Source: Achromobacter spanius
GTDB taxonomy: Bacteria > Pseudomonadota > Gammaproteobacteria > Burkholderiales > Burkholderiaceae_B
Reading direction: 5' to 3'
NCBI RefSeq assembly: GCF_029637605.1
Contig: NZ_CP121261.1
Coordinates: forward strand, 6,138,001 to 6,202,000
Length of the DNA: 64,000 nt
In this document: in pieces, positions 1-64,000 of the stretch
Position numbering within the stretch: the stretch's first letter is position 1
Layout: every line of letters starts with the position of its first letter
The notes under the pieces: generated by a model
Told to the model about the DNA's origin: nothing
What the model saw: the letters and a program-made list of their open reading frames with translations, nothing else
The model's database searches: none
Program-made: the position numbers and the translations under genes

Positions 1-44
1 GCCATTCGCGCCAGGCGGCCGCGGGCACGCAAGGCGGGCGCCGC

Positions 45-461
45 TTGTGGCAGCACACCCTGGGTGCGATCCTGCTCATTGGCGGCCTCGGTTTCGCCGC
101 ACCCGAAGCGCGGGCGCTGGATGTGAACCAGGCCAGCGCGCAGCAATTGGAGACCATCCGCGGTATTGGTCCCCGCACGGCCGAGATCATCATCAACGAA
201 CGCGAGCGGGGCGGCCGCTTTGATTCGTTCGAAGACCTGGCTGAGCGTGTGCGCGGTATCGGCGAGAAGAAGGCAAAGGCACTGGAAGCGGCCGGCTTGC
301 AGGTGGGTGAAGGGGATGCCGCGGCCAATGCAACCGGTGCTGCGGCACCGGCGGCCCCGGCCGCAGCGCCAAGCAGTGCGGCCGCTTCCAAACCGGCCGA
401 CAAGCCCGCCAACCGGCCGGCCTCCGGCAAAGCCGCGACCCCACCGCCCAGCCGGCCCTGA
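45..461 (+). CDS. ComEA-like helix-hairpin-helix DNA-binding protein (5' end uncertain)
   Basis: Short secreted or membrane-anchored protein with a hydrophobic stretch near its N-terminus (LGAILLIGGLGFAAPEARA), then a ComEA-type helix-hairpin-helix domain beginning DVNQASAQQLETIRGIGP and carrying a second GIGEKKAKAL hairpin. The last 50 residues are Ala/Pro-rich low-complexity sequence. This HhH family binds double-stranded DNA without sequence specificity, in ComEA during DNA uptake. The start given is a TTG; the frame stays open to the left edge of the window, so the real start may lie outside. No other competence gene is in view, so a role in transformation is inference. Confidence 0.7.
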   Translation: MWQHTLGAILLIGGLGFAAPEARALDVNQASAQQLETIRGIGPRTAEIIINERERGGRFDSFEDLAERVRGIGEKKAKALEAAGLQVGEGDAAANATGAAAPAAPAAAPSSAAASKPADKPANRPASGKAATPPPSRP

Positions 462-543
462 CGCCAGCCGGCAGTCTGGGAACCCCTGGCACGAGCGCGG
501 CTTTTGCCCGCGCTCGCTGTCGGGCGGAGTTATGATCTTTCGC

Positions 544-1452
544 ATGACTACTACCTACCCCACTATCGAGCAGACCGTCGGCAATACGCCTTTGGTGCGT
601 TTGCAGCGCATTCCCGGTGCCGCGGGCGCCGCGCGTGGCAACGTCATCCTGGCCAAGCTGGAAGGCAACAACCCCGCCGGTTCCGTGAAGGACCGCCCGG
701 CCTTGTCGATGATCCAGCACGCGGAAGCGCGCGGCGACATCAAGCCGGGCGATACCCTCATCGAAGCCACCAGCGGCAACACCGGCATCGCCCTGGCCAT
801 GGCGGCCGCGATGAAGGGCTACCGCATGATCTTGATCATGCCCGACAACCTGTCGGTGGAACGCCGTGCGGCCATGGCGGCTTATGGCGCCGAGCTGATC
901 CTGACGCCGGCCGACAAGGGCGGCATGGAGTATGCCCGCGACCTGGCCACCGAGATGCAGGCGGACGGCAGGGGCGTGGTGCTGGACCAATTTGCCAACC
1001 CCGATAATCCGCGTGCGCACGTGGAATCCACCGGTCCGGAACTCTGGACGCAAACCGATGGGCGCATTACCCACTTTGTCAGCGCCATGGGCACCACGGG
1101 CACCATCATGGGGGTGTCTACCTACCTGAAGTCGCGCAATCCGGCCGTACAGATTGTCGGTGCGCAGCCGGCCGAAGGTTCGCAGATCCCCGGTATCCGC
1201 AAGTGGCCCGAGGCCTATTTGCCCAAGATCTTCGACCGCAGCCGTGTGGATGCCTACGAATCCATCGAGCAGTCGGAAGCCGAAACCATGGCGCGCCGCC
1301 TGGCGGCGGAAGAGGGCATCTTTGGCGGTATCTCGTCCGCGGGCGCGCTGGTTGCCGCGTTGCGCGTGGCCGAGCGCGTCAATGACGCGACCATCGTGTT
1401 TATCGTCTGCGACCGTGGCGACCGCTACCTGTCGACGGGCGTCTTCAACTAA
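544..1452 (+). CDS. cysM: Cysteine synthase B (O-acetylserine sulfhydrylase, PLP-dependent)
   Basis: Makes L-cysteine from O-acetylserine and sulfide (CysM can also use thiosulfate) in the cytoplasm. The 302-residue protein has the family N-terminus TVGNTPLVRL, the PLP-lysine motif NPAGSVKDRPAL (Lys about residue 49) and the substrate loop SGNTG near residues 77-81. Length matches CysM. The ATG at 544 is preferred; an in-frame ATG at 532 lies only a few bases after a GGAG and is a possible alternative. It is about 12 kb from the sulfate assimilation operon, so it is separately transcribed, and a strong hairpin follows it. Confidence 0.93.
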   Translation: MTTTYPTIEQTVGNTPLVRLQRIPGAAGAARGNVILAKLEGNNPAGSVKDRPALSMIQHAEARGDIKPGDTLIEATSGNTGIALAMAAAMKGYRMILIMPDNLSVERRAAMAAYGAELILTPADKGGMEYARDLATEMQADGRGVVLDQFANPDNPRAHVESTGPELWTQTDGRITHFVSAMGTTGTIMGVSTYLKSRNPAVQIVGAQPAEGSQIPGIRKWPEAYLPKIFDRSRVDAYESIEQSEAETMARRLAAEEGIFGGISSAGALVAALRVAERVNDATIVFIVCDRGDRYLSTGVFN

Positions 1453-1489
1453 GCCTGTCTTGGCTCGGGCCGCCAGCCCAACCCACAAC

Positions 1490-1523
1490 AAAATCGCCCC
1501 GTCATGAACGGGGCGATTTTTTT
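1490..1523. terminator. Bidirectional rho-independent terminator, cysM / mltB
   Basis: Stem AAATCGCCCCGT / ACGGGGCGATTT with a 5-base loop. T-runs on both strands serve the convergent genes cysM (+) and mltB (-). Confidence 0.9.
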
Positions 1524-1550
1524 CAGGTCGGGATATCAGCGGGTGGCGGA

Positions 1551-2705
1551 TCAGTGGGCGACCCGCGCCTGGATCTCGTAGGCCAGGTCCGCCACCGAGG
1601 TGGCGTAGAAATAGCTGCGGTTGTACTTGGTCAAGGCGAAGAAGTTGGGCGTGCCGACTCGGTATTGGGCCGTGCCTCGTGCTTCCTCGACCAGGTCGAC
1701 AACGCCCAGGGGCTGTGTGCTCCAGCCCGCGCTGGATGCGCCCGGTTGCAAGCGCGCGCCGGCCGCCGACAGCGTGTTCCAACTTTGCTTGGGCTCCAGC
1801 CCGCCGTCCACCAGGGCGGTTGGATCCGCCGGCAGCACCACGGGCGCGAAGACCGGCAAACCGCGTTGCCAGCCATGCTGGGCCAGGAAGCTGCCCACTG
1901 ACATGACGGCGTCCTGCGTGTTGCTCGTCAGGTTGATATGGCCGTTGTCGTCGCCATCCACCGCGTAATGCATGATGCTGGTCGGCATGAACTGCGGCAT
2001 GCCGATGGCGCCCGCATACGAGCCTTGCGTTTCAAGTTCCAGCTTGTCTTTCATGACCAGCGTCAGGAAGTCCGCCAGTTGGCCGCGGAACATCGTGGCG
2101 CGTTCGGGCTTGTTGGGGTCGGGGTAATCAAAGGCGAGCGTGGCCAGCGCGTCCAGTACCCGGAAATTGCCCATGTTGCGGCCGTACAGGGTTTCAACGC
2201 CGATGATCGACGCGATGATCGGCGCCGGCACGCCGAAGCGCTGGGCCGCCTGGTTGAGCAGGTCGCGGTTTTCGTTATAGAAGTCCACGCCCCAACTGAT
2301 ACGTTTGGGCTCCACGAAGCGCGAGCGATAGGTGAGCCAGCTACGCCAGATTTTCTTGCCCGGTGGTGACGGAGCGATCAAGCGCGACACCGTGGCGTTG
2401 TAGCGCGAGCTCTCAAGCGCCTTGACCATCGGGTCCAGCGGCAATTGGCGCTCGGCCGCCAGTTCCTCGACGAAGGTGCGCACTTCCGGGCGCAGTACGC
2501 CGGTGGCGGTCAGTGTGGCGGGCGCGTCGTCCGGCAGTTCGGAACCTGGTGTCGGCGTGGTGGGTCCGATGCGGATTGCGCCGTTGGCGGAGGCGGCCGT
2601 GGGTTGGGCCGAAAGCGAATTTGGAGCGGTGGGAGCGGTGGTGGAGCAGCCCGCCAGCAGGGCGGAGAGCGTTCCGAGTTGCAGTAATCGCCGACAGATG
2701 AACAT
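1551..2705 (-). CDS. mltB: Membrane-bound lytic murein transglycosylase B
   Basis: Lipoprotein that cleaves the MurNAc-GlcNAc bond of peptidoglycan non-hydrolytically, forming 1,6-anhydromuramic ends. The 384-residue product starts MFICRRLLQLGTLSALLAGC, a signal peptide ending in a lipobox Cys. The SLT-B/MltB core contains GVETLYGRN, whose Glu (about residue 171) is the catalytic acid/base, and YAGAIGMPQFMPTS. The ATG at 2705 places the lipobox correctly; an in-frame ATG at 2726 would add seven residues. The start codon is only 10 bp from that of the divergent deacetylase-family gene, so their promoters must overlap coding sequence. Confidence 0.92.
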   Translation of the reverse strand: MFICRRLLQLGTLSALLAGCSTTAPTAPNSLSAQPTAASANGAIRIGPTTPTPGSELPDDAPATLTATGVLRPEVRTFVEELAAERQLPLDPMVKALESSRYNATVSRLIAPSPPGKKIWRSWLTYRSRFVEPKRISWGVDFYNENRDLLNQAAQRFGVPAPIIASIIGVETLYGRNMGNFRVLDALATLAFDYPDPNKPERATMFRGQLADFLTLVMKDKLELETQGSYAGAIGMPQFMPTSIMHYAVDGDDNGHINLTSNTQDAVMSVGSFLAQHGWQRGLPVFAPVVLPADPTALVDGGLEPKQSWNTLSAAGARLQPGASSAGWSTQPLGVVDLVEEARGTAQYRVGTPNFFALTKYNRSYFYATSVADLAYEIQARVAH

Positions 2706-2715
2706 AATCTTCCTT

Positions 2716-3639
2716 ATGGAGACCATGTATCTTACCCACCCGACATGCCGCTTGCATGAAATGGGCAGTTGGCACCCCGAAAGCCCGCAGAGGCTGGACG
2801 CCATTTCCGACCAGTTGCTGGCCAGCGGCTTGATGCCTTATCTGGACGATCGGCAGGCGCCCCAGGCGTCGCGCCACGACCTGCTGCGCGTGCACACCGT
2901 CCAGTATCTGGACAGTTTGCGCGAACATACGCCGGACCAAGGGTATTACCCGATCGATCCGGACACGCTGATGAATTCCCACACCTATGAAGCCGCGCTG
3001 TACGCAGCGGGCGCAGGCGTGGCGGCCGTGGACGCAGTGATCGGCGGCGAAGCCCGCACGGCGTTCTGCGCGGTGCGTCCGCCCGGCCACCATGCTTGCC
3101 GTTCGCAGGCCATGGGGTTCTGCTTTTTGAACAACGTGGCGATCGCAGCGCGCCATGCGCTGGAATTCCACGGCCTGTCGCGCGTGGCCATCGTTGATTT
3201 CGATGTGCACCATGGCAACGGCACCGAAGACGTCTTCGCGGGCGACGAACGGGTACTGATGTGCAGTTTCTTCCAGCATCCGCTCTTTCCCAACAGCGGC
3301 ACCGAGCAACCGGCGGCCAACATGGTGAACGTGCCCGTGGCCGCCTACACGGTGGGGGCCGCGGTCAGGACGATCGTCACCGACACCTGGCTGCCCAAGC
3401 TTGAGGCCTACCGCCCGGAATTGATCCTGGTTTCGGCGGGTTTCGACGCCCATCGCGAGGACGATATGGGCCAGATGGGGCTGGTGGAAGCCGACTACGC
3501 CTGGATCACCGAGCAGCTTGTAGAGGTGGCCGAACGGCATAGTCAGGGCCGGATCGTCAGCACGCTTGAAGGTGGTTACAACTTATCTGCCCTAGGGCGC
3601 AGCGTGGTTGCACATATACGAGCGCTGGCGAAGCTGTAG
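2716..3639 (+). CDS. Histone deacetylase / acetylpolyamine amidohydrolase family protein
   Basis: Zinc-dependent amidohydrolase of the arginase/deacetylase fold. Over 307 residues it carries the paired active-site histidines in RPPGHHA, the zinc ligands in [12 protein letters not shown], and the third ligand plus following His in [17 protein letters not shown]. This bacterial class removes acetyl groups from small amines or lysine side chains; the actual substrate cannot be read from sequence. Two ATGs (2716 and 2725) are possible starts and neither has a well-spaced ribosome site. It precedes etfBA on the same strand with a hairpin between. Confidence 0.88.
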
Positions 3640-3666
3640 AATCAGGAAAAAATTGTGCAATGCGAT

Positions 3667-3682
3667 CCCGGCGCATGCCGGG
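3667..3682 (+). terminator. Hairpin between deacetylase gene and etfB
   Basis: Stem CCCGGC / GCCGGG with a GCAT loop, followed by the interrupted T-rich tract TATTTATTT. A weak terminator or a leader hairpin for etfB, which starts 28 bases later. Confidence 0.45.
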
Positions 3683-3709
3683 TATTTATTTCCATTTGGA
3701 GGCAGCGGG

Positions 3710-4459
3710 ATGAAGGTGTTGGTACCTGTCAAGCGCGTCGTTGACTATAACGTCAAGGTGCGCGTCAAGTCGGATCAGACTGGCGTGGATATCGCCAATG
3801 TGAAGATGTCCATGAACCCCTTTGACGAAATCGCCGTCGAAGAAGCGACCCGGCTCAAAGAGAAGGGTGCCGTCGCTGAAGTCGTGGCGGTTTCTTGCGG
3901 CGTTGCGCAATGCCAGGAGACGCTGCGCACCGCCATGGCCATTGGCGCCGATCGCGGCGTGCTGGTCCAGACGGACGCCGAACTGCAGCCGCTGGCCGTG
4001 GCCAAGCTGTTGAAGGCCTTGGTCGACAAAGAGCAGCCGCAGTTGGTGATCTTGGGCAAGCAAGCCATCGACGACGATGCCAATCAAACCGGCCAGATGC
4101 TGGCCGCGCTGCTGGACTGGCCGCAAGCCACGTTCGCCAGCAAGGTTGAACTGGCCGATGGCAAAGTCACGGTCACTCGCGAAGTGGACGGCGGCCTGGA
4201 AACGTTGACGCTGACGTTGCCGGCTATCGTCACCACCGACTTGCGTCTGAACGAGCCGCGCTACGTCACGCTGCCGAACATCATGAAGGCCAAGAAAAAG
4301 CAGTTGGACACCGTCACGCCCGAAGAATTGGGTGTTGATTCCGCGCCGCGCCTGAAGACCCTGAAGGTCAGCGAGCCGCCCGCCCGCAAGGCCGGCATCA
4401 AGGTGGCCGACGTTGCGGCCCTGGTGGACAAACTCAAGAACGAAGCGAAGGTGGTCTGA
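3710..4459 (+). CDS. etfB: Electron transfer flavoprotein subunit beta
   Basis: Small subunit of the ETF heterodimer that takes electrons from acyl-CoA and other dehydrogenases and passes them to ETF:quinone oxidoreductase. The 249-residue protein begins [20 protein letters not shown] and includes [17 protein letters not shown] and [16 protein letters not shown], the AMP-binding region of beta subunits. The start is supported by a GGAGG site nine bases upstream. Its stop overlaps the etfA start in an ATGA junction, so the subunits are translationally coupled. The acyl-CoA dehydrogenase at 10.9 kb is a plausible electron donor. Confidence 0.95.
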
Positions 4460-5388
4460 TGACGACGCTGGTTATTGCCGAACACGATAACGCCCAGTTG
4501 AAGGGCGCAACCCTGAACGCCGTCGCCGCCGCCGCCAAGATCGGAGGCGACGTGCATGTGCTGGTCGCCGGCGCCAACGCACGCGCCGTGGCTGACCAAG
4601 CCGCTGCCGCCGCCGGTGTCGCCAAGGTCCTGCTGGCTGACGCGCCGCAACTGGCCGACGGCCTGGCTGAAAACGTGGCTGCCCAGGTGCTGGCCGTGGC
4701 GTCGAACTACAGCCACATCCTGTTCCCGGCCACCGCGTCGGGCAAGAACGTGGCGCCGCGCGTGGCGGCCAAGCTCGACGTGGCGCAGATTTCGGACATC
4801 ATCGGCGTGGAATCCGCCGACACGTTCCAGCGCCCCATCTACGCGGGCAACGCCATTGCCACCGTGCAATCGGCTGACGCCGTGAAGGTCATCACCGTGC
4901 GTACGACGGGCTTTGACGCCGTTGCCGCGCAAGGTGGCTCGGCCGCCGTGGAAGAGATCGCCGCCGTTGCCGATTCGGGCAAGTCCGCGTTCGTGGGCCG
5001 CGAAGTGGCCAAGAGCGACCGCCCCGAACTGGCCGGCGCTCGCGTCGTGGTCTCGGGCGGCCGTGGCTTGGGCAGCGCCGAAAACTTCAAGATCCTGGAC
5101 CCGCTGGCTGACAAGCTGGGTGCCGCATTGGGTGCTTCGCGCGCCGCCGTCGACGCGGGCTATGCCCCGAACGACTGGCAGGTTGGCCAGACCGGCAAGA
5201 TCGTCGCGCCGCAGTTGTACGTGGCCGTCGGTATCTCGGGCGCCATCCAGCATCTGGCCGGCATGAAGGACTCGAAGGTCATTGTGGCCATCAACAAAGA
5301 TCCCGAAGCGCCGATTTTTGGCGTGGCGGATTATGGCTTGGTGGGCGACCTGTTCCAGGTCGTGCCGGAACTGACCGGCGCGCTGTAA
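4459..5388 (+). CDS. etfA: Electron transfer flavoprotein subunit alpha
   Basis: Large ETF subunit, 309 residues. The N-terminal half resembles the beta subunit. The C-terminal half carries the FAD-binding segment: [14 protein letters not shown], then [28 protein letters not shown] and [22 protein letters not shown], typical ETF-alpha motifs. It follows etfB with a 1-base overlap and ends at a strong terminator, so etfBA is probably a two-gene operon. Confidence 0.95.
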
Positions 5389-5411
5389 CGCACAGCGACT
5401 TCACTAGTATG

Positions 5412-5447
5412 AAAGCCCCGCGGACGCAGGTCCGCGGGGCTTTTTTT
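5412..5447 (+). terminator. Rho-independent terminator after etfA
   Basis: Stem AAAGCCCCGCGGAC / GTCCGCGGGGCTTT with a 4-base loop, followed by seven T. Confidence 0.93.
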
Positions 5448-5585
5448 GATCTGCAATCTTCTTCGACTATTTGATATGCCTGTAGTATTTCTTTTGATTT
5501 TCTGAAAGATTCTGATAATGTGCTTCGCGCGCAGCAGGATTTTTCGCGCACGTGCTCGACCTGTACAGAACGAAGGAGATTCGGG

Positions 5586-7277
5586 ATGGATTGGTTCTTT
5601 GAGACATTGCGTAAGTATCCAGAGTTGGCGGTTTTCCTTACCCTGGGCTTGGGGTATTGGATAGGAGCTAAAAAGCTCTTCGGATTTAATCTGGGCGCGG
5701 TAACGGGGACCTTGCTGGTGGGCGTGCTGGTCGGCCAACTTGATATCACCATCGCCCCGATTCTCAAGCAGGTGTTCTTCCTGCTCTTCCTCTTCGGTCT
5801 AGGCTACGGCGTCGGCCCTCAATTTTTCCGCGGCATGAAAAGCGATGGCCTTCCCCAGGTCATTTTCGCGGTCATCATTTGCGTCATCTGCTTGCTGGTC
5901 ACCTGGGCCACGGCGGTGGGTTTCGGCTTTGACGCCGGTACCGGAGCCGGGCTGCTGGCGGGCGCGCAGACCATATCCGCTGTCATGGGCGTGGCAACGG
6001 ACACGATCAACGGGCTTAGCGTGGACGCGGCGACCAAGAAGCAGTGGATCGACAGCATTCCCGTGGCCTATGCCGTCTGCTACATCTTCGGCACCGTTGG
6101 CAGCGCGTGGTTGCTGGCCTCGCTGGGCCCGAAGCTGATGCGCGTGGACATCGTCAAAGAGTGCAAGGAATACGAAGCCCAGATGTCTGGCGGCGGCGAT
6201 TCCATGGAACTCTCGGGCTACCGCAAATTCACGGCGCGCGCCTACAAACTGGACCACACCGAACTCGTGGGCAAGACGGTTGGCGACCTGGAAGCACGCT
6301 TTGTCGACGCGCGCGTATTCGTCGAACGCATCCGCCGCGGCGATCAGATCATCGATAACGACTCCAGCACGGTGCTGCAGGCGGGTGATGTGCTGGGCGT
6401 GACGGGCCGCCACGACGCGCTGGTCTTGCAGGCGGGCGGCATCATCGGCAACGAAGTCGAAGACCGGGACGTGATCAACCTGCCGGCCGAGATTGTCGAG
6501 GTGGTGCTGACCAACAAGAACGTGGCCGGCAAGACCCTCAAGGAACTGGCGGAAAACGAGACCGTGCGCCAACTTGGCCGCGGCGTGTTCCTGCGCAAGG
6601 TGGTGCGTGGTGGGCACGAGATGCCGGTCAACTGGGGCCTGAAGCTGGACCGCGGCGACCGTCTCTTCGTATTGGGCGCGAAACGCGACGTTGAGCGGGT
6701 CGTGGGCAAGCTGGGCTATGTGGACCGGGCGACCGAGCAGACCGACATGGTCTTCGTGGGCTTCGGCATTTTGCTGGGCGGGCTTTTTGGCTCGCTGGTG
6801 CTGACGGTCAGCGGTATTCCCATCACCTTGTCGACCTCGGGCGGGGCGCTTATTTCCGGCCTGATCTTTGGCTACCTGCGATCCGTGCATCCTACCTTCG
6901 GTCGAGTACCGGAACCCGTGCATTGGTTCCTGACATCGGTTGGGCTGACCGCGTTCGTGGCCGTGGTCGGCATTACATCGGGGCCTGGCTTCGTGCAGGG
7001 CTTCCAGCAACTGGGCGCCAAGCTTTTTGTGGCCGGCATCATCGCCACCAGCGTGCCGATGATTTTGGGCGTTTTCATTGCCCGGTATGTCTTCAAATTC
7101 CATCCCGCCATCGTGCTGGGCGTGTGCGCCGGCGCCCGCACTACGACGGCGGCAATTGGACAAATCACGGAAACGGCGAAGAGCCAGGTGCCCGCCCTGG
7201 GCTACACGGTTCCTTATGCGATTGGCAATACCCTGCTCATTATTTGGGGCATTGTCATTGTCATGCTCATGACCTAG
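5586..7277 (+). CDS. aspT: AspT-type aspartate:alanine antiporter, first copy
   Basis: Inner-membrane exchanger of the AspT (AAE) family, which swaps external aspartate for internal alanine. The 563-residue protein has an N-terminal bundle of membrane helices including LGYGVGPQFFRGM, a central hydrophilic part with two TrkA-C/RCK-C-like domains (about residues 210-380), and a C-terminal helical bundle containing SGGALISGLIFG and CAGARTTTAAIG. Length and architecture fit the family. The ATG at 5586 has GAAGGAGA upstream. It is followed 25 bases later by the aspartate decarboxylase gene, the expected partner. A paralogue lies on the other side of that gene. Confidence 0.9.
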   Translation: MDWFFETLRKYPELAVFLTLGLGYWIGAKKLFGFNLGAVTGTLLVGVLVGQLDITIAPILKQVFFLLFLFGLGYGVGPQFFRGMKSDGLPQVIFAVIICVICLLVTWATAVGFGFDAGTGAGLLAGAQTISAVMGVATDTINGLSVDAATKKQWIDSIPVAYAVCYIFGTVGSAWLLASLGPKLMRVDIVKECKEYEAQMSGGGDSMELSGYRKFTARAYKLDHTELVGKTVGDLEARFVDARVFVERIRRGDQIIDNDSSTVLQAGDVLGVTGRHDALVLQAGGIIGNEVEDRDVINLPAEIVEVVLTNKNVAGKTLKELAENETVRQLGRGVFLRKVVRGGHEMPVNWGLKLDRGDRLFVLGAKRDVERVVGKLGYVDRATEQTDMVFVGFGILLGGLFGSLVLTVSGIPITLSTSGGALISGLIFGYLRSVHPTFGRVPEPVHWFLTSVGLTAFVAVVGITSGPGFVQGFQQLGAKLFVAGIIATSVPMILGVFIARYVFKFHPAIVLGVCAGARTTTAAIGQITETAKSQVPALGYTVPYAIGNTLLIIWGIVIVMLMT

Positions 7278-7302
7278 CGTTCCAAACCAGGAGTACTGAA
7301 TA

Positions 7303-9129
7303 ATGGCTACTACCTCGCCTCTTACTGTCAGTTTGGCCTCGGCTTTGAAGACCACCCGTTCGCGCCAGCGAGACCTGGAACAGCTGTCTCCGTTTGAACT
7401 GAAGGATTATCTGATCACCCTGGCCAAGGAAAATCAGCAAACAGCTGCCCTGACCATGTTGAACGCCGGACGTGGTAATCCAAATTGGATTGCCACCGAA
7501 CCGCGCGACGCATTTTTCCTGATGGGCCAATTTGCCATGAAGGAAGCGCGCCGCGTGCGCGATGACGCCATCCTGGCGGGCATGCCGGCCAAGAAGGGCT
7601 GCGCCGACCGCCTGCGTAAATTCCTGTCCAAGCACAAGGGCGAGAACGGCTACGACTTTCTGGTGGGCGTGCTTGAGTATGGCGTGAAGATCAAGAGCTT
7701 TGATCCCGACGAGTGGATCCACGAGCTTACCGACAGCATCATCGGTGACAACTACCCCGTGCCGCCGCGCGCGCTGGTGCACATTGAACAGATCGTGCAT
7801 GACTACCTGATCAAGGAAATGTGCGATGGTCGCCCCCCGAAGGGCAAGTTCGATTTGTTCCCGGTCGAAGGTGGCACCGCCGCCATGTGCTACATCTTCG
7901 ATTCGCTGATGCAGAACGGCTTGTTGAAGCAGGGCGACACCATCGCGCTATTCCTGCCTACGTTCACGCCCTATATCGAAATTGCGCACCTTGAGCGCTT
8001 CCAGTTCAAGATCGTCGCCATCAACGCCAGCAGCGTGCGCGCCGACGGCACGCATGACTGGCACTATCCTGCCTCTGAAATCGCCAAGCTGGAAAATCCG
8101 AAGATCAAGCTTGCCGTCACGGTGAACCCCAGCAACCCGCCGTCGGTGGCGTTCAACGCGGTCGAGATGAAGCAGATCGTGCGCTTGATCCGCAAGAATC
8201 CGGACCTGGTGCTGGTGACCGACGACGTGTACGGCACCTTTGTGCCGAACTTCCGTTCGCTGATGGCCGAGGTGCCGCACAACACCATCTGCGTGTATTC
8301 CTTCTCGAAGAACTTCGGCTGCACGGGCTGGCGTCTTGGCGTGATTGCCACGCACGAGAAGAACACCATGGACAGGCGTATCGCCGAGCTGCCCGCGGCA
8401 TGGAAGCAGCGGCTGAACAAGCGCTATGGCGCCATGACGATGGAACCCGAAAAGCTGAAGTTCATTGACCGCATGGTGGCCGACAGCCGCAATGTGGCGC
8501 TGAACCACACGGCTGGCCTGTCGCTGCCGCAACAGGTGCAAATGGGGTTCTTCGCGTTGTCGCACCTGCTGGATCTGAAGGATTCCTACAAGCATCTGAC
8601 CATGGAGATCGTGCGCGCCCGCCGCGACGCGCTGTGGAGTGGGCTGGGCATACCGCTGCCGCCGGAAGACCCCGCCCGCGCCTGGTATTACGTGGAACTG
8701 GACTTCATGGTGTGGGCCAAGGTCATGTATGGCGACGCCTTCTGCAAGTACATGACTTCGAACTACGAGCCGGTGGATTTCCTGTTCCGGCTGGCTGAAA
8801 AAACCGGCGTGGTGCTGATGGACGGTGGCGGGTTCGGTGGGCCGCCGTGGTCGATCCGCATCTCGCTGGCCAATCTGGACGACGCGGATTACGCCAAGAT
8901 CGGCAAGTACATGGTCGAGTCCGCGACGGAGTACGTCGAGGCATGGAAGGCATCCGAGCTGGTGCGTTCGGGCCCGACCGCCGGCAAGGGACAGACTGTG
9001 AAGGCGGTCGCCGCCAAGCGCGTGGCCAAGAAGGCGGCGAAGAAGGTAGCCAAGACGGCGGTGAAGAAAGCGGTGAAGCAGGCGGACACTGCCGCCAAAT
9101 CCGCCAAGAAGGCCACGACTCGCAAGTAG
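7303..9129 (+). CDS. aspD: Aspartate 4-decarboxylase / aspartate aminotransferase, with Lys/Ala-rich C-terminal tail
   Basis: PLP enzyme (fold type I) that decarboxylates L-aspartate to L-alanine and CO2 in the cytoplasm. The PLP lysine is in YSFSKNFGCTGWRLG (about residue 336); the family motifs NPSNPPSVAFN and DDVYGTFVPNF are present. The catalytic part ends near residue 560, about the normal length of this enzyme. The final 47 residues or so are an extension with 15 Lys, 2 Arg and mostly Ala, resembling a bacterial histone-H1-like tail. Gene order antiporter-decarboxylase-antiporter implies a proton-consuming aspartate/alanine cycle. The frame is continuous through the tail and the base composition looks native. 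Confidence 0.92.
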   Translation: MATTSPLTVSLASALKTTRSRQRDLEQLSPFELKDYLITLAKENQQTAALTMLNAGRGNPNWIATEPRDAFFLMGQFAMKEARRVRDDAILAGMPAKKGCADRLRKFLSKHKGENGYDFLVGVLEYGVKIKSFDPDEWIHELTDSIIGDNYPVPPRALVHIEQIVHDYLIKEMCDGRPPKGKFDLFPVEGGTAAMCYIFDSLMQNGLLKQGDTIALFLPTFTPYIEIAHLERFQFKIVAINASSVRADGTHDWHYPASEIAKLENPKIKLAVTVNPSNPPSVAFNAVEMKQIVRLIRKNPDLVLVTDDVYGTFVPNFRSLMAEVPHNTICVYSFSKNFGCTGWRLGVIATHEKNTMDRRIAELPAAWKQRLNKRYGAMTMEPEKLKFIDRMVADSRNVALNHTAGLSLPQQVQMGFFALSHLLDLKDSYKHLTMEIVRARRDALWSGLGIPLPPEDPARAWYYVELDFMVWAKVMYGDAFCKYMTSNYEPVDFLFRLAEKTGVVLMDGGGFGGPPWSIRISLANLDDADYAKIGKYMVESATEYVEAWKASELVRSGPTAGKGQTVKAVAAKRVAKKAAKKVAKTAVKKAVKQADTAAKSAKKATTRK

Positions 9130-9155
9130 ACAACCACCACAGGCGACCTGATCTT

Positions 9156-10856
9156 ATGACATGCTCAGTCGGGTTTTTCAACAGCGTCCCCATTGCGGTG
9201 TTGTTTGTCACAGTGGGCTTGGGATACCTGATCGGCAAGTTGAAGGTCGGGCCGATTCAGCTGGGCGGCGTGTGCGGCACGCTCATCGTCGCCCTGCTGA
9301 TCGGCCAGACGGGTTGCCAGATGCGCGGCGACCTGAAAGAGGTTGCGTTCGCGCTGTTCATTTTTGCCATGGGTTACTCGGGCGGCCCGCAGTTCTTCGC
9401 CAACCTGAACCGGTCCAGCCTGCGTTACATCGCCTTGCCGATCATCGAGGCGCTGCTGGTGCTGAGTATCGTCCTGGCGGCCGTGCCACTGTTCGGCCTG
9501 GACGCCGGCACGGCGGCGGGCCTGGCGGCGGGTGCGGCGACTGAATCGGCGGTGGTGGGCACGGCCGCTGAAGCGCTCAAGCACCTGGGCCTGCCGGACG
9601 CCGAGGTGCAGCGCATGGAAGCCAATATTGCCACGGCCTACACGCTGACCTATCTGGTGGGCCTGATCAGCATCGTATTCTTCACCAGCCAGGTTGCGCC
9701 CGCGCTGCTGCGGATCAACTTGCGCGAGGCGTCCAAAGCGCTGGAAGCCAAGCTGGGCGTGGCGTCGGGCGATGACGAGGACGTTAACCTGCCTACCTTG
9801 CCGCGCCTGGTGGGGCGCGCGCACGTCGTCAAGGATGCCGACGGCATGAAGGTCGGCGACGTCGAGGCGCAGTTGGGCGGACGCACGGTGATCAGCCGCA
9901 TCTTGCGCAACGGTGAAGCCGTAAACGCTGCGCCAGAAGACACCTTGGCCACCGGCGATGTGGTGGTGGTGCTGGGCTTGCGCCGTTTCGCGCTGCGGGC
10001 TGGCACGGTCGTGGGGCCTGAAATCCTGCTGCCCGAAGCGCACGCGGACGATCTTCATATGAGCGAGTTGGCCGTGATCGTCAATAAAAAGGCGATCAAC
10101 GGAACCACGATGGGGGATCTGGCGAAACGGCCGGGGGCTCGGCGCGCGCGTGGCGTCTTCGTGCAATCGATCATGCGGTCGGGCCACCTGTTGCCGCTGA
10201 CGCCGGCCACCGTTGTGCAGTATGGCGACCTGGTGACACTGGTGGGTACCGAACCCGAATTGTCGGAAGCCGGCGCCGCGCTGGGCAATGAACTTCGCCG
10301 CAGCGGCATCACCGATCTGGTGTTCCTGGCCTTTGGCATTCTTGCGGGCCTGATGATCGGCAGCCTGAGCGCGCGCCTGTGGGGCATTCCGGTGTCGCTG
10401 GGCAGTGGCGGCGGGGCGCTGGTCAGCGGGTTGGTCTGCGGATGGATCAACGCCAAGCGGCCTTCGCTTGGCCATATGCCGGACCACGCCGTGCAACTCC
10501 TGAAAGACCTTGGGCTGGCGGTCTTTGTGGCGTGCGTAGGCTTGTCGGCGGGGCCCGAGGCCTTATCGCTCATCCGCGAGCATGGCGCCGTGCTGCCTGT
10601 GATCGGCTTGCTGGTGTCGCTGGGACCCGCCTGCCTGTCGCTGTGGGTGGGCCACAAGATTCTGAAGATCGAAGGCCCCTTGCTGGTGGGGGCCATTGCG
10701 GGCCAGCACGTCAGCACGCCCGCCATCAGCGCCATCTTGAATGCCAGCGGCAGTTCCGTGCCACTCTTGGGCTACACGGTGACTTATGCCATCGCCAACG
10801 TGCTGTTGCCCGTGCTGGGACCGATCATTGTGTCCTTGGCGTACCATCTGAGTTAA
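9156..10856 (+). CDS. AspT-type aspartate:alanine antiporter, second copy
   Basis: Second AAE-family antiporter, 566 residues, clearly paralogous to the first: both have a leading GLGY-IG motif, a GPQFF motif (here MGYSGGPQFFANL), two central RCK-C-like domains, and a C-terminal bundle with SGGGALVSGLVCG. It starts 26 bases after aspD, so the three genes are probably one transcript. The ATG at 9156 lacks a strong ribosome site. It may transport a different amino-acid pair or pair with the first copy; sequence cannot decide. A strong inverted repeat follows. Confidence 0.87.
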   Translation: MTCSVGFFNSVPIAVLFVTVGLGYLIGKLKVGPIQLGGVCGTLIVALLIGQTGCQMRGDLKEVAFALFIFAMGYSGGPQFFANLNRSSLRYIALPIIEALLVLSIVLAAVPLFGLDAGTAAGLAAGAATESAVVGTAAEALKHLGLPDAEVQRMEANIATAYTLTYLVGLISIVFFTSQVAPALLRINLREASKALEAKLGVASGDDEDVNLPTLPRLVGRAHVVKDADGMKVGDVEAQLGGRTVISRILRNGEAVNAAPEDTLATGDVVVVLGLRRFALRAGTVVGPEILLPEAHADDLHMSELAVIVNKKAINGTTMGDLAKRPGARRARGVFVQSIMRSGHLLPLTPATVVQYGDLVTLVGTEPELSEAGAALGNELRRSGITDLVFLAFGILAGLMIGSLSARLWGIPVSLGSGGGALVSGLVCGWINAKRPSLGHMPDHAVQLLKDLGLAVFVACVGLSAGPEALSLIREHGAVLPVIGLLVSLGPACLSLWVGHKILKIEGPLLVGAIAGQHVSTPAISAILNASGSSVPLLGYTVTYAIANVLLPVLGPIIVSLAYHLS

Positions 10857-10879
10857 GACGCGAATTCAAAAATGCAGCA

Positions 10880-10913
10880 GACGCGAGGCGCCAGGCGCCT
10901 CGCCGTCGTTTTG
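10880..10913 (+). terminator. Terminator-like hairpin after second aspT
   Basis: Stem GCGAGGCGCC / GGCGCCTCGC around a central A (10883-10903), flanked by ACG/CGT pairs and followed by GTTTTG. It closes the aspT-aspD-aspT unit before the acyl-CoA dehydrogenase gene. Confidence 0.65.
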
Positions 10914-10927
10914 CACCCGGAGACACC

Positions 10928-12754
10928 ATGCCCTATATCACCCCGCTACAGGACTTCCGCTTCACGCTGAAAGAACTGGCCGGCCTGGACGACATCCTTA
11001 AACTACCCGGCTTTGACGACGTGACGCCGGACCTGGTTGACGCCATCCTGGAAGAAAACGGCCGCTTCGTGGAGCAGGCAGTGGCGCCGTTGAACGTGCC
11101 CGGCGACACGCATCCGCCCGTCTGGAACGATGGGCAGGTCACCACCACACCCGGCTATGCCCAGGGCTTCAAGGACTACGCCGCGGGCGGCTGGCAGGGC
11201 TTGCAGCATCCGCAGGCCTGGGGCGGGCAGGGCTTGCCCAAGCTGGTTGCGGCCGCGCCGGCCGAGAACATCCAGGCCGCCAGCCTGGCGTTTTCCTTGT
11301 GTCCGATGCTGACTGATGGGGTTATCGAAGCGGTGTTGACCGTGGGTTCTGACGCGCAACGCAAGGAATACGTGCCCAACCTGATCGCGGGCAAGTGGAC
11401 GGGCACCATGAACCTGACCGAGCCGCAGGCGGGTTCCGATCTGGCCCAGGTCGCCACGCGCGCGGTGCGGCAGGACGACGGCAGCTTCCGCCTGTTCGGC
11501 CAAAAGATCTTCATCACCTTCGGTGAACACGACCTGGCGGAAAACATCATTCACCTGGTACTGGCCCGCACGCCGGACGCGCCGGCGGGTGTGAAAGGCA
11601 TTTCGCTATTCATCGTGCCCAAGTTCCTGGTCGAGGCAGACGGTAGCTTGGGCAAGCGCAACGACGTCTGGTGCGCCTCGTTGGAACACAAGCTGGGCAT
11701 CCACGGTAGCCCGACGGCGGTGTTGCTGTACGGCTCGGGCAAGGGCGACGTCGGTGAGGGCGCGGTGGGCTACCAGGTCGGCGAATTGAACCGTGGCCTT
11801 GAGTACATGTTCATCATGATGAATGCCGCGCGCTTTTCGGTAGGCCAGCAGGGCATCGGCGTGTCTGAGCGTGCTTATCAGCATGCGCTGGCGTATGCGC
11901 GCGAGCGGGTTCAGGGGCGTGCGGTGGAAGGGTCGGCCGCGCCGGTGGCCATCGTGCGCCATCCCGACGTGCAGCGCATGTTGCTGACCATGAAAGCGTT
12001 GACGGAAGCGGCCCGCGCCGTGTCGTATGTGACGGCTGCCGCGCACGACAAGGGCACCCATCACCCCGACCCCGAGCAGCGTTCGCGCAACCGGGCGTTC
12101 TACGAATACATGGTGCCCATTGTGAAGGGCTATTCGACCGAGATCGCCGTCGAAGTCGCCTCGCTAGGTATCCAGGTGCATGGCGGCATGGGCTTCATCG
12201 AGGAAACCGGCGCCGCGCAGTTTTATCGGGATGCGCGCATCCTACCCATCTACGAAGGCACGACCGCCATTCAGGCCAACGACCTGGTGGGCCGCAAAAC
12301 GCAACGCGACGGCGGTGCTACCGCCTACGCGGCCATTGCGGCCATGCGCGAGACGCTGCGCGCGGTCGAGGCCGAGTCGGCGCGCGCCGCCGCGCCCGAA
12401 CGCGACGCGCTGCGCCTCTTGCGCGACAACCTGGATGGCGCCATCCAGGCCTACGAGGCGGGCGTGGGCTTCATTCTTGAGCAGTCGGCCGTGAACGTTC
12501 GCGCGGTGTTTTCCGGCAGCGTGCCGTACCTGATGCTGGCCGGCGTGGTGCACGGCGGATGGCAGATGGCGCGCGCGGTGCTGGCATGCCGCCGGCATCT
12601 GGCGGCGGGGTCATCGGACCCGTTCCACAAGTCGAAGATTGCGACGGGGCTGTTCTATGCCGCGCACATCCTGCCGCGCGCGCTGGCCTTGTCCGCCGCG
12701 GTGCGTGCAGGGGTCGTGGCGGACGCCTGCGGGGCGGACGCAAATATTGCATAA
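10928..12754 (+). CDS. Acyl-CoA dehydrogenase, long form with C-terminal extension
   Basis: FAD enzyme that introduces the alpha-beta double bond into an acyl-CoA and passes electrons to ETF. At 608 residues it belongs to the roughly 600-residue class with an added N-terminal segment (PYITPLQDFRFTLKEL) and an extra C-terminal helical domain after about residue 450, as in DmdC-type and some fadE proteins. Core motifs are MNLTEPQAGSDLAQ, the helix around FIMMNAARFSVGQQG, and QVHGGMGFIEETGAAQFYRDARI. Chain-length specificity cannot be inferred. GGAGACACC precedes the start. Confidence 0.9.
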   Translation: MPYITPLQDFRFTLKELAGLDDILKLPGFDDVTPDLVDAILEENGRFVEQAVAPLNVPGDTHPPVWNDGQVTTTPGYAQGFKDYAAGGWQGLQHPQAWGGQGLPKLVAAAPAENIQAASLAFSLCPMLTDGVIEAVLTVGSDAQRKEYVPNLIAGKWTGTMNLTEPQAGSDLAQVATRAVRQDDGSFRLFGQKIFITFGEHDLAENIIHLVLARTPDAPAGVKGISLFIVPKFLVEADGSLGKRNDVWCASLEHKLGIHGSPTAVLLYGSGKGDVGEGAVGYQVGELNRGLEYMFIMMNAARFSVGQQGIGVSERAYQHALAYARERVQGRAVEGSAAPVAIVRHPDVQRMLLTMKALTEAARAVSYVTAAAHDKGTHHPDPEQRSRNRAFYEYMVPIVKGYSTEIAVEVASLGIQVHGGMGFIEETGAAQFYRDARILPIYEGTTAIQANDLVGRKTQRDGGATAYAAIAAMRETLRAVEAESARAAAPERDALRLLRDNLDGAIQAYEAGVGFILEQSAVNVRAVFSGSVPYLMLAGVVHGGWQMARAVLACRRHLAAGSSDPFHKSKIATGLFYAAHILPRALALSAAVRAGVVADACGADANIA

Positions 12755-12902
12755 GGTTATATGGCTTGCGTATTTCGTCGGTCAAAGGTTTGATGGAAGA
12801 ATCGTTTCTGACGCGCTAAGCTGATTATCCAAGCGCCATTCTGCGCTGCCCGTCGACGGGGCGGCCAGATCCCTCCCACTCAATCCGCATACAGGAGACA
12901 CC

Positions 12903-13544
12903 ATGAGTCATCTACGTCTGGGCGACACCGCCCCTGATTTTGAACAGGATTCCTCGGCCGGTCCCATCCGCTTTCACGAGTATCTGGGCAATAGCTGGGG
13001 GGTACTCTTTTCGCATCCGGCCGACTTCACGCCCGTGTGCACCACCGAACTGGGCTACACGGCCAAGCTTGCCGACGAATTCGCCAAGCGCAACGTAAAG
13101 GTGCTGGCCTTGTCGGTTGACGGCACGGATTCCCATTCCAAGTGGATCGAAGACATCAACGACACGCAGTCCACCCAGGTCAACTTCCCGATCCTGGCCG
13201 ACAAGGACCGCAAAGTCTCCGAGCTCTACGACATGATCCACCCGAACGCCAACGCCACCTTGACGGTGCGTTCCGTGTTCATCGTGGACCCCAACAAGAA
13301 GGTGCGCCTGATCATCACGTACCCGGCCAGCACGGGCCGCAACTTCAATGAGATCCTGCGCGTCATTGATTCGCTGCAACTGACGGACAGCCACAGCGTG
13401 GCCACGCCGGTCAACTGGGAAGATGGCGATGACGTGATCATCGTCCCGTCCCTGCAGGACGAAGCCGTCATCAAAGAGAAGTTCCCCAAAGGCTACAAGG
13501 CCGTGCGTCCGTACCTGCGCGTTACGCCGCAACCGAATAAGTAA
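12903..13544 (+). CDS. 1-Cys peroxiredoxin (Prx6 type)
   Basis: Thiol peroxidase reducing H2O2 and organic peroxides in the cytoplasm. The 213-residue protein has the catalytic motif SHPADFTPVCTTELG with Cys46 as the only cysteine in the chain, so it must be recycled by an external thiol. The C-terminal domain (VATPVNWEDGDDVIIVPSLQ) is typical of the Prx6 group. It has its own leader (12755-12902), a GGAGACACC ribosome site and a terminator downstream, so it is probably monocistronic. I could not recognise an OxyR site with confidence. Confidence 0.93.
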   Translation: MSHLRLGDTAPDFEQDSSAGPIRFHEYLGNSWGVLFSHPADFTPVCTTELGYTAKLADEFAKRNVKVLALSVDGTDSHSKWIEDINDTQSTQVNFPILADKDRKVSELYDMIHPNANATLTVRSVFIVDPNKKVRLIITYPASTGRNFNEILRVIDSLQLTDSHSVATPVNWEDGDDVIIVPSLQDEAVIKEKFPKGYKAVRPYLRVTPQPNK

Positions 13545-13598
13545 ATTCGGATTTCCGGGGGTAGCCCCCGCGCTCCGCAGGCGGTTTTCCGCCGCCCG

Positions 13599-13637
13599 AA
13601 CCGCCGCCGTTCCCATAGGGAAACGCGGCGGTTTTTT
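13599..13637 (+). terminator. Rho-independent terminator after peroxiredoxin
   Basis: Long stem AACCGCCGC...GCGGCGGTT, with an inner CCC/GGG pairing near the loop, followed by TTTTTT. Confidence 0.88.
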
Positions 13638-13758
13638 CTTGGTTGGGACGGCCGTCCTATATGCCTGCGAGCGATGAGCAATCAAATAATGATTCGTTCC
13701 GTTCAGCAAGCCCAACCCGCACACTTGCTTCCATATTGCCAAAGACAGGGAGCAAGGA

Positions 13759-14787
13759 ATGGCGTTCGGGAAAGCGAATTGGTTGGCCGCGCTGGCGGTG
13801 GCGGCGGTTTCTCTGACGGCCATGGCACCGGTTCAGGCACAGCAGAAGCAAACGCTGTTGAACGTGTCCTACGACCCCACGCGCGAACTCTATCGCGCCA
13901 TTGATGACGCCTTCATCAAGCAATACAAGGACAAGGCTGGTGTCGATCTGACCATCCGTCAGTCGCACGGTGGTTCCGGCCGGCAGGCGCGTTCGGTCAT
14001 CGACGGGCTGGAAGCCGATGTGGTGACGCTGGCGCTGGCCTACGACATTGACGCCATTGCCGACCGCGGCTTGATTCCCGAGGACTGGCAGTCGCGCCTG
14101 CCGCGGAACAGCTCGCCCTATACCTCGACCATCGTGTTCCTGGTGCGCAAGGGCAACCCCAAAGGCATCAAGGACTGGGACGACCTGATCAAGGACGACG
14201 TGCAGGTCATCACCCCCAACCCGAAGACCTCGGGCGGCGCGCGGTGGAACTATCTGGCCGCGTGGGCCTACGCGCTGGAGAAGAGCGGCGGCAGCGAAGA
14301 CAAGGCGCGCGCCTACGTGAGTGATCTACTCAAGCACGTACCGGTGCTGGACACCGGCGCACGCGGGGCCACCACCACCTTCGTGGAACGCGGTGTGGGC
14401 GACGTGCTGCTGGCCTGGGAAAACGAAGCCTTTCTGGCGCAGGAAGAGCTGGGTCCGGACAAGTTCGACATTGTGGTGCCCTCGCTGTCCATCCTGGCGG
14501 AACCGCCGGTGGCCGTGGTCGACAAGGTCGTGGACAGGAAGGGCACGCGGGCCGCAGCCCAGGCCTATCTGGAATTCCTGTACACCCCGGTGGCGCAAGA
14601 GATCATCGCCAGGAATTACTACCGGCCCATCGACAAGACGGTGGCCGCCAAGTACGAAAGCAAGTTTCCCAAGCTCAAGCTCGTCACCATCGACGACAAG
14701 ATCTTCGGCGGCTGGCGCAAGGCGCAGAAGGACCATTTCAGCGATGGCGGCACCTTTGACCAGATCTATCTGCCGCAGAAAAAATAA
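13759..14787 (+). CDS. sbp: Periplasmic sulfate-binding protein
   Basis: Delivers sulfate (or thiosulfate) to the CysTWA importer. The 342-residue precursor has a Sec signal peptide ending near VQAQQ. The mature protein has the family signatures [26 protein letters not shown] and [16 protein letters not shown], which line the anion site. First gene of a same-strand series running to cysN with gaps of at most about 40 bases, so it probably heads the operon. CysB control is expected from the family, but no site was identified with confidence. Confidence 0.94.
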
Positions 14788-14811
14788 CGACAAGGTTCTG
14801 GGAAGATTTCC

Positions 14812-15702
14812 ATGACGACAGCCTCCAACCCGACGGCAAGTGGCGCGCCAGCGCTGTTTGCCAGACGGCGCAACAGCCCGGGCGTGCTGCCCGGATTCGG
14901 TATTTCCATGGGGTACGCGGTGCTGTACCTGAGCGTGCTCGTGCTCATCCCCCTGGCGGCGCTGCCCATCAAAAGCGCCGAGCTTGGTTGGCAAGGCTTC
15001 TGGGATACCGTGACCGCGCCCCGGGTGATGGCGTCGTATCAATTGACCTTTGGCGCATCGCTGCTGGCGGCGCTGGTGAACCTGGTGTTCGGCTCGGTGG
15101 TGGCGTGGGTGCTGGTGCGTTACCGCTTTCCGGGCAAGAAGATCCTGGACGCGCTGGTGGATCTGCCCTTTGCGTTGCCGACGGCGGTGGCTGGCATCGC
15201 GCTGACCGCGCTGTATTCGCAGAAGGGCTGGCTGGGCGGGCCGCTGTCAGAATGGTTTGGATGGAAGGTGGCGTTCACGCCGCTGGGCATCGTGATTGCG
15301 CTGATCTTCATCGGCGTGCCCTTTGTGGTGCGCACCGTGCAACCCGTGCTGGAAGATGTGGAACGCGAGATCGAAGAGGCCGCCGCCAGTCTGGGCGCCA
15401 GCCGCTGGCAGACCATACGCCGCGTGCTGTTGCCGACCATTCTGCCCGCCTTGCTGACGGGCTTTGCGCTGGCGTTCGCGCGGGCGGTCGGTGAATACGG
15501 GTCAGTGGTGTTCATCGCCGGCAACATGCCCATGGTGTCCGAGATCACGCCGCTGTTGATCATCTCCAAGCTTGAGCAGTTCGACTACGCAGGTGCAGCC
15601 GCCATCGCAACCGTGATGCTGGTGCTGTCATTTGTGCTGCTGCTGGTCATCAACCTGCTGCAAGGCTGGCAAGCCCGCCGCAACCTCGGGAGGCTGGCAT
15701 GA
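14812..15702 (+). CDS. cysT: Sulfate/thiosulfate ABC transporter permease CysT
   Basis: Inner-membrane permease of the sulfate importer, 296 residues with about six transmembrane helices. It carries [14 protein letters not shown] and the EAA coupling loop [21 protein letters not shown], which contacts CysA. It overlaps cysW by 4 bases (ATGA), which indicates coupled translation. Also called cysU. Confidence 0.94.
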
Positions 15703-16601
15703 GCGCAGCGGATCGTCCTGCCCATTTGACCGAGCCGCGCTGGGTGCGCGGCATCCTGTTGTTCATTGCGCTGTCGTTCCTGACGCTGTTCCTGCTGGTG
15801 CCACTGGCGGCGGTCTTTGCCGAGGCGTTCAAGAAGGGCTGGCAGCTGTACCTGGCCGCCATCGTCGAGCCCGATGCGTTATCTGCGATCCGGCTGACCT
15901 TGCTGGTGGCCGCGATTGCGCTGCCGGTCAACCTGGTGTTCGGCGTGGCCGCCGCCTGGGCCATCACCAAGTTTCAGTTTCGCGGCAAGCAGTTCCTGAT
16001 CACGCTGATCGACCTGCCGTTTTCGGTATCGCCCGTGGTGGCCGGGCTGGTCTTCATCCTGCTGTTCGGCACCCAAGGTTGGATGGGCGGTTGGTTGCAG
16101 GACCACGACTGGAAGATTGTCTATGCCGTGCCCGGCATCGTCCTGGCAACCTTGTTCGTGACTTTTCCCTTTGTTGCGCGCGAGCTGATTCCGTTGATGC
16201 AGGCGCAAGGCAGCGAAGAGGAACAGGCCGCGCTGACGCTGGGCGCCAGCGGCTGGCAGATCTTCTGGCGGGTGACGCTGCCCAACATCAAATGGGGGCT
16301 GCTGTACGGCGCCATTCTGTGCAATGCGCGGGCCATGGGCGAGTTCGGTGCGGTGTCGGTGGTGTCGGGGCAGATTCGCGGGCTGACCAACACCATGACC
16401 CTGCACGTCGAGATTCTCTACAACGAATACCAGTATTCCGCGGCGTTCGCCGTGGCGTCGTTGCTGGCCTTGCTGGCGCTGGTGACGCTGGTGGCGAAGA
16501 ACGTGGTCGAGTGGCGTAACGCCCGGTTCCTGCGGGCCGCCGACCTGCCGGTCGAGTATCCCGGGCCGGCGACGGCAAGCCTCAAGCCGGCCGCGGCGTA
16601 A
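15699..16601 (+). CDS. cysW: Sulfate/thiosulfate ABC transporter permease CysW
   Basis: Second permease, 300 residues, homologous to CysT. It has [20 protein letters not shown] and the EAA loop [22 protein letters not shown]. CysW-typical C-terminal segment is [19 protein letters not shown] followed by [10 protein letters not shown]. It lies between cysT (4-base overlap) and cysA (27-base gap). Confidence 0.94.
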
Positions 16602-16628
16602 CGCGCGGCGGCTCAGACGGAGACAAGC

Positions 16629-17693
16629 ATGAGTATCGAAGTTCGCAATTTATCCAAGCGGTTCGGGCAGTTTCGCGCGCTGAATGATGTGTCGCTGCAT
16701 ATTGAAACTGGCGAGCTGGTGGCGTTGCTGGGACCCTCGGGCTGTGGCAAGACGACGCTGCTGCGCATCATCGCGGGCCTGGAAGCCCCCGATACCGGCA
16801 GCGTGCTGTTCGCGGGCGAAGACGCAACCGCCGTCGATGTGCGCCAGCGTCAGGTGGGCTTCGTGTTCCAGCACTATGCGCTGTTCAAGCATATGACGGT
16901 GTTCGAAAACGTTGCCTTTGGGCTGCGCGTGAAGCATCGGTCGCAGCGTCCTTCCGAAGACCAGATCCAGCGCAAGGTGCATGACCTGCTGACGCTGGTG
17001 CAACTGGACTGGCTGGCGGACCGCTACCCGGCGCAGTTGTCGGGTGGGCAGCGCCAGCGCATCGCCCTGGCGCGCGCGCTGGCCGTGGAACCCAGGGTGC
17101 TGCTGTTGGACGAGCCCTTCGGCGCGCTGGATGCCAAGGTGCGCAAGGAACTGCGCCGCTGGCTGCGGCGCCTGCATGACGAGCTGAACGTGGCCAGCGT
17201 GTTCGTGACGCATGACCAGGAAGAGGCGCTTGAAGTCGCCGACCGCGTGGTGCTGATGAACGCCGGCCGCATTGAGCAGGTGGGTTCGCCGCGCGAGGTC
17301 TGGGAAGCACCGGCGACGCCATTCGTATACGGCTTTCTGGGCGATGTGAACCAACTGCAGGGCGTGGCCGCGCGCGGCGTCTGGGAAGGGGCCGGGCTGT
17401 CGTTGCCCGCGCCCGACCTGGCACAAGCCGAGGCGCGGCGCGCCACCGCGTATGTGCGTCCGCATGAGTTCGAGATCGAGCGCTATCGCGCGGGCGGCGA
17501 GGGCATTGCCGTGCGCCTGTCGCACGCTTATCTGGCCGGCCCCAGCGCCTATCTGGAACTGGCGCGCCAGGATTCCGACGCCATCATCGAAGCGGAAGTG
17601 CCCGAGCACCTGTACCGGCAGATGGATCTGCGCGATGGCGATACCTTGTTGGCGCGCCCCCGTCGCGCCCAGATTTTTGCGGTGCAAGCATGA
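16629..17693 (+). CDS. cysA: Sulfate/thiosulfate ABC transporter ATP-binding protein
   Basis: ATPase powering the CysTW channel, 354 residues. Walker A is GPSGCGKT at about 35-42, the Q-loop lies in [18 protein letters not shown], the signature is [15 protein letters not shown], Walker B is [12 protein letters not shown], and the switch His is in [16 protein letters not shown]-terminal beta domain after about residue 235 is usual for CysA. Its stop overlaps the cysH start (ATGA), tying transport to sulfate reduction. Confidence 0.95.
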
Positions 17694-18436
17694 CGACTGT
17701 TGCTGATCTTTCTTCCCACCTGGACGCGGCGCTGGCCGTGCGCTGGAACACCTTGACCGAACGCCTGGCCGAGGTCCAGCGGCGCTATCCCGACGCCGCG
17801 CTGGCCTCGTCGCTGGCGGCCGAAGACATGTTGCTGACGCACGCCATCTATGACTCCGGCCTGGACCTGGAAGTGTTCACGCTGGACACCGGCCGCCTGC
17901 ATGCCGAAACGCTGGGCGTGCTGGACGCCGTGCGCGCGCGCTATGGGCGCGATGTCACGGTGTGTCGGCCGAATGCGGCGGCGGTGGATGAGCACGTTGC
18001 GGCGCATGGTGCGTATGCGTTCTATGAAAGCGTCGACCTGCGCAAAGCCTGTTGCCAGATCCGCAAGGTCGAGCCGCTCAAGCGTGCGCTGGCCGGACGC
18101 GGCGCCTGGATTACCGGGCAACGCCGCCAGCAATCCACCACCCGTGGCGAATTGCCGCTGGAAGAGCAGGACCCGGTCTTCGGCCTCTACAAGTTTAACC
18201 CGCTGGCCGAATGGACCGAGGACGAGGTCTGGGCCGTGATCCGCGTGCTGGGCGTTCCCTACAACCCCCTGCACGACCAGGGCTACCCGTCGATCGGGTG
18301 CGAGCCCTGTACGCGCGCCATTCGGCCGGGCGAGGACGTGCGCGCGGGGCGTTGGTGGTGGGAGTCGTCGGACTCCAAGGAATGCGGCCTGCATGCGGGT
18401 AACCGCGTTATCGGCATCGTGGCGCGCGGCGAGTGA
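17690..18436 (+). CDS. cysH: Adenylyl-sulfate (APS) reductase, [4Fe-4S] type
   Basis: Reduces activated sulfate to sulfite using thioredoxin. Four cysteines that ligate a [4Fe-4S] cluster are present: Cys121-Cys122 in KACCQIRK and Cys204/Cys207 in GCEPCTRAI; the catalytic Cys is in KECGLH (about 232). This CC...CxxC pattern is known for APS-using enzymes, and no APS kinase (CysC) is in the operon or fused to CysN, which agrees. Length 248. It overlaps cysA by 4 bases. Confidence 0.94.
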
Positions 18437-18477
18437 CGCCATCCATGAATTCACAATCTGTTTTAGGGGAATAACCT

Positions 18478-19386
18478 ATGTCCGCTGTGATCCAACGCAG
18501 CCACCTGGATTGGCTGGAATCCGAAGCCATTTTCATCATGCGCGAGGTGGCCGCCGAAAGCGAAAAGCCCGTGCTGCTGTTTTCGGGCGGCAAAGATTCG
18601 GTGGTGCTGCTGCGCCTGGCCGAAAAGGCTTTCCGTCCGGGACGCTTCCCGTTCCCGCTCATGCACATCGATACCGGCCACAACTTCGATGAAGTCATCG
18701 CCTTTCGTGACCAGCGCGCCGCAGAGCTGGGCGAGGAACTGATCGTGCGCAGTGTTGAAGATTCCATCAAGCGCGGCAGCGTGGTGTTGCGCCGCGAAAC
18801 GGATTCGCGCAACGCGGCGCAGGCGGTGACGCTCTTGGAAGCGATCGAGGAATTCGGCTTTGACGCCTGCATCGGCGGCGCGCGGCGCGACGAAGAAAAG
18901 GCGCGTGCCAAGGAACGCATCTTTTCGTTCCGCGACGAGTTCGGCCAATGGGATCCCAAGGCTCAGCGCCCCGAACTGTGGAACCTGTTCAATACCCGCG
19001 TGCATCGTGGCGAGAACATGCGCGTGTTCCCGATCTCGAACTGGACCGAGCTGGACGTCTGGCAATACATCCAGCGCGAGCAATTGGCGCTGCCGTCCAT
19101 CTACTACAGCCACGAACGCGAGGTGGTGCGCAGGAAGGGCCTGCTGGTGCCCGTAACCCGCCTGACTCCGCCACAGGAAGGCGAACAGGTCGAGCGGCTG
19201 CCGGTACGGTTTCGCACGGTGGGTGATATCTCGTGCACCTGCCCGGTGGCCTCCGACGCCGCCGATAGCTACGCCATCATCGCCGAGACGGCTGTGACCG
19301 ACATCACCGAGCGCGGCGCCACGCGCATGGACGACCAGACTTCCGAGGCCTCGATGGAGCGCCGCAAGAAGGAAGGCTATTTCTGA
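18478..19386 (+). CDS. cysD: Sulfate adenylyltransferase subunit 2 (ATP sulfurylase small subunit)
   Basis: Catalyses ATP + sulfate to APS with CysN. The 302-residue protein has the PP-loop SGGKDS at about residues 36-41, then DTGHNFDEVIAFRD, GGARRDEEKARAKER and WTELDVWQYIQRE, all characteristic of CysD. Separated from cysH by a 41-base gap containing a GGGGA ribosome site. The next gene is cysN. Confidence 0.95.
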   Translation: MSAVIQRSHLDWLESEAIFIMREVAAESEKPVLLFSGGKDSVVLLRLAEKAFRPGRFPFPLMHIDTGHNFDEVIAFRDQRAAELGEELIVRSVEDSIKRGSVVLRRETDSRNAAQAVTLLEAIEEFGFDACIGGARRDEEKARAKERIFSFRDEFGQWDPKAQRPELWNLFNTRVHRGENMRVFPISNWTELDVWQYIQREQLALPSIYYSHEREVVRRKGLLVPVTRLTPPQEGEQVERLPVRFRTVGDISCTCPVASDAADSYAIIAETAVTDITERGATRMDDQTSEASMERRKKEGYF

Positions 19387-19425
19387 ATGCACAACGCCGG
19401 CTGCGGCCGGCGGCAGGGGACGCAC

Positions 19426-20724
19426 ATGAATGCACTGAACGATTCTTTTCTTTCCGGCGCCGGCACGGGCGTGCTGCGCTTGATCACGGCGGGTTCCGTC
19501 GATGACGGCAAGTCCACCTTGATCGGCCGCTTGCTCTACGACAGCAAGGGCGTGTTCGCCGACCAGCTGGACGCCATCTCGCGCGCCAAGCACAAGCGGG
19601 TCGCGGGCGACGGCATCGACTTTTCGCTGCTGACCGACGGCCTGGAAGCCGAGCGCGAGCAGGGCATCACCATCGACGTGGCCTACCGCTATTTCTCCAC
19701 GCCCGCGCGCAAGTTCATCATCGCGGACGCGCCGGGCCACGAGCAGTACACCCGCAATATGGTGACGGGCGCATCGACGGCGGATGTGGCGGTCATACTC
19801 ATCGACGCGACGCGCGCGGCCGACGGCAAGCTGTTGCCGCAGACCAAGCGGCACAGCACGATCGCGCGGCTGCTGGGCATCCGCCACATTGTGGTGGCGG
19901 TGAACAAGATGGACCTGGTGGATTGGGACCGCGCCGTGTTCGACCGCATCCGCGATGCGTATGCGGACCTGGCCACCAAACTGGGCATTGCGCATTTTGA
20001 TGTGCTGCCGTTGTCGGCGCTTAATGGCGACAACGTGGTGACGCTGTCGCCCAAGACGCCTTGGTACGAAGGCCAGCCCTTGCTGGCGTTGCTGGAATCG
20101 TTGGATCTTGCCAGCGACGGGCGCGCGTTGCCGCTGCGCTTTCCGGTGCAATGGGTGGCGCGGCACGGTGGCGATCAGAAGGAAGACTTTCGCGGCTACG
20201 CGGGGCGCGTGGCCAGCGGCGTGCTGCGCGCGGGCGATGCTGTCACGGTGCAACCGTCGGGCGTGACGGCGGTGGTTCGCGAGGTGCGCGTGTTCGACCG
20301 CGTGTTGGATGAGGCGGTGGCCGGCGATTCCGTCACGCTGGTGTTGGACCGTGATGTGGACGTGTCGCGCGGCGACGTGATCGTGCACACCGCCGCGCCC
20401 GCGCAAGTGACGCGCGAGTTCGAAGCCGAGCTCTGCTGGCTGGATGCGCAAGCCTTGAATCCGGCACGCAAGTATCTGTTGAAGTCGGGCACGCGACTGA
20501 CGTCGGCGAAGATTCGCGCGGTGCTGTCGCATCGCGACATCCACGAATTGCAGGAAGTCGAGAACACCGAAGGCACCTTGCAGATGAACGACATTGGTCG
20601 CGTGACCTTCACCACGCGCGAGGCCTTGGCAGTGGATCGCTATGCCGATGTTCCGGCCACGGGGGCCTTTATTTTGATCGACGAAGCCACGCATCAGACT
20701 GCGGCGGCGGGCATGTTGCGTTAG
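19426..20724 (+). CDS. cysN: Sulfate adenylyltransferase subunit 1 (regulatory GTPase)
   Basis: EF-Tu-like GTPase whose GTP hydrolysis drives APS synthesis by CysD. 432 residues: G1 GSVDDGKS (23-30), G3 DAPGHEQYTRNM, G4 NKMD, then two beta-barrel domains. There is no C-terminal APS kinase domain, so it is the short form. The ATG at 19426 is chosen because AGGGGAC sits just upstream; an upstream ATG at 19387 would add 13 residues of unlikely composition. Last gene of the cys operon, followed by a terminator. Confidence 0.94.
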   Translation: MNALNDSFLSGAGTGVLRLITAGSVDDGKSTLIGRLLYDSKGVFADQLDAISRAKHKRVAGDGIDFSLLTDGLEAEREQGITIDVAYRYFSTPARKFIIADAPGHEQYTRNMVTGASTADVAVILIDATRAADGKLLPQTKRHSTIARLLGIRHIVVAVNKMDLVDWDRAVFDRIRDAYADLATKLGIAHFDVLPLSALNGDNVVTLSPKTPWYEGQPLLALLESLDLASDGRALPLRFPVQWVARHGGDQKEDFRGYAGRVASGVLRAGDAVTVQPSGVTAVVREVRVFDRVLDEAVAGDSVTLVLDRDVDVSRGDVIVHTAAPAQVTREFEAELCWLDAQALNPARKYLLKSGTRLTSAKIRAVLSHRDIHELQEVENTEGTLQMNDIGRVTFTTREALAVDRYADVPATGAFILIDEATHQTAAAGMLR

Positions 20725-20733
20725 GCCGGGATT

Positions 20734-20769
20734 GGGCTGGAAAACAACGAATTTTCAGCCCTTTTTTTT
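20734..20769 (+). terminator. Rho-independent terminator after cysN
   Basis: Stem GGGCTGGAAAA / TTTTCAGCCC, with one extra base on the left arm, followed by eight T. It ends the sulfate operon. Confidence 0.88.
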
Positions 20770-20808
20770 GTGTTGTATTTCTGCCAAACGTAATGCTGGT
20801 GCGGGTTT

Positions 20809-20826
20809 CCAGGCGATATCGCCTGG
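20809..20826. repeat. 18-bp perfect palindrome upstream of the SOS radical SAM gene
   Basis: CCAGGCGATATCGCCTGG reads the same on both strands. It lies 111 bases before the radical SAM start codon. A second inverted repeat (AGACGCG / CGCGTCT, 20843-20859) follows it. No known regulator is assigned. Confidence 0.6.
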
Positions 20827-20900
20827 TGAAATCGATTTGTTCAGACGCGCTCCGCGTCTTGCGGTAAAGTGGGGCTGTTTTACGAAAAGGCTTTTGGTGC

Positions 20901-20929
20901 TTGTCAAAACCACTGTGTTTTTGTACAGT
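20901..20929 (+). promoter_or_regulatory. Promoter overlapped by a LexA (SOS) box
   Basis: The LexA core CTGT-N8-ACAG is exact at 20913-20928 (CTGTGTTTTTGTACAG). A sigma-70 promoter spans the same bases: -35 TTGTCA (20901-20906), 17-base spacer, -10 TACAGT (20924-20929). LexA bound here would cover the spacer and the -10 element. The predicted transcription start is about 20936, at the ATG of the next gene (20937). Repression by LexA is inferred from the site match. Confidence 0.85.
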
Positions 20930-20936
20930 AGTTTTT

Positions 20937-22415
20937 ATGGCACGCACCGATCATTCTTTTCCCGCCGGTTCTGGGTCCCCGGCTGCCGCCCCCGCCGCCT
21001 TGCGCGGTCGGGGTGCGGTTACTAATGTTCGGCATCGCTTTCAGCGCGATGACCGTGTGCAGGTCGATGACGGCTGGTCCGGCTCCGGCCTGCCAGCGGA
21101 TTTCGTCGAATCCGTCCCTGATAATTCCTCCGACGATTCTCCCGAAAGCACGTCCGCCCATTCCCCCGCAGCCGGCTCTGGCTCCTTGCGCGGCGCGACG
21201 GTCATTCCCATCCTGCCCGATACGCGCCTGGAGCCGCCCGCTCCCAAGACGACGGTTACCGCGGAAGAAGCCCGCAAGATGCTGTCGCGCAATGATTCGC
21301 CCGATATCCCCTTCGACGTTGCCGTCAACCCTTACCGGGGTTGCGAGCACGGTTGCGTGTATTGCTACGCGCGGCCCACGCATTCCTACCTGGGCATGTC
21401 GCCCGGGCTGGATTTTGAAACCCGGCTGGTTGCCAAGGCCAACGCCGTCGAGGCCTTGCGCGCCGAGCTCGCGCGCCCTGGCTATAAGCCGTCGCCCATC
21501 AATATCGGTTCTGCTACCGACGCCTACCAGCCCATCGAACGCGACTGGCGCCTGACGCGCGGCATGCTGGAATTGATGCTGGAAACCCGGCATCCGGTAA
21601 CCATCGTGACCAAGAACGCGCTGGTGGCGCGCGACCTGGACCTGCTGGCGGCGCTGGCGGAACAGAATCTGGTGGTGGTCTACATCAGCATCACCACGCT
21701 GGACGCCGGCATGGCCCGCACGCTGGAACCGCGTGCGGCAGCGCCCTGGCGGCGGCTGGAAGCCGTGCGCAGCCTGACGGATGCCGGCGTGCCGGTGGGC
21801 GTGCTGGTGGCGCCGGTCATTCCGTTCATCAACGACGAATCCATGGAACACATCCTCCAGGAGTCCAAGGCGGCAGGCGCGCATTACGCCAGCTACACCG
21901 TCTTGCGCCTGCCCTGGGAGGTCAAGACCCTGTTCGAAGACTGGCTCAACGCCCATTACCCCGACCGCGCGCAGCGTGTGTTGCACCGCATAGAAGACCT
22001 GCGCAATGGTCGCCGCAATGATCCGAATTTCGGTTCGCGGATGCGCGGTACAGGCATCTGGGCAGACTTGCTGCGTCAGCGCTTTGCCGTTGCCACCCGC
22101 AAGCTGGGGCTGAACCGCCACCGTCTGGCGCTGGATTGCGATCGCTTCCAGCCCCCGGTGATGGCAGGGGGTACGCCCTCGCTGTTCGCTGCGGGCTTTG
22201 CGGCTGGCTCTGCCGGTGGGTTTTCGGGTGCCACCTCTTTGGGTGCCAGGTCTTCAGGTGCCACCTCTTCTTCCGATTTCCTATCCCCGGTTGGCGCGCA
22301 AGCGTCTTCAGGGGTCCCCCATTCTGGCGGGTTGCCCGCAGTCAGCGGCGCCTATGGGCGCGGCGAACGCCAATTGCGCGCGTTGGCGGCTGGCCAGTTG
22401 TCGCTGTTCGATTGA
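20937..22415 (+). CDS. PA0069-family radical SAM protein, probably SOS-induced
   Basis: Radical SAM enzyme of unknown reaction, related to SplB/Rv2578c-type proteins. The 492-residue protein has the cluster motif CxxxCxxC in GCEHGCVYCYARPTH (Cys136, 140, 143), preceded by VNPYRG and followed by NIGSATDAYQPIER. The last 100 or so residues are low-complexity Gly/Ala/Ser with a repeated GATS element. The ATG at 20937 is chosen because the promoter and LexA box end just upstream; an in-frame TTG at 20901 would put them inside the gene. In Pseudomonas aeruginosa the homologue PA0069 is a known LexA-regulon member, which agrees. DNA-lesion repair is plausible but unproven. Confidence 0.88.
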   Translation: MARTDHSFPAGSGSPAAAPAALRGRGAVTNVRHRFQRDDRVQVDDGWSGSGLPADFVESVPDNSSDDSPESTSAHSPAAGSGSLRGATVIPILPDTRLEPPAPKTTVTAEEARKMLSRNDSPDIPFDVAVNPYRGCEHGCVYCYARPTHSYLGMSPGLDFETRLVAKANAVEALRAELARPGYKPSPINIGSATDAYQPIERDWRLTRGMLELMLETRHPVTIVTKNALVARDLDLLAALAEQNLVVVYISITTLDAGMARTLEPRAAAPWRRLEAVRSLTDAGVPVGVLVAPVIPFINDESMEHILQESKAAGAHYASYTVLRLPWEVKTLFEDWLNAHYPDRAQRVLHRIEDLRNGRRNDPNFGSRMRGTGIWADLLRQRFAVATRKLGLNRHRLALDCDRFQPPVMAGGTPSLFAAGFAAGSAGGFSGATSLGARSSGATSSSDFLSPVGAQASSGVPHSGGLPAVSGAYGRGERQLRALAAGQLSLFD

Positions 22416-22477
22416 TCGCGGCTCGTCGCCGTGTCGGCCGCCATGGCGGCGTGGAATTATTTCTTCAAGGAGTTCTT

Positions 22478-22984
22478 ATGAACACCGCTGATTTTTCCGT
22501 TTTGTCTGATGAGCTCGTCGTCTCGTTGAACCCGCTGCGCCGCGGAGCCCATCGCGCCCGTGCCGTGTGCGCCCGGCTGACGGGTCTGGCCATGCCTTGG
22601 ACAAGCGCATCGGCAGGTGGCGAACGGCGCGACCGCAGCCGGTCGGGTACCGCGCCGGCACGCTGGCCGTTTCCGCCCGCGCCGGTTGAAGAGGGGACGC
22701 TAGTGGGGCAGGCTGTATCGGTGCCCATGCCGGCGCCCGTATCGGTGCCCGTCTCTGCGCCCGTATCGGTACCCGTATCCGGCATTCGTCCCGTGATCGC
22801 GCCAGCGGTGGCCCCGGCCACGCCGGCATCTGTCGCGCGCGAGCGCAGCCTGGGCAACGCCACGGTAGAACCCGTGAGCTCCCAAGTGACCATGAAGGCG
22901 ATGGTGTTGGATGTGGTGATGGTGCTGGCCTGGGGGGCAATCATCCCCGGCCTGATGTGGCTGGGTGCGGCTGCTGGCTTCTAA
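22478..22984 (+). CDS. Hypothetical protein with Pro/Val repeats and one C-terminal membrane helix
   Basis: I do not recognise this 168-residue protein. It starts at an ATG with CAAGGAG upstream. The N-terminus is basic, the middle (about 80-115) repeats short PVSVPVSAPVS-type units, and the last 30 residues form one hydrophobic segment (VVMVLAWGAIIPGLMWLGAA), suggesting a C-tail-anchored inner-membrane protein with its bulk in the cytoplasm. It lies 62 bases after the SOS radical SAM gene without an obvious terminator and may be co-transcribed. Confidence 0.6.
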   Translation: MNTADFSVLSDELVVSLNPLRRGAHRARAVCARLTGLAMPWTSASAGGERRDRSRSGTAPARWPFPPAPVEEGTLVGQAVSVPMPAPVSVPVSAPVSVPVSGIRPVIAPAVAPATPASVARERSLGNATVEPVSSQVTMKAMVLDVVMVLAWGAIIPGLMWLGAAAGF

Positions 22985-23014
22985 GCAGTCAGCACCCATC
23001 ACTGGGCAGCGCGA

Positions 23015-23887
23015 TCAGCTGGAACCCAGCAGAACCACGCCCACCAAAATGGCAAGGCAGCCGGCCAAGCGGCCCGGGCCAACCTTTTCGCGCAGCAGGA
23101 ACATGCCGGCCAGGGTGCCAAGCATCATCGACATTTCGCGGGCAGGCGCCACCAGGCTCAAGGGCGCGCCGTTGCGCAAGGCGTACAGCACCAGGATGTA
23201 TCCCAACGGAGACAGCAGACCCACGGCCAAGGCCAGATGCCAGTGCCCGCGCATGGACTCCCAGGCTTGAGCACGCCGGCGCAGCATGTGGGGCGTCATC
23301 ATCGTGGTTCGAGTGACACAGGTAAACCAGTCGAACAGCACGGGGCTGATCAGCAGTACCTTCACGCCATAGGCGTCCACCACGGTGTAGGCGGCGATGA
23401 ACAGGCCGATCACCAGGCCCCAGCGCACGCCAACCCAGGCTTGCGCCTGCTTGAAGATGGTCAGCCGGCCCTGGGTGGCGATCAGCAGCACCCCGATGAC
23501 CACGCACAGCATGCCGATAATACCGGTGCTGGTGGCGGGCTCGCCCAGTAGCAGGAAGGCCCCGGTGGTGGACAGCAGCGGGCCGGTTCCTCGCGCAATG
23601 GGGTACACCACGGACAAGTCAGCCACCTGATAGCCGCGTTGCAGGCACAGGCTGTAGCCCAGATGCAACAGGCTGGATGTCAGGATGGCGCCCACGACGG
23701 GCCAGGTCCAGCTCATGCCGTCATGTATCAGCACCCAGATCACCCATGGGGCATAGAGCACCGATGCGCATAGCCCGTAGGCAAACACGAAAGGCGCGCC
23801 CACCATGGCCGCGCGCTTGGCAAGCAGGTTCCACGTAGCGTGGGCCATCGCCGCCAGGACGACCAATATCAGGGACGTATACGACAT
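23015..23887 (-). CDS. DMT-superfamily (EamA) transporter
   Basis: Inner-membrane permease of the drug/metabolite transporter superfamily, 290 residues, about ten helices in two EamA repeats. The N-terminus is [21 protein letters not shown] conserved patch is [24 protein letters not shown]. Substrate unknown; relatives export amino acids, metabolites or drugs. Convergent with the upstream hypothetical gene and divergent from rplS. Confidence 0.85.
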
Positions 23888-24106
23888 GAGGGAACAGCGT
23901 CAGATGACGTGTTTGTTACAGAAGTGGCAAGGGTACAGCAAGCCACGGGAAGGGCGCCATTCTACTCGACGGCCGTCAGAACTTTTGGTGTAGAATCATT
24001 GGTTTGCCAAATCTCATCCTCTGCTTGCGGCACGAGTAACAACATCGGTAAAAATCGCACGGCAAAAATTTTTAGCCCGCAAAGACATGATGATCTAGGA
24101 GTTCTC

Positions 24107-24487
24107 ATGAACCTTATCGCTATCCTGGAACAGGAAGAAATTGCCCGTCTGACCGGCGGCCAAGCCAAGCCTGAATTTGCTCCTGGTGACACCGTCATCG
24201 TGAGCGTGAACGTCGTTGAAGGCACCCGCAAGCGCGTGCAGGCCTTCGAAGGCGTTGTTATCGCCAAGCGCAATCGCGGCCTGAACTCCGCGTTCACCGT
24301 GCGCAAGATTTCGTCGGGTGAAGCCGTGGAACGTACGTTCCAGCTGTACTCGCCGCAAATCGCCGGCATCGAAGTCAAGCGCCGCGGCGACGTGCGCCGC
24401 GCCAAGCTGTACTACCTGCGCAACCGCTCGGGCAAGTCGGCACGTATCAAGGAAAAGCTGGTCAGCAAGCAAGCCTCGGCGGCTTGA
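24107..24487 (+). CDS. rplS: 50S ribosomal protein L19
   Basis: 126-residue large-subunit protein at the 30S/50S interface. Motifs include [43 protein letters not shown] and [20 protein letters not shown]. An AGGAG site precedes the ATG. It usually closes the rpsP-rimM-trmD-rplS operon, but here the upstream neighbour is a divergent transporter, so it must have its own promoter in 23888-24106. A TAGAAT at 23991 is a candidate -10 without a good -35. Confidence 0.97.
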
Positions 24488-24566
24488 TCGCTTATCGGCA
24501 CACGGCCCTTCCAGTGTCGGACGTTCGCGCCATTCAGCGTTTCCGTCCGGCACAGGTTTCCGGGTT

Positions 24567-24595
24567 AAAAAGGCACCTGCGAGGGTGCCTTTTTC
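24567..24595 (+). terminator. Rho-independent terminator after rplS
   Basis: Stem AAAAAGGCACC / GGGTGCCTTTTT with a TGCGA loop and T-rich tail. It separates rplS from the Nudix gene. Confidence 0.92.
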
Positions 24596-24610
24596 TTTTT
24601 GCAAAGCCGT

Positions 24611-25342
24611 ATGTCTGATTCCTCGTATTCCGCGCGGCCACGACGGCCGCTCGTGCGTCCCGGCTTCGATCCGGCGATGCAACCGTGGGTGGTGGCCAAT
24701 GAGTCCTTGCCGGCCGTGCCCGCCAGCCTGCTGACCCCGCATCGCTTGCGGGGCACCTTGACCCAGCCGTCCACCTGGACGCTGGAGCTTTCTCGCGACA
24801 ACGACCTGCGCTATCCCGGACGCGAAGGCACGCCCGTGCCTGCCGCCGTGCTGATCCCGCTGGTGACCCGTGACAACGGCGTGCACATCATGCTGACCCA
24901 GCGCGCCGCGCACCTGCATGACCATGCAGGGCAGATCAGCTTTCCGGGTGGTCGCATCGAGACCAGTGATTCGACGCCAGTTGCCGCCGCCTTGCGCGAA
25001 GCGCAAGAGGAAACGGGCTTGCCCGCCGACCATGTTGAAGTGTTGGGCAGCATGCCGCCTTACCTGACGGCAACGGGCTTTTCGATCATTCCGGTGGTGT
25101 CGCTGGTGCGTCCGGGCTTTGAGCTGGCGCCCGACGCTTTCGAGGTAGCTGAAGTGTTCGAAGTGCCGCTGTCCTTTCTGATGGACCCGGCCAATCACCG
25201 GCTGTATGAAGCCCGCCTGGATGACGGTCGCGTGCGCAATTATTACGGCATGCCCTATGGCAAGCACTTCATTTGGGGCGCTACGGCAGGCATGCTGCGC
25301 AATCTTTATCACCTGTTACGCAATGGGCTGCAGCCTGGCTGA
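24611..25342 (+). CDS. Nudix hydrolase, CoA pyrophosphatase (NudL) type
   Basis: Probable hydrolase of CoA and derivatives to phosphopantetheine and 3',5'-ADP. In 243 residues the NuCoA element (LTQRAAHLHDHAGQISFPGG, about 95-114) runs into the Nudix box, with its RE-x-x-EE-x-G core in ALREAQEETGL (about 127-137). The Asp spacing matches the CoA subfamily. An N-terminal 70-residue extension is common in betaproteobacterial members. The start directly follows the rplS terminator; no strong ribosome site is seen. Confidence 0.85.
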   Translation: MSDSSYSARPRRPLVRPGFDPAMQPWVVANESLPAVPASLLTPHRLRGTLTQPSTWTLELSRDNDLRYPGREGTPVPAAVLIPLVTRDNGVHIMLTQRAAHLHDHAGQISFPGGRIETSDSTPVAAALREAQEETGLPADHVEVLGSMPPYLTATGFSIIPVVSLVRPGFELAPDAFEVAEVFEVPLSFLMDPANHRLYEARLDDGRVRNYYGMPYGKHFIWGATAGMLRNLYHLLRNGLQPG

Positions 25343-25377
25343 CAACCCAGGCTCGCAGCACCTTGCCCCTGCACACA

Positions 25378-25413
25378 CAAAAAAAGACGGCCGTTTTCGG
25401 GCCGTCTTTTTTT
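25378..25413. terminator. Bidirectional terminator between Nudix gene and rsgA
   Basis: Stem AAAAAGACGGCC / GGCCGTCTTTTT with a short loop. A and T tracts on both sides serve the two convergent genes. Confidence 0.92.
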
Positions 25414-25428
25414 TGGAGAGGGAGCCGA

Positions 25429-26385
25429 TCAGTAGCGTTGCTGGCCCGCCAGGTTCTCTTCCAGAATGCGTTCGTACAGCGCGTAGCGCAGCGGGTTGAT
25501 CTTGCCTGCCTGCAAGGCGGCGACCACGCCGCACCCGGGTTCGCGCCGATGTGTGCAGTTATAGAACCGGCATTCCTCGATGGGCTGCGTAAATTCCGGA
25601 AAGCCGCGGATGATGTCGTCGCGCGTCAGGTGCTGCAAGCCAAACGCCTGGAATCCCGGCGAATCGATCAAGTCGCCGCCGGGCTCGGGCAAATGGTAGA
25701 GCCGCGTGCTCGTCGTGGTGTGCTTGCCCATGTCCAGCGCGGTGGAGTGCTCGCGCGTAGCGGCGCGGGCGTCGGGGATCAGGGCATTGAGCAGGGTGGA
25801 CTTGCCCATGCCGCTTTGGCCCAGCAGCAGGTTGGTGCGCCCGGCCAGGCGCGGCGCCAGCAAGGAATGCACCTTTTCCGGTTCCAGCGCGCTGAGTTCG
25901 ACCACGGGCACACCCAGCGCCGCGATGGGCGCCAGGCGCGCGCGTGCCGCGGGCAGTTCTTCCGTCAGGTCGGTCTTGTTCAAGACGATCAGTGGCGAAA
26001 TGCCGGCGCTCCAGGCGCCGGCCAGCGCGCGCCCGGTCAGGTCGTCCGAGAACGTCGGTTGCACCGCGATCACGATCAGCAGTTGGTCGACGTTCGAGGC
26101 GAACTGCTTGGAGCGCATGTCGTCCGACCGATACAGCAGGTTGCTGCGCGGCAGGATGGCGTCAATGGCGCCTTCATCCTTGCCTTGCGGGGCGATGCGC
26201 ACGCGGTCGCCCACGGCGGCGCCGGTTTTCTTGCCGCGCGGAAAGCACTTGCGCAGGGAACCATCGGCCAGCTCTACCGTGTAGTGGCGCCCGTGCGCGG
26301 CGATGATGCGGCCGTCAATCTGGTCGCCCACGGCTTCGGACGGCGGGGCCGTGGCGCCGTTTCGGGTATTGCGCGCGTTGCTCAT
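25429..26385 (-). CDS. rsgA: Small ribosomal subunit biogenesis GTPase RsgA
   Basis: Circularly permuted GTPase in late 30S maturation. The 318-residue protein has an N-terminal OB-fold, then G4 NKTD (about 136-139) before G1 GQSGMGKS (about 189-196), and a C-terminal zinc-finger domain with ligands in the CRFYNCTHRREPGCGV segment. G order and zinc motif are diagnostic. Its start overlaps the upstream M48 protease stop by 4 bases, so the two are co-translated. Confidence 0.95.
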   Translation of the reverse strand: MSNARNTRNGATAPPSEAVGDQIDGRIIAAHGRHYTVELADGSLRKCFPRGKKTGAAVGDRVRIAPQGKDEGAIDAILPRSNLLYRSDDMRSKQFASNVDQLLIVIAVQPTFSDDLTGRALAGAWSAGISPLIVLNKTDLTEELPAARARLAPIAALGVPVVELSALEPEKVHSLLAPRLAGRTNLLLGQSGMGKSTLLNALIPDARAATREHSTALDMGKHTTTSTRLYHLPEPGGDLIDSPGFQAFGLQHLTRDDIIRGFPEFTQPIEECRFYNCTHRREPGCGVVAALQAGKINPLRYALYERILEENLAGQQRY

Positions 26386-27632
26386 GCGGCAGTCGCCATC
26401 AGGTGGCGGATGCGCTCGGCGGCGGGGGGATGGCTGTCGTAGAAGGCGGAATGCACAGGGTCGGGAGTCAGCGTAGCAGCGTTGTCGTCATAGAGTTTGA
26501 CCAGTGCGGATACCAGATGCGCTGGCGAACTCTGCTCGGCCGCATAGCGGTCCGCTTCGAATTCGTCGCGACGCGAGTACCAACTGGCCAACGGCGTGAA
26601 CATGAAAGTAAAAACGGGAATGACCAGGAAGAACAGCAACAGCGCCATGGCGTCGTTGCGGCCACCCAACTGGGGCATCACGCCCAGGTCCACATAGAAC
26701 CAGGGTTGCTGCGACACCCAGCCCAGGATGGCGAAGAAAGCCAGCGCGGCGCCGAAGCTGAAGAGCACGCGCTTGATGATGTGGCGCTTGGCGAAGTGGC
26801 CCAGTTCGTGCGCCAACACGGCTTCGATTTCATCGCCGTTCAGGCGGGCAAGCAAGGTGTCGAAGAACACAATGCGGCGCGACCGCCCGAAGCCGGTGAA
26901 ATAGGCGTTGCCGTGCGCGGAGCGGCGCGAGCCGTCCATCACGAACAGGCCATTGAGCGCAAAGCCGCAGCGCTGCGCCAGGCGCTGGATGCGGCCGGCC
27001 AGTTCCGGGTCGGACAGCGGCGTGAATTTATTGAAGAGCGGGGCGATGAACATCGGGTAGATGATCAGCAGCGCCAGGTTGAATACGGTCCACAGCGCCC
27101 AGGCCCACACCCACCAGTAGGCACCCGCGCTGCCCATCAACCACAGCACGGCGGCAGCCAACGGCAGACCCAGTACGGCCGCCACCAGCAAACCCTTGGC
27201 GGTATCCGCGATGAACAATTCGGGCGTCATGCGATTGAAGCCGAAGCGCGCTTCCAGTTTGAACTGCCGCCATAGCGTGAACGGCAGGCCAAGCAGGCCC
27301 AGCACCAGCGCCACCACCACCAGCAAAAGCATCTGGCGCAAAAAGTCATTGCTGGTAAGCTGGCCCACCATCAGGTCAATGAATTGCAAGCCGCCCATCA
27401 GGGTCAGGCACACCAGCAGAATCGCGTCGTAAGTGCGTTCCAGCATGCCCAGCTTGACGCGCGCAACCGTGTAGTCGGCGGCGCGTTGATGGCTGGTCAA
27501 CCCGATACGGGGCGAGAATTCGGCGGGCACCTGGTCGCGGTTGCGCGCGACGTGGCGGATCTGGCGGCTGGCCAGCCACAGGCGCACCGCGATATCGGCA
27601 AGCAGGAAAGCAACGAACAGCAGTGTGAACAT
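26382..27632 (-). CDS. M48 (Ste24/HtpX-like) membrane metalloprotease
   Basis: Zinc endopeptidase embedded in the inner membrane. The 416-residue protein has several N-terminal helices, the catalytic HELGHFAKRHI and the downstream EFEADRYA, whose Glu is the third zinc ligand. Architecture resembles eukaryotic Ste24 (CAAX protease) more than short HtpX. Bacterial members act in membrane protein quality control; no prenylation is implied. It leads an operon with rsgA and is divergent from orn. Confidence 0.9.
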   Translation of the reverse strand: MFTLLFVAFLLADIAVRLWLASRQIRHVARNRDQVPAEFSPRIGLTSHQRAADYTVARVKLGMLERTYDAILLVCLTLMGGLQFIDLMVGQLTSNDFLRQMLLLVVVALVLGLLGLPFTLWRQFKLEARFGFNRMTPELFIADTAKGLLVAAVLGLPLAAAVLWLMGSAGAYWWVWAWALWTVFNLALLIIYPMFIAPLFNKFTPLSDPELAGRIQRLAQRCGFALNGLFVMDGSRRSAHGNAYFTGFGRSRRIVFFDTLLARLNGDEIEAVLAHELGHFAKRHIIKRVLFSFGAALAFFAILGWVSQQPWFYVDLGVMPQLGGRNDAMALLLFFLVIPVFTFMFTPLASWYSRRDEFEADRYAAEQSSPAHLVSALVKLYDDNAATLTPDPVHSAFYDSHPPAAERIRHLMATAA

Positions 27633-27692
27633 GGGCGAAGCGGATGGCTCAATAGGGATGTGCGAAAATCGCGTGTTTTATAGGCAAATTAT

Positions 27693-28238
27693 ATGGCTGT
27701 GAACGAAAATCGCCTGGTCTGGCTCGACATGGAAATGACCGGGTTGGATCCCGAGAAAGAACGCATCATCGAGGTTGCCGTCGTGGTCACCGAACCCGAC
27801 CTGACGGTGGTGGCCGAAGGCCCGGTTCTGGTCGTCCACCAGCCCGACAGCCTGCTGGATGCCATGGATAACTGGAACAAATCCACCCACGGCAAGAGCG
27901 GCTTGATCGACAAGGTCCGCGCGTCGACCGTGTCCGAGGCGCAGGCAGAGGATACGCTGTTGGCGTTTTTGGCGCAGCATGTGCCGGCGGGAAAATCGCC
28001 GCTGTGCGGCAACACCATCAGCCAGGACCGCCGCTTCATGTTTGCTTACATGCCGCGTCTGGAACAGTTCTTCCATTACCGCAACCTGGATGTCAGCACG
28101 CTGAAGGAACTGGCGCGCCGCTGGGCGCCGGCTGTCTACAAGGGCTTCGAGAAAAAGAGCCGCCACGAAGCGCTGGCCGATATCTACGAGTCCATCGACG
28201 AACTCAAGTACTACCGCGAACACTTCCTGAAAGTGTAA
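27693..28238 (+). CDS. orn: Oligoribonuclease
   Basis: 3'-5' exoribonuclease finishing RNA decay on di- to pentanucleotides, including pGpG from c-di-GMP turnover. The 181-residue DEDDh enzyme begins with the first exonuclease motif [20 protein letters not shown]; later motifs are in [11 protein letters not shown] and in the final [16 protein letters not shown]. Only 60 bases separate it from the divergent M48 gene, so both promoters share that gap. Confidence 0.95.
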
Positions 28239-28308
28239 GCAGGCGGCTGGCGCCGGGCTTGCCCGGCAATCAGCCCGCCGCGCGGTAGGACCATACTCTT
28301 TTCACGCC

Positions 28309-28938
28309 ATGCCCAGTCATTCCGTTGCTCAGATTCGCCGCGCCGAGCAGTTGGCTTTGGCCGAGGGGGCGTCGCTTATGCCCAGGGCTGGCGCGGCGGC
28401 CGCGACATTTGCCGCCGAACGGGTTGGCCCTGGCGGCTCCGTCCTGGCCGTGGCCGGTCCCGGCAATAACGGCGGGGATGCCCTGGAAGCCGCGGCACGC
28501 CTGCTGGCGTTGGGCCTGCGAGTTCAGGTGGTGCTGCCGTCCGGCCCCGAAAAATTGCCCGCCGACGCGGCGCGCGCCTGGGGCGGCTGGCTTGACGCTG
28601 GGGGCCGCACGCTGGCTTCGCTTCCCTCCACGCCTCCTGATCTGCTTATCGACGGCCTGTTCGGCATCGGGCTGAACCGTCCGTTGGATTCCTCGTGGCA
28701 GCAGTTGGTCGATACGATCAATGCGTGGCGGGTGCCCGTGTTGGCGCTGGATGTGCCCAGCGGCATTGACGCCGATTCTGGCGCGGCGCTAGGCCGGCCG
28801 ATCCAGGCCACCTGGACGCTATCTTTTATCGCTACCGCGCGTGGTCTGACTCACCCTGGTGCCGGTCGCGACGCCGCGGGCGAACGCCATGTGGACACAT
28901 TGGGGGTGTCGATGCCGCCCGGCGATGCCGCCGGGTAG
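28309..28938 (+). CDS. nnrE: NAD(P)H-hydrate epimerase (stand-alone YjeF N-terminal domain)
   Basis: Epimerises damaged (R)-NAD(P)HX to the S form for repair by the dehydratase. The 209-residue protein has the YjeF_N motifs [26 protein letters not shown] and [12 protein letters not shown]. In E. coli this domain is fused to the NnrD dehydratase; here the frame ends cleanly and no dehydratase is nearby, so the partner must be encoded elsewhere. It follows orn and is convergent with paaX. Confidence 0.87.
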
Positions 28939-28995
28939 GCGGATTACCCCGACGTACCCTTGTCGAGGTCACGCGCTCGGAAGGCGCGACACCCC

Positions 28996-29925
28996 TCAGG
29001 CCGGCCGTCCGCCAAAACGGGATTCCACGTCCGCCGTCAACGGCGTGTAACGCTCATTGTCTTGCCCGGCACGCGCGTTCAGATGGGTTTCCGACGCATC
29101 GAACACCTTCCAGTAGATGCGTCCGCATAGTGCGCGGGCGGCATGGCCCGGCCAGTTGTCGGGCAGCATCGGTCCGGGCAGTTGCGGGTCGTGCAGCACG
29201 ATCCGGCGCCAGTGGTGCAGCAGCATGACCCGCACGACAAAGGCGTCGGCGGGCGGCGGGCTTTCCTCCAGCAGTTTTTCCAGCGGACCGAAATTGCGCG
29301 AGAACTGACGGTACTGCTCGGCCACGTCGTCCAGGTTCCAGCACTGCGAGGCCAGGCTGGCGATGGGCAAGCCGCCCGCGCCGGCCAGGTCGCGGGCGGA
29401 CAGCACCAGCGCCCGATCCGGGATGCCCAGCTTTTCCAGGATGTCGTGCGCGGCGCTCGCCTCGGTGTGCGGGTGCGCGAACAGGCCCGGCGCGATCATT
29501 CCGAACCCTTCCCAGACCAGTTCCCGGCGCAGTTCGGCGCGTTCGGCCAGCCCGTTGCCCGTGCGTGGCAGCGCCACCAGCGTCCATTCGCCGTTCCAGT
29601 CTTGCGTCGCGCCCTCATAAATGCGCTGCGAGGCATGCGCGGTGTGTCGCTGTCCCTGTTCAGAAATCAGATACAGGCTGCGTCGGCCGTGCCGCTCCGA
29701 TTGCAGCCAGTTTTGCGCTACCAGCCGAAAGACGCTGGTGCGCAGCAAGCGTTCATTGATGCCCAGCGGGGCCAGCAGCTCGATCAGGTCGCCTAGCCAG
29801 ATGGCGCCGCCGTGAGGCGCGAGCGCGTCTCCCAGCAAGCTGACGCAGAGCGATTTGGCACGGGGCGGGTCGCTTTTCAACAAGCGGGACAGGAAACGGT
29901 CCAAAGGCGACGTAGGGTTTGCCAT
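28996..29925 (-). CDS. paaX: PaaX, phenylacetyl-CoA-responsive repressor of the paa operon
   Basis: Transcriptional repressor released by phenylacetyl-CoA. The 309-residue protein has an N-terminal winged-helix domain (about 15-85, with NERLLRTSVFRLVAQNWLQSE as recognition region) and PaaX-type middle and C-terminal domains. ATG at 29925 is used; an in-frame TTG at 29937 is less likely. It is divergent from paaA, and PaaX-like sites lie between them, as expected for a local autoregulated repressor. Confidence 0.92.
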   Translation of the reverse strand: MANPTSPLDRFLSRLLKSDPPRAKSLCVSLLGDALAPHGGAIWLGDLIELLAPLGINERLLRTSVFRLVAQNWLQSERHGRRSLYLISEQGQRHTAHASQRIYEGATQDWNGEWTLVALPRTGNGLAERAELRRELVWEGFGMIAPGLFAHPHTEASAAHDILEKLGIPDRALVLSARDLAGAGGLPIASLASQCWNLDDVAEQYRQFSRNFGPLEKLLEESPPPADAFVVRVMLLHHWRRIVLHDPQLPGPMLPDNWPGHAARALCGRIYWKVFDASETHLNARAGQDNERYTPLTADVESRFGGRPA

Positions 29926-29960
29926 AGGGTGGGCCAAATGTGGCCGATATCGGGATCCGC

Positions 29961-29993
29961 AATATGATACATAAATCCAATGTGATACAGCTT
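29961..29993. promoter_or_regulatory. Two candidate PaaX operator half-matches
   Basis: Two direct copies of an RTGATACA core, at 29961-29975 and 29979-29993, 18 bases apart. Each matches 11 of 15 positions of the E. coli PaaX consensus as I recall it (WWTRTGATTCGYGWT). They sit between paaX and paaA; the second ends just before the paaA -35 element. Confidence 0.5.
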
Positions 29994-29998
29994 TGCGT

Positions 29999-30027
29999 TT
30001 GACAATGGTTTTTTTGTATTAAATAAT
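29999..30027 (+). promoter_or_regulatory. Predicted sigma-70 promoter of the paaABCDE operon
   Basis: TTGACA at 29999-30004, 17-base spacer, AATAAT at 30022-30027. This gives a leader of roughly 65 bases before the paaA ATG. Confidence 0.75.
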
Positions 30028-30098
30028 CCACCTATGACATGACGGTGCTGCGGAGCGTTTGCCTTGCGTTTTCGCAACCCGTCTCAAGGAGACAAAAC

Positions 30099-31088
<990 letters not shown>

Positions 31089-31224
31089 AGCGAACCGCCT
31101 GAACCGGCCGCAGCGCGTCTGCGTTCCTCTTCAAGCGCGCCTGCGTACCTTTTTCCACCCCGACTTCACATCATCATTGCCGTCCGGTGCGCGCCACGCG
31201 CCCGGCATTCCAAGGATATTCATC

Positions 31225-31509
31225 ATGAGCAAAGACTGGCCTTTGTGGGAAGTGTTCATCCGCAGCCAGCACGGCCTGGCCCACAAGCACGTCGGCAGCC
31301 TGCACGCCTCGGACGCCGAAATGGCGATCAACCACGCACGCGACGTCTACACGCGCCGCAACGAAGGCCTGAGCATCTGGGTCGTGCGCGCCTCGGACAT
31401 CTCGGCCAGCAGCCCCGGCGACAAGGAGCCCTTGTTCGAACCGGCCAACAGCAAGGTCTACCGGCATCCCACGTTTTTCCCGATGCCCGACGAAATCAAG
31501 CACATGTAA
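31225..31509 (+). CDS. paaB: Phenylacetyl-CoA 1,2-epoxidase subunit B
   Basis: Small subunit (94 residues) that bridges PaaAC heterodimers in the epoxidase. It begins SKDWPLWEVFIRSQHGLAHK, contains HVGSLHASDAEMAINHARDVYTRR in part, and ends in the PaaB-typical HPTFFPMPDEIKHM. A 136-base gap separates it from paaA. Confidence 0.95.
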   Translation: MSKDWPLWEVFIRSQHGLAHKHVGSLHASDAEMAINHARDVYTRRNEGLSIWVVRASDISASSPGDKEPLFEPANSKVYRHPTFFPMPDEIKHM

Positions 31510-31523
31510 GGCGGCGGGCAGAC

Positions 31524-32288
31524 ATGGACAAGACTTTGTTTGAATATCTGCTGCGCCTGGGCGATTCGTCGCTCATCCTGTCGCAGCGCCTGGGCGCATG
31601 GACCGGCCACGGCCCCATCCTGGAAGAAGACCTGGCGCTGACCAATACCGCGCTGGACCTGCTGGGCCAGGCCCGTATGTGGCTGACGCTGGCGGGTGAA
31701 GTCGAAGGCGCCGGCCGCGATGAAGACGCGCTGGCCTATCACCGCGACGCCCATCAATTCCACAACGTGCTGCTGGTTGAGCGCGCCAACGGCAACTACG
31801 CCGACACCATGGCGCGCCAGTTCCTGTTCGACGTGTGGCACTACTTCCTGTTGCAACGCCTGGAACAGTCCAGCGACGAACGTGTCGCCGCCATCGCCGC
31901 CAAGTCCATCAAGGAAGTCACCTACCACGTGCGCCGCTCGTCGGACATGGTGGTGCGCCTGGGTGACGGCACCGACGAAAGTCACGCCAAGATGCAGGCC
32001 GCCATCGACGACGCCTGGCGCTTCACCGGCGAATTGTTCGCCGACGACGCCGTGGACCAGGACGTGGCCGCGCGCGGCATCGGCTGTGAACTTTCCGCCC
32101 TGCGCGAACCGTGGCTGGCCCACGTGCGCGAAGTACTGGAAGAAGCCACGTTGACCGTGCCCGATGAAACCGCCGCCAACCATCTGGCCTACCGTGGCGG
32201 CCGCCAGGGCAGGCACACCGAAGAACTGGGCTACGTGCTGGCCGAAATGCAGTACCTGCCGCGCGCCTATCCAGGAGCCACGTGGTGA
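31524..32288 (+). CDS. paaC: Phenylacetyl-CoA 1,2-epoxidase subunit C
   Basis: Structural partner of PaaA with the same ferritin-like fold; it lacks a functional di-iron site in characterised enzymes. 254 residues, beginning LFEYLLRLGDSSLILSQRLG, with HRDAHQFHNVLLVERANGN and a C-terminal RQGRHTEELGYVLAEMQYL. It overlaps paaD by 7 bases. Confidence 0.95.
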   Translation: MDKTLFEYLLRLGDSSLILSQRLGAWTGHGPILEEDLALTNTALDLLGQARMWLTLAGEVEGAGRDEDALAYHRDAHQFHNVLLVERANGNYADTMARQFLFDVWHYFLLQRLEQSSDERVAAIAAKSIKEVTYHVRRSSDMVVRLGDGTDESHAKMQAAIDDAWRFTGELFADDAVDQDVAARGIGCELSALREPWLAHVREVLEEATLTVPDETAANHLAYRGGRQGRHTEELGYVLAEMQYLPRAYPGATW

Positions 32289-32791
32289 ACGCGCTGGCGC
32301 CCATTTCCGCCGACCAGGTCTACGCCTGGCTGCAGGAGGTTCCCGATCCGGAGATCCCCGTGCTGTCCGTGGTGGACCTGGGCGTGGTGCGTGACGTGAC
32401 CTGGGACGGCGACACCTGCGTCGTCGTCATCACGCCCACGTACTCCGGCTGCCCGGCCATGCGCGAGATCACGCAGGACATCCAGCAGACGCTGGCGCGC
32501 CACGGTATTGACGAGGTCCGTGTCGACACCCGCCTGGCGCCCGCCTGGACGACCGACTGGATGAGCGAAAAGGGCCGCGAAGCCCTCAAGGGCTACGGCA
32601 TCGCCGCGCCCGCCGAACGCGCCATCGACATCTCGGGCATCAGCCGCCGCGCCGCCGCGCCCGCCATCGCGTGCCCGCGCTGCGGCTCGCGCGACACGCG
32701 GATGGTCAGCAACTTCGGGTCCACGTCGTGCAAGGCGCTGTATCGCTGCGTGTCTTGCCGCGAACCCTTCGATTATTTCAAGACTCACTGA
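32282..32791 (+). CDS. paaD: PaaD, epoxidase maturation factor (MIP18/DUF59 family)
   Basis: Likely iron-sulfur or di-iron centre maturation factor for the epoxidase. 169 residues: an N-terminal DUF59 domain (VPDPEIPVLSVVDLGVVRDV and TPTYSGCPAM) and a C-terminal zinc ribbon with CPRCGSRDT and RCVSCREP. Two adjacent GTG codons (32282 and 32285) are candidate starts, overlapping the paaC stop. Confidence 0.93.
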   Translation: MVNALAPISADQVYAWLQEVPDPEIPVLSVVDLGVVRDVTWDGDTCVVVITPTYSGCPAMREITQDIQQTLARHGIDEVRVDTRLAPAWTTDWMSEKGREALKGYGIAAPAERAIDISGISRRAAAPAIACPRCGSRDTRMVSNFGSTSCKALYRCVSCREPFDYFKTH

Positions 32792-32804
32792 GAGCGGTTT
32801 CAAG

Positions 32805-33890
32805 ATGAGCAACCAATTTCATTCCTTGAAGGTGGCCTCGGTGGCGCGCAATACGCGCGATGCCGTCGTCGTCACCTTTGACCTGCCCGACACGCTGACC
32901 GACGAGTTCGCCTTCCTGCCCGGGCAGTACCTGACCCTGCGCACGCAACTGAATGGCGAAGAGCTGCGCCGCTCGTACTCGATCTGTTCCGCCCCGCACG
33001 ACAAGCTGCTGCGCGTGGCCATCAAGAAGGTCGACGAAGGCGCGTTCTCAAGTTGGGCCAACCACGAACTGCAACCGGGCCAGACGCTGGAAGTGATGGC
33101 GCCCGCCGGCAACTTCACCGTGGATTTCTCGCCCGAGAACCAGCGCCATTACGTGGCCTTCGCGGTGGGCAGCGGCATCACGCCGGTGTTCTCGCTGGTG
33201 AAGACCGCGCTGTCCATCGAACCGCGCAGCAAGTTCACGCTGTTCTTTGGCAACCGCGCATCGTCGGCCGTGCTGTTCCGCGAAGAAATCGAAGACCTGA
33301 AGAATCTGTACATGGAGCGCTTCTCGCTGGTCTACGTCATGAGCCGCGAGACGCAAGACATCGAACTGTTCAACGGCCGTCTGGACGGCGACAAGGTCGA
33401 CCAACTGATGTCGGCCTGGATGAGCCCCGAAGACATCGATTACGCTTTTGTCTGTGGTCCGCAGACCATGACCGAAAGCGTGGTCGAGCGGTTGCAAGCC
33501 CGTGGCATTCCGAAGGCGAACATCAAGTTCGAGCTGTTCGGAGCGCCCAAGGGACCACGCGCGCTGCGCACCGGCCACGACGCGCCGCAGGCGCCGGGCA
33601 AGGGTCAGTGCGAAGTTACCGTGGTGCAGGACGGCCACAGCCGCATGTTCGTGATTGATAAGAATAAAGACAGCGTGCTGGACTCGGCGCTGGCGCAGGG
33701 AATCGAGCTGCCGTACTCGTGCAAGGGCGGCGTGTGTTCCACCTGCCGTTGCAAGGTCATCGAAGGTGAAGTGGACATGGACGCCAACTTCGCCCTGGAA
33801 GACTACGAAGTGGCGCGCGGTTTTGTATTGAGTTGCCAGAGCTTTCCGGTCAGCGACCGCCTGGTTATCGACTTCGACCAGGAAACCTGA
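32805..33890 (+). CDS. paaE: Phenylacetyl-CoA 1,2-epoxidase reductase subunit
   Basis: NAD(P)H:ferredoxin-type reductase feeding electrons to PaaA. In 361 residues it has an FAD domain (RRSYSICSAP), an NAD domain (GSGITPVFSLVKT, then FVCGPQTM) and a C-terminal plant-type [2Fe-2S] domain with Cys in SCKGGVCSTCRCKV and LSCQSFP. Last of the five epoxidase genes. Confidence 0.95.
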   Translation: MSNQFHSLKVASVARNTRDAVVVTFDLPDTLTDEFAFLPGQYLTLRTQLNGEELRRSYSICSAPHDKLLRVAIKKVDEGAFSSWANHELQPGQTLEVMAPAGNFTVDFSPENQRHYVAFAVGSGITPVFSLVKTALSIEPRSKFTLFFGNRASSAVLFREEIEDLKNLYMERFSLVYVMSRETQDIELFNGRLDGDKVDQLMSAWMSPEDIDYAFVCGPQTMTESVVERLQARGIPKANIKFELFGAPKGPRALRTGHDAPQAPGKGQCEVTVVQDGHSRMFVIDKNKDSVLDSALAQGIELPYSCKGGVCSTCRCKVIEGEVDMDANFALEDYEVARGFVLSCQSFPVSDRLVIDFDQET

Positions 33891-33937
33891 CGCGGCCTGT
33901 GCCAGTCAGACACCCCTAATTCATTGGAGAGACAAGC

Positions 33938-35602
33938 GTGTCCCAAAAATTCTTCGAACGTCACCAGTCCGTGCTGGAACAATCCCTGGCGGCAGCCGCG
34001 TTGCGTGGCTACTGGAGCCCGTTTGCCGAATCGCCCAGCCCGCGTAACTATGGGGAAACGGCCAATGACGACGGCCGCGCCGCCTTCGAAGCCCTGAAGG
34101 GCAAGCCGTTCCCGTTGAACCTGCACGATGCCGACGGCACCGTGGGCGGCGAAAAATCGCCCTATGGTTTCGACCTGGGTATTACCTACCCGCACGTGCC
34201 GGTCGACAAGCTGATTAGCGCTTCCAAGCGCGCGCTGGAAGACTGGCGCCGCGCCGGCCCGCAAGCCTGGGTGGGCGTGTCGCTGGAAATCCTGGCGCGC
34301 CTGAACAAGCTCAGTTTTGAAATTGCCTACGCCGTGCAGCACACCACCGGCCAGGGTTTCATGATGGCCTTCCAGGCCGGCGGCCCGCACGCGCAAGACC
34401 GTGGCTTTGAAGCCGTGACCTACGCCTGGCAGGAAATGTCGCGCATTCCGGGCGTGGCGATCTGGGAAAAGCCGCAAGGCAAGAATGACCCGATCCGCAT
34501 GGAAAAGCAGTTCACCGTGGTGCCGCGTGGCGTGGCGCTGGTGATCGGCTGCTCGACCTTCCCGACCTGGAACGGTTACCCCGGCATGTTCGCCAGCCTG
34601 GCCACCGGCAACACCGTTATCGTCAAACCCCACCCGGGCGCGATCCTGCCGCTGGCCATCACCGTGAAGGTGGCGCGCGAAGTGCTGCAAGAGGCGGGCT
34701 TCGACCCCGATGTGGTGCTGCTGGCCGCGCACGAAGCGGGCGACGATACGGCGCAGAAGCTGGCGCTGGACCCGGCCGTCAAGATCGTGGACTTCACCGG
34801 CAGCACCGCCAACGGCGACTGGCTGGAAAACAATGCCCGCCAGGCACTGGTCTACACCGAGAAGGCCGGCGTCAACCAGGTCATTATCGATTCCACCGAC
34901 GACTTGAAGGGCGTGGCGCGCAACCTGGCGTTCTCGCTGGCCTTGTACTCAGGCCAGATGTGCACGGCGCCGCAGAATATTTACGTGCCGCGCGACGGCA
35001 TCAACACGCCGGAAGGCCGCGTCAGCTTTGATGACGTTGCCGCCGCCTTGGGCGTGGCGCTGGAGAAGCTGGGCGCGGATGCCGCTCGCGCCGTGGAACT
35101 GACTGGTGCCATCCAGAATGACGGCATCGTAGAACGCATCGAAAAGGCCCGCGCGCTGGGCCTGCCGGTGGTAGCCGACAGCAAGACGCTGACGCACCCG
35201 CAGTTTGAAAACGCGCGTGTGCGCACGCCGCTGCTGCTGCGCACGGAAGCGGGCAACGCGGCCATCAGCCAGGAATGGTTTGGCCCGATCGCCTTCGTGG
35301 TGGCCACGGATTCCACGGCGCACAGCGTCCAGTTGGCGCGCGACAGCGTCATCCAGCACGGCGCTTTGTCCTTGTCGGCCTACACGACCGACCCGCAAGT
35401 GGCTGACCAGGTGCAGGATGCGGCGGAAGTGTCCGGCGTGTCGTTGTCGTTGAACCTGACGGGTGCGGTGTTCGTCAACCAGACCGCGGCATTCAGCGAC
35501 TTCCACGGCACCGGCGCCAACCCGGCCGCCAACGCGGCGCTGTCCGACGCGGCCTTCGTATCGAACCGCTTCCGCGTGGTGCAAACCCGCCGTCACGTCT
35601 AA
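33938..35602 (+). CDS. paaN: PaaN, aldehyde dehydrogenase-type ring-cleavage enzyme without hydratase domain
   Basis: Predicted to oxidise the semialdehyde formed from oxepin-CoA. The 554-residue protein is an aldehyde dehydrogenase superfamily member (IGCSTFPTWNGYPGM, FTGSTANGDWL, YSGQMCTAPQNIYVP with the catalytic Cys, QEWFGPIAFVV). PaaZ of E. coli is fused to a C-terminal MaoC-like hydratase; this protein ends before any such domain, so the ring-hydrolysing step needs a separate enoyl-CoA hydratase. It starts at GTG behind TTGGAGAG. Confidence 0.92.
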   Translation: MSQKFFERHQSVLEQSLAAAALRGYWSPFAESPSPRNYGETANDDGRAAFEALKGKPFPLNLHDADGTVGGEKSPYGFDLGITYPHVPVDKLISASKRALEDWRRAGPQAWVGVSLEILARLNKLSFEIAYAVQHTTGQGFMMAFQAGGPHAQDRGFEAVTYAWQEMSRIPGVAIWEKPQGKNDPIRMEKQFTVVPRGVALVIGCSTFPTWNGYPGMFASLATGNTVIVKPHPGAILPLAITVKVAREVLQEAGFDPDVVLLAAHEAGDDTAQKLALDPAVKIVDFTGSTANGDWLENNARQALVYTEKAGVNQVIIDSTDDLKGVARNLAFSLALYSGQMCTAPQNIYVPRDGINTPEGRVSFDDVAAALGVALEKLGADAARAVELTGAIQNDGIVERIEKARALGLPVVADSKTLTHPQFENARVRTPLLLRTEAGNAAISQEWFGPIAFVVATDSTAHSVQLARDSVIQHGALSLSAYTTDPQVADQVQDAAEVSGVSLSLNLTGAVFVNQTAAFSDFHGTGANPAANAALSDAAFVSNRFRVVQTRRHV

Positions 35603-35616
35603 GCAGGGCGACGCTT

Positions 35617-36405
35617 ATGAGCTACCAGGATATTCAATTCGACCTGTCGGGCGGCATCGCGCGCCTGACGCTGAACCGGCCCGACAAGCTGAACAGCTTT
35701 ACGGCCAACATGCACGCCGAAGTGGCCGACGCGCTGACGCGCGTGGAAACCGAAGGCGCCCGCGTGCTGGTGCTGACCGGCGCGGGCCGTGGCTTTTGCG
35801 CGGGCCAGGACTTAAGCGAGCGCAAGCCCGCCGAAGACGGCACGCCGCCCGACCTGGGCGAGACGGTCGACAAGTTCTACGCGCCTTTGGTGCGCCGCCT
35901 GAACGCCTTGCCCATGCCCGTTGTGGTGGGCGTGAACGGCGTGGCGGCAGGGGCGGGTGCCAACCTGGCGTTCGCGGGCGATATCGTCATCGCCAAGGCA
36001 TCGGCCAATTTCATCCAGTCGTTTTGCCGCCTGGGCCTGATTCCCGACACCGGCGGCACGTTCGCGCTGCCGCGACTGGTGGGCCGCGCGCGCGCCATGG
36101 GCTTGGCCATGCTGGGCGACAAGCTCAGCGCCAAGCAGGCCGAGGAATGGGGCCTGATCTGGCAATGTGTGGCGGATGAAGAATTCGACGCCACGCTTGA
36201 GCGCTTGGCCAAACACTTCTCGACCGCGCCCACCAAGGGCCTGGCGTTCACCAAGCAGGCCATGCAGGCCAGCCTGGGCAATGACCTGTCGACGCAATTG
36301 GACCTGGAGCGCGACATGATGCGCGAGCTGGGTCGCAGCGCCGACTACGCGGAAGGCGTGGCCGCCTTCCTGGGCAAGCGCGAACCGCAATTCAAGGGGC
36401 AATGA
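35617..36405 (+). CDS. paaG: 1,2-epoxyphenylacetyl-CoA isomerase
   Basis: Crotonase-fold enzyme converting the ring 1,2-epoxide to oxepin-CoA. 262 residues with GAGRGFCAGQDLSE and FCRLGLIPDTGGTF, the CoA-binding and active-site loops typical of PaaG, and VNGVAAGAGANLAFAGDIV. It overlaps paaI by 4 bases. Confidence 0.94.
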   Translation: MSYQDIQFDLSGGIARLTLNRPDKLNSFTANMHAEVADALTRVETEGARVLVLTGAGRGFCAGQDLSERKPAEDGTPPDLGETVDKFYAPLVRRLNALPMPVVVGVNGVAAGAGANLAFAGDIVIAKASANFIQSFCRLGLIPDTGGTFALPRLVGRARAMGLAMLGDKLSAKQAEEWGLIWQCVADEEFDATLERLAKHFSTAPTKGLAFTKQAMQASLGNDLSTQLDLERDMMRELGRSADYAEGVAAFLGKREPQFKGQ

Positions 36406-36875
36406 TGAGCGTACACGTTCCCCCCGTTGAAGCGCCGAGCGATCCGCAGGAACTGGCGCAGGCCGTAGGCACCGTGATGTACGCGGGCGACGCGGCCTCG
36501 CAGGGCCTGGATATGAAGATCGAGGAAATGGCGCCCGGCTATGCGCGGCTGACGATGCGCGTGCGCGCCGACATGCTGAACGGCCACAAGACCTGCCACG
36601 GCGGCTTCATCTTCGCGCTGGCCGACAGCGCGTTCGCGTTCTCCTGCAATTCCCGCAACGTCAGCACCGTGGCCTCGGGCTGCACCATCGATTACCTGGC
36701 GCCGGGCTTCGAAGGCGACCTGCTGACCGCCGTGGCGCAAGAGCGCTCGCTGGCCGGCCGCACGGGCGTGTATGACGTCACTGTCACCAACCAGGACGGC
36801 CGCAACGTCGCCCTGTTCCGTGGGCGGTCCTATCGCATCAAGGGCCAGATCGTGGGGGTTCCCGCCGAAGGCTGA
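36402..36875 (+). CDS. paaI: Hydroxyphenylacetyl-CoA thioesterase PaaI
   Basis: Hot-dog-fold thioesterase that releases CoA from dead-end ring-hydroxylated intermediates. 157 residues with the motif NGHKTCHGGFIFALADSAFA. Two adjacent ATGs (36402, 36405) overlap the paaG stop. A 137-base gap with no gene follows before paaK. Confidence 0.93.
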   Translation: MMSVHVPPVEAPSDPQELAQAVGTVMYAGDAASQGLDMKIEEMAPGYARLTMRVRADMLNGHKTCHGGFIFALADSAFAFSCNSRNVSTVASGCTIDYLAPGFEGDLLTAVAQERSLAGRTGVYDVTVTNQDGRNVALFRGRSYRIKGQIVGVPAEG

Positions 36876-37012
36876 GGATGACACTCCAACGCCAATAGAA
36901 ACGTCGTCATCCAACCAAAGCCAAGGCCAACGGCAGGGCGGCAGCAGCGCGGACCGAGAACCCCGCGCGCCGTCCACACCGGTGTAGAAAGAATTTCAGG
37001 AGAGAGATAACC

Positions 37013-38332
37013 ATGTCCAACACCATGAGCAAGCCGGGGCTGGACCCCATCGAGCATGCCAGCGAGGATGAACTGCGCGCGCTGCAGCTTGAGCGCCTGA
37101 AGTGGTCGCTCAAGCATGCGTACGACAACGTCCCGCACTACAAGAAGGCGTTCGACGAAGCGGGTGTGCATCCCGATGACCTGAAGCAGTTGTCCGATAT
37201 TTCGAAGTTTCCTTTCACGACCAAGAAGGAACTGCGCGACAACTATCCGTTCGGCATGTTCGCGGTGCCGCGCGAGCGCATTTCGCGTATCCATGCATCC
37301 AGCGGCACCACGGGCAAGCCGACGGTGGTGGGCTACACCAAGGGCGACCTGGACAACTGGGCCAACTTGGTGGCGCGCTCGATCCGCGCGGCCGGCGGCA
37401 AGCCCGGCGACACCGTACACATTGCCTACGGCTACGGCCTCTTCACGGGCGGCCTGGGCGCGCATTATGGCGCCGAGCGTCTGGGTTGCACGGTCATCCC
37501 GATGTCGGGCGGGCAAACTGAAAAGCAGGTGCAGTTGATCAATGATTTCCGTCCGGACATCATCATGGTCACCCCGTCCTATTTCTGCAATATTCTCGAA
37601 GAACAGCGGCGCCAGGGCATTGATCCGCGTCAAAGTTCGCTGCGTATCGGCATCTTTGGCGCCGAGCCGTGGACGGGGCAGATGCGTGCCGACATTGAAG
37701 CCGAGGCGGGTATTGACGCCGTCGACATCTATGGCCTGTCGGAAGTGATGGGGCCGGGCGTGGCCAGCGAATGCGTGGAAACGAAGGACGGCCCCGTCGT
37801 CTGGGAAGACCACTTCTACGCCGAAATCATCAACCCCGACACGGGCGAGCCCGTGGCCGACGGCGAGCCGGGCGAACTGGTGTTCACGTCGTTGACCAAG
37901 GAAGCGATGCCCATCATCCGCTACCGCACGCGCGACCTGACCCGCCTGTTGCCCGCTACCGCGCGCAGCATGCGCCGCATCGGCAAGATCACCGGCCGCA
38001 GCGACGACATGCTGATTGTGCGGGGCGTGAACATGTTTCCGACGCAAGTGGAAGAGCTGGTGCTGAAGATCGCGCAACTGGCGCCGCACTACCAGTTGGT
38101 GCTGTCGCGCACGGGCAATATGGATGAGCTTGAGATCCTGACGGAAGTGCGTGCAGAGTTCTCGGGCCTGTCGGATGCCGAGCGCAACAACCTGGGCAAG
38201 CAATTGCAGCATGCGGTGAAGACGCACATCGGCGTCAGCGCGCGCATCCAGGTGTCGGATGCGGGCCATGTGGAACGCACGCTGACGGGCAAGGCGCGCC
38301 GCGTGATCGACAAGCGTCCGAAGGTGGTCTGA
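37013..38332 (+). CDS. paaK: Phenylacetate-CoA ligase
   Basis: AMP-forming ligase that activates phenylacetate with CoA and ATP, the first pathway step. The 439-residue protein has the P-loop SSGTTGKPTVVGYT, GAEPWTGQMR, DIYGLSEVMGPG and the C-terminal hinge ITGRSDDMLIVRGVNMFPTQ. AGGAGAG precedes its ATG. Last gene of the paa cluster and followed by a terminator. Confidence 0.96.
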   Translation: MSNTMSKPGLDPIEHASEDELRALQLERLKWSLKHAYDNVPHYKKAFDEAGVHPDDLKQLSDISKFPFTTKKELRDNYPFGMFAVPRERISRIHASSGTTGKPTVVGYTKGDLDNWANLVARSIRAAGGKPGDTVHIAYGYGLFTGGLGAHYGAERLGCTVIPMSGGQTEKQVQLINDFRPDIIMVTPSYFCNILEEQRRQGIDPRQSSLRIGIFGAEPWTGQMRADIEAEAGIDAVDIYGLSEVMGPGVASECVETKDGPVVWEDHFYAEIINPDTGEPVADGEPGELVFTSLTKEAMPIIRYRTRDLTRLLPATARSMRRIGKITGRSDDMLIVRGVNMFPTQVEELVLKIAQLAPHYQLVLSRTGNMDELEILTEVRAEFSGLSDAERNNLGKQLQHAVKTHIGVSARIQVSDAGHVERTLTGKARRVIDKRPKVV

Positions 38333-38353
38333 CACCGTCGTGTCCGGTGCGAT

Positions 38354-38382
38354 AAAAAAGCAGCCTTCTGGCTGCTTTTTTT
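38354..38382 (+). terminator. Rho-independent terminator after paaK
   Basis: Stem AAAAAAGCAGCC / GGCTGCTTTTTT with a TTCT loop and seven T. It is also usable by the convergent MATE gene. Confidence 0.93.
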
Positions 38383-38432
38383 GCGTAGTGCTGGCGTAAG
38401 GGCGTAAGGCCGCAAGGACGGGGCAGCGCTGG

Positions 38433-39833
38433 CTATCGGGCCAGCGTCCGCACGATGCGGCGATACCAGATGTGCAGCAGGATGGCGGACAGGGCCAGGC
38501 CCACCATCGCCATCAGCCACATGCTGCCAGCGCCTTCGGGCGAACCGGGCAAGAGCACGTCGCGGATGCCGTCCAGGCCGCCACGGCCCGGGCCAAAACC
38601 GAACCACCAGCCGCCGACCAGACCCACGCCCGCCAGCGCCACCACCTGCAACAGCAGCGGAACCACCGCCACTTTGTACGCACGCAGCAGGTACGAGTTG
38701 ATGCACTGCATGGAATCGAACAGGTGAAACAGCGGCAACACCGCCAGCAGCGTCGTCGCCACGGCGGCCACGCCGATGTCGTCCGTGTACGCGGCAAGGA
38801 TCAGCGGGCGGCCCGCCAGCAACACGGCGGCAGTCAGCAGCGCGCCGATCAGCCCCAAAGCCAGCCCGGCCATGCCGGTGCGGTGCGCGTGCGCAAGATT
38901 GCCCGCGCCAATGGCCTGTGCGGTCAGCGCGGCGGTTGCTACGCCCAACGCCATGGGCATCATGTAGCACAAGGCCGCCAGGTTCGACATGATCTGGTGC
39001 CCGCCGGTCACATACGTGCCTTCACGTGCCACCAGCAAGGCCATGAAAGTGAAGGCCGACACTTCCACCAGGTAGGAACCACCCATCGGGATGCCCAGGC
39101 GCAGCAATTCTTTCAGCGTCTTCCAATCGGGCTTGCCGATGCGCAGATTGAAGCGCCGGTAGAAACGGTCATGCGTGATGACCCACAGGCCCAGCCCCAG
39201 GCTCATCCACGAAACGATCGCGGTCGCCAGCCCGGCGCCGGTGGCGCCCATGGCGGGCAGGCCCAGGTTGCCGTAGATGAGCAGCCAGTTGAAGAATGCC
39301 TTGAAGGCAATGGCCGACAGGTTGATCGCCATGACGAGCTTGGGCCGCGATACCGAGGTGCCCAGCGCGTAGATGGTGCGAAATACCAGCGCGGCCGGTA
39401 GCGCCAGGACCAGCGCCTGCAAGTAGGACCCGATCCGTTCGCGCACGCCAGGGGCCACATCGCCTGACATCGACAGCCACACGTCCGGGAACAGCATCAG
39501 CACCGCGCCCACGACGGACAGGCCTAGCGCCAGCCAGACGCCTTGGCCCCAACTGCGGCCGACTTCGTCGTTATTGCCGGCACCGTAATGCTGGGCCAGG
39601 ATCGGGATCAGCGCGTGAACCACGCCCATCAGACCCACGAAAACAGTGATGTAGATGGATGCGGACAGGGCCATCGCGGCCAGGTCGCTGGCGCTGGAGT
39701 GGCCCGTCATGGCGGTGTCCAGCACGCCGAACGAAATACCGGCCCACTGGCTGATCAGCACTGGCCAGGCCTGCTTGGCGATGCCGCGCAGGGTGGCGCC
39801 GAAAGATATCGGCACCGCGTTTGCAGGGGTCAT
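38433..39833 (-). CDS. MATE-family multidrug efflux protein
   Basis: Cation-coupled exporter with 12 predicted helices in 466 residues. Family features include an N-terminal AWPVLISQWAGISFGVLDTAM, QYGA-like AQHYGAGNNDEVGRS after helix 2, and TAQAIGAGNLAHAHR in the second half. NorM-like substrate range (cationic drugs) is inference. Its start overlaps the stop of the upstream glycosyltransferase gene. Confidence 0.9.
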   Translation of the reverse strand: MTPANAVPISFGATLRGIAKQAWPVLISQWAGISFGVLDTAMTGHSSASDLAAMALSASIYITVFVGLMGVVHALIPILAQHYGAGNNDEVGRSWGQGVWLALGLSVVGAVLMLFPDVWLSMSGDVAPGVRERIGSYLQALVLALPAALVFRTIYALGTSVSRPKLVMAINLSAIAFKAFFNWLLIYGNLGLPAMGATGAGLATAIVSWMSLGLGLWVITHDRFYRRFNLRIGKPDWKTLKELLRLGIPMGGSYLVEVSAFTFMALLVAREGTYVTGGHQIMSNLAALCYMMPMALGVATAALTAQAIGAGNLAHAHRTGMAGLALGLIGALLTAAVLLAGRPLILAAYTDDIGVAAVATTLLAVLPLFHLFDSMQCINSYLLRAYKVAVVPLLLQVVALAGVGLVGGWWFGFGPGRGGLDGIRDVLLPGSPEGAGSMWLMAMVGLALSAILLHIWYRRIVRTLAR

Positions 39834-41560
39834 CGGTTAGGGCCGACTCGCAGTAGTCGGAACACTTCCTGGCGGTCGGCGCGGCGGCCGCCTTGCCACA
39901 GCACGTCGGCGCCATCGCTATACGCGGCGGTGTTGTCGCGCAGGCTCTGGTTGTTGGTCTGTTGAAGGATCAGCGTGCACTTCGCGTCGAACGTGAAGCT
40001 CAGATTATTGAAAATCAGGAACGAGGCGCGTTGGCCGCTGCCCAGGCTCAAGCCGCGCACGCATTCGCCGGGCCGGGTGTGTTGCGCCAGCGCCTGGGCC
40101 AGTTGGCCCGATACAGTGCGGTAGCTGCGCGCGTAGTCCACGGCGGGTTGCCACAGCAGCACCAGCAGGATCCACGTCACGGTCAGGCCGCCGGCGGACA
40201 ACACGGTGCCACGCCACAGGGCTTGCGGCCGCACGCGCAGACGCCACACCACCAATGCGATCCACGCCACGGTGAAGATCACCGCCAGGGTAAAGGCGCC
40301 CCACGAGATGACGGGCTCGTAGCCGGTCGTCTGGCGGGCGATGTTGCGGGAGATCTGTGCCGGCCAGTTGAAGTGCAGCGCCACCCAGCCCAGCCAGGCG
40401 GTCGCCGCCGTCAGCGAAAAACACATGACGGCAAACCAGTCCAGCGTGTTGACGACGCCGCGACGCAGGGTCGGCAACGAGAACGCGCCCAGCACCGCGC
40501 ACGGCACCGCCAGCAGTACATATTCGGAATCGGTGGCTTCTTCCAGGCCGAACAGCACCGCGGCCGCGCAGACCAGCAGCATCAGCGGCAGCCAGATATG
40601 CGGCGCGTAGATCCAGTCGCGCCAGCGCCACGCGGCCAAAAGAGCCAGCGGCCAGGTCGGCCACAGATACCAGGGAAGATCGCGCAGGGTGCGGCCCACG
40701 TCATGCCAGGACGGTACGGCGAAGGACGACAGGTTCCATGTCTTCCAGTTGCGGATCCAGTACTGGCTGCTTTCGCTGGCCGGGATCCACCAGGCCAGGA
40801 TCAGCGCAACGGTGACCAGTACGGCCCAGGGTAGCCAGCGTTTGCACTTCCACAACTGGCTGCGCGGGTAGAAGGCCAGCAGCGCGCCGATAATGATAGG
40901 TGTGGCGCCTACCCAGCCGCGCGTCAGAAAGCTCGCGGCCAGCGCGATACCCAGGGTGGTGGTGCCGGTGAAGGGCCGGTCGACACTGCGCGCCAACGAA
41001 TAGAAGGCCAGCGCCTGGCAGGCCATGATGGCGGGCACGACCGTGGTTTCATGGGTGCGTTGCAGAATGCCGACCGTGGCCAGCAACAGCAGCAGGGCGG
41101 CGTCGGCCAGCATGCGGCCGTAGTCGCGCGGTTCGGGCTCGCCGCCAAAGGGCAGGGCCAGTGGTTGCGCTTCAGTGCGGCGACCCAGCAAGTATGTGCC
41201 GTACCAGACGCTTGCGGCGGTAATGCCGAACCAAAGCAGATTGGGCAGGCGGCCGGCGGTGATGTCGCCGATGAAGGGGCCGAACAGCCAGATGCAGATG
41301 GCGCCCACCCAGGTGATCAGCGGGCCTTCCTCGGCATGGGCCAGCAGGCCCACTTGAGGCAGCAACCAGGTGATGCCGCCTTCGCGGATCGCCGTGATCA
41401 TCGTCGCCAGGCCAACCGCGTCGTCTGTTTTCCACGGGTCGCGCATGAACAGGCCGGCCACGATATAGGCCAGGGCCAAGCCCAGCAGAATCAGTCTGGG
41501 GAGCTTTGCGGTCGCCACGGAAGTAAGCCGGGCGGGAGTGGAAAAAGAAAGTGGGGACAC
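39830..41560 (-). CDS. GT39-type membrane glycosyltransferase (ArnT/PMT-like)
   Basis: Large polytopic protein of the ArnT/dolichyl-phosphate-mannose transferase superfamily, which moves sugars from polyprenyl phosphate carriers. It has many transmembrane helices, the N-terminal RDPWKTDDAVGLATMI loop with acidic residues, and a C-terminal periplasmic part. No lipid A modification genes are nearby, so the acceptor is unknown. No ATG is well placed: GTG at 41560 (576 residues) or GTG at 41518 are the likely starts. It overlaps the MATE gene by 4 bases. Confidence 0.8.
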   Translation of the reverse strand: MSPLSFSTPARLTSVATAKLPRLILLGLALAYIVAGLFMRDPWKTDDAVGLATMITAIREGGITWLLPQVGLLAHAEEGPLITWVGAICIWLFGPFIGDITAGRLPNLLWFGITAASVWYGTYLLGRRTEAQPLALPFGGEPEPRDYGRMLADAALLLLLATVGILQRTHETTVVPAIMACQALAFYSLARSVDRPFTGTTTLGIALAASFLTRGWVGATPIIIGALLAFYPRSQLWKCKRWLPWAVLVTVALILAWWIPASESSQYWIRNWKTWNLSSFAVPSWHDVGRTLRDLPWYLWPTWPLALLAAWRWRDWIYAPHIWLPLMLLVCAAAVLFGLEEATDSEYVLLAVPCAVLGAFSLPTLRRGVVNTLDWFAVMCFSLTAATAWLGWVALHFNWPAQISRNIARQTTGYEPVISWGAFTLAVIFTVAWIALVVWRLRVRPQALWRGTVLSAGGLTVTWILLVLLWQPAVDYARSYRTVSGQLAQALAQHTRPGECVRGLSLGSGQRASFLIFNNLSFTFDAKCTLILQQTNNQSLRDNTAAYSDGADVLWQGGRRADRQEVFRLLRVGPNR

Positions 41561-41629
41561 GGGCGTTAATGTAACCGAGTGATCTGGTTGCGCCAGCCCC
41601 GAACCTGTAAAAAGCCGGCTAGGGGGGAA

Positions 41630-41660
41630 AAAAAAGCAGCCCGAAGGCTGCCTTTTTGCT
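41630..41660 (-). terminator. Rho-independent terminator after rpmE2
   Basis: On the minus strand GCAGCC-TTCG-GGCTGC followed by a run of at least eight T. Confidence 0.9.
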
Positions 41661-41684
41661 GTGACTCCCGCAGGAGCAACAGGA

Positions 41685-41951
41685 TCAGGAAGCGGACTTG
41701 ACGGTGCCGGCCGTACGGGCGAAGCGGGCGCGGAACTTTTCCACACGGCCGGTTTCGACGATACGCGTTTGGGCGCCCGTGTAGAACGGGTGCGATTCGG
41801 AGGTCACGTCGCACTTGAAGAGCGGGTACGTCTTGCCGTCGATTTCAACGGTTTCGCGCGAGTGCACGGTGGAACGAGTGATGAACTTGTTGCCCGTTTG
41901 CAGATCGGCGAAAACGACTTCGCGGTATTCGGGGTGAATGCCTTCTTTCAT
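41685..41951 (-). CDS. rpmE2: 50S ribosomal protein L31, type B (zinc-free)
   Basis: 88-residue ribosomal protein starting [20 protein letters not shown]. It lacks the CxC...CxxC zinc ligands of type A L31 and has only one Cys ([15 protein letters not shown]), so it is the zinc-independent form. In many bacteria this paralogue is expressed in zinc shortage, but no recognisable Zur box was found. Three clear 13-bp tandem repeats lie upstream. Confidence 0.95.
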
Positions 41952-42015
41952 GGTGCTTATCCTAGGACTCGCTAAGGAGTCTTTTTCAAGTTGTAGGGTC
42001 GCCAGCCAGGACGCG

Positions 42016-42067
42016 TTATGTCGTTCAGTTATGTCACGCACTCATGCCACGCACTTATGCCACACAC
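42016..42067 (-). repeat. Array of 13-bp tandem repeats upstream of rpmE2
   Basis: On the minus strand three near-identical units, GTGTGTGGCATAA, GTGCGTGGCATGA and GTGCGTGACATAA, plus a degenerate fourth, CTGAACGACATAA. The array ends 64 bases before the rpmE2 start codon. Role unknown; it could be an operator array or a slippage-prone promoter region. Confidence 0.7.
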
Positions 42068-42203
42068 TACAGAACGCCCACGCAAGGATTCCAGCCACGT
42101 ATCCAAAAAGTAACCCCAAATTCTAGCACGGGTTTTTCCGGAGGCGCCAGCGTAAAACAGTCGAAACGCCTGCGCGCTGCCGGGCTGAAAATTGGGGGCA
42201 GGT

Positions 42204-43052
42204 TCAAAGTTCCGTGCGCAGTTTCCAGATTTCCGGGAACAGCACCACATCAAGCATCCGGCGCAGGTAGTCCACGCCGGACGTGCCACCCGTGCCGCGC
42301 TTGAAGCCGATGACCCGTTCCACGGTCGTCACGTGGCGGAATCGCCACAATCGAAAGGCATCTTCCAGATCGGTCAGCTTTTCGCCCAACTGATACAGGT
42401 CCCAGTAGCGGTCGGTGTCGCGGTAAACGGTCAGCCAGGCGGCTTCCACGCCCTCCGACGAAACATACGGCTGCGTCCAGTCGCGCTCAAGCCGGTCGGC
42501 GGGCACGTCCACGCCGTGCCGCGCCAGCAGCCGCAGCGATTCGTCGTACAGCGAGGGTGCGTCGTAGGCGCTGCGCACCTGAGCCAGCAAATCTTCGCGA
42601 TGTGCATGCGGTTTCAACATGGCCGCGTTCTTGTTGCCCAGCAGGAACTCGATCTGGCGGTACTGGTAGCTTTGGAATCCGCTGGAACGCGCCAGGTAAG
42701 GGCGCAGCGCCGAATACTCGGGCGGCGTCATGGTGGCAAGCACATCCCAGGCGTGAACCAGTTGCTCCATGATCTTGCTGACGCGCGCCAGCATCTTGAA
42801 CGCGGGCTGCAGCCGGTCGGCCGCCACGTTGGCGATGGCCGCGCGCAGTTCGTGCAGCATCAGCTTCATCCAGAGTTCGCTGGTCTGATGCTGGATGATG
42901 AATAGCATCTCGTTGTGTTCAGGCGACAGCGGGTGCTGCGCGCCCAGCACTTCATCCAGATGCAGGTAGTCGCCATAGGTCATGTCGCGCGTGAAATCCA
43001 GTTGCGTTTTTTCCTGGTGGACGATGTCTTCAGGGCGGTGCGGGCAGCTCAT
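42204..43052 (-). CDS. kynA: Tryptophan 2,3-dioxygenase
   Basis: Haem enzyme oxidising L-tryptophan to N-formylkynurenine. 282 residues with [37 protein letters not shown] (including the distal His region), [19 protein letters not shown] and [19 protein letters not shown] (proximal haem His). The ATG at 43052 has a GGAGG site; it overlaps the stop of a 40-codon ORF by 4 bases, where kynU would be expected. Confidence 0.95.
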
Positions 43053-43171
43053 GCTTGGCCTCCGTGGCAAGGGGGCGCGGCGCGGCGGGCCGAGGCGGGC
43101 AGCGCGCGCCAGCCGGGCGAGCGGGTGCGGGCGCAGGCAAGCGCCACGGTGTGATCAAGGGTGATGTTCAT
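43049..43171 (-). CDS. 40-codon ORF in the kynU position (possible kynureninase remnant)
   Basis: ATG at 43171; the product begins [18 protein letters not shown] and is otherwise Arg/Ala/Pro-rich. Its stop overlaps the kynA start in an ATGA junction, as a full upstream operon gene would. It occupies the slot that kynU fills in Pseudomonas-type kynBUA operons. It could be a remnant of kynU after an internal deletion, or chance. No kynureninase PLP motif is present. Confidence 0.3.
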
Positions 43172-43237
43172 GATCGTGCGTCTTTCAAGACGGGCGGGGC
43201 CGGTTGAGGGCGCCCGCCCGATGGCCAGCGGACCAGC

Positions 43238-43864
43238 CTACAGTTCGCGCAAGACGGCGCGAACCGGGCTGGCATCGGCCTGGACCAGCGCCAACGGCAG
43301 GGCGATCAACTCGTAATCGCCTTCGGGCACGTCATCAAGCACCAGATTTTCCAGTACCCGCATGTCGTGCCGCAAGATCGTGTGGTGGCTGTCCAGGGTC
43401 TTGCTGGACGCGGGATCGATGCTGGCGGTATCCAAGCCGATCAGCATGACGCCGCGTTCGGCCAGCCATTCGATCGTTTGGGGCGCATAGGCCGAGAAAT
43501 CGTCGGTCCACCAGTCTTGCGCCGCATGCTTGGCGGTGCGCACAAGCACACGCGGCGGCAGGTTCAGGGCCGCGTGGGCCAGGTGGTCCGTGGTGATGAG
43601 CGGGCCGCAATCAATGGCGTGGATGACGCGACAGGGGCCTAGAAAAGGTTCCAGCGACACCGCGCCGATGGCCGCCGCGCCGTTCTGATAGTGCAGTGGG
43701 GCATCCGCGTGCGCGCCGATATGCGGCGACAGCGTGATCTCACTGACATTGACCGGACAGCCGGGCGTAAGCGACCATTTCCATTGCTGGCGATACGGCG
43801 TGTCGCCGGGGAAAACGGGCGACGCCGTGGAGACGGGCGGGGAAATGTCCCACAAGCGTTTCAT
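43238..43864 (-). CDS. kynB: Kynurenine formamidase (arylformamidase)
   Basis: Metal-dependent cyclase-family hydrolase converting N-formylkynurenine to kynurenine and formate. 208 residues beginning LWDISPPVSTASPVFPGDTP, with the metal-site motif SPHIGAHADAPLHY and LIGLDTASIDPASSKTLDSH. It is upstream of kynA on the same strand with 185 bases between, too little for kynU. Confidence 0.94.
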   Translation of the reverse strand: MKRLWDISPPVSTASPVFPGDTPYRQQWKWSLTPGCPVNVSEITLSPHIGAHADAPLHYQNGAAAIGAVSLEPFLGPCRVIHAIDCGPLITTDHLAHAALNLPPRVLVRTAKHAAQDWWTDDFSAYAPQTIEWLAERGVMLIGLDTASIDPASSKTLDSHHTILRHDMRVLENLVLDDVPEGDYELIALPLALVQADASPVRAVLREL

Positions 43865-44058
43865 CAGAAGGCGTTTCGTATCTAGCGGAAGAGGGCTGGC
43901 CGACGGCGGGCTATCGGGACCGGCCGATCGGGGCCAGCAATGCGAGGCTGCCCAAGCGGGTCGGGCCGCGCCGGAATAGGTTAAAGCCTAAAGCAATTTC
44001 GGGCGCTAGTCTAACGAATTCCGGCGCGCCGCTCGGCGCGCAGCGGGGCGGTTGTGAG

Positions 44059-44736
44059 CTAGACGCCGCCCAGCTCGGCCATGGAGATGACGGACGCGCC
44101 CGCGACGATCAAGTGGTCCACCAGTTTTACGTCCACCAGCGCCAAGGCCTGTTTCAATTGTTGCGTGAAGCCGCGGTCAGCCGCGCTGGGTTCGGCCAGG
44201 CCTGAAGGGTGGTTGTGGGCGACGATCAGCGCGGCCGCGTGGTGGCGCAGCGCCTCACGTACGACTTCGCGGGGGTAGACCGACGCCTGCGACAGCGTGC
44301 CGCGCGCCAGTTCGCCGGTGGCGATCACGCGCAACTGGTTGTCCAGGTAGAGGGCAATGCAGTGCTCCACGTGCCGATGGCCCAGCGCGGTCAGGCAATA
44401 TTGCTTCACTTGGGCGGGGTGACGCAGGGAATGGGGACGGGTCAGGTCTTCTTCGATGGCCCGCCGGGCCAGTTCCAGCAAGGCGGCCAGCGTGCAGGCC
44501 TTGGCCGCGCCTAGCCCGGGAATGTTCATGAGCTCTTCGGGCGTGGCCCCCAGCAGGCCGCGCAGGCCGGAAAAGCGTTCAAGCAAACGGTTGGACAAGT
44601 CCACCACATTAAGGCCGGGAATGCCGGTGCGCAGGCCCAGCGCCAGCAGCTCCGCATCCTGGAGCGCGCTGGCGCCGTGGCGCAACAATCGTTCGCGGGG
44701 ACGCTCGTGTTTTGCCAGCCGGACAGACAATTTCAT
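44059..44736 (-). CDS. radC: RadC family JAB1/MPN-domain protein
   Basis: 225-residue protein with an N-terminal helix-hairpin-helix domain (NIPGLGAAKACTLAAL) and a C-terminal JAMM metalloprotease-like domain whose HxHx(n)SxxD motif is in VAHNHPSGLAEPSAADRGF. Despite its name its role in DNA repair is doubtful and its activity uncertain. It is divergent from the FKBP gene, with 49 bases between the starts. Confidence 0.92.
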   Translation of the reverse strand: MKLSVRLAKHERPRERLLRHGASALQDAELLALGLRTGIPGLNVVDLSNRLLERFSGLRGLLGATPEELMNIPGLGAAKACTLAALLELARRAIEEDLTRPHSLRHPAQVKQYCLTALGHRHVEHCIALYLDNQLRVIATGELARGTLSQASVYPREVVREALRHHAAALIVAHNHPSGLAEPSAADRGFTQQLKQALALVDVKLVDHLIVAGASVISMAELGGV

Positions 44737-44785
44737 AAGAGGCTCTAAAATCAGGGTTTATCCAATATCCATACGGTGGCAGATC

Positions 44786-45262
44786 TTGAGCATCGCCTCT
44801 AACGAAGTGAACGTTTTTGTCCGTCAGGATTCCTACCTGACGCTGCATTACCGAATCACGCTTGCATCCGGTCCTGGCAAGGATTCGGTGTTCACCAACA
44901 CTTTCGACGGCCGTCCCGGCACGCTGCAAATGGGTAGCGGCCAGTGGGCGCCCGGGCTGGAAGCCGCGCTGATCGGTCACGCCGAAGGCGAAAAGTTCAG
45001 CGTTACCCTGGAGCCGGCCGACGCCTATGGCGACCGCAATCCTGAACTGATCCAACGGGTCACGCGCGCGATGCTCGCCGAACACGCGGGCGCCGATGCG
45101 ACGTTCGAGCCGGGCGACCTGGTGGAGTTCACCGCACCCAACGGCGGGCGCTATTCGGGCGTGCTGAAAGAAATCAACGATGAGTCGGCGCTGTTCGACT
45201 TCAACCATCCGCTTGCGGGCGTCCGCTTGCAACTGGATGTGGCGCTGCTGGGAGTTCTCTGA
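44786..45262 (+). CDS. fkpB: FKBP-type peptidyl-prolyl isomerase, SlpA/FkpB type
   Basis: Cytoplasmic FKBP with an inserted flap (SlyD/SlpA group), about 158 residues. Family motifs are [30 protein letters not shown] and [16 protein letters not shown]. It lacks the His-rich metal tail of SlyD, hence SlpA. No ATG starts the frame: TTG at 44786 is favoured and GTG at 44807 is possible. It overlaps ispH by one base; the same slpA-ispH pair is common in proteobacteria. Confidence 0.88.
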
Positions 45263-46239
45263 TGAGCAAGGCCGTTACCGCCTCCGACGCCGAAGTCGTG
45301 CTGGCCCAGCCGCGCGGCTTCTGTGCCGGCGTGGACCGCGCGATCGACATCGTCGAGCGCGCGATCGAACTGCATGGCGCCCCGATCTACGTGCGCCACG
45401 AGATCGTCCACAACCGCTATGTGGTGGAAGACCTGCGCGCCAAAGGCGCGATCTTCATCGACGAACTGGACGACGCGCCTGCGGGCGCCATTGTCGTGTT
45501 CTCGGCCCACGGCGTGTCCAAGGCGGTGCGGGCGGAAGCCGAATCGCGCGGGCTGCAGGTGTTTGACGCGACCTGCCCGCTGGTGACCAAGGTTCATATT
45601 GAAGTGGCTCGCATGCGTGCCGCCGGTCGAGAGATCATCATGATCGGCCACAAGGGCCATCCCGAGGTGGAAGGCACGCTGGGGCAGGCGCAAGGCGGCA
45701 TGTACCTGGTTGAAACCGTGGACGACGTGGCTGGCCTGCAGGTGAACGATCCGGAAAACCTGGCCTACGTCACGCAGACGACCTTGTCGGTAGATGACGC
45801 GGCGGCGGTGTCGCAGGCACTGAAGGCGCGTTTTCCCAGCATTGTCGAGCCCAAGAAAAGCGACATCTGCTATGCCACGCAGAACCGCCAGGACGCCGTC
45901 AAGGTGATGGCGCCCGAGTGCGACCTGGTGTTGGTCGTGGGCAGCCCGAACAGCTCGAATTCCAATCGCCTGCGCGAAGTGGCCGAGCGCAAGGGCGTGG
46001 CGTCTTACCTGATCGACGGCGCGCATTCCATTGATCCGGCGTGGCTGGTGGACCGCAAGCGCATCGGCGTGACGGCGGGCGCGTCGGCTCCCGAAGTCCT
46101 GGTGCAGCAGGTGATCGACCGCGTCAAGGAATTGGGCGCGGTGTCGGTGCGCACCATGCCAGGCCTGGAAGAGAATGTGGCCTTTCCGCTGCCCAAGGGC
46201 TTGTCTCGCAAGGCCGCGCAGACGGAATCGCTGGAATAG
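45262..46239 (+). CDS. ispH: 4-hydroxy-3-methylbut-2-enyl diphosphate reductase
   Basis: Last enzyme of the MEP isoprenoid pathway, making IPP and DMAPP. The 325-residue iron-sulfur enzyme has the three cluster cysteines in [12 protein letters not shown] (Cys21), [11 protein letters not shown] (Cys105) and [11 protein letters not shown] (Cys203). Translationally coupled to the FKBP gene upstream. Confidence 0.96.
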
Positions 46240-46287
46240 GCAGGCGCCGCTTGTGCGCGGCGCCGGGAAAACCATCAAGGAGACTTC

Positions 46288-46932
46288 ATGCAGTTGTACA
46301 GCTATTTCCGCAGCTCGGCTGCGTACCGCGTGCGCATCGCCCTGAACCTGAAAGGGCTGACGTACGAATACCTGCCCGTGCATCTGCTGAAGGATGGCGG
46401 CCAACAGTTGTCAGACGGATACCGCAAGCTGAATCCGACGGCGCTGGTGCCGACCCTGATCGATGGCGAGGCCGTCATCGGCCAATCGCTTGCCATCATC
46501 GAATACCTGGAAGAAACGCATCCCCAGACGCCGCTATTGCCGTCTGATGCGATTGGCCGCGCGCGGGTGCGCGACCTGGCGCTGGGCATTGCGTGCGACA
46601 CGCATCCCTTGAACAATCTGCGGGTGCTGAAATACCTGAAGCACACGCTGGGCGTGGACGAAGCCGCGAAGACGGCCTGGTACAAGCACTGGGTGCAACA
46701 AGGCCTGGAAGCGCTGGAAGCGCAGTTGGCGCGTTCCAGCGCCACGGGCCGCTTTTGCCATGGCGACACGCCGACCATCGCCGACTTGTGCCTGGTGCCG
46801 CAGGTGGCCAATGCGCAGCGTTTCGACTGTGACCTGTCAGCCATGCCGAACGTGATGCGCATCGATGCCGCCTGCCGCGAGCTGCCGGCTTTCGCGGACG
46901 CAGCGCCGGGCAAACAGCCCGACGCTGAGTAA
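46288..46932 (+). CDS. maiA: Maleylacetoacetate isomerase (zeta-class GST)
   Basis: Glutathione-dependent isomerase of tyrosine/homogentisate catabolism, converting maleylacetoacetate to fumarylacetoacetate. 214 residues with the zeta signature SYFRSSAAYRVRIALNLKG and a C-terminal helical domain (DTPTIADLCLVPQVANAQRF). No hmgA or fahA is in the window, so a related GST role, for example in gentisate breakdown, remains possible. AAGGAGAC precedes the ATG. Confidence 0.88.
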   Translation: MQLYSYFRSSAAYRVRIALNLKGLTYEYLPVHLLKDGGQQLSDGYRKLNPTALVPTLIDGEAVIGQSLAIIEYLEETHPQTPLLPSDAIGRARVRDLALGIACDTHPLNNLRVLKYLKHTLGVDEAAKTAWYKHWVQQGLEALEAQLARSSATGRFCHGDTPTIADLCLVPQVANAQRFDCDLSAMPNVMRIDAACRELPAFADAAPGKQPDAE

Positions 46933-46954
46933 ACCCGGGAAGCCGGCGGGGGGC

Positions 46955-48397
46955 TTAGCCGATCTGCACCGGCACGAAGATCTTGTCTTCGCCGCGCTGT
47001 ACCAGCAGGGCAACGGTCTTGCCCGCCTTGGACAGCGCTTCCTTCACTTGCCCGATGTTGTGCACGGGCACGCCATTGAGCGACAGCAGCACATCACCCG
47101 GTTCAATGCCCGCCTTGGCGGCCGGCCCCGCGGAGCGCTCGATCAGCAATCCTTCGGTGCCTGACGCCTGCTGTTCCTGCGGGCTCAGGGGGCGCAGCGC
47201 CAAGCCCAGTTGGCCACGTTGCACTTCCTGATCGCCGGATGCCGTTTGCGCCTTGTCCTTGGGAATGCCGCCCAATGTGGCGACGAGTTCCTTCGGGGCG
47301 CCGGCGCGCCAGATGTCCAGCTTGATCTTTTCGCCGGGCGACGCCAGCGTGATCATCGATGCCAGGTCGCCAGAGGACACGATGGTCTTGCCGTTGATCT
47401 GCCTGACCACGTCGCCGGGCTGCAGGCCGGCCTTGGCGGCGGCGCTGCCTTTCTCCACGCTGGACACCAGCGCGCCAGACGGCGAATCCAGCTTGAACGA
47501 ATTGGCCAGGTCCTGATTCACTTCCTGCACCGTCACGCCCAGGCGCGCATGCTGCACCTTGCCGTGCTCAAGGATCTGGTCCTTGATCTTGTAGGCCACG
47601 TCGATCGGAATCGAGAACGACAGGCCCTGGAAGCCACCGGTGCGGCTGTAGATCTGTGAATTGATACCCACGACTTCGCCGCGGTCGTTGAACAGCGGGC
47701 CGCCCGAGTTGCCCGGGTTGACCGCCACGTCCGTCTGAATGAAGGGCACCGACGTGTCGTCGGGCAGCGAACGGCCCTTGGCGCTGACGATGCCCGCGGT
47801 GGCGGTGTTTTCCAGGCCATAGGGCGAGCCGATGGCCAGCACCCATTCACCCACCTGCAATTGATTGACGTCGCCTACTTTGACCACCGGCAGGTTCTTG
47901 GCGTCGATCTTGAGCACGGCCACGTCGGTTTGCGGGTCGGCGCCCAGCACTTTCGCCTTGTATTCGCGGCGGTCGGTCAGCTTGACGGTGACTTCCTTGG
48001 CATCCTGTACCACGTGCGCATTGGTGAGGATGATGCCGTCATTGCTGATGATGAAGCCCGAACCTTCGCCGCGCATCGGCACTTCACGCGATGGCATGCC
48101 GCCGCGCGCCCCGGGAATCTGACCGAAGAACTGGGCGAAGGGGTCATCATCATCGGCCGACACCTTGCGGGTGCCGCTGACGCTGATGTTGACGACGGCC
48201 GGTCCAAAATCGCGGGTAATCTGCGCGAAGTTGGGCGGGCTGGAGGTATTGATGGATTGCGGGGCAGCGATCGCGGTCGGCGCGTTGGCCGCCATCGACA
48301 CGCCGCCCATCACGGCGGTTGCGCCAGCGCCGCCAATGGCGCCAGCGGCCAGCAGCGCCAGCATCAGGCGCGAGGGTTTCAGTTGCGAGGTCTTCAT
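46955..48397 (-). CDS. degQ: DegQ/MucD-like periplasmic serine protease
   Basis: HtrA-family protease/chaperone of the periplasm. 480 residues: an N-terminal hydrophobic signal or anchor segment, a trypsin-like domain with the triad in LTNAHVV (His), TDVAVLKID (Asp) and NPGNSGGPLF (Ser), then two PDZ domains. The ATG at 48397 is chosen for its AGGAG site over in-frame ATGs at 48415 and 48427. It lies 99 bases after the two-component kinase on the same strand, suggesting an envelope-stress circuit. The symbol is by family; MucD/DegP naming is equally defensible. Confidence 0.92.
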   Translation of the reverse strand: MKTSQLKPSRLMLALLAAGAIGGAGATAVMGGVSMAANAPTAIAAPQSINTSSPPNFAQITRDFGPAVVNISVSGTRKVSADDDDPFAQFFGQIPGARGGMPSREVPMRGEGSGFIISNDGIILTNAHVVQDAKEVTVKLTDRREYKAKVLGADPQTDVAVLKIDAKNLPVVKVGDVNQLQVGEWVLAIGSPYGLENTATAGIVSAKGRSLPDDTSVPFIQTDVAVNPGNSGGPLFNDRGEVVGINSQIYSRTGGFQGLSFSIPIDVAYKIKDQILEHGKVQHARLGVTVQEVNQDLANSFKLDSPSGALVSSVEKGSAAAKAGLQPGDVVRQINGKTIVSSGDLASMITLASPGEKIKLDIWRAGAPKELVATLGGIPKDKAQTASGDQEVQRGQLGLALRPLSPQEQQASGTEGLLIERSAGPAAKAGIEPGDVLLSLNGVPVHNIGQVKEALSKAGKTVALLVQRGEDKIFVPVQIG

Positions 48398-48496
48398 GTC
48401 GGCTCCTGCGTTCATGTTTGAGGACATGGCGCTATCTTCGGGCCTGACACTTAGGGGAATCTTAAATCGCGTGGTCCCGTCGCTATTTCGTCGTTC

Positions 48497-49831
48497 TCAA
48501 CGCGAAAGCGGAAATTCCACGCGGGCGCGCAGTCCTTGGCCGCCGGGCACATCGTCAAGGAAAATCTCGGCGCGGTGCTGGTCGGCAATGGCGCGTGCAA
48601 TAGAAAGCCCCAGTCCGCTGCCGTGCTGCGTGTTGCCCTCGGCACGATAGAAGCGGTCAAACACGCGCTCGCGTTCGGCGGGCGGGATGCCGGGGCCTTC
48701 GTCATCAATGATGAAAGCCGCTTTGTCCGGCGACGTTTGCAGACGCAACTGGATGCGTCCGCCGGTAGGCGAGTGCTTGATGGCGTTGTCCAACAGGTTG
48801 CGGGCCAGCAAGACCAGCGCGTCGTGGTGGCCTTGTACGCGAACGTCAAGCGCACCTTCCAGGTCGACGGCGAGGGACTTGGCATTGGCCTGCGTCAAGG
48901 TTTCGGACAGGGCTTGGCGCAGTACGTCGGCCAGGTCCACGGGGCCGACCGGCGTCTGTTCGGTAGCGCTCTCGTGGCGGGCCATGGATAGCAATTGCTC
49001 GACCAGCCGGGTGGCGCGGTCGATGCCCGCTGCCAGCCGCTGTTCCGCCACTTGCCGGGTTTCCGGGTCACCTGCGCGTTGCAGCGCCTGCAACTGCAGT
49101 CGCAGCGCGGCCAGCGGCGAGCGCAGTTCGTGCGCCGCGTCACCCACAAACTGTTTCTGCTGCGCGAAGGCGCCGCGCATCCGCTCCAGCAGCAGGTTCA
49201 ATTCCTGGATCAAGGGGCGGATCTCGTCGGGCAGCCCTTGCACATTGACGGGCGACAGGTCTTCGGGCTGGCGGGCCGCCACCTGTGCACGAGCACGCTT
49301 GACCGGCCGCAGGGACCAACTGACCACGCACCAGACGATAAGCATCAGCAACGGCGCGGCCGCTGCAATGGGGGCGATGGTGCGCAGCGCGAGTTCACGC
49401 GCCATGTGCTTGCGCACGGCCATGTCCTGCGCCACCTGGATCACCTGGAAGGGCGTGGCCAGCGAATACACGCGATACGTGGTGCCTTCCATTCGTGCAT
49501 CGGAAAAACCCAGCACGATCTGGTCGGGCAGGGGGCGGCGGGAACGGGAGTTGAAGACGCGCAAGCCGTCCGGGGTCCATATCTGGATGATCAGGTCATC
49601 GGCCATGGGTGTCGCGGTGCCCCGGCTATGCGTGGGGCCAGTGCTGAGCAAGCCGTCGCCCGTGCCCAGCGACAGCGCGGTGCGCTGCAGCAGCGAATCA
49701 AAGATGTCGTCGGCCTGGGCGAGCGTGCTGCGATAGGCGATCGCGCCCTGCGCCAGCGCGCCGACCACGATGGCGGCCAGTAGAAAAAAAAGCAGGCGGG
49801 CGCGTAGTGAACCGCTAAGCCTGATGCTCAT
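48497..49831 (-). CDS. Sensor histidine kinase, QseC/TctE-like
   Basis: Inner-membrane kinase of 444 residues: TM1 (about 11-33), a periplasmic domain of about 115 residues, TM2 (about 151-173), then a kinase core with H-box FVGDAAHELRSPLAALRLQ (His234), N-box LARNLLDNAIKHSPTGG and G-box DEGPGIPPAERERVFDRFYR. It overlaps the response regulator gene by 4 bases. The signal is unknown; the adjacent degQ points to the envelope. Confidence 0.92.
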   Translation of the reverse strand: MSIRLSGSLRARLLFFLLAAIVVGALAQGAIAYRSTLAQADDIFDSLLQRTALSLGTGDGLLSTGPTHSRGTATPMADDLIIQIWTPDGLRVFNSRSRRPLPDQIVLGFSDARMEGTTYRVYSLATPFQVIQVAQDMAVRKHMARELALRTIAPIAAAAPLLMLIVWCVVSWSLRPVKRARAQVAARQPEDLSPVNVQGLPDEIRPLIQELNLLLERMRGAFAQQKQFVGDAAHELRSPLAALRLQLQALQRAGDPETRQVAEQRLAAGIDRATRLVEQLLSMARHESATEQTPVGPVDLADVLRQALSETLTQANAKSLAVDLEGALDVRVQGHHDALVLLARNLLDNAIKHSPTGGRIQLRLQTSPDKAAFIIDDEGPGIPPAERERVFDRFYRAEGNTQHGSGLGLSIARAIADQHRAEIFLDDVPGGQGLRARVEFPLSR

Positions 49832-50487
49832 GCTTTGGGAATGACATAGCCGACACCTCTGACGTTCTGAATCAAGTCCGGACCGAGTTTTTTTCGCAGG
49901 CCATGAATATAAACCTCAACCGCGTTGCTGCTGACGCTGTCCTTCCAGCTGTAGAGTTTTTCTTCCAGCTGCGCGCGCGAAAAGATCATGCCGGGGCGCG
50001 AGATCAGGGGTTCCAGCACAGCCCATTCGCGGGCCGTCAGCGCCACAGGCGTGCCATCGACCATCGCGGCGTGCGCCTGCGGGTCGATGGTAATGCCGTC
50101 ATGTTCGAACACGGGCTCGGCGCGGCCGGCGCTGCGGCGGATCAAGGCACGCATGCGCGCCAGCAATTCGTCCACATCGTAGGGCTTGACGATGTAATCA
50201 TCCGCCCCGGCGTCCAGCCCCGCGATGCGGTCGCTGACGGCATCGCGGGCTGTGGCGATCAGTACCGGCGTGCGGTCCTTACGAGTGCGCAACTCACGCA
50301 GCAACGTCAGGCCGTCGCGCTTGGGCAAGCCCAGGTCCAGCAGGATCAGGTCATAAGTGTCGGTGCGCAGCGCCAGTTCGGCGGCGCTGCCGTCCCGGAC
50401 CCAATCCACGGCATAGTGTTCCGCGCGCAGGCAATCCAGCACGCTTTCACCGATCATGAGGTCGTCTTCGACGAGGAGGATGCGCAT
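49828..50487 (-). CDS. OmpR-family response regulator
   Basis: 219-residue DNA-binding regulator. The receiver domain has the phospho-acceptor Asp51 in DLILLDLGLPKRDG and the acidic pair in LLVEDDLM; the C-terminal winged helix contains EWAVLEPLISRPGMIFSRAQL and VEVYIHGLRKKLG. The start at 50487 has an AGGAGG-type site. It leads the regulator-kinase-degQ set. Confidence 0.94.
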   Translation of the reverse strand: MRILLVEDDLMIGESVLDCLRAEHYAVDWVRDGSAAELALRTDTYDLILLDLGLPKRDGLTLLRELRTRKDRTPVLIATARDAVSDRIAGLDAGADDYIVKPYDVDELLARMRALIRRSAGRAEPVFEHDGITIDPQAHAAMVDGTPVALTAREWAVLEPLISRPGMIFSRAQLEEKLYSWKDSVSSNAVEVYIHGLRKKLGPDLIQNVRGVGYVIPKA

Positions 50488-50591
50488 GGTGGTCTTCGCT
50501 TGGCTGAATGAAATCCAGCAAGTTGGATGCGCGGCGGGCGGGTGGAGTTCCCAAGCCGACGAGAGAGCAAGGAATGTTCTGGCGCGGAAAT

Positions 50592-50621
50592 GAAAAAAGC
50601 AGCCCGAGAGGGCTGCTTTTT
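50592..50621 (-). terminator. Terminator after tRNA-Thr
   Basis: Stem AAAAAGCAGCCC / GGGCTGCTTTTT with a GAGA loop. On the minus strand it ends the tRNA-Thr transcript just upstream of the response regulator gene. Confidence 0.9.
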
Positions 50622-50627
50622 GGAATT

Positions 50628-50703
50628 TGGTGCCGGCAATAGGAGTCGAACCTACGACCTTCGCATTACGAATGCGCTGCTCTACCAACTGAGCTATGCC
50701 GGC
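50628..50703 (-). tRNA. tRNA-Thr (anticodon CGT)
   Basis: Read on the minus strand: acceptor GCCGGCA / TGCCGGC, D-arm GCTCAGTTGGTAGAGC, anticodon loop TTCGTAA giving CGT, T-arm with GGTTCGACTCC, and an encoded CCA. 76 bases, all arms pair. The anticodon arm is the same as in E. coli tRNA-Thr(CGT). Confidence 0.97.
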
Positions 50704-50731
50704 AAGACCATTTGCTTCAAATTTTGCGTGC

Positions 50732-50747
50732 TGAAATCAGGATTTCA
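50732..50747. repeat. Perfect inverted repeat between two divergent tRNA genes
   Basis: TGAAATC-AG-GATTTCA, 28 bases upstream of the tRNA-Thr 5' end. A larger imperfect inverted repeat follows (CTTTCCAG at 50781-50788 pairs with CTGGAAAG at 50816-50823). Function unknown. Confidence 0.5.
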
Positions 50748-50894
50748 CCGGCGCTGAAAGTTAAGCAAAACATCTTTGTTCTTTCCAGTTTTTCGCCCTG
50801 TTTATGGGGCCTGATCTGGAAAGACCGAAATCATATCAGAGTTTTTTGGTGATGGGAAACGATCGGCCAAAAAAGCATCAAAAAAATTCGCCAT

Positions 50895-50923
50895 TTGCAT
50901 GCGCCAAAAATTTCGGTCATAAT
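50895..50923 (+). promoter_or_regulatory. Predicted promoter of tRNA-Asn
   Basis: TTGCAT (50895-50900), 17-base spacer, CATAAT (50918-50923), 15 bases before the tRNA 5' end. Confidence 0.75.
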
Positions 50924-50938
50924 TGCGTTCTTGGCAGA

Positions 50939-51014
50939 TCCCCGATAGCTCAGTCGGTAGAGCGACGGACTGTTAATCCGCAGGTCGCTGGTTCGAGCCC
51001 AGCTCGGGGAGCCA
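50939..51014 (+). tRNA. tRNA-Asn (anticodon GTT)
   Basis: Acceptor TCCCCGA / TCGGGGA with encoded CCA, D-arm GCTCAGTCGGTAGAGC, anticodon loop CTGTTAA giving GTT, T-arm GGTTCGAGCCC. 76 bases, complete cloverleaf. A short direct repeat (AATTCAGGG twice) lies just downstream. Confidence 0.97.
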
Positions 51015-51096
51015 AAAAAATTCAGGGCCAAAATTCAGGGTCAACAAGCTGTAGCCAAGAAAGATGCTAAAGCTCACAGACCCAAGCCGAACAGAA

Positions 51097-51129
51097 GGGC
51101 CACTCGCGAAAGCGGGTGGCCCTTTTTGT
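51097..51129 (+). terminator. Terminator after tRNA-Asn
   Basis: Stem GGGCCACTCGC / GCGGGTGGCCC (one T-G pair) with a GAAA loop and five T. Confidence 0.9.
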
Positions 51130-51170
51130 TTTTCTCTTCTTTTTGGTTCTTTCGAGGCGAGTGGCGAGTG

Positions 51171-52172
51171 ATGCAAAACGATAGGCAAAAAGAGGGTGGG
51201 CAAAAAGACGACACGCGCATCGGCGTGACGGTGCTCTCCGGCTTTCTGGGTAGCGGCAAGACCTCGCTGCTTAATCGCTTGCTGCACGAGCCCGCCTATT
51301 CGGATGCCGTTGTTATCGTCAATGAGTATGGCGACGTTGGGGTGGATCATCATCTGGTCAGGTTGGCGCCCGCCAATGTCGTGCTCATCGAGGGTGGCTG
51401 CCTGTGCTGCGTGGTAAGTGGTGCAGTGGTCGATACCCTGCGCGAGCTCTTCATGCTGGCGGTCAGCCGCCGGATCAAGCCGTTTCGCCACGTGATCATT
51501 GAAACCAGCGGGCTGGCGGATCCTGCGTCGACGCTCTTCATGCTCAAGCACGATCGGTTTCTCTCGGAGCGCTATGTGTATCACGGCGCGATCGTGTTGG
51601 TGGATGTGCGTCACGGCGAAATGCAATTGGCGAGCCAGCCCGAGGCGGCGCGGCAATTGGCCCTGGCCGATACCGTCGTCTTGAGCAAATCGGATCTGGC
51701 GGACGCCGCGCAATTGCGGCGGGTCGAGCAGGCGGTTGCCGCGATCAACCCGGGCGCGCAACGCTGCGTGCAGCGTCAGGACTCGCCCTTGGCTGGCGTG
51801 CTGCGCGAGGGGCCCGACACGCGCATGCGGCGCGATGGTGTCGCGTTGTCGAGCTGGCTACGGGCTTTTTCGCGGTCCGCGTCTGGCCGGCATGTGGGCG
51901 TGGGCAGTTTTTCGGTGGTTCTGGCGGCCCCGCTGGGGCGGGCTGCGTTCCTTGCGGGCGTGTCCCTGATACAGGAACGCTTTGGTGAGGCTATTCTGCG
52001 AATGAAGGGTCTGGTCTGTTTCGAGGGGAAACGCTGCCTTGTGAGGTGCACGGTGTGCATGGCGAGTTGTACCCCTTGCGGACGCTGGCCCAATGGCCAA
52101 GCGATGATCGTGCCTCAAGCCTTGTCTATATCGTGCGTGGTCTGGATGTTGATGAGGTTCGCGGGGTGGTGA
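51171..52172 (+). CDS. CobW/COG0523-family GTPase (metal chaperone type), 3' end frameshifted
   Basis: Cytoplasmic P-loop GTPase of the CobW/ZNG1 group thought to deliver metal ions such as zinc. Walker A is GFLGSGKTSLLN, followed by the metal-binding CxCC in EGGCLCCVVSGAVV, then ETSGLADPAS and SKSDLADAAQL. The N-terminal GTPase part is intact. After the G-run at 52025-52028 the reading frame encodes 47 unrelated residues, while another frame carries the expected C-terminal domain. The as-read product is 333 residues. Start: ATG at 51171. It could be a pseudogene or a sequencing error. Confidence 0.8.
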   Translation: MQNDRQKEGGQKDDTRIGVTVLSGFLGSGKTSLLNRLLHEPAYSDAVVIVNEYGDVGVDHHLVRLAPANVVLIEGGCLCCVVSGAVVDTLRELFMLAVSRRIKPFRHVIIETSGLADPASTLFMLKHDRFLSERYVYHGAIVLVDVRHGEMQLASQPEAARQLALADTVVLSKSDLADAAQLRRVEQAVAAINPGAQRCVQRQDSPLAGVLREGPDTRMRRDGVALSSWLRAFSRSASGRHVGVGSFSVVLAAPLGRAAFLAGVSLIQERFGEAILRMKGLVCFEGKRCLVRCTVCMASCTPCGRWPNGQAMIVPQALSISCVVWMLMRFAGW

Positions 52173-52201
52173 GTGCCGCACTGGGTCAGTTGCCGAGTTA
52201 A
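52023..52201 (+). pseudogene. Displaced C-terminal coding segment of the CobW gene
   Basis: In the frame starting at 52028 the translation reads ETLPCEVHGVHGELYPL, then RTLAQWPSDDRASSLVYIVR and GLDVDEVRGVVSAAL, ending at TAA 52201. This is the usual CobW C-terminal pattern (a WP..DRRS-like core followed by the final helix). Adding one G to the GGGG run at 52025-52028 joins it to the GTPase part and gives a 343-residue protein. Confidence 0.8.
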
Positions 52202-52315
52202 GCGGAACCTGATTCTGTGGTCCGCCTCGGTGCTCAAAATGTCGCCATTTGGGCGCGGATGTTGCACAGAAATACGGTATAACCGGTACGGTCTGATGCA
52301 AGAACCGAGACAATC

Positions 52316-53221
52316 ATGGATCGTTTGAAGGCGATGCAGGTGTTCGTGGAGGTTGCCGATCGGGGGAGCCTGTCGGCAGCGGCAATTCATTTGGATATGT
52401 CGCGTGCAATGGTGTCGCGCTATCTGGCTGAAATGGAGCAGTGGGTCGGTGTGCGCTTGCTGCATCGCACGACGCGCCGCCTGAGCCTGACGCCCGCGGG
52501 AGCGGAGACGCTGCCGCGCTGCCGGCAAATGCTGGATATGGTGGGCGACCTGCGCAGCGCGGTAGCCACCCCCGAAGACACGCCACGCGGCTTGTTGCGG
52601 GTTACCACCAGCATGTCTTTTGGTTCGCGCCACCTTGCGAAGGTGGTGGCTGATTACGTCAAGCTGCACCCGGATACGTCGGTTGATCTGATGCTGGTCG
52701 AGCGCGCCGTCAATTTGGTTGAAGAGCGCGTGGATTTGGCGGTCCGCATAACAAACGACCTGGATCCCAATCTGATTGCCCGCAAGTTGGCGGTGTGTCG
52801 GTCGGTGGTGTGCGCATCGCCCGAGTATCTGTCTCGCGAAGGGCTGCCGGCGCGTATCGAAGACCTGTCATCGCGAAACTGCCTTACCCACTCCTACTTC
52901 GGCAAAAGCCTGTGGCGTTTTGAGCGCGACGGTCAGCCGGTGGATGTGCCGGTTAGCGGGAATATCAGTGCAAATGAGGCGTCCGTGCTGCTGAGCGCCG
53001 CATTGGAAGGGGCGGGTATTGCGATGTTGCCTACTTATTGCACGACCGAATATATTGCGGCGGGTCGGTTAAAGGCGATTCTGCCGCAATGCAAACCACA
53101 GGAACTCGGTATTTATGGCGTGTACGCATCGCGTCGGCAGATGCCGCTGATATTGCGTTCCATGTTGGACTTCCTCGTCGAGCGGCTGGGTTCCGCGCCC
53201 TGGGACAAGCCGGGCGGCTAG
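52316..53221 (+). CDS. LysR-family transcriptional regulator
   Basis: 301-residue regulator: N-terminal winged helix-turn-helix (DRLKAMQVFVEVADRGSLSA, then MSRAMVSRYLAEMEQWVGVR) and a C-terminal effector domain from about residue 90. The variant resembles the AaeR/DsdC-like subgroup. No divergent target gene is adjacent, so its regulon is unknown. 114 bases upstream carry GGTATAACCGGTACGG, a partly symmetric element that could be an autoregulatory site. Confidence 0.9.
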   Translation: MDRLKAMQVFVEVADRGSLSAAAIHLDMSRAMVSRYLAEMEQWVGVRLLHRTTRRLSLTPAGAETLPRCRQMLDMVGDLRSAVATPEDTPRGLLRVTTSMSFGSRHLAKVVADYVKLHPDTSVDLMLVERAVNLVEERVDLAVRITNDLDPNLIARKLAVCRSVVCASPEYLSREGLPARIEDLSSRNCLTHSYFGKSLWRFERDGQPVDVPVSGNISANEASVLLSAALEGAGIAMLPTYCTTEYIAAGRLKAILPQCKPQELGIYGVYASRRQMPLILRSMLDFLVERLGSAPWDKPGG

Positions 53222-53249
53222 GCTTGCCCCATTTTGCGGGTTCCCGATC

Positions 53250-53277
53250 TTGAGGGGCAGGGTTATGGCGGTATAAT
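53250..53277 (+). promoter_or_regulatory. Orphan sigma-70 promoter
   Basis: TTGAGG (53250-53255), 16-base spacer, TATAAT (53272-53277, perfect -10). Predicted start about 53284, pointing into a gene-poor region. Confidence 0.55.
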
Positions 53278-53284
53278 TTCGCAA

Positions 53285-53380
53285 ATGCGCGGGCTTGGTT
53301 TTGGTCTTGATGCCGGGTTTGGTATCGTTAGCCTGAGCGCTTTCCTTGAAGTCATTCTGCGGCAAGCCATTGTCCGCTAG
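53285..53380 (+). CDS. 31-codon leaderless candidate ORF
   Basis: ATG at 53285 lies at the predicted start of the orphan promoter transcript. The product begins MRGLGFGLDAGFGIVSLS and is short and partly hydrophobic. No similarity recognised. It may be chance, and the transcript could be a non-coding RNA. Confidence 0.2.
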   Translation: MRGLGFGLDAGFGIVSLSAFLEVILRQAIVR

Positions 53381-53766
53381 CTACTGATTGCCGCAGGACG
53401 AAGGCGCCGGATTCCGGCGTGTCCCGCAGGCGTGTTGGCAATTGATGCCAGCTTTTCCAGAATTTGCATAAGGCGTTTGCCGCGATACGAAGTGGCAGGC
53501 GCATTGCCCTATCTTGATCGACGTACCCGCTTCGGCGCGTGCTTGTCGCGCATGGCAATCAACGCAGAACCCAGGAACCTTGTGAACACTACGCTCGTCA
53601 ATGTCGTCTATCGCGGGTCCCCATGTATGGTGGGCCGGCAAGCTGGTGTTGATATGGGCCTGGTGGTGTTCGCTATTGCCTGGTTTGTCTTTGTGGGGCA
53701 GGCCGTTCGCGCTTTTCTTTTTTCTGCCCGCGGTAAAAATTGCGGCCCAGATCGCGGCATGAATTA

Positions 53767-53809
53767 TTGCGGCGCAAATGAAAATTGCGGCGCAAAAAAT
53801 GCGGCGCAA
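53767..53809. repeat. Three copies of an 11-bp palindrome
   Basis: TTGCGGCGCAA at 53767 and 53785, and ATGCGGCGCAA at 53799. Each is an odd-centred inverted repeat; start spacings are 18 and 14 bases. The array abuts the tRNA-fMet terminator. Confidence 0.65.
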
Positions 53810-53812
53810 ATG

Positions 53813-53845
53813 AAAAAGGCCCGGCGCATTCGCCAGGCCTTGATC
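53813..53845 (-). terminator. Terminator after tRNA-fMet
   Basis: On the minus strand AGGCCTGGCG / CGCCGGGCCT with an AATG loop, one T-G pair, then TTTTT. Confidence 0.85.
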
Positions 53846-53849
53846 AATT

Positions 53850-53926
<77 letters not shown>

Positions 53927-53938
53927 TCTGAGAAAAGA

Positions 53939-53967
53939 ATATTAACCTTATTTTCCACCTGGTGCAA
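53939..53967 (-). promoter_or_regulatory. Predicted promoter of tRNA-fMet
   Basis: Minus strand TTGCAC (53967-53962), 17-base spacer, TAATAT (53944-53939), 12 bases before the tRNA 5' end. It lies within the 61 bases shared with the divergent scpB start. Confidence 0.75.
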
Positions 53968-53987
53968 GTTGGCCCTTTTGAATTTGA

Positions 53988-55187
53988 ATGTCGATGAACG
54001 ATAGCGAGGCAATACTCGTGCTGGAAACCGCGTTGCTATGCGCGGTGCAGCCGATGCAACTGTCCGATATGCGCAAGCTATTCGGGGACGATGAGCAGTT
54101 CGACAACAGCAAGCTGCGCGGGCTGTTGGAGACGCTGCAAGCCAACTGGGCCGATGGCGGCTTGGAGCTTGTGCAACTGGCAAGCGGGTGGCGGTTTCAA
54201 AGCCGCCCGCATATGCAGCGTTATCTTGAGCGGCTCAGTCCCGAAAAGCCGCCCAAGTATTCACGAGCCGTCATGGAGACGCTGGCCATCGTGGCTTGGC
54301 GCCAACCTGTAACCCGGGGCGATATCGAAGATATACGCGGCGTGACCGTGTCGTCGCAAATCGTGAAAGCCCTGGAGGATCGAGGGTGGATCGAAGTGAT
54401 CGGGCATCGCGATGCGCCGGGGCGTCCAGCCCTGTTCGGTACCACGCGCCAGTTTCTGGACGACCTGGGCCTGAGAGCGCTCGACGAGTTGCCACCCCTG
54501 GAATCCGCCCATGCCGCTGCCGCGCTGGCGGGACTGGATCTGGGCGAGGTGCAGCAATTGACCGGCGAGGTGCCCGCCCCCGCGGACTCGGCGGCTGGCG
54601 CCGAGGCCGAAGCCGTGAGCGATTCGTCTGAGGAAAGCGGCGTTGGCGAGGAGGGCGCTCAGGGCGAGCTTGCCGCCGAAAATGTGGCTGAAACCAGCGA
54701 AAATGACGATATCCCAGTTGCGGAATTGTCAGTTTCGGAACACGATGCACCCATAGACCCGGTCGATAGCGTAGAATCCATCGTTTCGCGCACAGAAGAA
54801 GGCGCGGATCCCGATGACGAACCCACCGTCCGGGAGCAAGCCGAAGGCTTGTCCAATACGTCGTCCCTGTCCGGTTTTCCCGACGACAGAGCCGGCAACG
54901 ACATTTCCGATATAGCCGCCGACCCCACTGAGGTCGGTGCTGCAAAGGAAAGTGTCGAAAACGCAAAACACGCGGAACCGACCGACCCGATTGACGAGAC
55001 CGATCACGCAGCGCCTGGCGCAGCCGGGCATGAGCCCGATTTCGGTCTTGATGATCCTGTTCGGCCCGAAACCGATGCCGCTTCCTCGGCTTCGGACGAC
55101 GTGGATCCGGCGCAACCTGGCGCTGGCCGCGATTCGGCGTCCCCTGATGATGACGAGCCCGCCCCTGGCAGGCCTACCCAAGTTTGA
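53988..55187 (+). CDS. scpB: Segregation and condensation protein B with long acidic tail
   Basis: Kleisin-associated winged-helix protein of the SMC-ScpAB condensin. Residues 1-180 form the two winged helices ([53 protein letters not shown]). The remaining 215 or so residues are acidic and low in complexity (Asp, Glu, Ser, Ala), making the protein 399 residues against about 190-280 usual. ScpA is not in the window. ATG at 53988, with ATG 53994 as an alternative. Confidence 0.92.
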
Positions 55188-55204
55188 AATTCGGAGCTGT
55201 CCCA

Positions 55205-57046
55205 GTGACAACGAATACAGCAATGCAGGACGACAATCCCCGTTCGGATGACACCGTTTCCAATGGTCAGCCGGATTCCTCCTCCGTGCGCGAATCCGCA
55301 GCCGAAGGCGAGGCCGGTGCCCGTGGGCGCGGCCGCAAGCTAAGGACGCCTTTCCGCCGCCGTCGCGGCGATGCCGCGACAGAACAGGCGCCAGCGGCGG
55401 ATGGCCAACCGGCGGCGGCTGCATCGGTCGAGTCCGCTGACTCCCGGGGTGGCGAGCAAGAGGCGGAACAAGCGTTGTCGTATCTTGACAGCGCTGACCG
55501 CATGGAGCAGCGCCTGGGCAAGTACCTGAACAGCGATTCGGTCATGCCCAAGCTGCACAAGGTGCTGGCGGACGCCGGCATCGGCTCGCGCCGCGAGATG
55601 GAAGAGCTGATTGTGGCCGGCCGGGTGTCGGTCAATGGCGAGCCGGCTCATATTGGTCAGCGCGTTGCGCCGAATGATCAAGTTCGCGTGAACGGCAAAC
55701 CCATCATGCGGACCAATACCAAGAAGCCCCCGCGCGTAATCCTGTATCACAAGCCCGCGGGTGAAATCGTCAGTCACGATGATCCGGGTGGGCGCGCCAG
55801 CGTGTTCGCCCGCCTGCCCAAGCTGCGCACGGGCAAGTGGTTGTCGGTGGGGCGCCTGGACTTGAATACGGAAGGTCTGCTGATTTTCACGACCTCGGGC
55901 GACATGGCCAACCGCATCATGCATCCCCGTTACGGCACCGAGCGCGAATACGCCGTTCGCGTGCTGGGCGAGATGGACGAAGCGCAGCGTCAATCGCTGG
56001 TTGATGGCATCGAGCTGGAAGATGGTCTGGCGGCTTTTGGTGCGCTGGATTATCTGGGTGGCGACGGCAGCAATCGCTGGTACCGCGTCACCTTGCAGGA
56101 AGGGCGCAACCGTGAAGTGCGGCGTATGTTCGAGGCGGTTGGCGTAACGGTCAGCCGACTGATCCGTACTCGCTTCGGAGATGTGGTGCTGCCCCGCTCG
56201 TTGCGCCGTGGACGCTGGGAAGAGCTGGATGGCTCGTTGGTCACCGCGCTGATGGTCCAGCTTGGACTGTTGCGCGAAGACGACGAATCGGGTGGTAACC
56301 GCCGCCGTTCCAAGCAGCCCCAATCCCATGACAGCGCGCTGCCTCCGGGCTTCGGCACCATGGATCGCAACGGCATGAATGGCGCCCGTATCGGCCGTCG
56401 CGGCAAGCTGCAAGGCGGCCGCTTGGGCAGTGCGGGGCAGGCGGCGGCGTGTCCGTCCGACCCGTTCGGTACCGGCCTGATGATCGCCGGCGGCTATGCC
56501 AATGGCCATCCGCTAGCCGCGGAAGGTGCTGGCGGCAATCGCAAGGGCGGCAAGCCCGGCGGTGGTCGCTCGGCATCGGCGGGCGGCGGGCGCCCCGATG
56601 GCAAGCAGGGCGGTAAGCCTGCTGGCAAGACGGGCGGCAAACCGCGCGGGCCGCGTGGTCCGCGTGCGGCGGCAGCCGCGGGGCAGTCGGGCAATGTGGC
56701 GTCGGTGGATGTCGGTGCTGTCGGCAACGTGGCCGAAGGCCAGGTGGGCGGGGGTCGCAAGCCCTCCGGTGGCAAGCCGGGCGGCAAGCCGCAAGGCGCG
56801 CGCGGTGGCAACGGCGGCCGTAATGGCAAGCCCGCGGCTGCGGGTGGCCGCGGCGGAAACAAGTCTGAAGGGCCTCGCAGCGCGGGCGGTCCGGCGGCCA
56901 ATAAGGGCCCAGGTGCGGGCGGCAAGCCGCGTGCACCGCGTGCAGCTTCGTCGGGGCCGCGTGGCGATGATTGGCAACCCCGCAGCGCGTCGGCACATGA
57001 ATCCCGCTTGGGCGTCATGGGCGGGCGCGGTCGTCAAGGCCGTTGA
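55205..57046 (+). CDS. rluB: 23S rRNA pseudouridine(2605) synthase RluB with long basic tail
   Basis: Isomerises U2605 of 23S rRNA. An acidic N-terminal extension of about 100 residues precedes an S4 RNA-binding domain ([20 protein letters not shown]) and the RsuA/RluB catalytic domain with Asp219 in [14 protein letters not shown]. After about residue 365 come some 245 residues rich in Gly, Lys, Arg, Pro and Ala (repeats such as GGKPGG), giving 613 residues against about 290 in E. coli. The start is GTG 55205 or ATG 55223. It follows scpB by 17 bases, as in many proteobacteria. Confidence 0.92.
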
Positions 57047-57228
57047 TTTGCCTTCCAGCGGCGTGCTGGCTGTGCCGCTGGCCTCGATATGTCCCGTATA
57101 AGCGTAAGCCCTAGATGAATCAGGCGTTTTTCCTGTTTATCTGGTAAAATCAATGGTTTTCATGGCTTCGCGTCATTGCCTTTTGCGCGCCTGCCCTTGG
57201 CTGGTGGGTGCGGAAATGGATTGGCTTG

Positions 57229-57260
57229 AATTGATCGGGCTTTAAATTGATCGGACTTTA
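57229..57260 (+). repeat. 16-bp tandem duplication in the rimP leader
   Basis: AATTGATCGGGCTTTA followed directly by AATTGATCGGACTTTA, one mismatch. Confidence 0.75.
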
Positions 57261-57496
57261 AAACGTCCGGCTAGCCAATGATCAAGTTGGCGCGCAAGGC
57301 AAGACAAGGCATAGCGCAGTTCAATAGCAGTTGGCATCAGATATGCGCCAAGTGTCGCCGGACCTGAAGGCTTGGGTTTGGGCTGGCAGGGTTGGGACAA
57401 CCCATGGTGCATCAAATTAGGTCGCAATATAGGGCGCTGCCCAGCATTGCTCCTTACGTGTAGTAGGGAAGCGGCTGGGCTCTGCGCAATATCGGT

Positions 57497-57523
57497 GGGC
57501 TGGGCGTGCAGCCCATTTTTTTT
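57497..57523 (+). terminator. Terminator-like hairpin just upstream of rimP (candidate attenuator)
   Basis: Stem GGGCTG / CAGCCC with loop GGCGTG, then A and eight T (57516-57523). The rimP ATG follows six bases later, so read-through would be needed for operon expression. Confidence 0.65.
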
Positions 57524-57529
57524 GAGTAT

Positions 57530-58033
57530 ATGGCTGATTTATTCGCATTGACCGAAGAGGCTCTGGCCGGCATGGACGTCGAACTCGTGGACGTCGAGCG
57601 TGCCGCCCTGGGCCTTTTGCGCGTAACGATCGATCGGGTCGGCGGTGTGCGCATCGAAGACTGTGAACAGGTGTCCCGCCAATTGTCGCGGGTGTTCGAA
57701 GTCGAAAACGTCGACTACAAACGGCTGGAAGTCGGTTCGCCGGGCATTGACCGCCCGTTGCGCAACGAGGCTGAATTCCGCCGGTTTGCAGGCGAGCGCA
57801 TCGAAATCAAGCTGCGCGAGGCATTAGACGGACGTAAGGTTTTCTCCGGCACTTTGACCGTGCCAGAAGACAACGACGCCGCTTCGGACGCCGCTGCTGG
57901 GATGCACAAGACCGTCTTCGGTCTCGAATTTGAGGCAAAAAAGAACGAAATCCAGGTGTTGAATTTCACGGTCGAAGATATCGAACGTGCAAAACTGGAT
58001 CCCGTTCTGGATTTCAAGGGCAAAAAGCGATGA
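57530..58033 (+). CDS. rimP: Ribosome maturation factor RimP
   Basis: 30S assembly factor, 167 residues. It has [20 protein letters not shown], the motif [12 protein letters not shown] and a C-terminal SH3-like domain. The ATG at 57530 gives the normal N-terminus ([11 protein letters not shown]); its upstream region is a T-run with only a weak GAG as ribosome site. It overlaps nusA by 4 bases. Confidence 0.95.
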
Positions 58034-59508
58034 GTCGCGAAATTCTTCTGTTGGTCGATGCCTTGGCGCGTGAAAAGAACGTCACGCGCGACGTCGTGTT
58101 CGGTGCGCTGGAAAGCGCGCTGGCCTCGGCCATGAAAAAGCGCTTCAAGGATGATGCGGACATTCGTGTCGCCATCGATAGGGAAACCGGCGATCACGAG
58201 GGCTTTCGCCGCTGGCTGGTAGTGCCCGACGAAGCGGGCCTGCAAGAGCCCGACAAGCAGGAAATGCTGTCGGATGCGCAAGAAATCGTTCCTGATATCC
58301 AGGAAGGCGAATACATCGAAGAGCCGCTTGAGCCCATCGAATTCGGCCGTATCGGCGCGCAGGCGGCCAAGCAGGCCATCCTGCAAAAGATCCGCGACGC
58401 GGAACGCGAACAGGTACTGAACGACTTCCTGGACCGTGGTGAAACCATTGTGTCCGGCACGATCAAGCGCATGGACAAGGGCGATGCCATCGTCGAAACG
58501 GGCAAGATCGAAGCGCGTCTGCCGCGTTCCGAAATGATCCCGAAAGAAAACCTCCGGGTTGCCGACCGCGTCCGCGCCTTCGTGTTGCGTGTTGACCACG
58601 CCGCGCGTGGCCAGCAAGTGATCCTGTCGCGCACCTCGCCCGAGTTCATTCGCCAGTTGTTCGAGAATGAAGTTCCGGAAATCGAACAAGGCCTGCTCGA
58701 GATCAAGGCCGCCGCTCGCGATGCGGGTGTGCGTGCGAAGATCGCCGTGGTGGCTTACGATAAGCGTATCGATCCGATCGGCACGTGTGTGGGCATGCGC
58801 GGTTCGCGCGTCACCGCGGTGCGCAACGAACTCGGCGGCGAACAGGTCGACATCGTGTTGTGGTCGGAAGACCCCGCGCAGTTTGTCATTGGCGCCTTGG
58901 CGCCGGCCAACGTCGAATCGATCGTCGTTGACGAAGACAAGCATGCGATGGACGTCGTCGTCGACGAGGAAAACCTGCCCAAGGCCATTGGCGCCAAGGG
59001 TCAGAACGTGCGCCTGGCGTCCGAACTGACTGGCTGGCAGATCAACATCATGACGCCGGAAGAAAGCCTGAACCGCCAGGAAGTCGAGCGGTCGGGGTTG
59101 CGCACCACGTTCATGAGCAAGTTGGACGTTGATGAGGAAGTCGCTGACATCCTGATTGACGAAGGTTTCACCGGTATCGAGGAAATCGCTTACGTGCCCA
59201 TGCAGGAACTGCTGGAAATCGAAGCGTTTGACGAAGACACCATCAATGAATTGCGCGCCCGTGCCCGCAATGCGCTGCTGACTGAGGCAATTGCCCAGGA
59301 AGAGCGCCTTGAGACCGCACAGGATTTGCTTGAACTCGAAGGCATGACGCAAGACCTGGCTGCGAAGCTGGCCGAGCGTCAAGTGCATACGCGTGATGAT
59401 CTGGCCGAATTGGCAACGGACGAACTGGCGGAAATCGCCGGCTTGACCGAGCAGGAAGCCAGCGACCTCATCATGCGTGCCCGTGCCCATTGGTTCGACG
59501 AAGAATAA
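58030..59508 (+). CDS. nusA: Transcription termination/antitermination protein NusA
   Basis: RNA polymerase-binding factor, 492 residues: N-terminal domain, S1 domain ([20 protein letters not shown]), two KH domains ([19 protein letters not shown] and [19 protein letters not shown]) and two C-terminal acidic repeats, the last being [20 protein letters not shown]. In E. coli NusA regulates its own operon, relevant to the hairpin before rimP. Confidence 0.96.
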
Positions 59509-59525
59509 CCATAAGGACACGGGTC

Positions 59526-59557
59526 TGCGGTGGATAGTGCTGGATTCATCCACCGCA
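59526..59557 (+). repeat. Perfect 10-bp inverted repeat between nusA and infB
   Basis: TGCGGTGGAT, 12-base loop, ATCCACCGCA. No T-run follows, so it is more likely an RNA processing or stability hairpin than a terminator. Confidence 0.65.
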
Positions 59558-59603
59558 AGTTCACGTTGTTTGTAATTGCTGCATATAGGGAAGAGAGAGC
59601 CTA

Positions 59604-62600
59604 ATGTCGAGTAACACCGTCGCCCAGTTCGCTACCGAGCTGAAAATGCCTGCCAATGTGCTGCTGGATCAGCTGCGCTCGGCTGGTGTTGACCTCAAAT
59701 CGGTTGACGATTCCGTCACCGACAGCGACAAGGCGAAATTGCTCGAATCGCTGCGTCGCGCCCATGGCGCGACCGAAGGCAAGAAGATCACCCTGACGCG
59801 CCGCCAGACGTCCGAGATCCGGCAGGCTGACGCCACCGGCCGCTCGCGTACGATTCAGGTTGAAGTGCGCAAGAAACGCGTGTTCGTCAAGCGTGATCCC
59901 TCCGAAATTGCCCTGGAGCAGGCCGCGTCCGCGCGTGCCGAAGATGAAGTTGCTGTTGAAGAAGAGCAGCAGGTGTCCGCGCCGGCTGCACCCGAGGCTC
60001 CTGCCGTGGCCGAGCCCCGCGAAGCCACGCCCGTCCAAGCGGAGGCTCCGGCCCCCGTCGAGGCGGAAGAGCCTGTTGTTGTAGAAGCGCCCGCGCCGGT
60101 TGAAGCGCCCGCGCCTGTTGAATCCGTCGCGGCCGAAGTGCCCGCCACCGTCGAGGCGCAAGCCGCCGAAGTCCAGGCCCAGCCTGAACCCGAACCGACG
60201 CCGGCGCCTGCTCCTGCCGAGCCCGTGGCCGAAGAGGCCAAGCCCGAAGTTAAGACTGAATCCACCGAGCCCACGGCTGAAGAAGCCAAGCCGGAACCCG
60301 TTGTGCTAGCCAATAAGTCCGAAACACCTTCCCCCCAGGCCAATGCGCCGATCGCCCAGGCGCAGCCTGCCGCGAAGTCCGAACCTGTGCAGTCCGCCGC
60401 GCCCGCGCCGGCCACGCCCCCCGTCCGGGTGGGCAATCGTGCCGACAACCGCCGCGCCGGCCCGCCGCTTGCCGCCTCCGCTACGTCGGGTGGCCGCGAT
60501 GAGGCCCGCCGTGCCGCCGAGGCCGAAGCCGCCGCGCTGCGCGAAATGTTGAACCGCCCGCGCAAGGTGCTGCGAGCCCCCGAGCCGGAGGCGCCTGCCG
60601 CCGCCGCTGCTCCGATTTCGGGCACGCTGCACAAGCCGGCCGGCAAGCCGGGCGCCACGCCCGGCGCCAAGAAAGACGCCAAGCCCGCCGCTCCCGGCAC
60701 GAAGAAAACCATCAAGACCGCCGAAGTCGCTTCGACCTGGTCTGATGACGCTTCGCGCAAGAAGCCGGCCGACAAGCCCGCAGCCCCGGCCAGCCGTGAC
60801 GGCTGGCGCGCAGGTGGCAAGGGTGGTGGCAAGGGCGGCGGCCGTGGTGGTCGCAACCAGCAGAACGACCGCCGCAACGAGCCCGCACCTCAGGAATTCA
60901 TTGCACGTGAAGTGCACGTGCCGGAAACCATCAGCGTGGCCGACCTGGCTCACAAGATGTCCGTGAAGGCTGCCGAAGTCATCAAGCATCTGATGAAGCT
61001 GGGCCAGATGGTCACCATCAACCAGGTACTGGACCAGGAAACGGCCATGATCGTGGTTGAAGAACTGGGCCACGTGGCAATCGCCGCCAAGCTGGATGAT
61101 CCGGAAGCGTTCCTGGACATCTCCGCAACGGTTTCCGAAGCCGAACAACTGCCGCGCGCCCCGGTCGTGACCGTCATGGGTCACGTCGACCACGGCAAGA
61201 CCTCGCTGCTGGATTACATCCGCCGCGCCAAGGTTGCCGCGGGCGAAGCCGGTGGCATTACGCAGCACATCGGCGCCTACCACGTTCAAACCGAACGCGG
61301 CATGGTGACCTTCCTTGACACCCCGGGCCACGAAGCGTTTACCGCCATGCGTGCCCGTGGCGCCAAGGCGACCGACATCGTGATCCTGGTGGTGGCCGCC
61401 GACGACGGCGTGATGCCGCAAACGCGCGAAGCCATCCACCACGCCAAGGCCGCGGGCGTGCCCATGGTCGTGGCCGTGACCAAGATCGACAAGCCGTCGG
61501 CCAACCCGGAACGCGTCAAGCAGGAATTGGTTGCCGAACAGGTCGTGCCGGAAGAATACGGTGGTGACGTTCCCTTCGTGGGCGTGTCGGCCAAGACCGG
61601 CGAAGGCATCGACGACCTGCTCGAAAACTTGCTGCTGCAAGCCGAAGTGCTGGAACTGAAGGCTCCGGAAGACGCGCCCGCCAAGGGTCTGGTCATCGAA
61701 GCCCGTCTGGACAAGGGCCGTGGCCCGGTCGCGACGATCCTGGTGCAAAGCGGCACGCTCAAGCGCGGCGACGTGGTGCTGGCCGGCGCAAGCTTTGGCC
61801 GCGTGCGCGCCATGCTGGACGAAAACGGCAAGCCGATCCAGTCGGCCGGCCCGTCCATCCCGGTTGAAATCCAGGGTTTGACCGAAGTGCCGGCCGCCGG
61901 CGACGAACTGATGGCACTGTCCGACGAACGCAAGGCACGAGAAATCGCGCTGTTCCGCCAAGGCAAGTTCCGCGACGTCAAGCTGGCGCGCCAACAGGCC
62001 GCCAAGCTGGAATCGATGTTCGACAACCTGGGCGAGGGCACGCAAACGCTCACGCTTATCGTCAAGACCGACGTGCAGGGTTCGCAGGAAGCGCTGGTGC
62101 AGTCGCTGGTCAAGCTGTCGACCGACGAAGTCCGTGTCCAAGTGGTGCATGCGGCCGTTGGCGGCATCTCGGAAACCGACATCAACCTGGCCATTGCCTC
62201 GAATGCTGTCGTGATCGGCTTCAACGTGCGTGCAGAAGCAAGCGCCAAGAAGCTGGCCGAGAACAACGGCATCGACGTGCGCTACTACAACATCATCTAT
62301 GACGCCGTGGATGAAGTTAAGGCTGCCATGTCGGGCATGTTGGCGCCCGAGAAGAAAGAAGAAATCATCGGCCTGGTCGAGATCCGTGAGGTCTACAGCA
62401 TCTCGCGCCTTGGCAATATCGCCGGTTGTATGGTGCTTGACGGCATCGTCCGCCGCGATTCCCAGGTACGCCTGCTGCGCAACAACGTGGTTCACTGGAC
62501 GGGGCATCTGGAATCGCTGCGCCGCTTCAAGGACGACGTCAAGGAAGTCAAGTCGGGCTTCGATTGCGGTCTTACGCTGCGCGGCAACAACGACATCCAG

Positions 62601-62654
62601 GTGGGTGACCAGCTGGAAGTCTTTGAAATCAAGGAAATCGCGCGTACGCTGTAA
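59604..62654 (+). CDS. infB: Translation initiation factor IF-2
   Basis: GTPase that places fMet-tRNA on the 30S subunit, 1016 residues. IF2_N domain at the start ([20 protein letters not shown]), a long Glu/Pro/Ala-rich linker (about 110-420), a second IF2_N-like domain ([19 protein letters not shown]), then the G domain with G1 GHVDHGKT (about 526), G3 DTPGHEAF and G4 TKIDKP, and domains II-IV. GGGAAGAGAGAG precedes the ATG. The linker makes it longer than the 890-residue E. coli form. Confidence 0.97.
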
Positions 62655-62677
62655 AGCGTCGCGAGGCATTATTGCTA

Positions 62678-63079
62678 ATGAGCCGTCACAAGTCCAAAGC
62701 CATCCCCGGTCGCAATCTGCGGCTGGCCGACCAGATCCAAAAGGATCTGGCGGAGATCATCCAGCGCGAAATCGATATGTCTCGCGCTGGGCTGATCACG
62801 CTCTCCGGTGTGGAATTGTCGACCGACTACGCGCATGCCAAGGTGTGGTTCACGGTTTTGGGCGCCGAGCCCGAAGCCGCCACCGCCTTGCTGAACGAAA
62901 AAGCCGGTTGGCTGCATTCCCAGCTCTACAAGCTGCTGCACATACACACTGTCCCCACTTTGCGCTTCTTCCACGACGAGCAAATCGCCCGTGGCATCGA
63001 GATGTCGATCCTCATCGACCGCGCAAATCGGCCCGGCCCCCATTCGGGCGTGCCAGACGAACCTGAAGACCAGTCCTGA
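62678..63079 (+). CDS. rbfA: 30S ribosome-binding factor A
   Basis: Cold-shock-linked 30S maturation factor of the KH fold. 133 residues, with the N-terminus [20 protein letters not shown] and the later [23 protein letters not shown] at 62678 is preferred to TTG at 62672. It lies 23 bases after infB. Confidence 0.95.
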
Positions 63080-63118
63080 TCGGGCTGTCGTCACTGCTTT
63101 TTCAACCGGATTCCGACG

Positions 63119-63871
63119 ATGGCTAAACGACGCGGGCTTTTGCTCGACGGTGTGCTGTTGCTCGACAAACCCGTAGGTTTGTCGAGCAACCACGCCTTGC
63201 AACGCGCCAAGCGTTCCATGGACGCGGCGAAAGCCGGTCATACGGGCACGCTGGATCCCTTCGCCACCGGCTTGCTGGTGTGTTGCATGGGACGCGCAAC
63301 CAAGATTTCCGGCGCGATGCTTAACGCCGACAAGGCGTATCGCGCTACGCTGCAATTTGGCAGCGAAACCGATTCTGGCGACCTGACCGGCAATGTCGTG
63401 TCGACCGCCGAACCCGGCTTTACCGTTGACGAACAAGCGCTGCGCGACGCGCTGTCACGTTTCTCGGGCACGATCGAGCAGATTCCGCCGATGTACTCCG
63501 CGCTCAAGCGCGACGGCAAGCCCTTGTACGAGTACGCCCGCGCCGGCATCGAGCTGGAACGGGCCCCGCGTCAAATCACGATTCACCGCATCGAGCTGTT
63601 GTCCCTGTCGGGGACGCAGGCAGAGATCGATGTGGCTTGTAGTAAAGGCACATACATCCGAACACTGGCCCAGGACATCGGGCGCGTGCTGGGCTGTTAC
63701 GCCCACCTGACGGCGCTGCGGCGCACGCACGTCGGGCCTTTTTCTCTGGAACGCGCCGTTGAGCTGGAAGCCTTGCAGGCCATGCCAGACCCGAAGCAGG
63801 CATTGCTTGCACTGAACGAATTGCCGGAGGGCTTGCTGCCCTCCACCCTGACCTTAAAGGACTCGCTATGA
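63119..63871 (+). CDS. truB: tRNA pseudouridine(55) synthase TruB
   Basis: Modifies U55 in the T-arm of tRNAs. 250 residues with [19 protein letters not shown], the catalytic Asp46 in [32 protein letters not shown] and the C-terminal [15 protein letters not shown]. It overlaps typA by 4 bases. Confidence 0.96.
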
Positions 63872-64000
63872 CTCGCGCCTTGCGCAACGTCGCCATCATC
63901 GCCCACGTGGACCACGGTAAAACAACCCTGGTCGACCAGCTGCTGCGCCAATCCGGCACCTTCCGCGAAAACCAGGCGCTGACCGAACGGGTCATGGACT
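63868..64000 (+). CDS. typA: Ribosome-associated GTPase TypA/BipA (5' part only)
   Basis: Only 44 codons lie in the window. The start [20 protein letters not shown] is the G1 region of the BipA/TypA translational GTPase, followed by [18 protein letters not shown]. It overlaps the truB stop by 4 bases, so it belongs to the nusA-infB operon here. Confidence 0.93.

Follow-up and report, generated by a model that had tools for sequence, protein, structure and literature searches.

A probable leaderless SOS gene with a second sequence-level signal in its coding region: the PA0069-family radical SAM gene of Achromobacter spanius

The window analysed here, a stretch of 64,000 nucleotides of the Achromobacter spanius genome (assembly GCF_029637605.1, contig NZ_CP121261.1, positions 6,138,001 to 6,202,000 of the forward strand), contains a gene encoding a radical SAM protein. 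Upstream of it are a PAPS-reductase-domain gene and a cysN-like gene, the latter named after its domains, which are followed by a terminator-like hairpin. This hairpin probably separates the cys genes from the radical SAM unit; two terminator-like sites were found in the scanned region (20700-21050), compared to a mean of 1.0 in shuffled sequences. The following features are considered:

20734..20769, + strand: terminator-like hairpin with a T run, downstream of the cysN-like gene (promoter/terminator scan)
20859..20870, + strand: motif TTGCGGTAAAGT, located 54 nt upstream of the box; possibly a second -10 hexamer or another site
20901..20906, + strand: -35 hexamer TTGTCA (promoter scan; TTG at a constant distance from the box in 40 of 40 readable clade members)
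20913..20928, + strand: putative LexA box CTGTGTTTTTGTACAG, an exact CTGT-N8-ACAG, conserved in the family sample
20924..20929, + strand: -10 hexamer TACAGT, formed from the right half-site of the box (identical in 40 of 40 readable clade members)
20937..20939, + strand: ATG start codon and predicted leaderless transcription start (box gap, no Shine-Dalgarno sequence)
20937..22415, + strand: PA0069-family radical SAM protein of 492 amino acids with a spore photoproduct lyase (SPL)-like fold (profile match, fold search)
about 20964..21028, + strand: nearly invariant nucleotide element, codons 10-31, coding sequence (CDS) positions 28-92 (clade comparison)

A previous sequence-only reading of this DNA described an exact box (20913-20928) inside a TTGTCA-17-TACAGT promoter, with the ATG (20937) located where transcription should start, and this layout is confirmed. 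The promoter is the sole sigma-70-like site in 20700-21050, with nine of 12 matches and a spacer of 17, and shuffles of the region yielded 0.2 such sites on average. The -10 hexamer is separated from the ATG by seven bases, so that transcription is expected to start at or within one base of the ATG, and no Shine-Dalgarno sequence precedes this codon. The same reading proposed that LexA blocks the promoter directly; the overlap of operator and core promoter is supported by the comparison with relatives, and the binding of LexA itself is suggested by the position of the box.

No other exact CTGT-N8-ACAG is present in the window, in which 0.60 would be expected by chance, and at least one was present in 43 of 100 shuffles of the window. 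The whole genome contains 30 exact boxes compared to 29 matches of the reversed control pattern. Thus, the box alone is weak evidence, and its bare presence was rejected as an argument on the basis of this control; judged by sequence comparison, it is the place and the conservation of the box that carry the case. Of 151 genomes sampled from the same GTDB family, 63 contained a family member above the cut-off, and in all 63 a box adjoins the start at a distance of up to 23 nt, being exact in 50 and having one mismatch in 13; for L157, the start assigned by script was an overlapping GTG, and the gap to its ATG is 8. The genome-wide counts would be in line with a chance match; however, this explanation is refuted by the conservation of the box in 63 of 63 orthologues, and its probability is negligible. 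The commonest mismatch is CTGG, which is also found before recA of the Achromobacter genome studied (CTGGTTTTTTGTACAG). lexA of the same genome (G000:C1:1973796) is itself preceded by an exact box, located 23 nt upstream of the ATG, which suggests that the LexA protein of this genome would use this motif.

Beyond the family, the box is less widespread. At the order level, for which 150 genomes with 66 members above the cut-off were sampled and 30 loci were read, a box at most 60 nt from the start is present in five loci and is thus not general in the order. Among the named loci, which are the best 80 of at least 357 relatives and include many from alpha- and gamma-proteobacteria, 20 have such a box (19 by script, plus L034); both counts cover the CTGT-N8-ACAG-type box, and other groups may use other LexA motifs. 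The sequence-only reading considered the absence of the box from close relatives as an observation that would speak against it, which is not what was found, and suggested a scan of orthologues across Burkholderiales, which bears it out within the family and not at the order level. Taken together, control of the radical SAM gene by LexA is highly probable from these comparisons.

A second copy of the identical 16-mer box is located before a gentisate-dioxygenase-like gene (L022:2006-2021, G000:C1:4957345), which scores below the cut-off of that family and is no obvious SOS gene. Two further boxes (L025 and L027; G000:C1:5594781 and 5641193) are approximately 46 kb apart and each lie near the same tRNA-like end sequence, as would be seen at the two ends of an integrated element. 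L001 contains two exact CTGT-N8-ACAG sites, which are 8 nt apart (2051-2090), and an open frame of at least 632 codons begins 116 nt after the nearer one.

In a protein tree of 138 relatives out of 173 rows, the 35 rows left out being mostly alpha-proteobacterial, the gene studied belongs to a clade of 42 rows. All 42 members have seven or eight bases between box and start codon (41 by script; the gap of seven in L034 was read separately). In the 40 members with readable upstream columns (L033 is located at a contig edge), the -10 hexamer is TACAGT and a TTG is found 12 bases before the box, while the surrounding bases vary. Fixed spacing without fixed sequence is what would be expected for a start point tied to the start codon. 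A Shine-Dalgarno energy below -4 kcal/mol was found in none of 41 members (mean -0.55), weak energies of -2.2 to -4.0 occur in seven of the 41, and two of the 41 start with GTG. The comparison set of 26 genes consists of 25 members of the gene's other clade in the bacterial family and L169, which is located elsewhere on the tree, and does not include L130, in which a box with one mismatch lies 6 nt before a GTG; here, 16 of the 26 have an energy below -4 kcal/mol (mean -4.83), and the gaps in the other clade are 12-23 bases. For recA, the mean energy is -3.88 (25 of 30 loci). Gaps of seven or eight bases were never seen in other SOS genes of sampled relatives: they range from 9 to 67 (median 11) for lexA (27 genes with a box among 28 of 30 loci), from 2 to 150 for imuA (28 of 30 with a box) and from 31 to 171 for recA (24 with a box among 26 of 30 read, two with doubtful starts). 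Thus, a short gap as such is not unique to the clade, but the fixed gap is. It is very likely from this spacing that the message is leaderless, as the sequence-only reading had claimed; the constant gap and the lack of strong Shine-Dalgarno energies support the claim, and the start point itself is predicted from the promoter spacing.

In 29 of 40 clade members, a TTGnnGTAMAKT-like motif precedes the box by 42-55 nt. As this -10-like motif is conserved, a second, leadered transcript is possible, and it could even be assumed that the main transcript starts upstream, for example at TTGCGGTAAAGT, with a leader of approximately 60 nt and with LexA acting as a roadblock at 20913-20928. Sequence changes within the motif still fit TAnAnT, which is in agreement with this assumption. 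However, 11 of the 40 members lack the motif according to the pattern used and nevertheless keep the leaderless spacing, and no -35 hexamer is seen at a normal spacing from TTGCGGTAAAGT. Furthermore, the scan gives this motif no promoter score and lists a weak terminator-like site there (20856-20875), and the leader of such a transcript would still be devoid of a Shine-Dalgarno sequence. An upstream start of the main transcript is improbable on these grounds, and a start at the ATG is preferred.

Even closer arrangements of box and start codon are found at other loci. In the orthologues L037, L042, L047, L210 and L217, which are further rows of the tree, the box ends 1 nt upstream of the ATG, and a TATAAT-like hexamer contained in it could allow leaderless transcription in a second register. 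The ATG lies 1-3 nt after the box in these five loci as well as in L035 and L057, which corresponds to five changes on the tree. In imuA of the Achromobacter genome, the ATG is located 2 nt after an exact box (L007:2004-2024, G000:C1:1548753; L239), and the box-to-ATG distances of imuA in three sampled relatives of the same genus are 25, 25 and 47 nt.

The sequence-only reading did not see that the beginning of the coding region is itself constrained. Among ten orthologues of the same genus, three of 66 columns are variable in codons 2-23, compared to 22 of 81 in codons 24-50. In the clade, 40 of the 42 members were used for this analysis (L033 and L154 were left out), and CDS positions 28-92 are nearly invariant in 32 of them; these 32 rows represent only 22 different 96-mers and come from related genomes, so that the sites are not independent. 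For fourfold sites, the pair identity averages 0.921 in codons 10-31 (20 columns) and 0.567 in the rest of the gene (196 columns), and 14 of 20 fourfold columns are invariant inside compared to five of 196 outside. The same test of synonymous constraint revealed nothing in recA (25 sequences), imuA (30 sequences, read from ten codons before the profile match rather than from the start codon) or the gene's other clade (25 sequences). It could be argued that the stretch is frozen only through an essential N-terminal peptide or through codon preference, since the peptide AGSGSPAAAPAALRGRGAVTN is itself conserved and changes at a few residues. However, where the residue is identical in all 32 sequences, the codon is the same throughout at 11 of 17 columns within the stretch, but at only one of 139 outside, and several of these constant codons are seldom used elsewhere in the genes concerned (ACT, GCT and GTT account for 0.04, 0.07 and 0.08 of the codons for their residues, respectively). 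At codon 12, the residue varies between S, F, L, T and Y, and the third base is nonetheless T in 32 of 32 sequences. An explanation by peptide or codon preference is thus very improbable, and the sequences leave hardly any doubt that a second nucleic-acid signal within the coding region is real.

A covariance model of the element detected exactly one copy in each of 28 of the 151 genomes, using stricter filters, which lose weak matches, and these copies were always found 42-567 bases before the radical SAM profile match on the same strand. The Achromobacter genome contains one full-length copy, and the other 39 matches are short GC-rich pieces. In Rfam, a search with 20700-21400 resulted in four matches at E values up to 5, the best of which (E 0.82) and all others are far below the cut-offs. 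Two further explanations were rejected. A mobile or phage origin of the element is not in line with its single full-length genomic copy and with the lack of exact matches to its core pattern in the viral collection. Another reading frame does not account for the frozen stretch: the 12 variable sites in CDS 28-84 fall on positions 3, 1 and 2 of the radical SAM frame in the ratio 6/4/2, a count made by hand, and no other frame gives a better fit. The element is absent from eight of the 40 clade members, which nevertheless keep the leaderless promoter, showing that the two features can exist apart.

The element is predicted to fold into a hairpin of five pairs (P1, CDS 28-32 with 43-47) and a hairpin of 14 pairs (CDS 49-62 with 68-83), the latter with single bulges at 72 and 78. 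Unpaired positions, 19 in number, account for ten of the 12 variable sites in CDS 28-84 (P 1e-4); among third positions, none of the nine paired ones varies, compared to six of the 10 unpaired ones (Fisher p 0.008). Position 49 is only G or A, both of which are able to pair with U83. No pair changed on both sides and 17 of the 19 pairs never vary, so compensatory changes were not seen. The predicted folding is no better than that of dinucleotide shuffles (z -0.76) or, for the four rows analysed, of random codons for the same protein (fractions 0.12-0.59). A pairing of CDS 12-19 with 88-95 suggested by a single-sequence fold was dropped, as it is broken in several relatives. On the basis of this pattern of variation, it appears somewhat more probable that the second signal acts as RNA, and a DNA site is the main rival: the stretch 20964-21028 could be bound by a second regulator or a nucleoid protein. 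The lack of covariation, the invariant and unpaired loop of P1 (CDS 36-42) and the nearly invariant unpaired tail (CDS 84-92) would be compatible with such a site, and a GCCGG-N10-CCGGC dyad would fit an operator. However, variation is concentrated at the predicted loops and single-base bulges, which would have no obvious meaning in a duplex, and 65 bp are long for one operator. A DNA site is therefore regarded as rather unlikely, and the RNA element is the more likely reading. It is tentatively proposed, and with more doubt than for an RNA element as such, that one short DNA stretch serves as LexA operator, core promoter, start codon and riboregulator, with a conserved cis-acting RNA element in the first 95 coding nucleotides, which could even be bound by the encoded SPL-fold enzyme.

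The protein matches the NCBIfam profile NF033668 (PA0069 family radical SAM protein) with 475.8 bits, and is thus above the curated cut-off of 360 bits. In contrast to the family profile, the clade has a longer N-terminus, which encodes the constrained element, and contains residues beyond the end of the profile (417 of 492); most members of the other clade in the same bacterial family start a few codons before the KGRG motif. The CxxxCxxC cluster motif (C136, C140, C143) is present in all 76 aligned sequences, which were picked from a list of 106 diverse ones. A fold search assigned the protein to the SPL fold with 17% identity; searches of solved structures yielded nothing with phmmer and, with a profile, weak radical SAM matches, the best being SkfB, as well as unrelated ones. 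SPL needs a fourth cysteine as H-atom donor, C141 in B. subtilis (C141/C140), according to the part of the source considered (PMC3742179). Unlike SPL, the 76 members have no fourth conserved cysteine, as judged by column conservation rather than exact residue mapping, and other cysteine columns reach at most 46%. This makes plain photoproduct repair doubtful, and the enzyme most likely acts on nucleic acid in a reaction other than classical spore photoproduct reversal. In line with the 2012 proposal, the gene could also encode a true photoreactivation enzyme (SplB); the SPL fold and the SOS control would agree with this, but the conservation of only the three cluster cysteines across the family speaks against it and makes this assignment unlikely. 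The earlier description of an uncharacterised radical SAM step remains fair in view of the SPL fold without a fourth conserved cysteine.

It was also suggested that the regulation is shared across two classes, based on PA0069, which is presumably a member of the Pseudomonas LexA regulon. In the literature searched, no paper linked PA0069 with LexA, and the one mentioning PA0069 uses it as an insertion site. LexA control of 'splB' was predicted in alpha- and beta-proteobacteria in 2012 and interpreted as photoreactivation (PMC3323433). SplB (COG1533) was called SOS-regulated in several species (PMC8565304), and SplB-like enzymes were linked to SOS (PMC3765255), as far as the parts of these sources considered go. 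Thus, there is precedent for the SOS control of such a gene. The LexA-regulated splB/COG1533 genes are the same kind of gene under the same regulator, and the fold search also leads to SPL, the likeness drawn here being one of gene kind. The parts of PMC3323433 and PMC8565304 covered deal with regulation only and describe neither a leaderless promoter nor a coding-region element. Likewise, a leaderless promoter of the gene or its control in Achromobacter or Bordetella was not seen in titles and abstract openings, a survey in which subscription literature is largely outside. Leaderless messages are ordinary in Burkholderiales: in the part of the study covered, 4.67% of the primary starts of Cupriavidus metallidurans are leaderless, and these are enriched in transcription and in replication, recombination and repair (PMC7563307). 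What differs here is that operator, promoter and start codon are fused and that their spacing is fixed throughout the clade.

Taken together, it is likely that the locus represents a leaderless SOS gene with a second sequence-level signal in its coding region. LexA would sit on CTGTGTTTTTGTACAG, the right half of which is the -10 hexamer, thereby blocking RNA polymerase directly. LexA is cleaved after DNA damage, whereupon RNA polymerase would begin transcription with the first base of the start codon, and the resulting message would be translated from its 5' end without a Shine-Dalgarno sequence. The product is the PA0069-family radical SAM enzyme with its SPL fold, most likely acting on nucleic acid. 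In most of the clade, the mRNA would carry the second signal (CDS 28-92), most likely a cis-acting RNA element of two GC-rich hairpins, which may set the translation or stability of the leaderless message. The locus would thus provide a testable and evolutionarily fixed case of an SOS promoter without any leader, in which repression and translation-start site could not evolve apart. It would also provide a strong nucleotide-level signal in a coding region, which is invisible to protein-based annotation, and would cast doubt on the published photoreactivation role of SOS-controlled SplB-like proteins, as far as these belong to the PA0069 family.

The gene neighbourhood gives no clue to the function, as no neighbour family was present in more than nine of the 80 named loci; an RNase HII-like gene, recognized by eye, is located near the radical SAM gene in eight of these 80, e.g., L098, mostly in alpha-proteobacteria. 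Two family members (G197:C9:108359-110446 and G286:C7:97359-99446) have open frames of 703 and 722 amino acids, respectively, and in both the profile match is split at approximately 73-80, as an intein-like in-frame insert would give.
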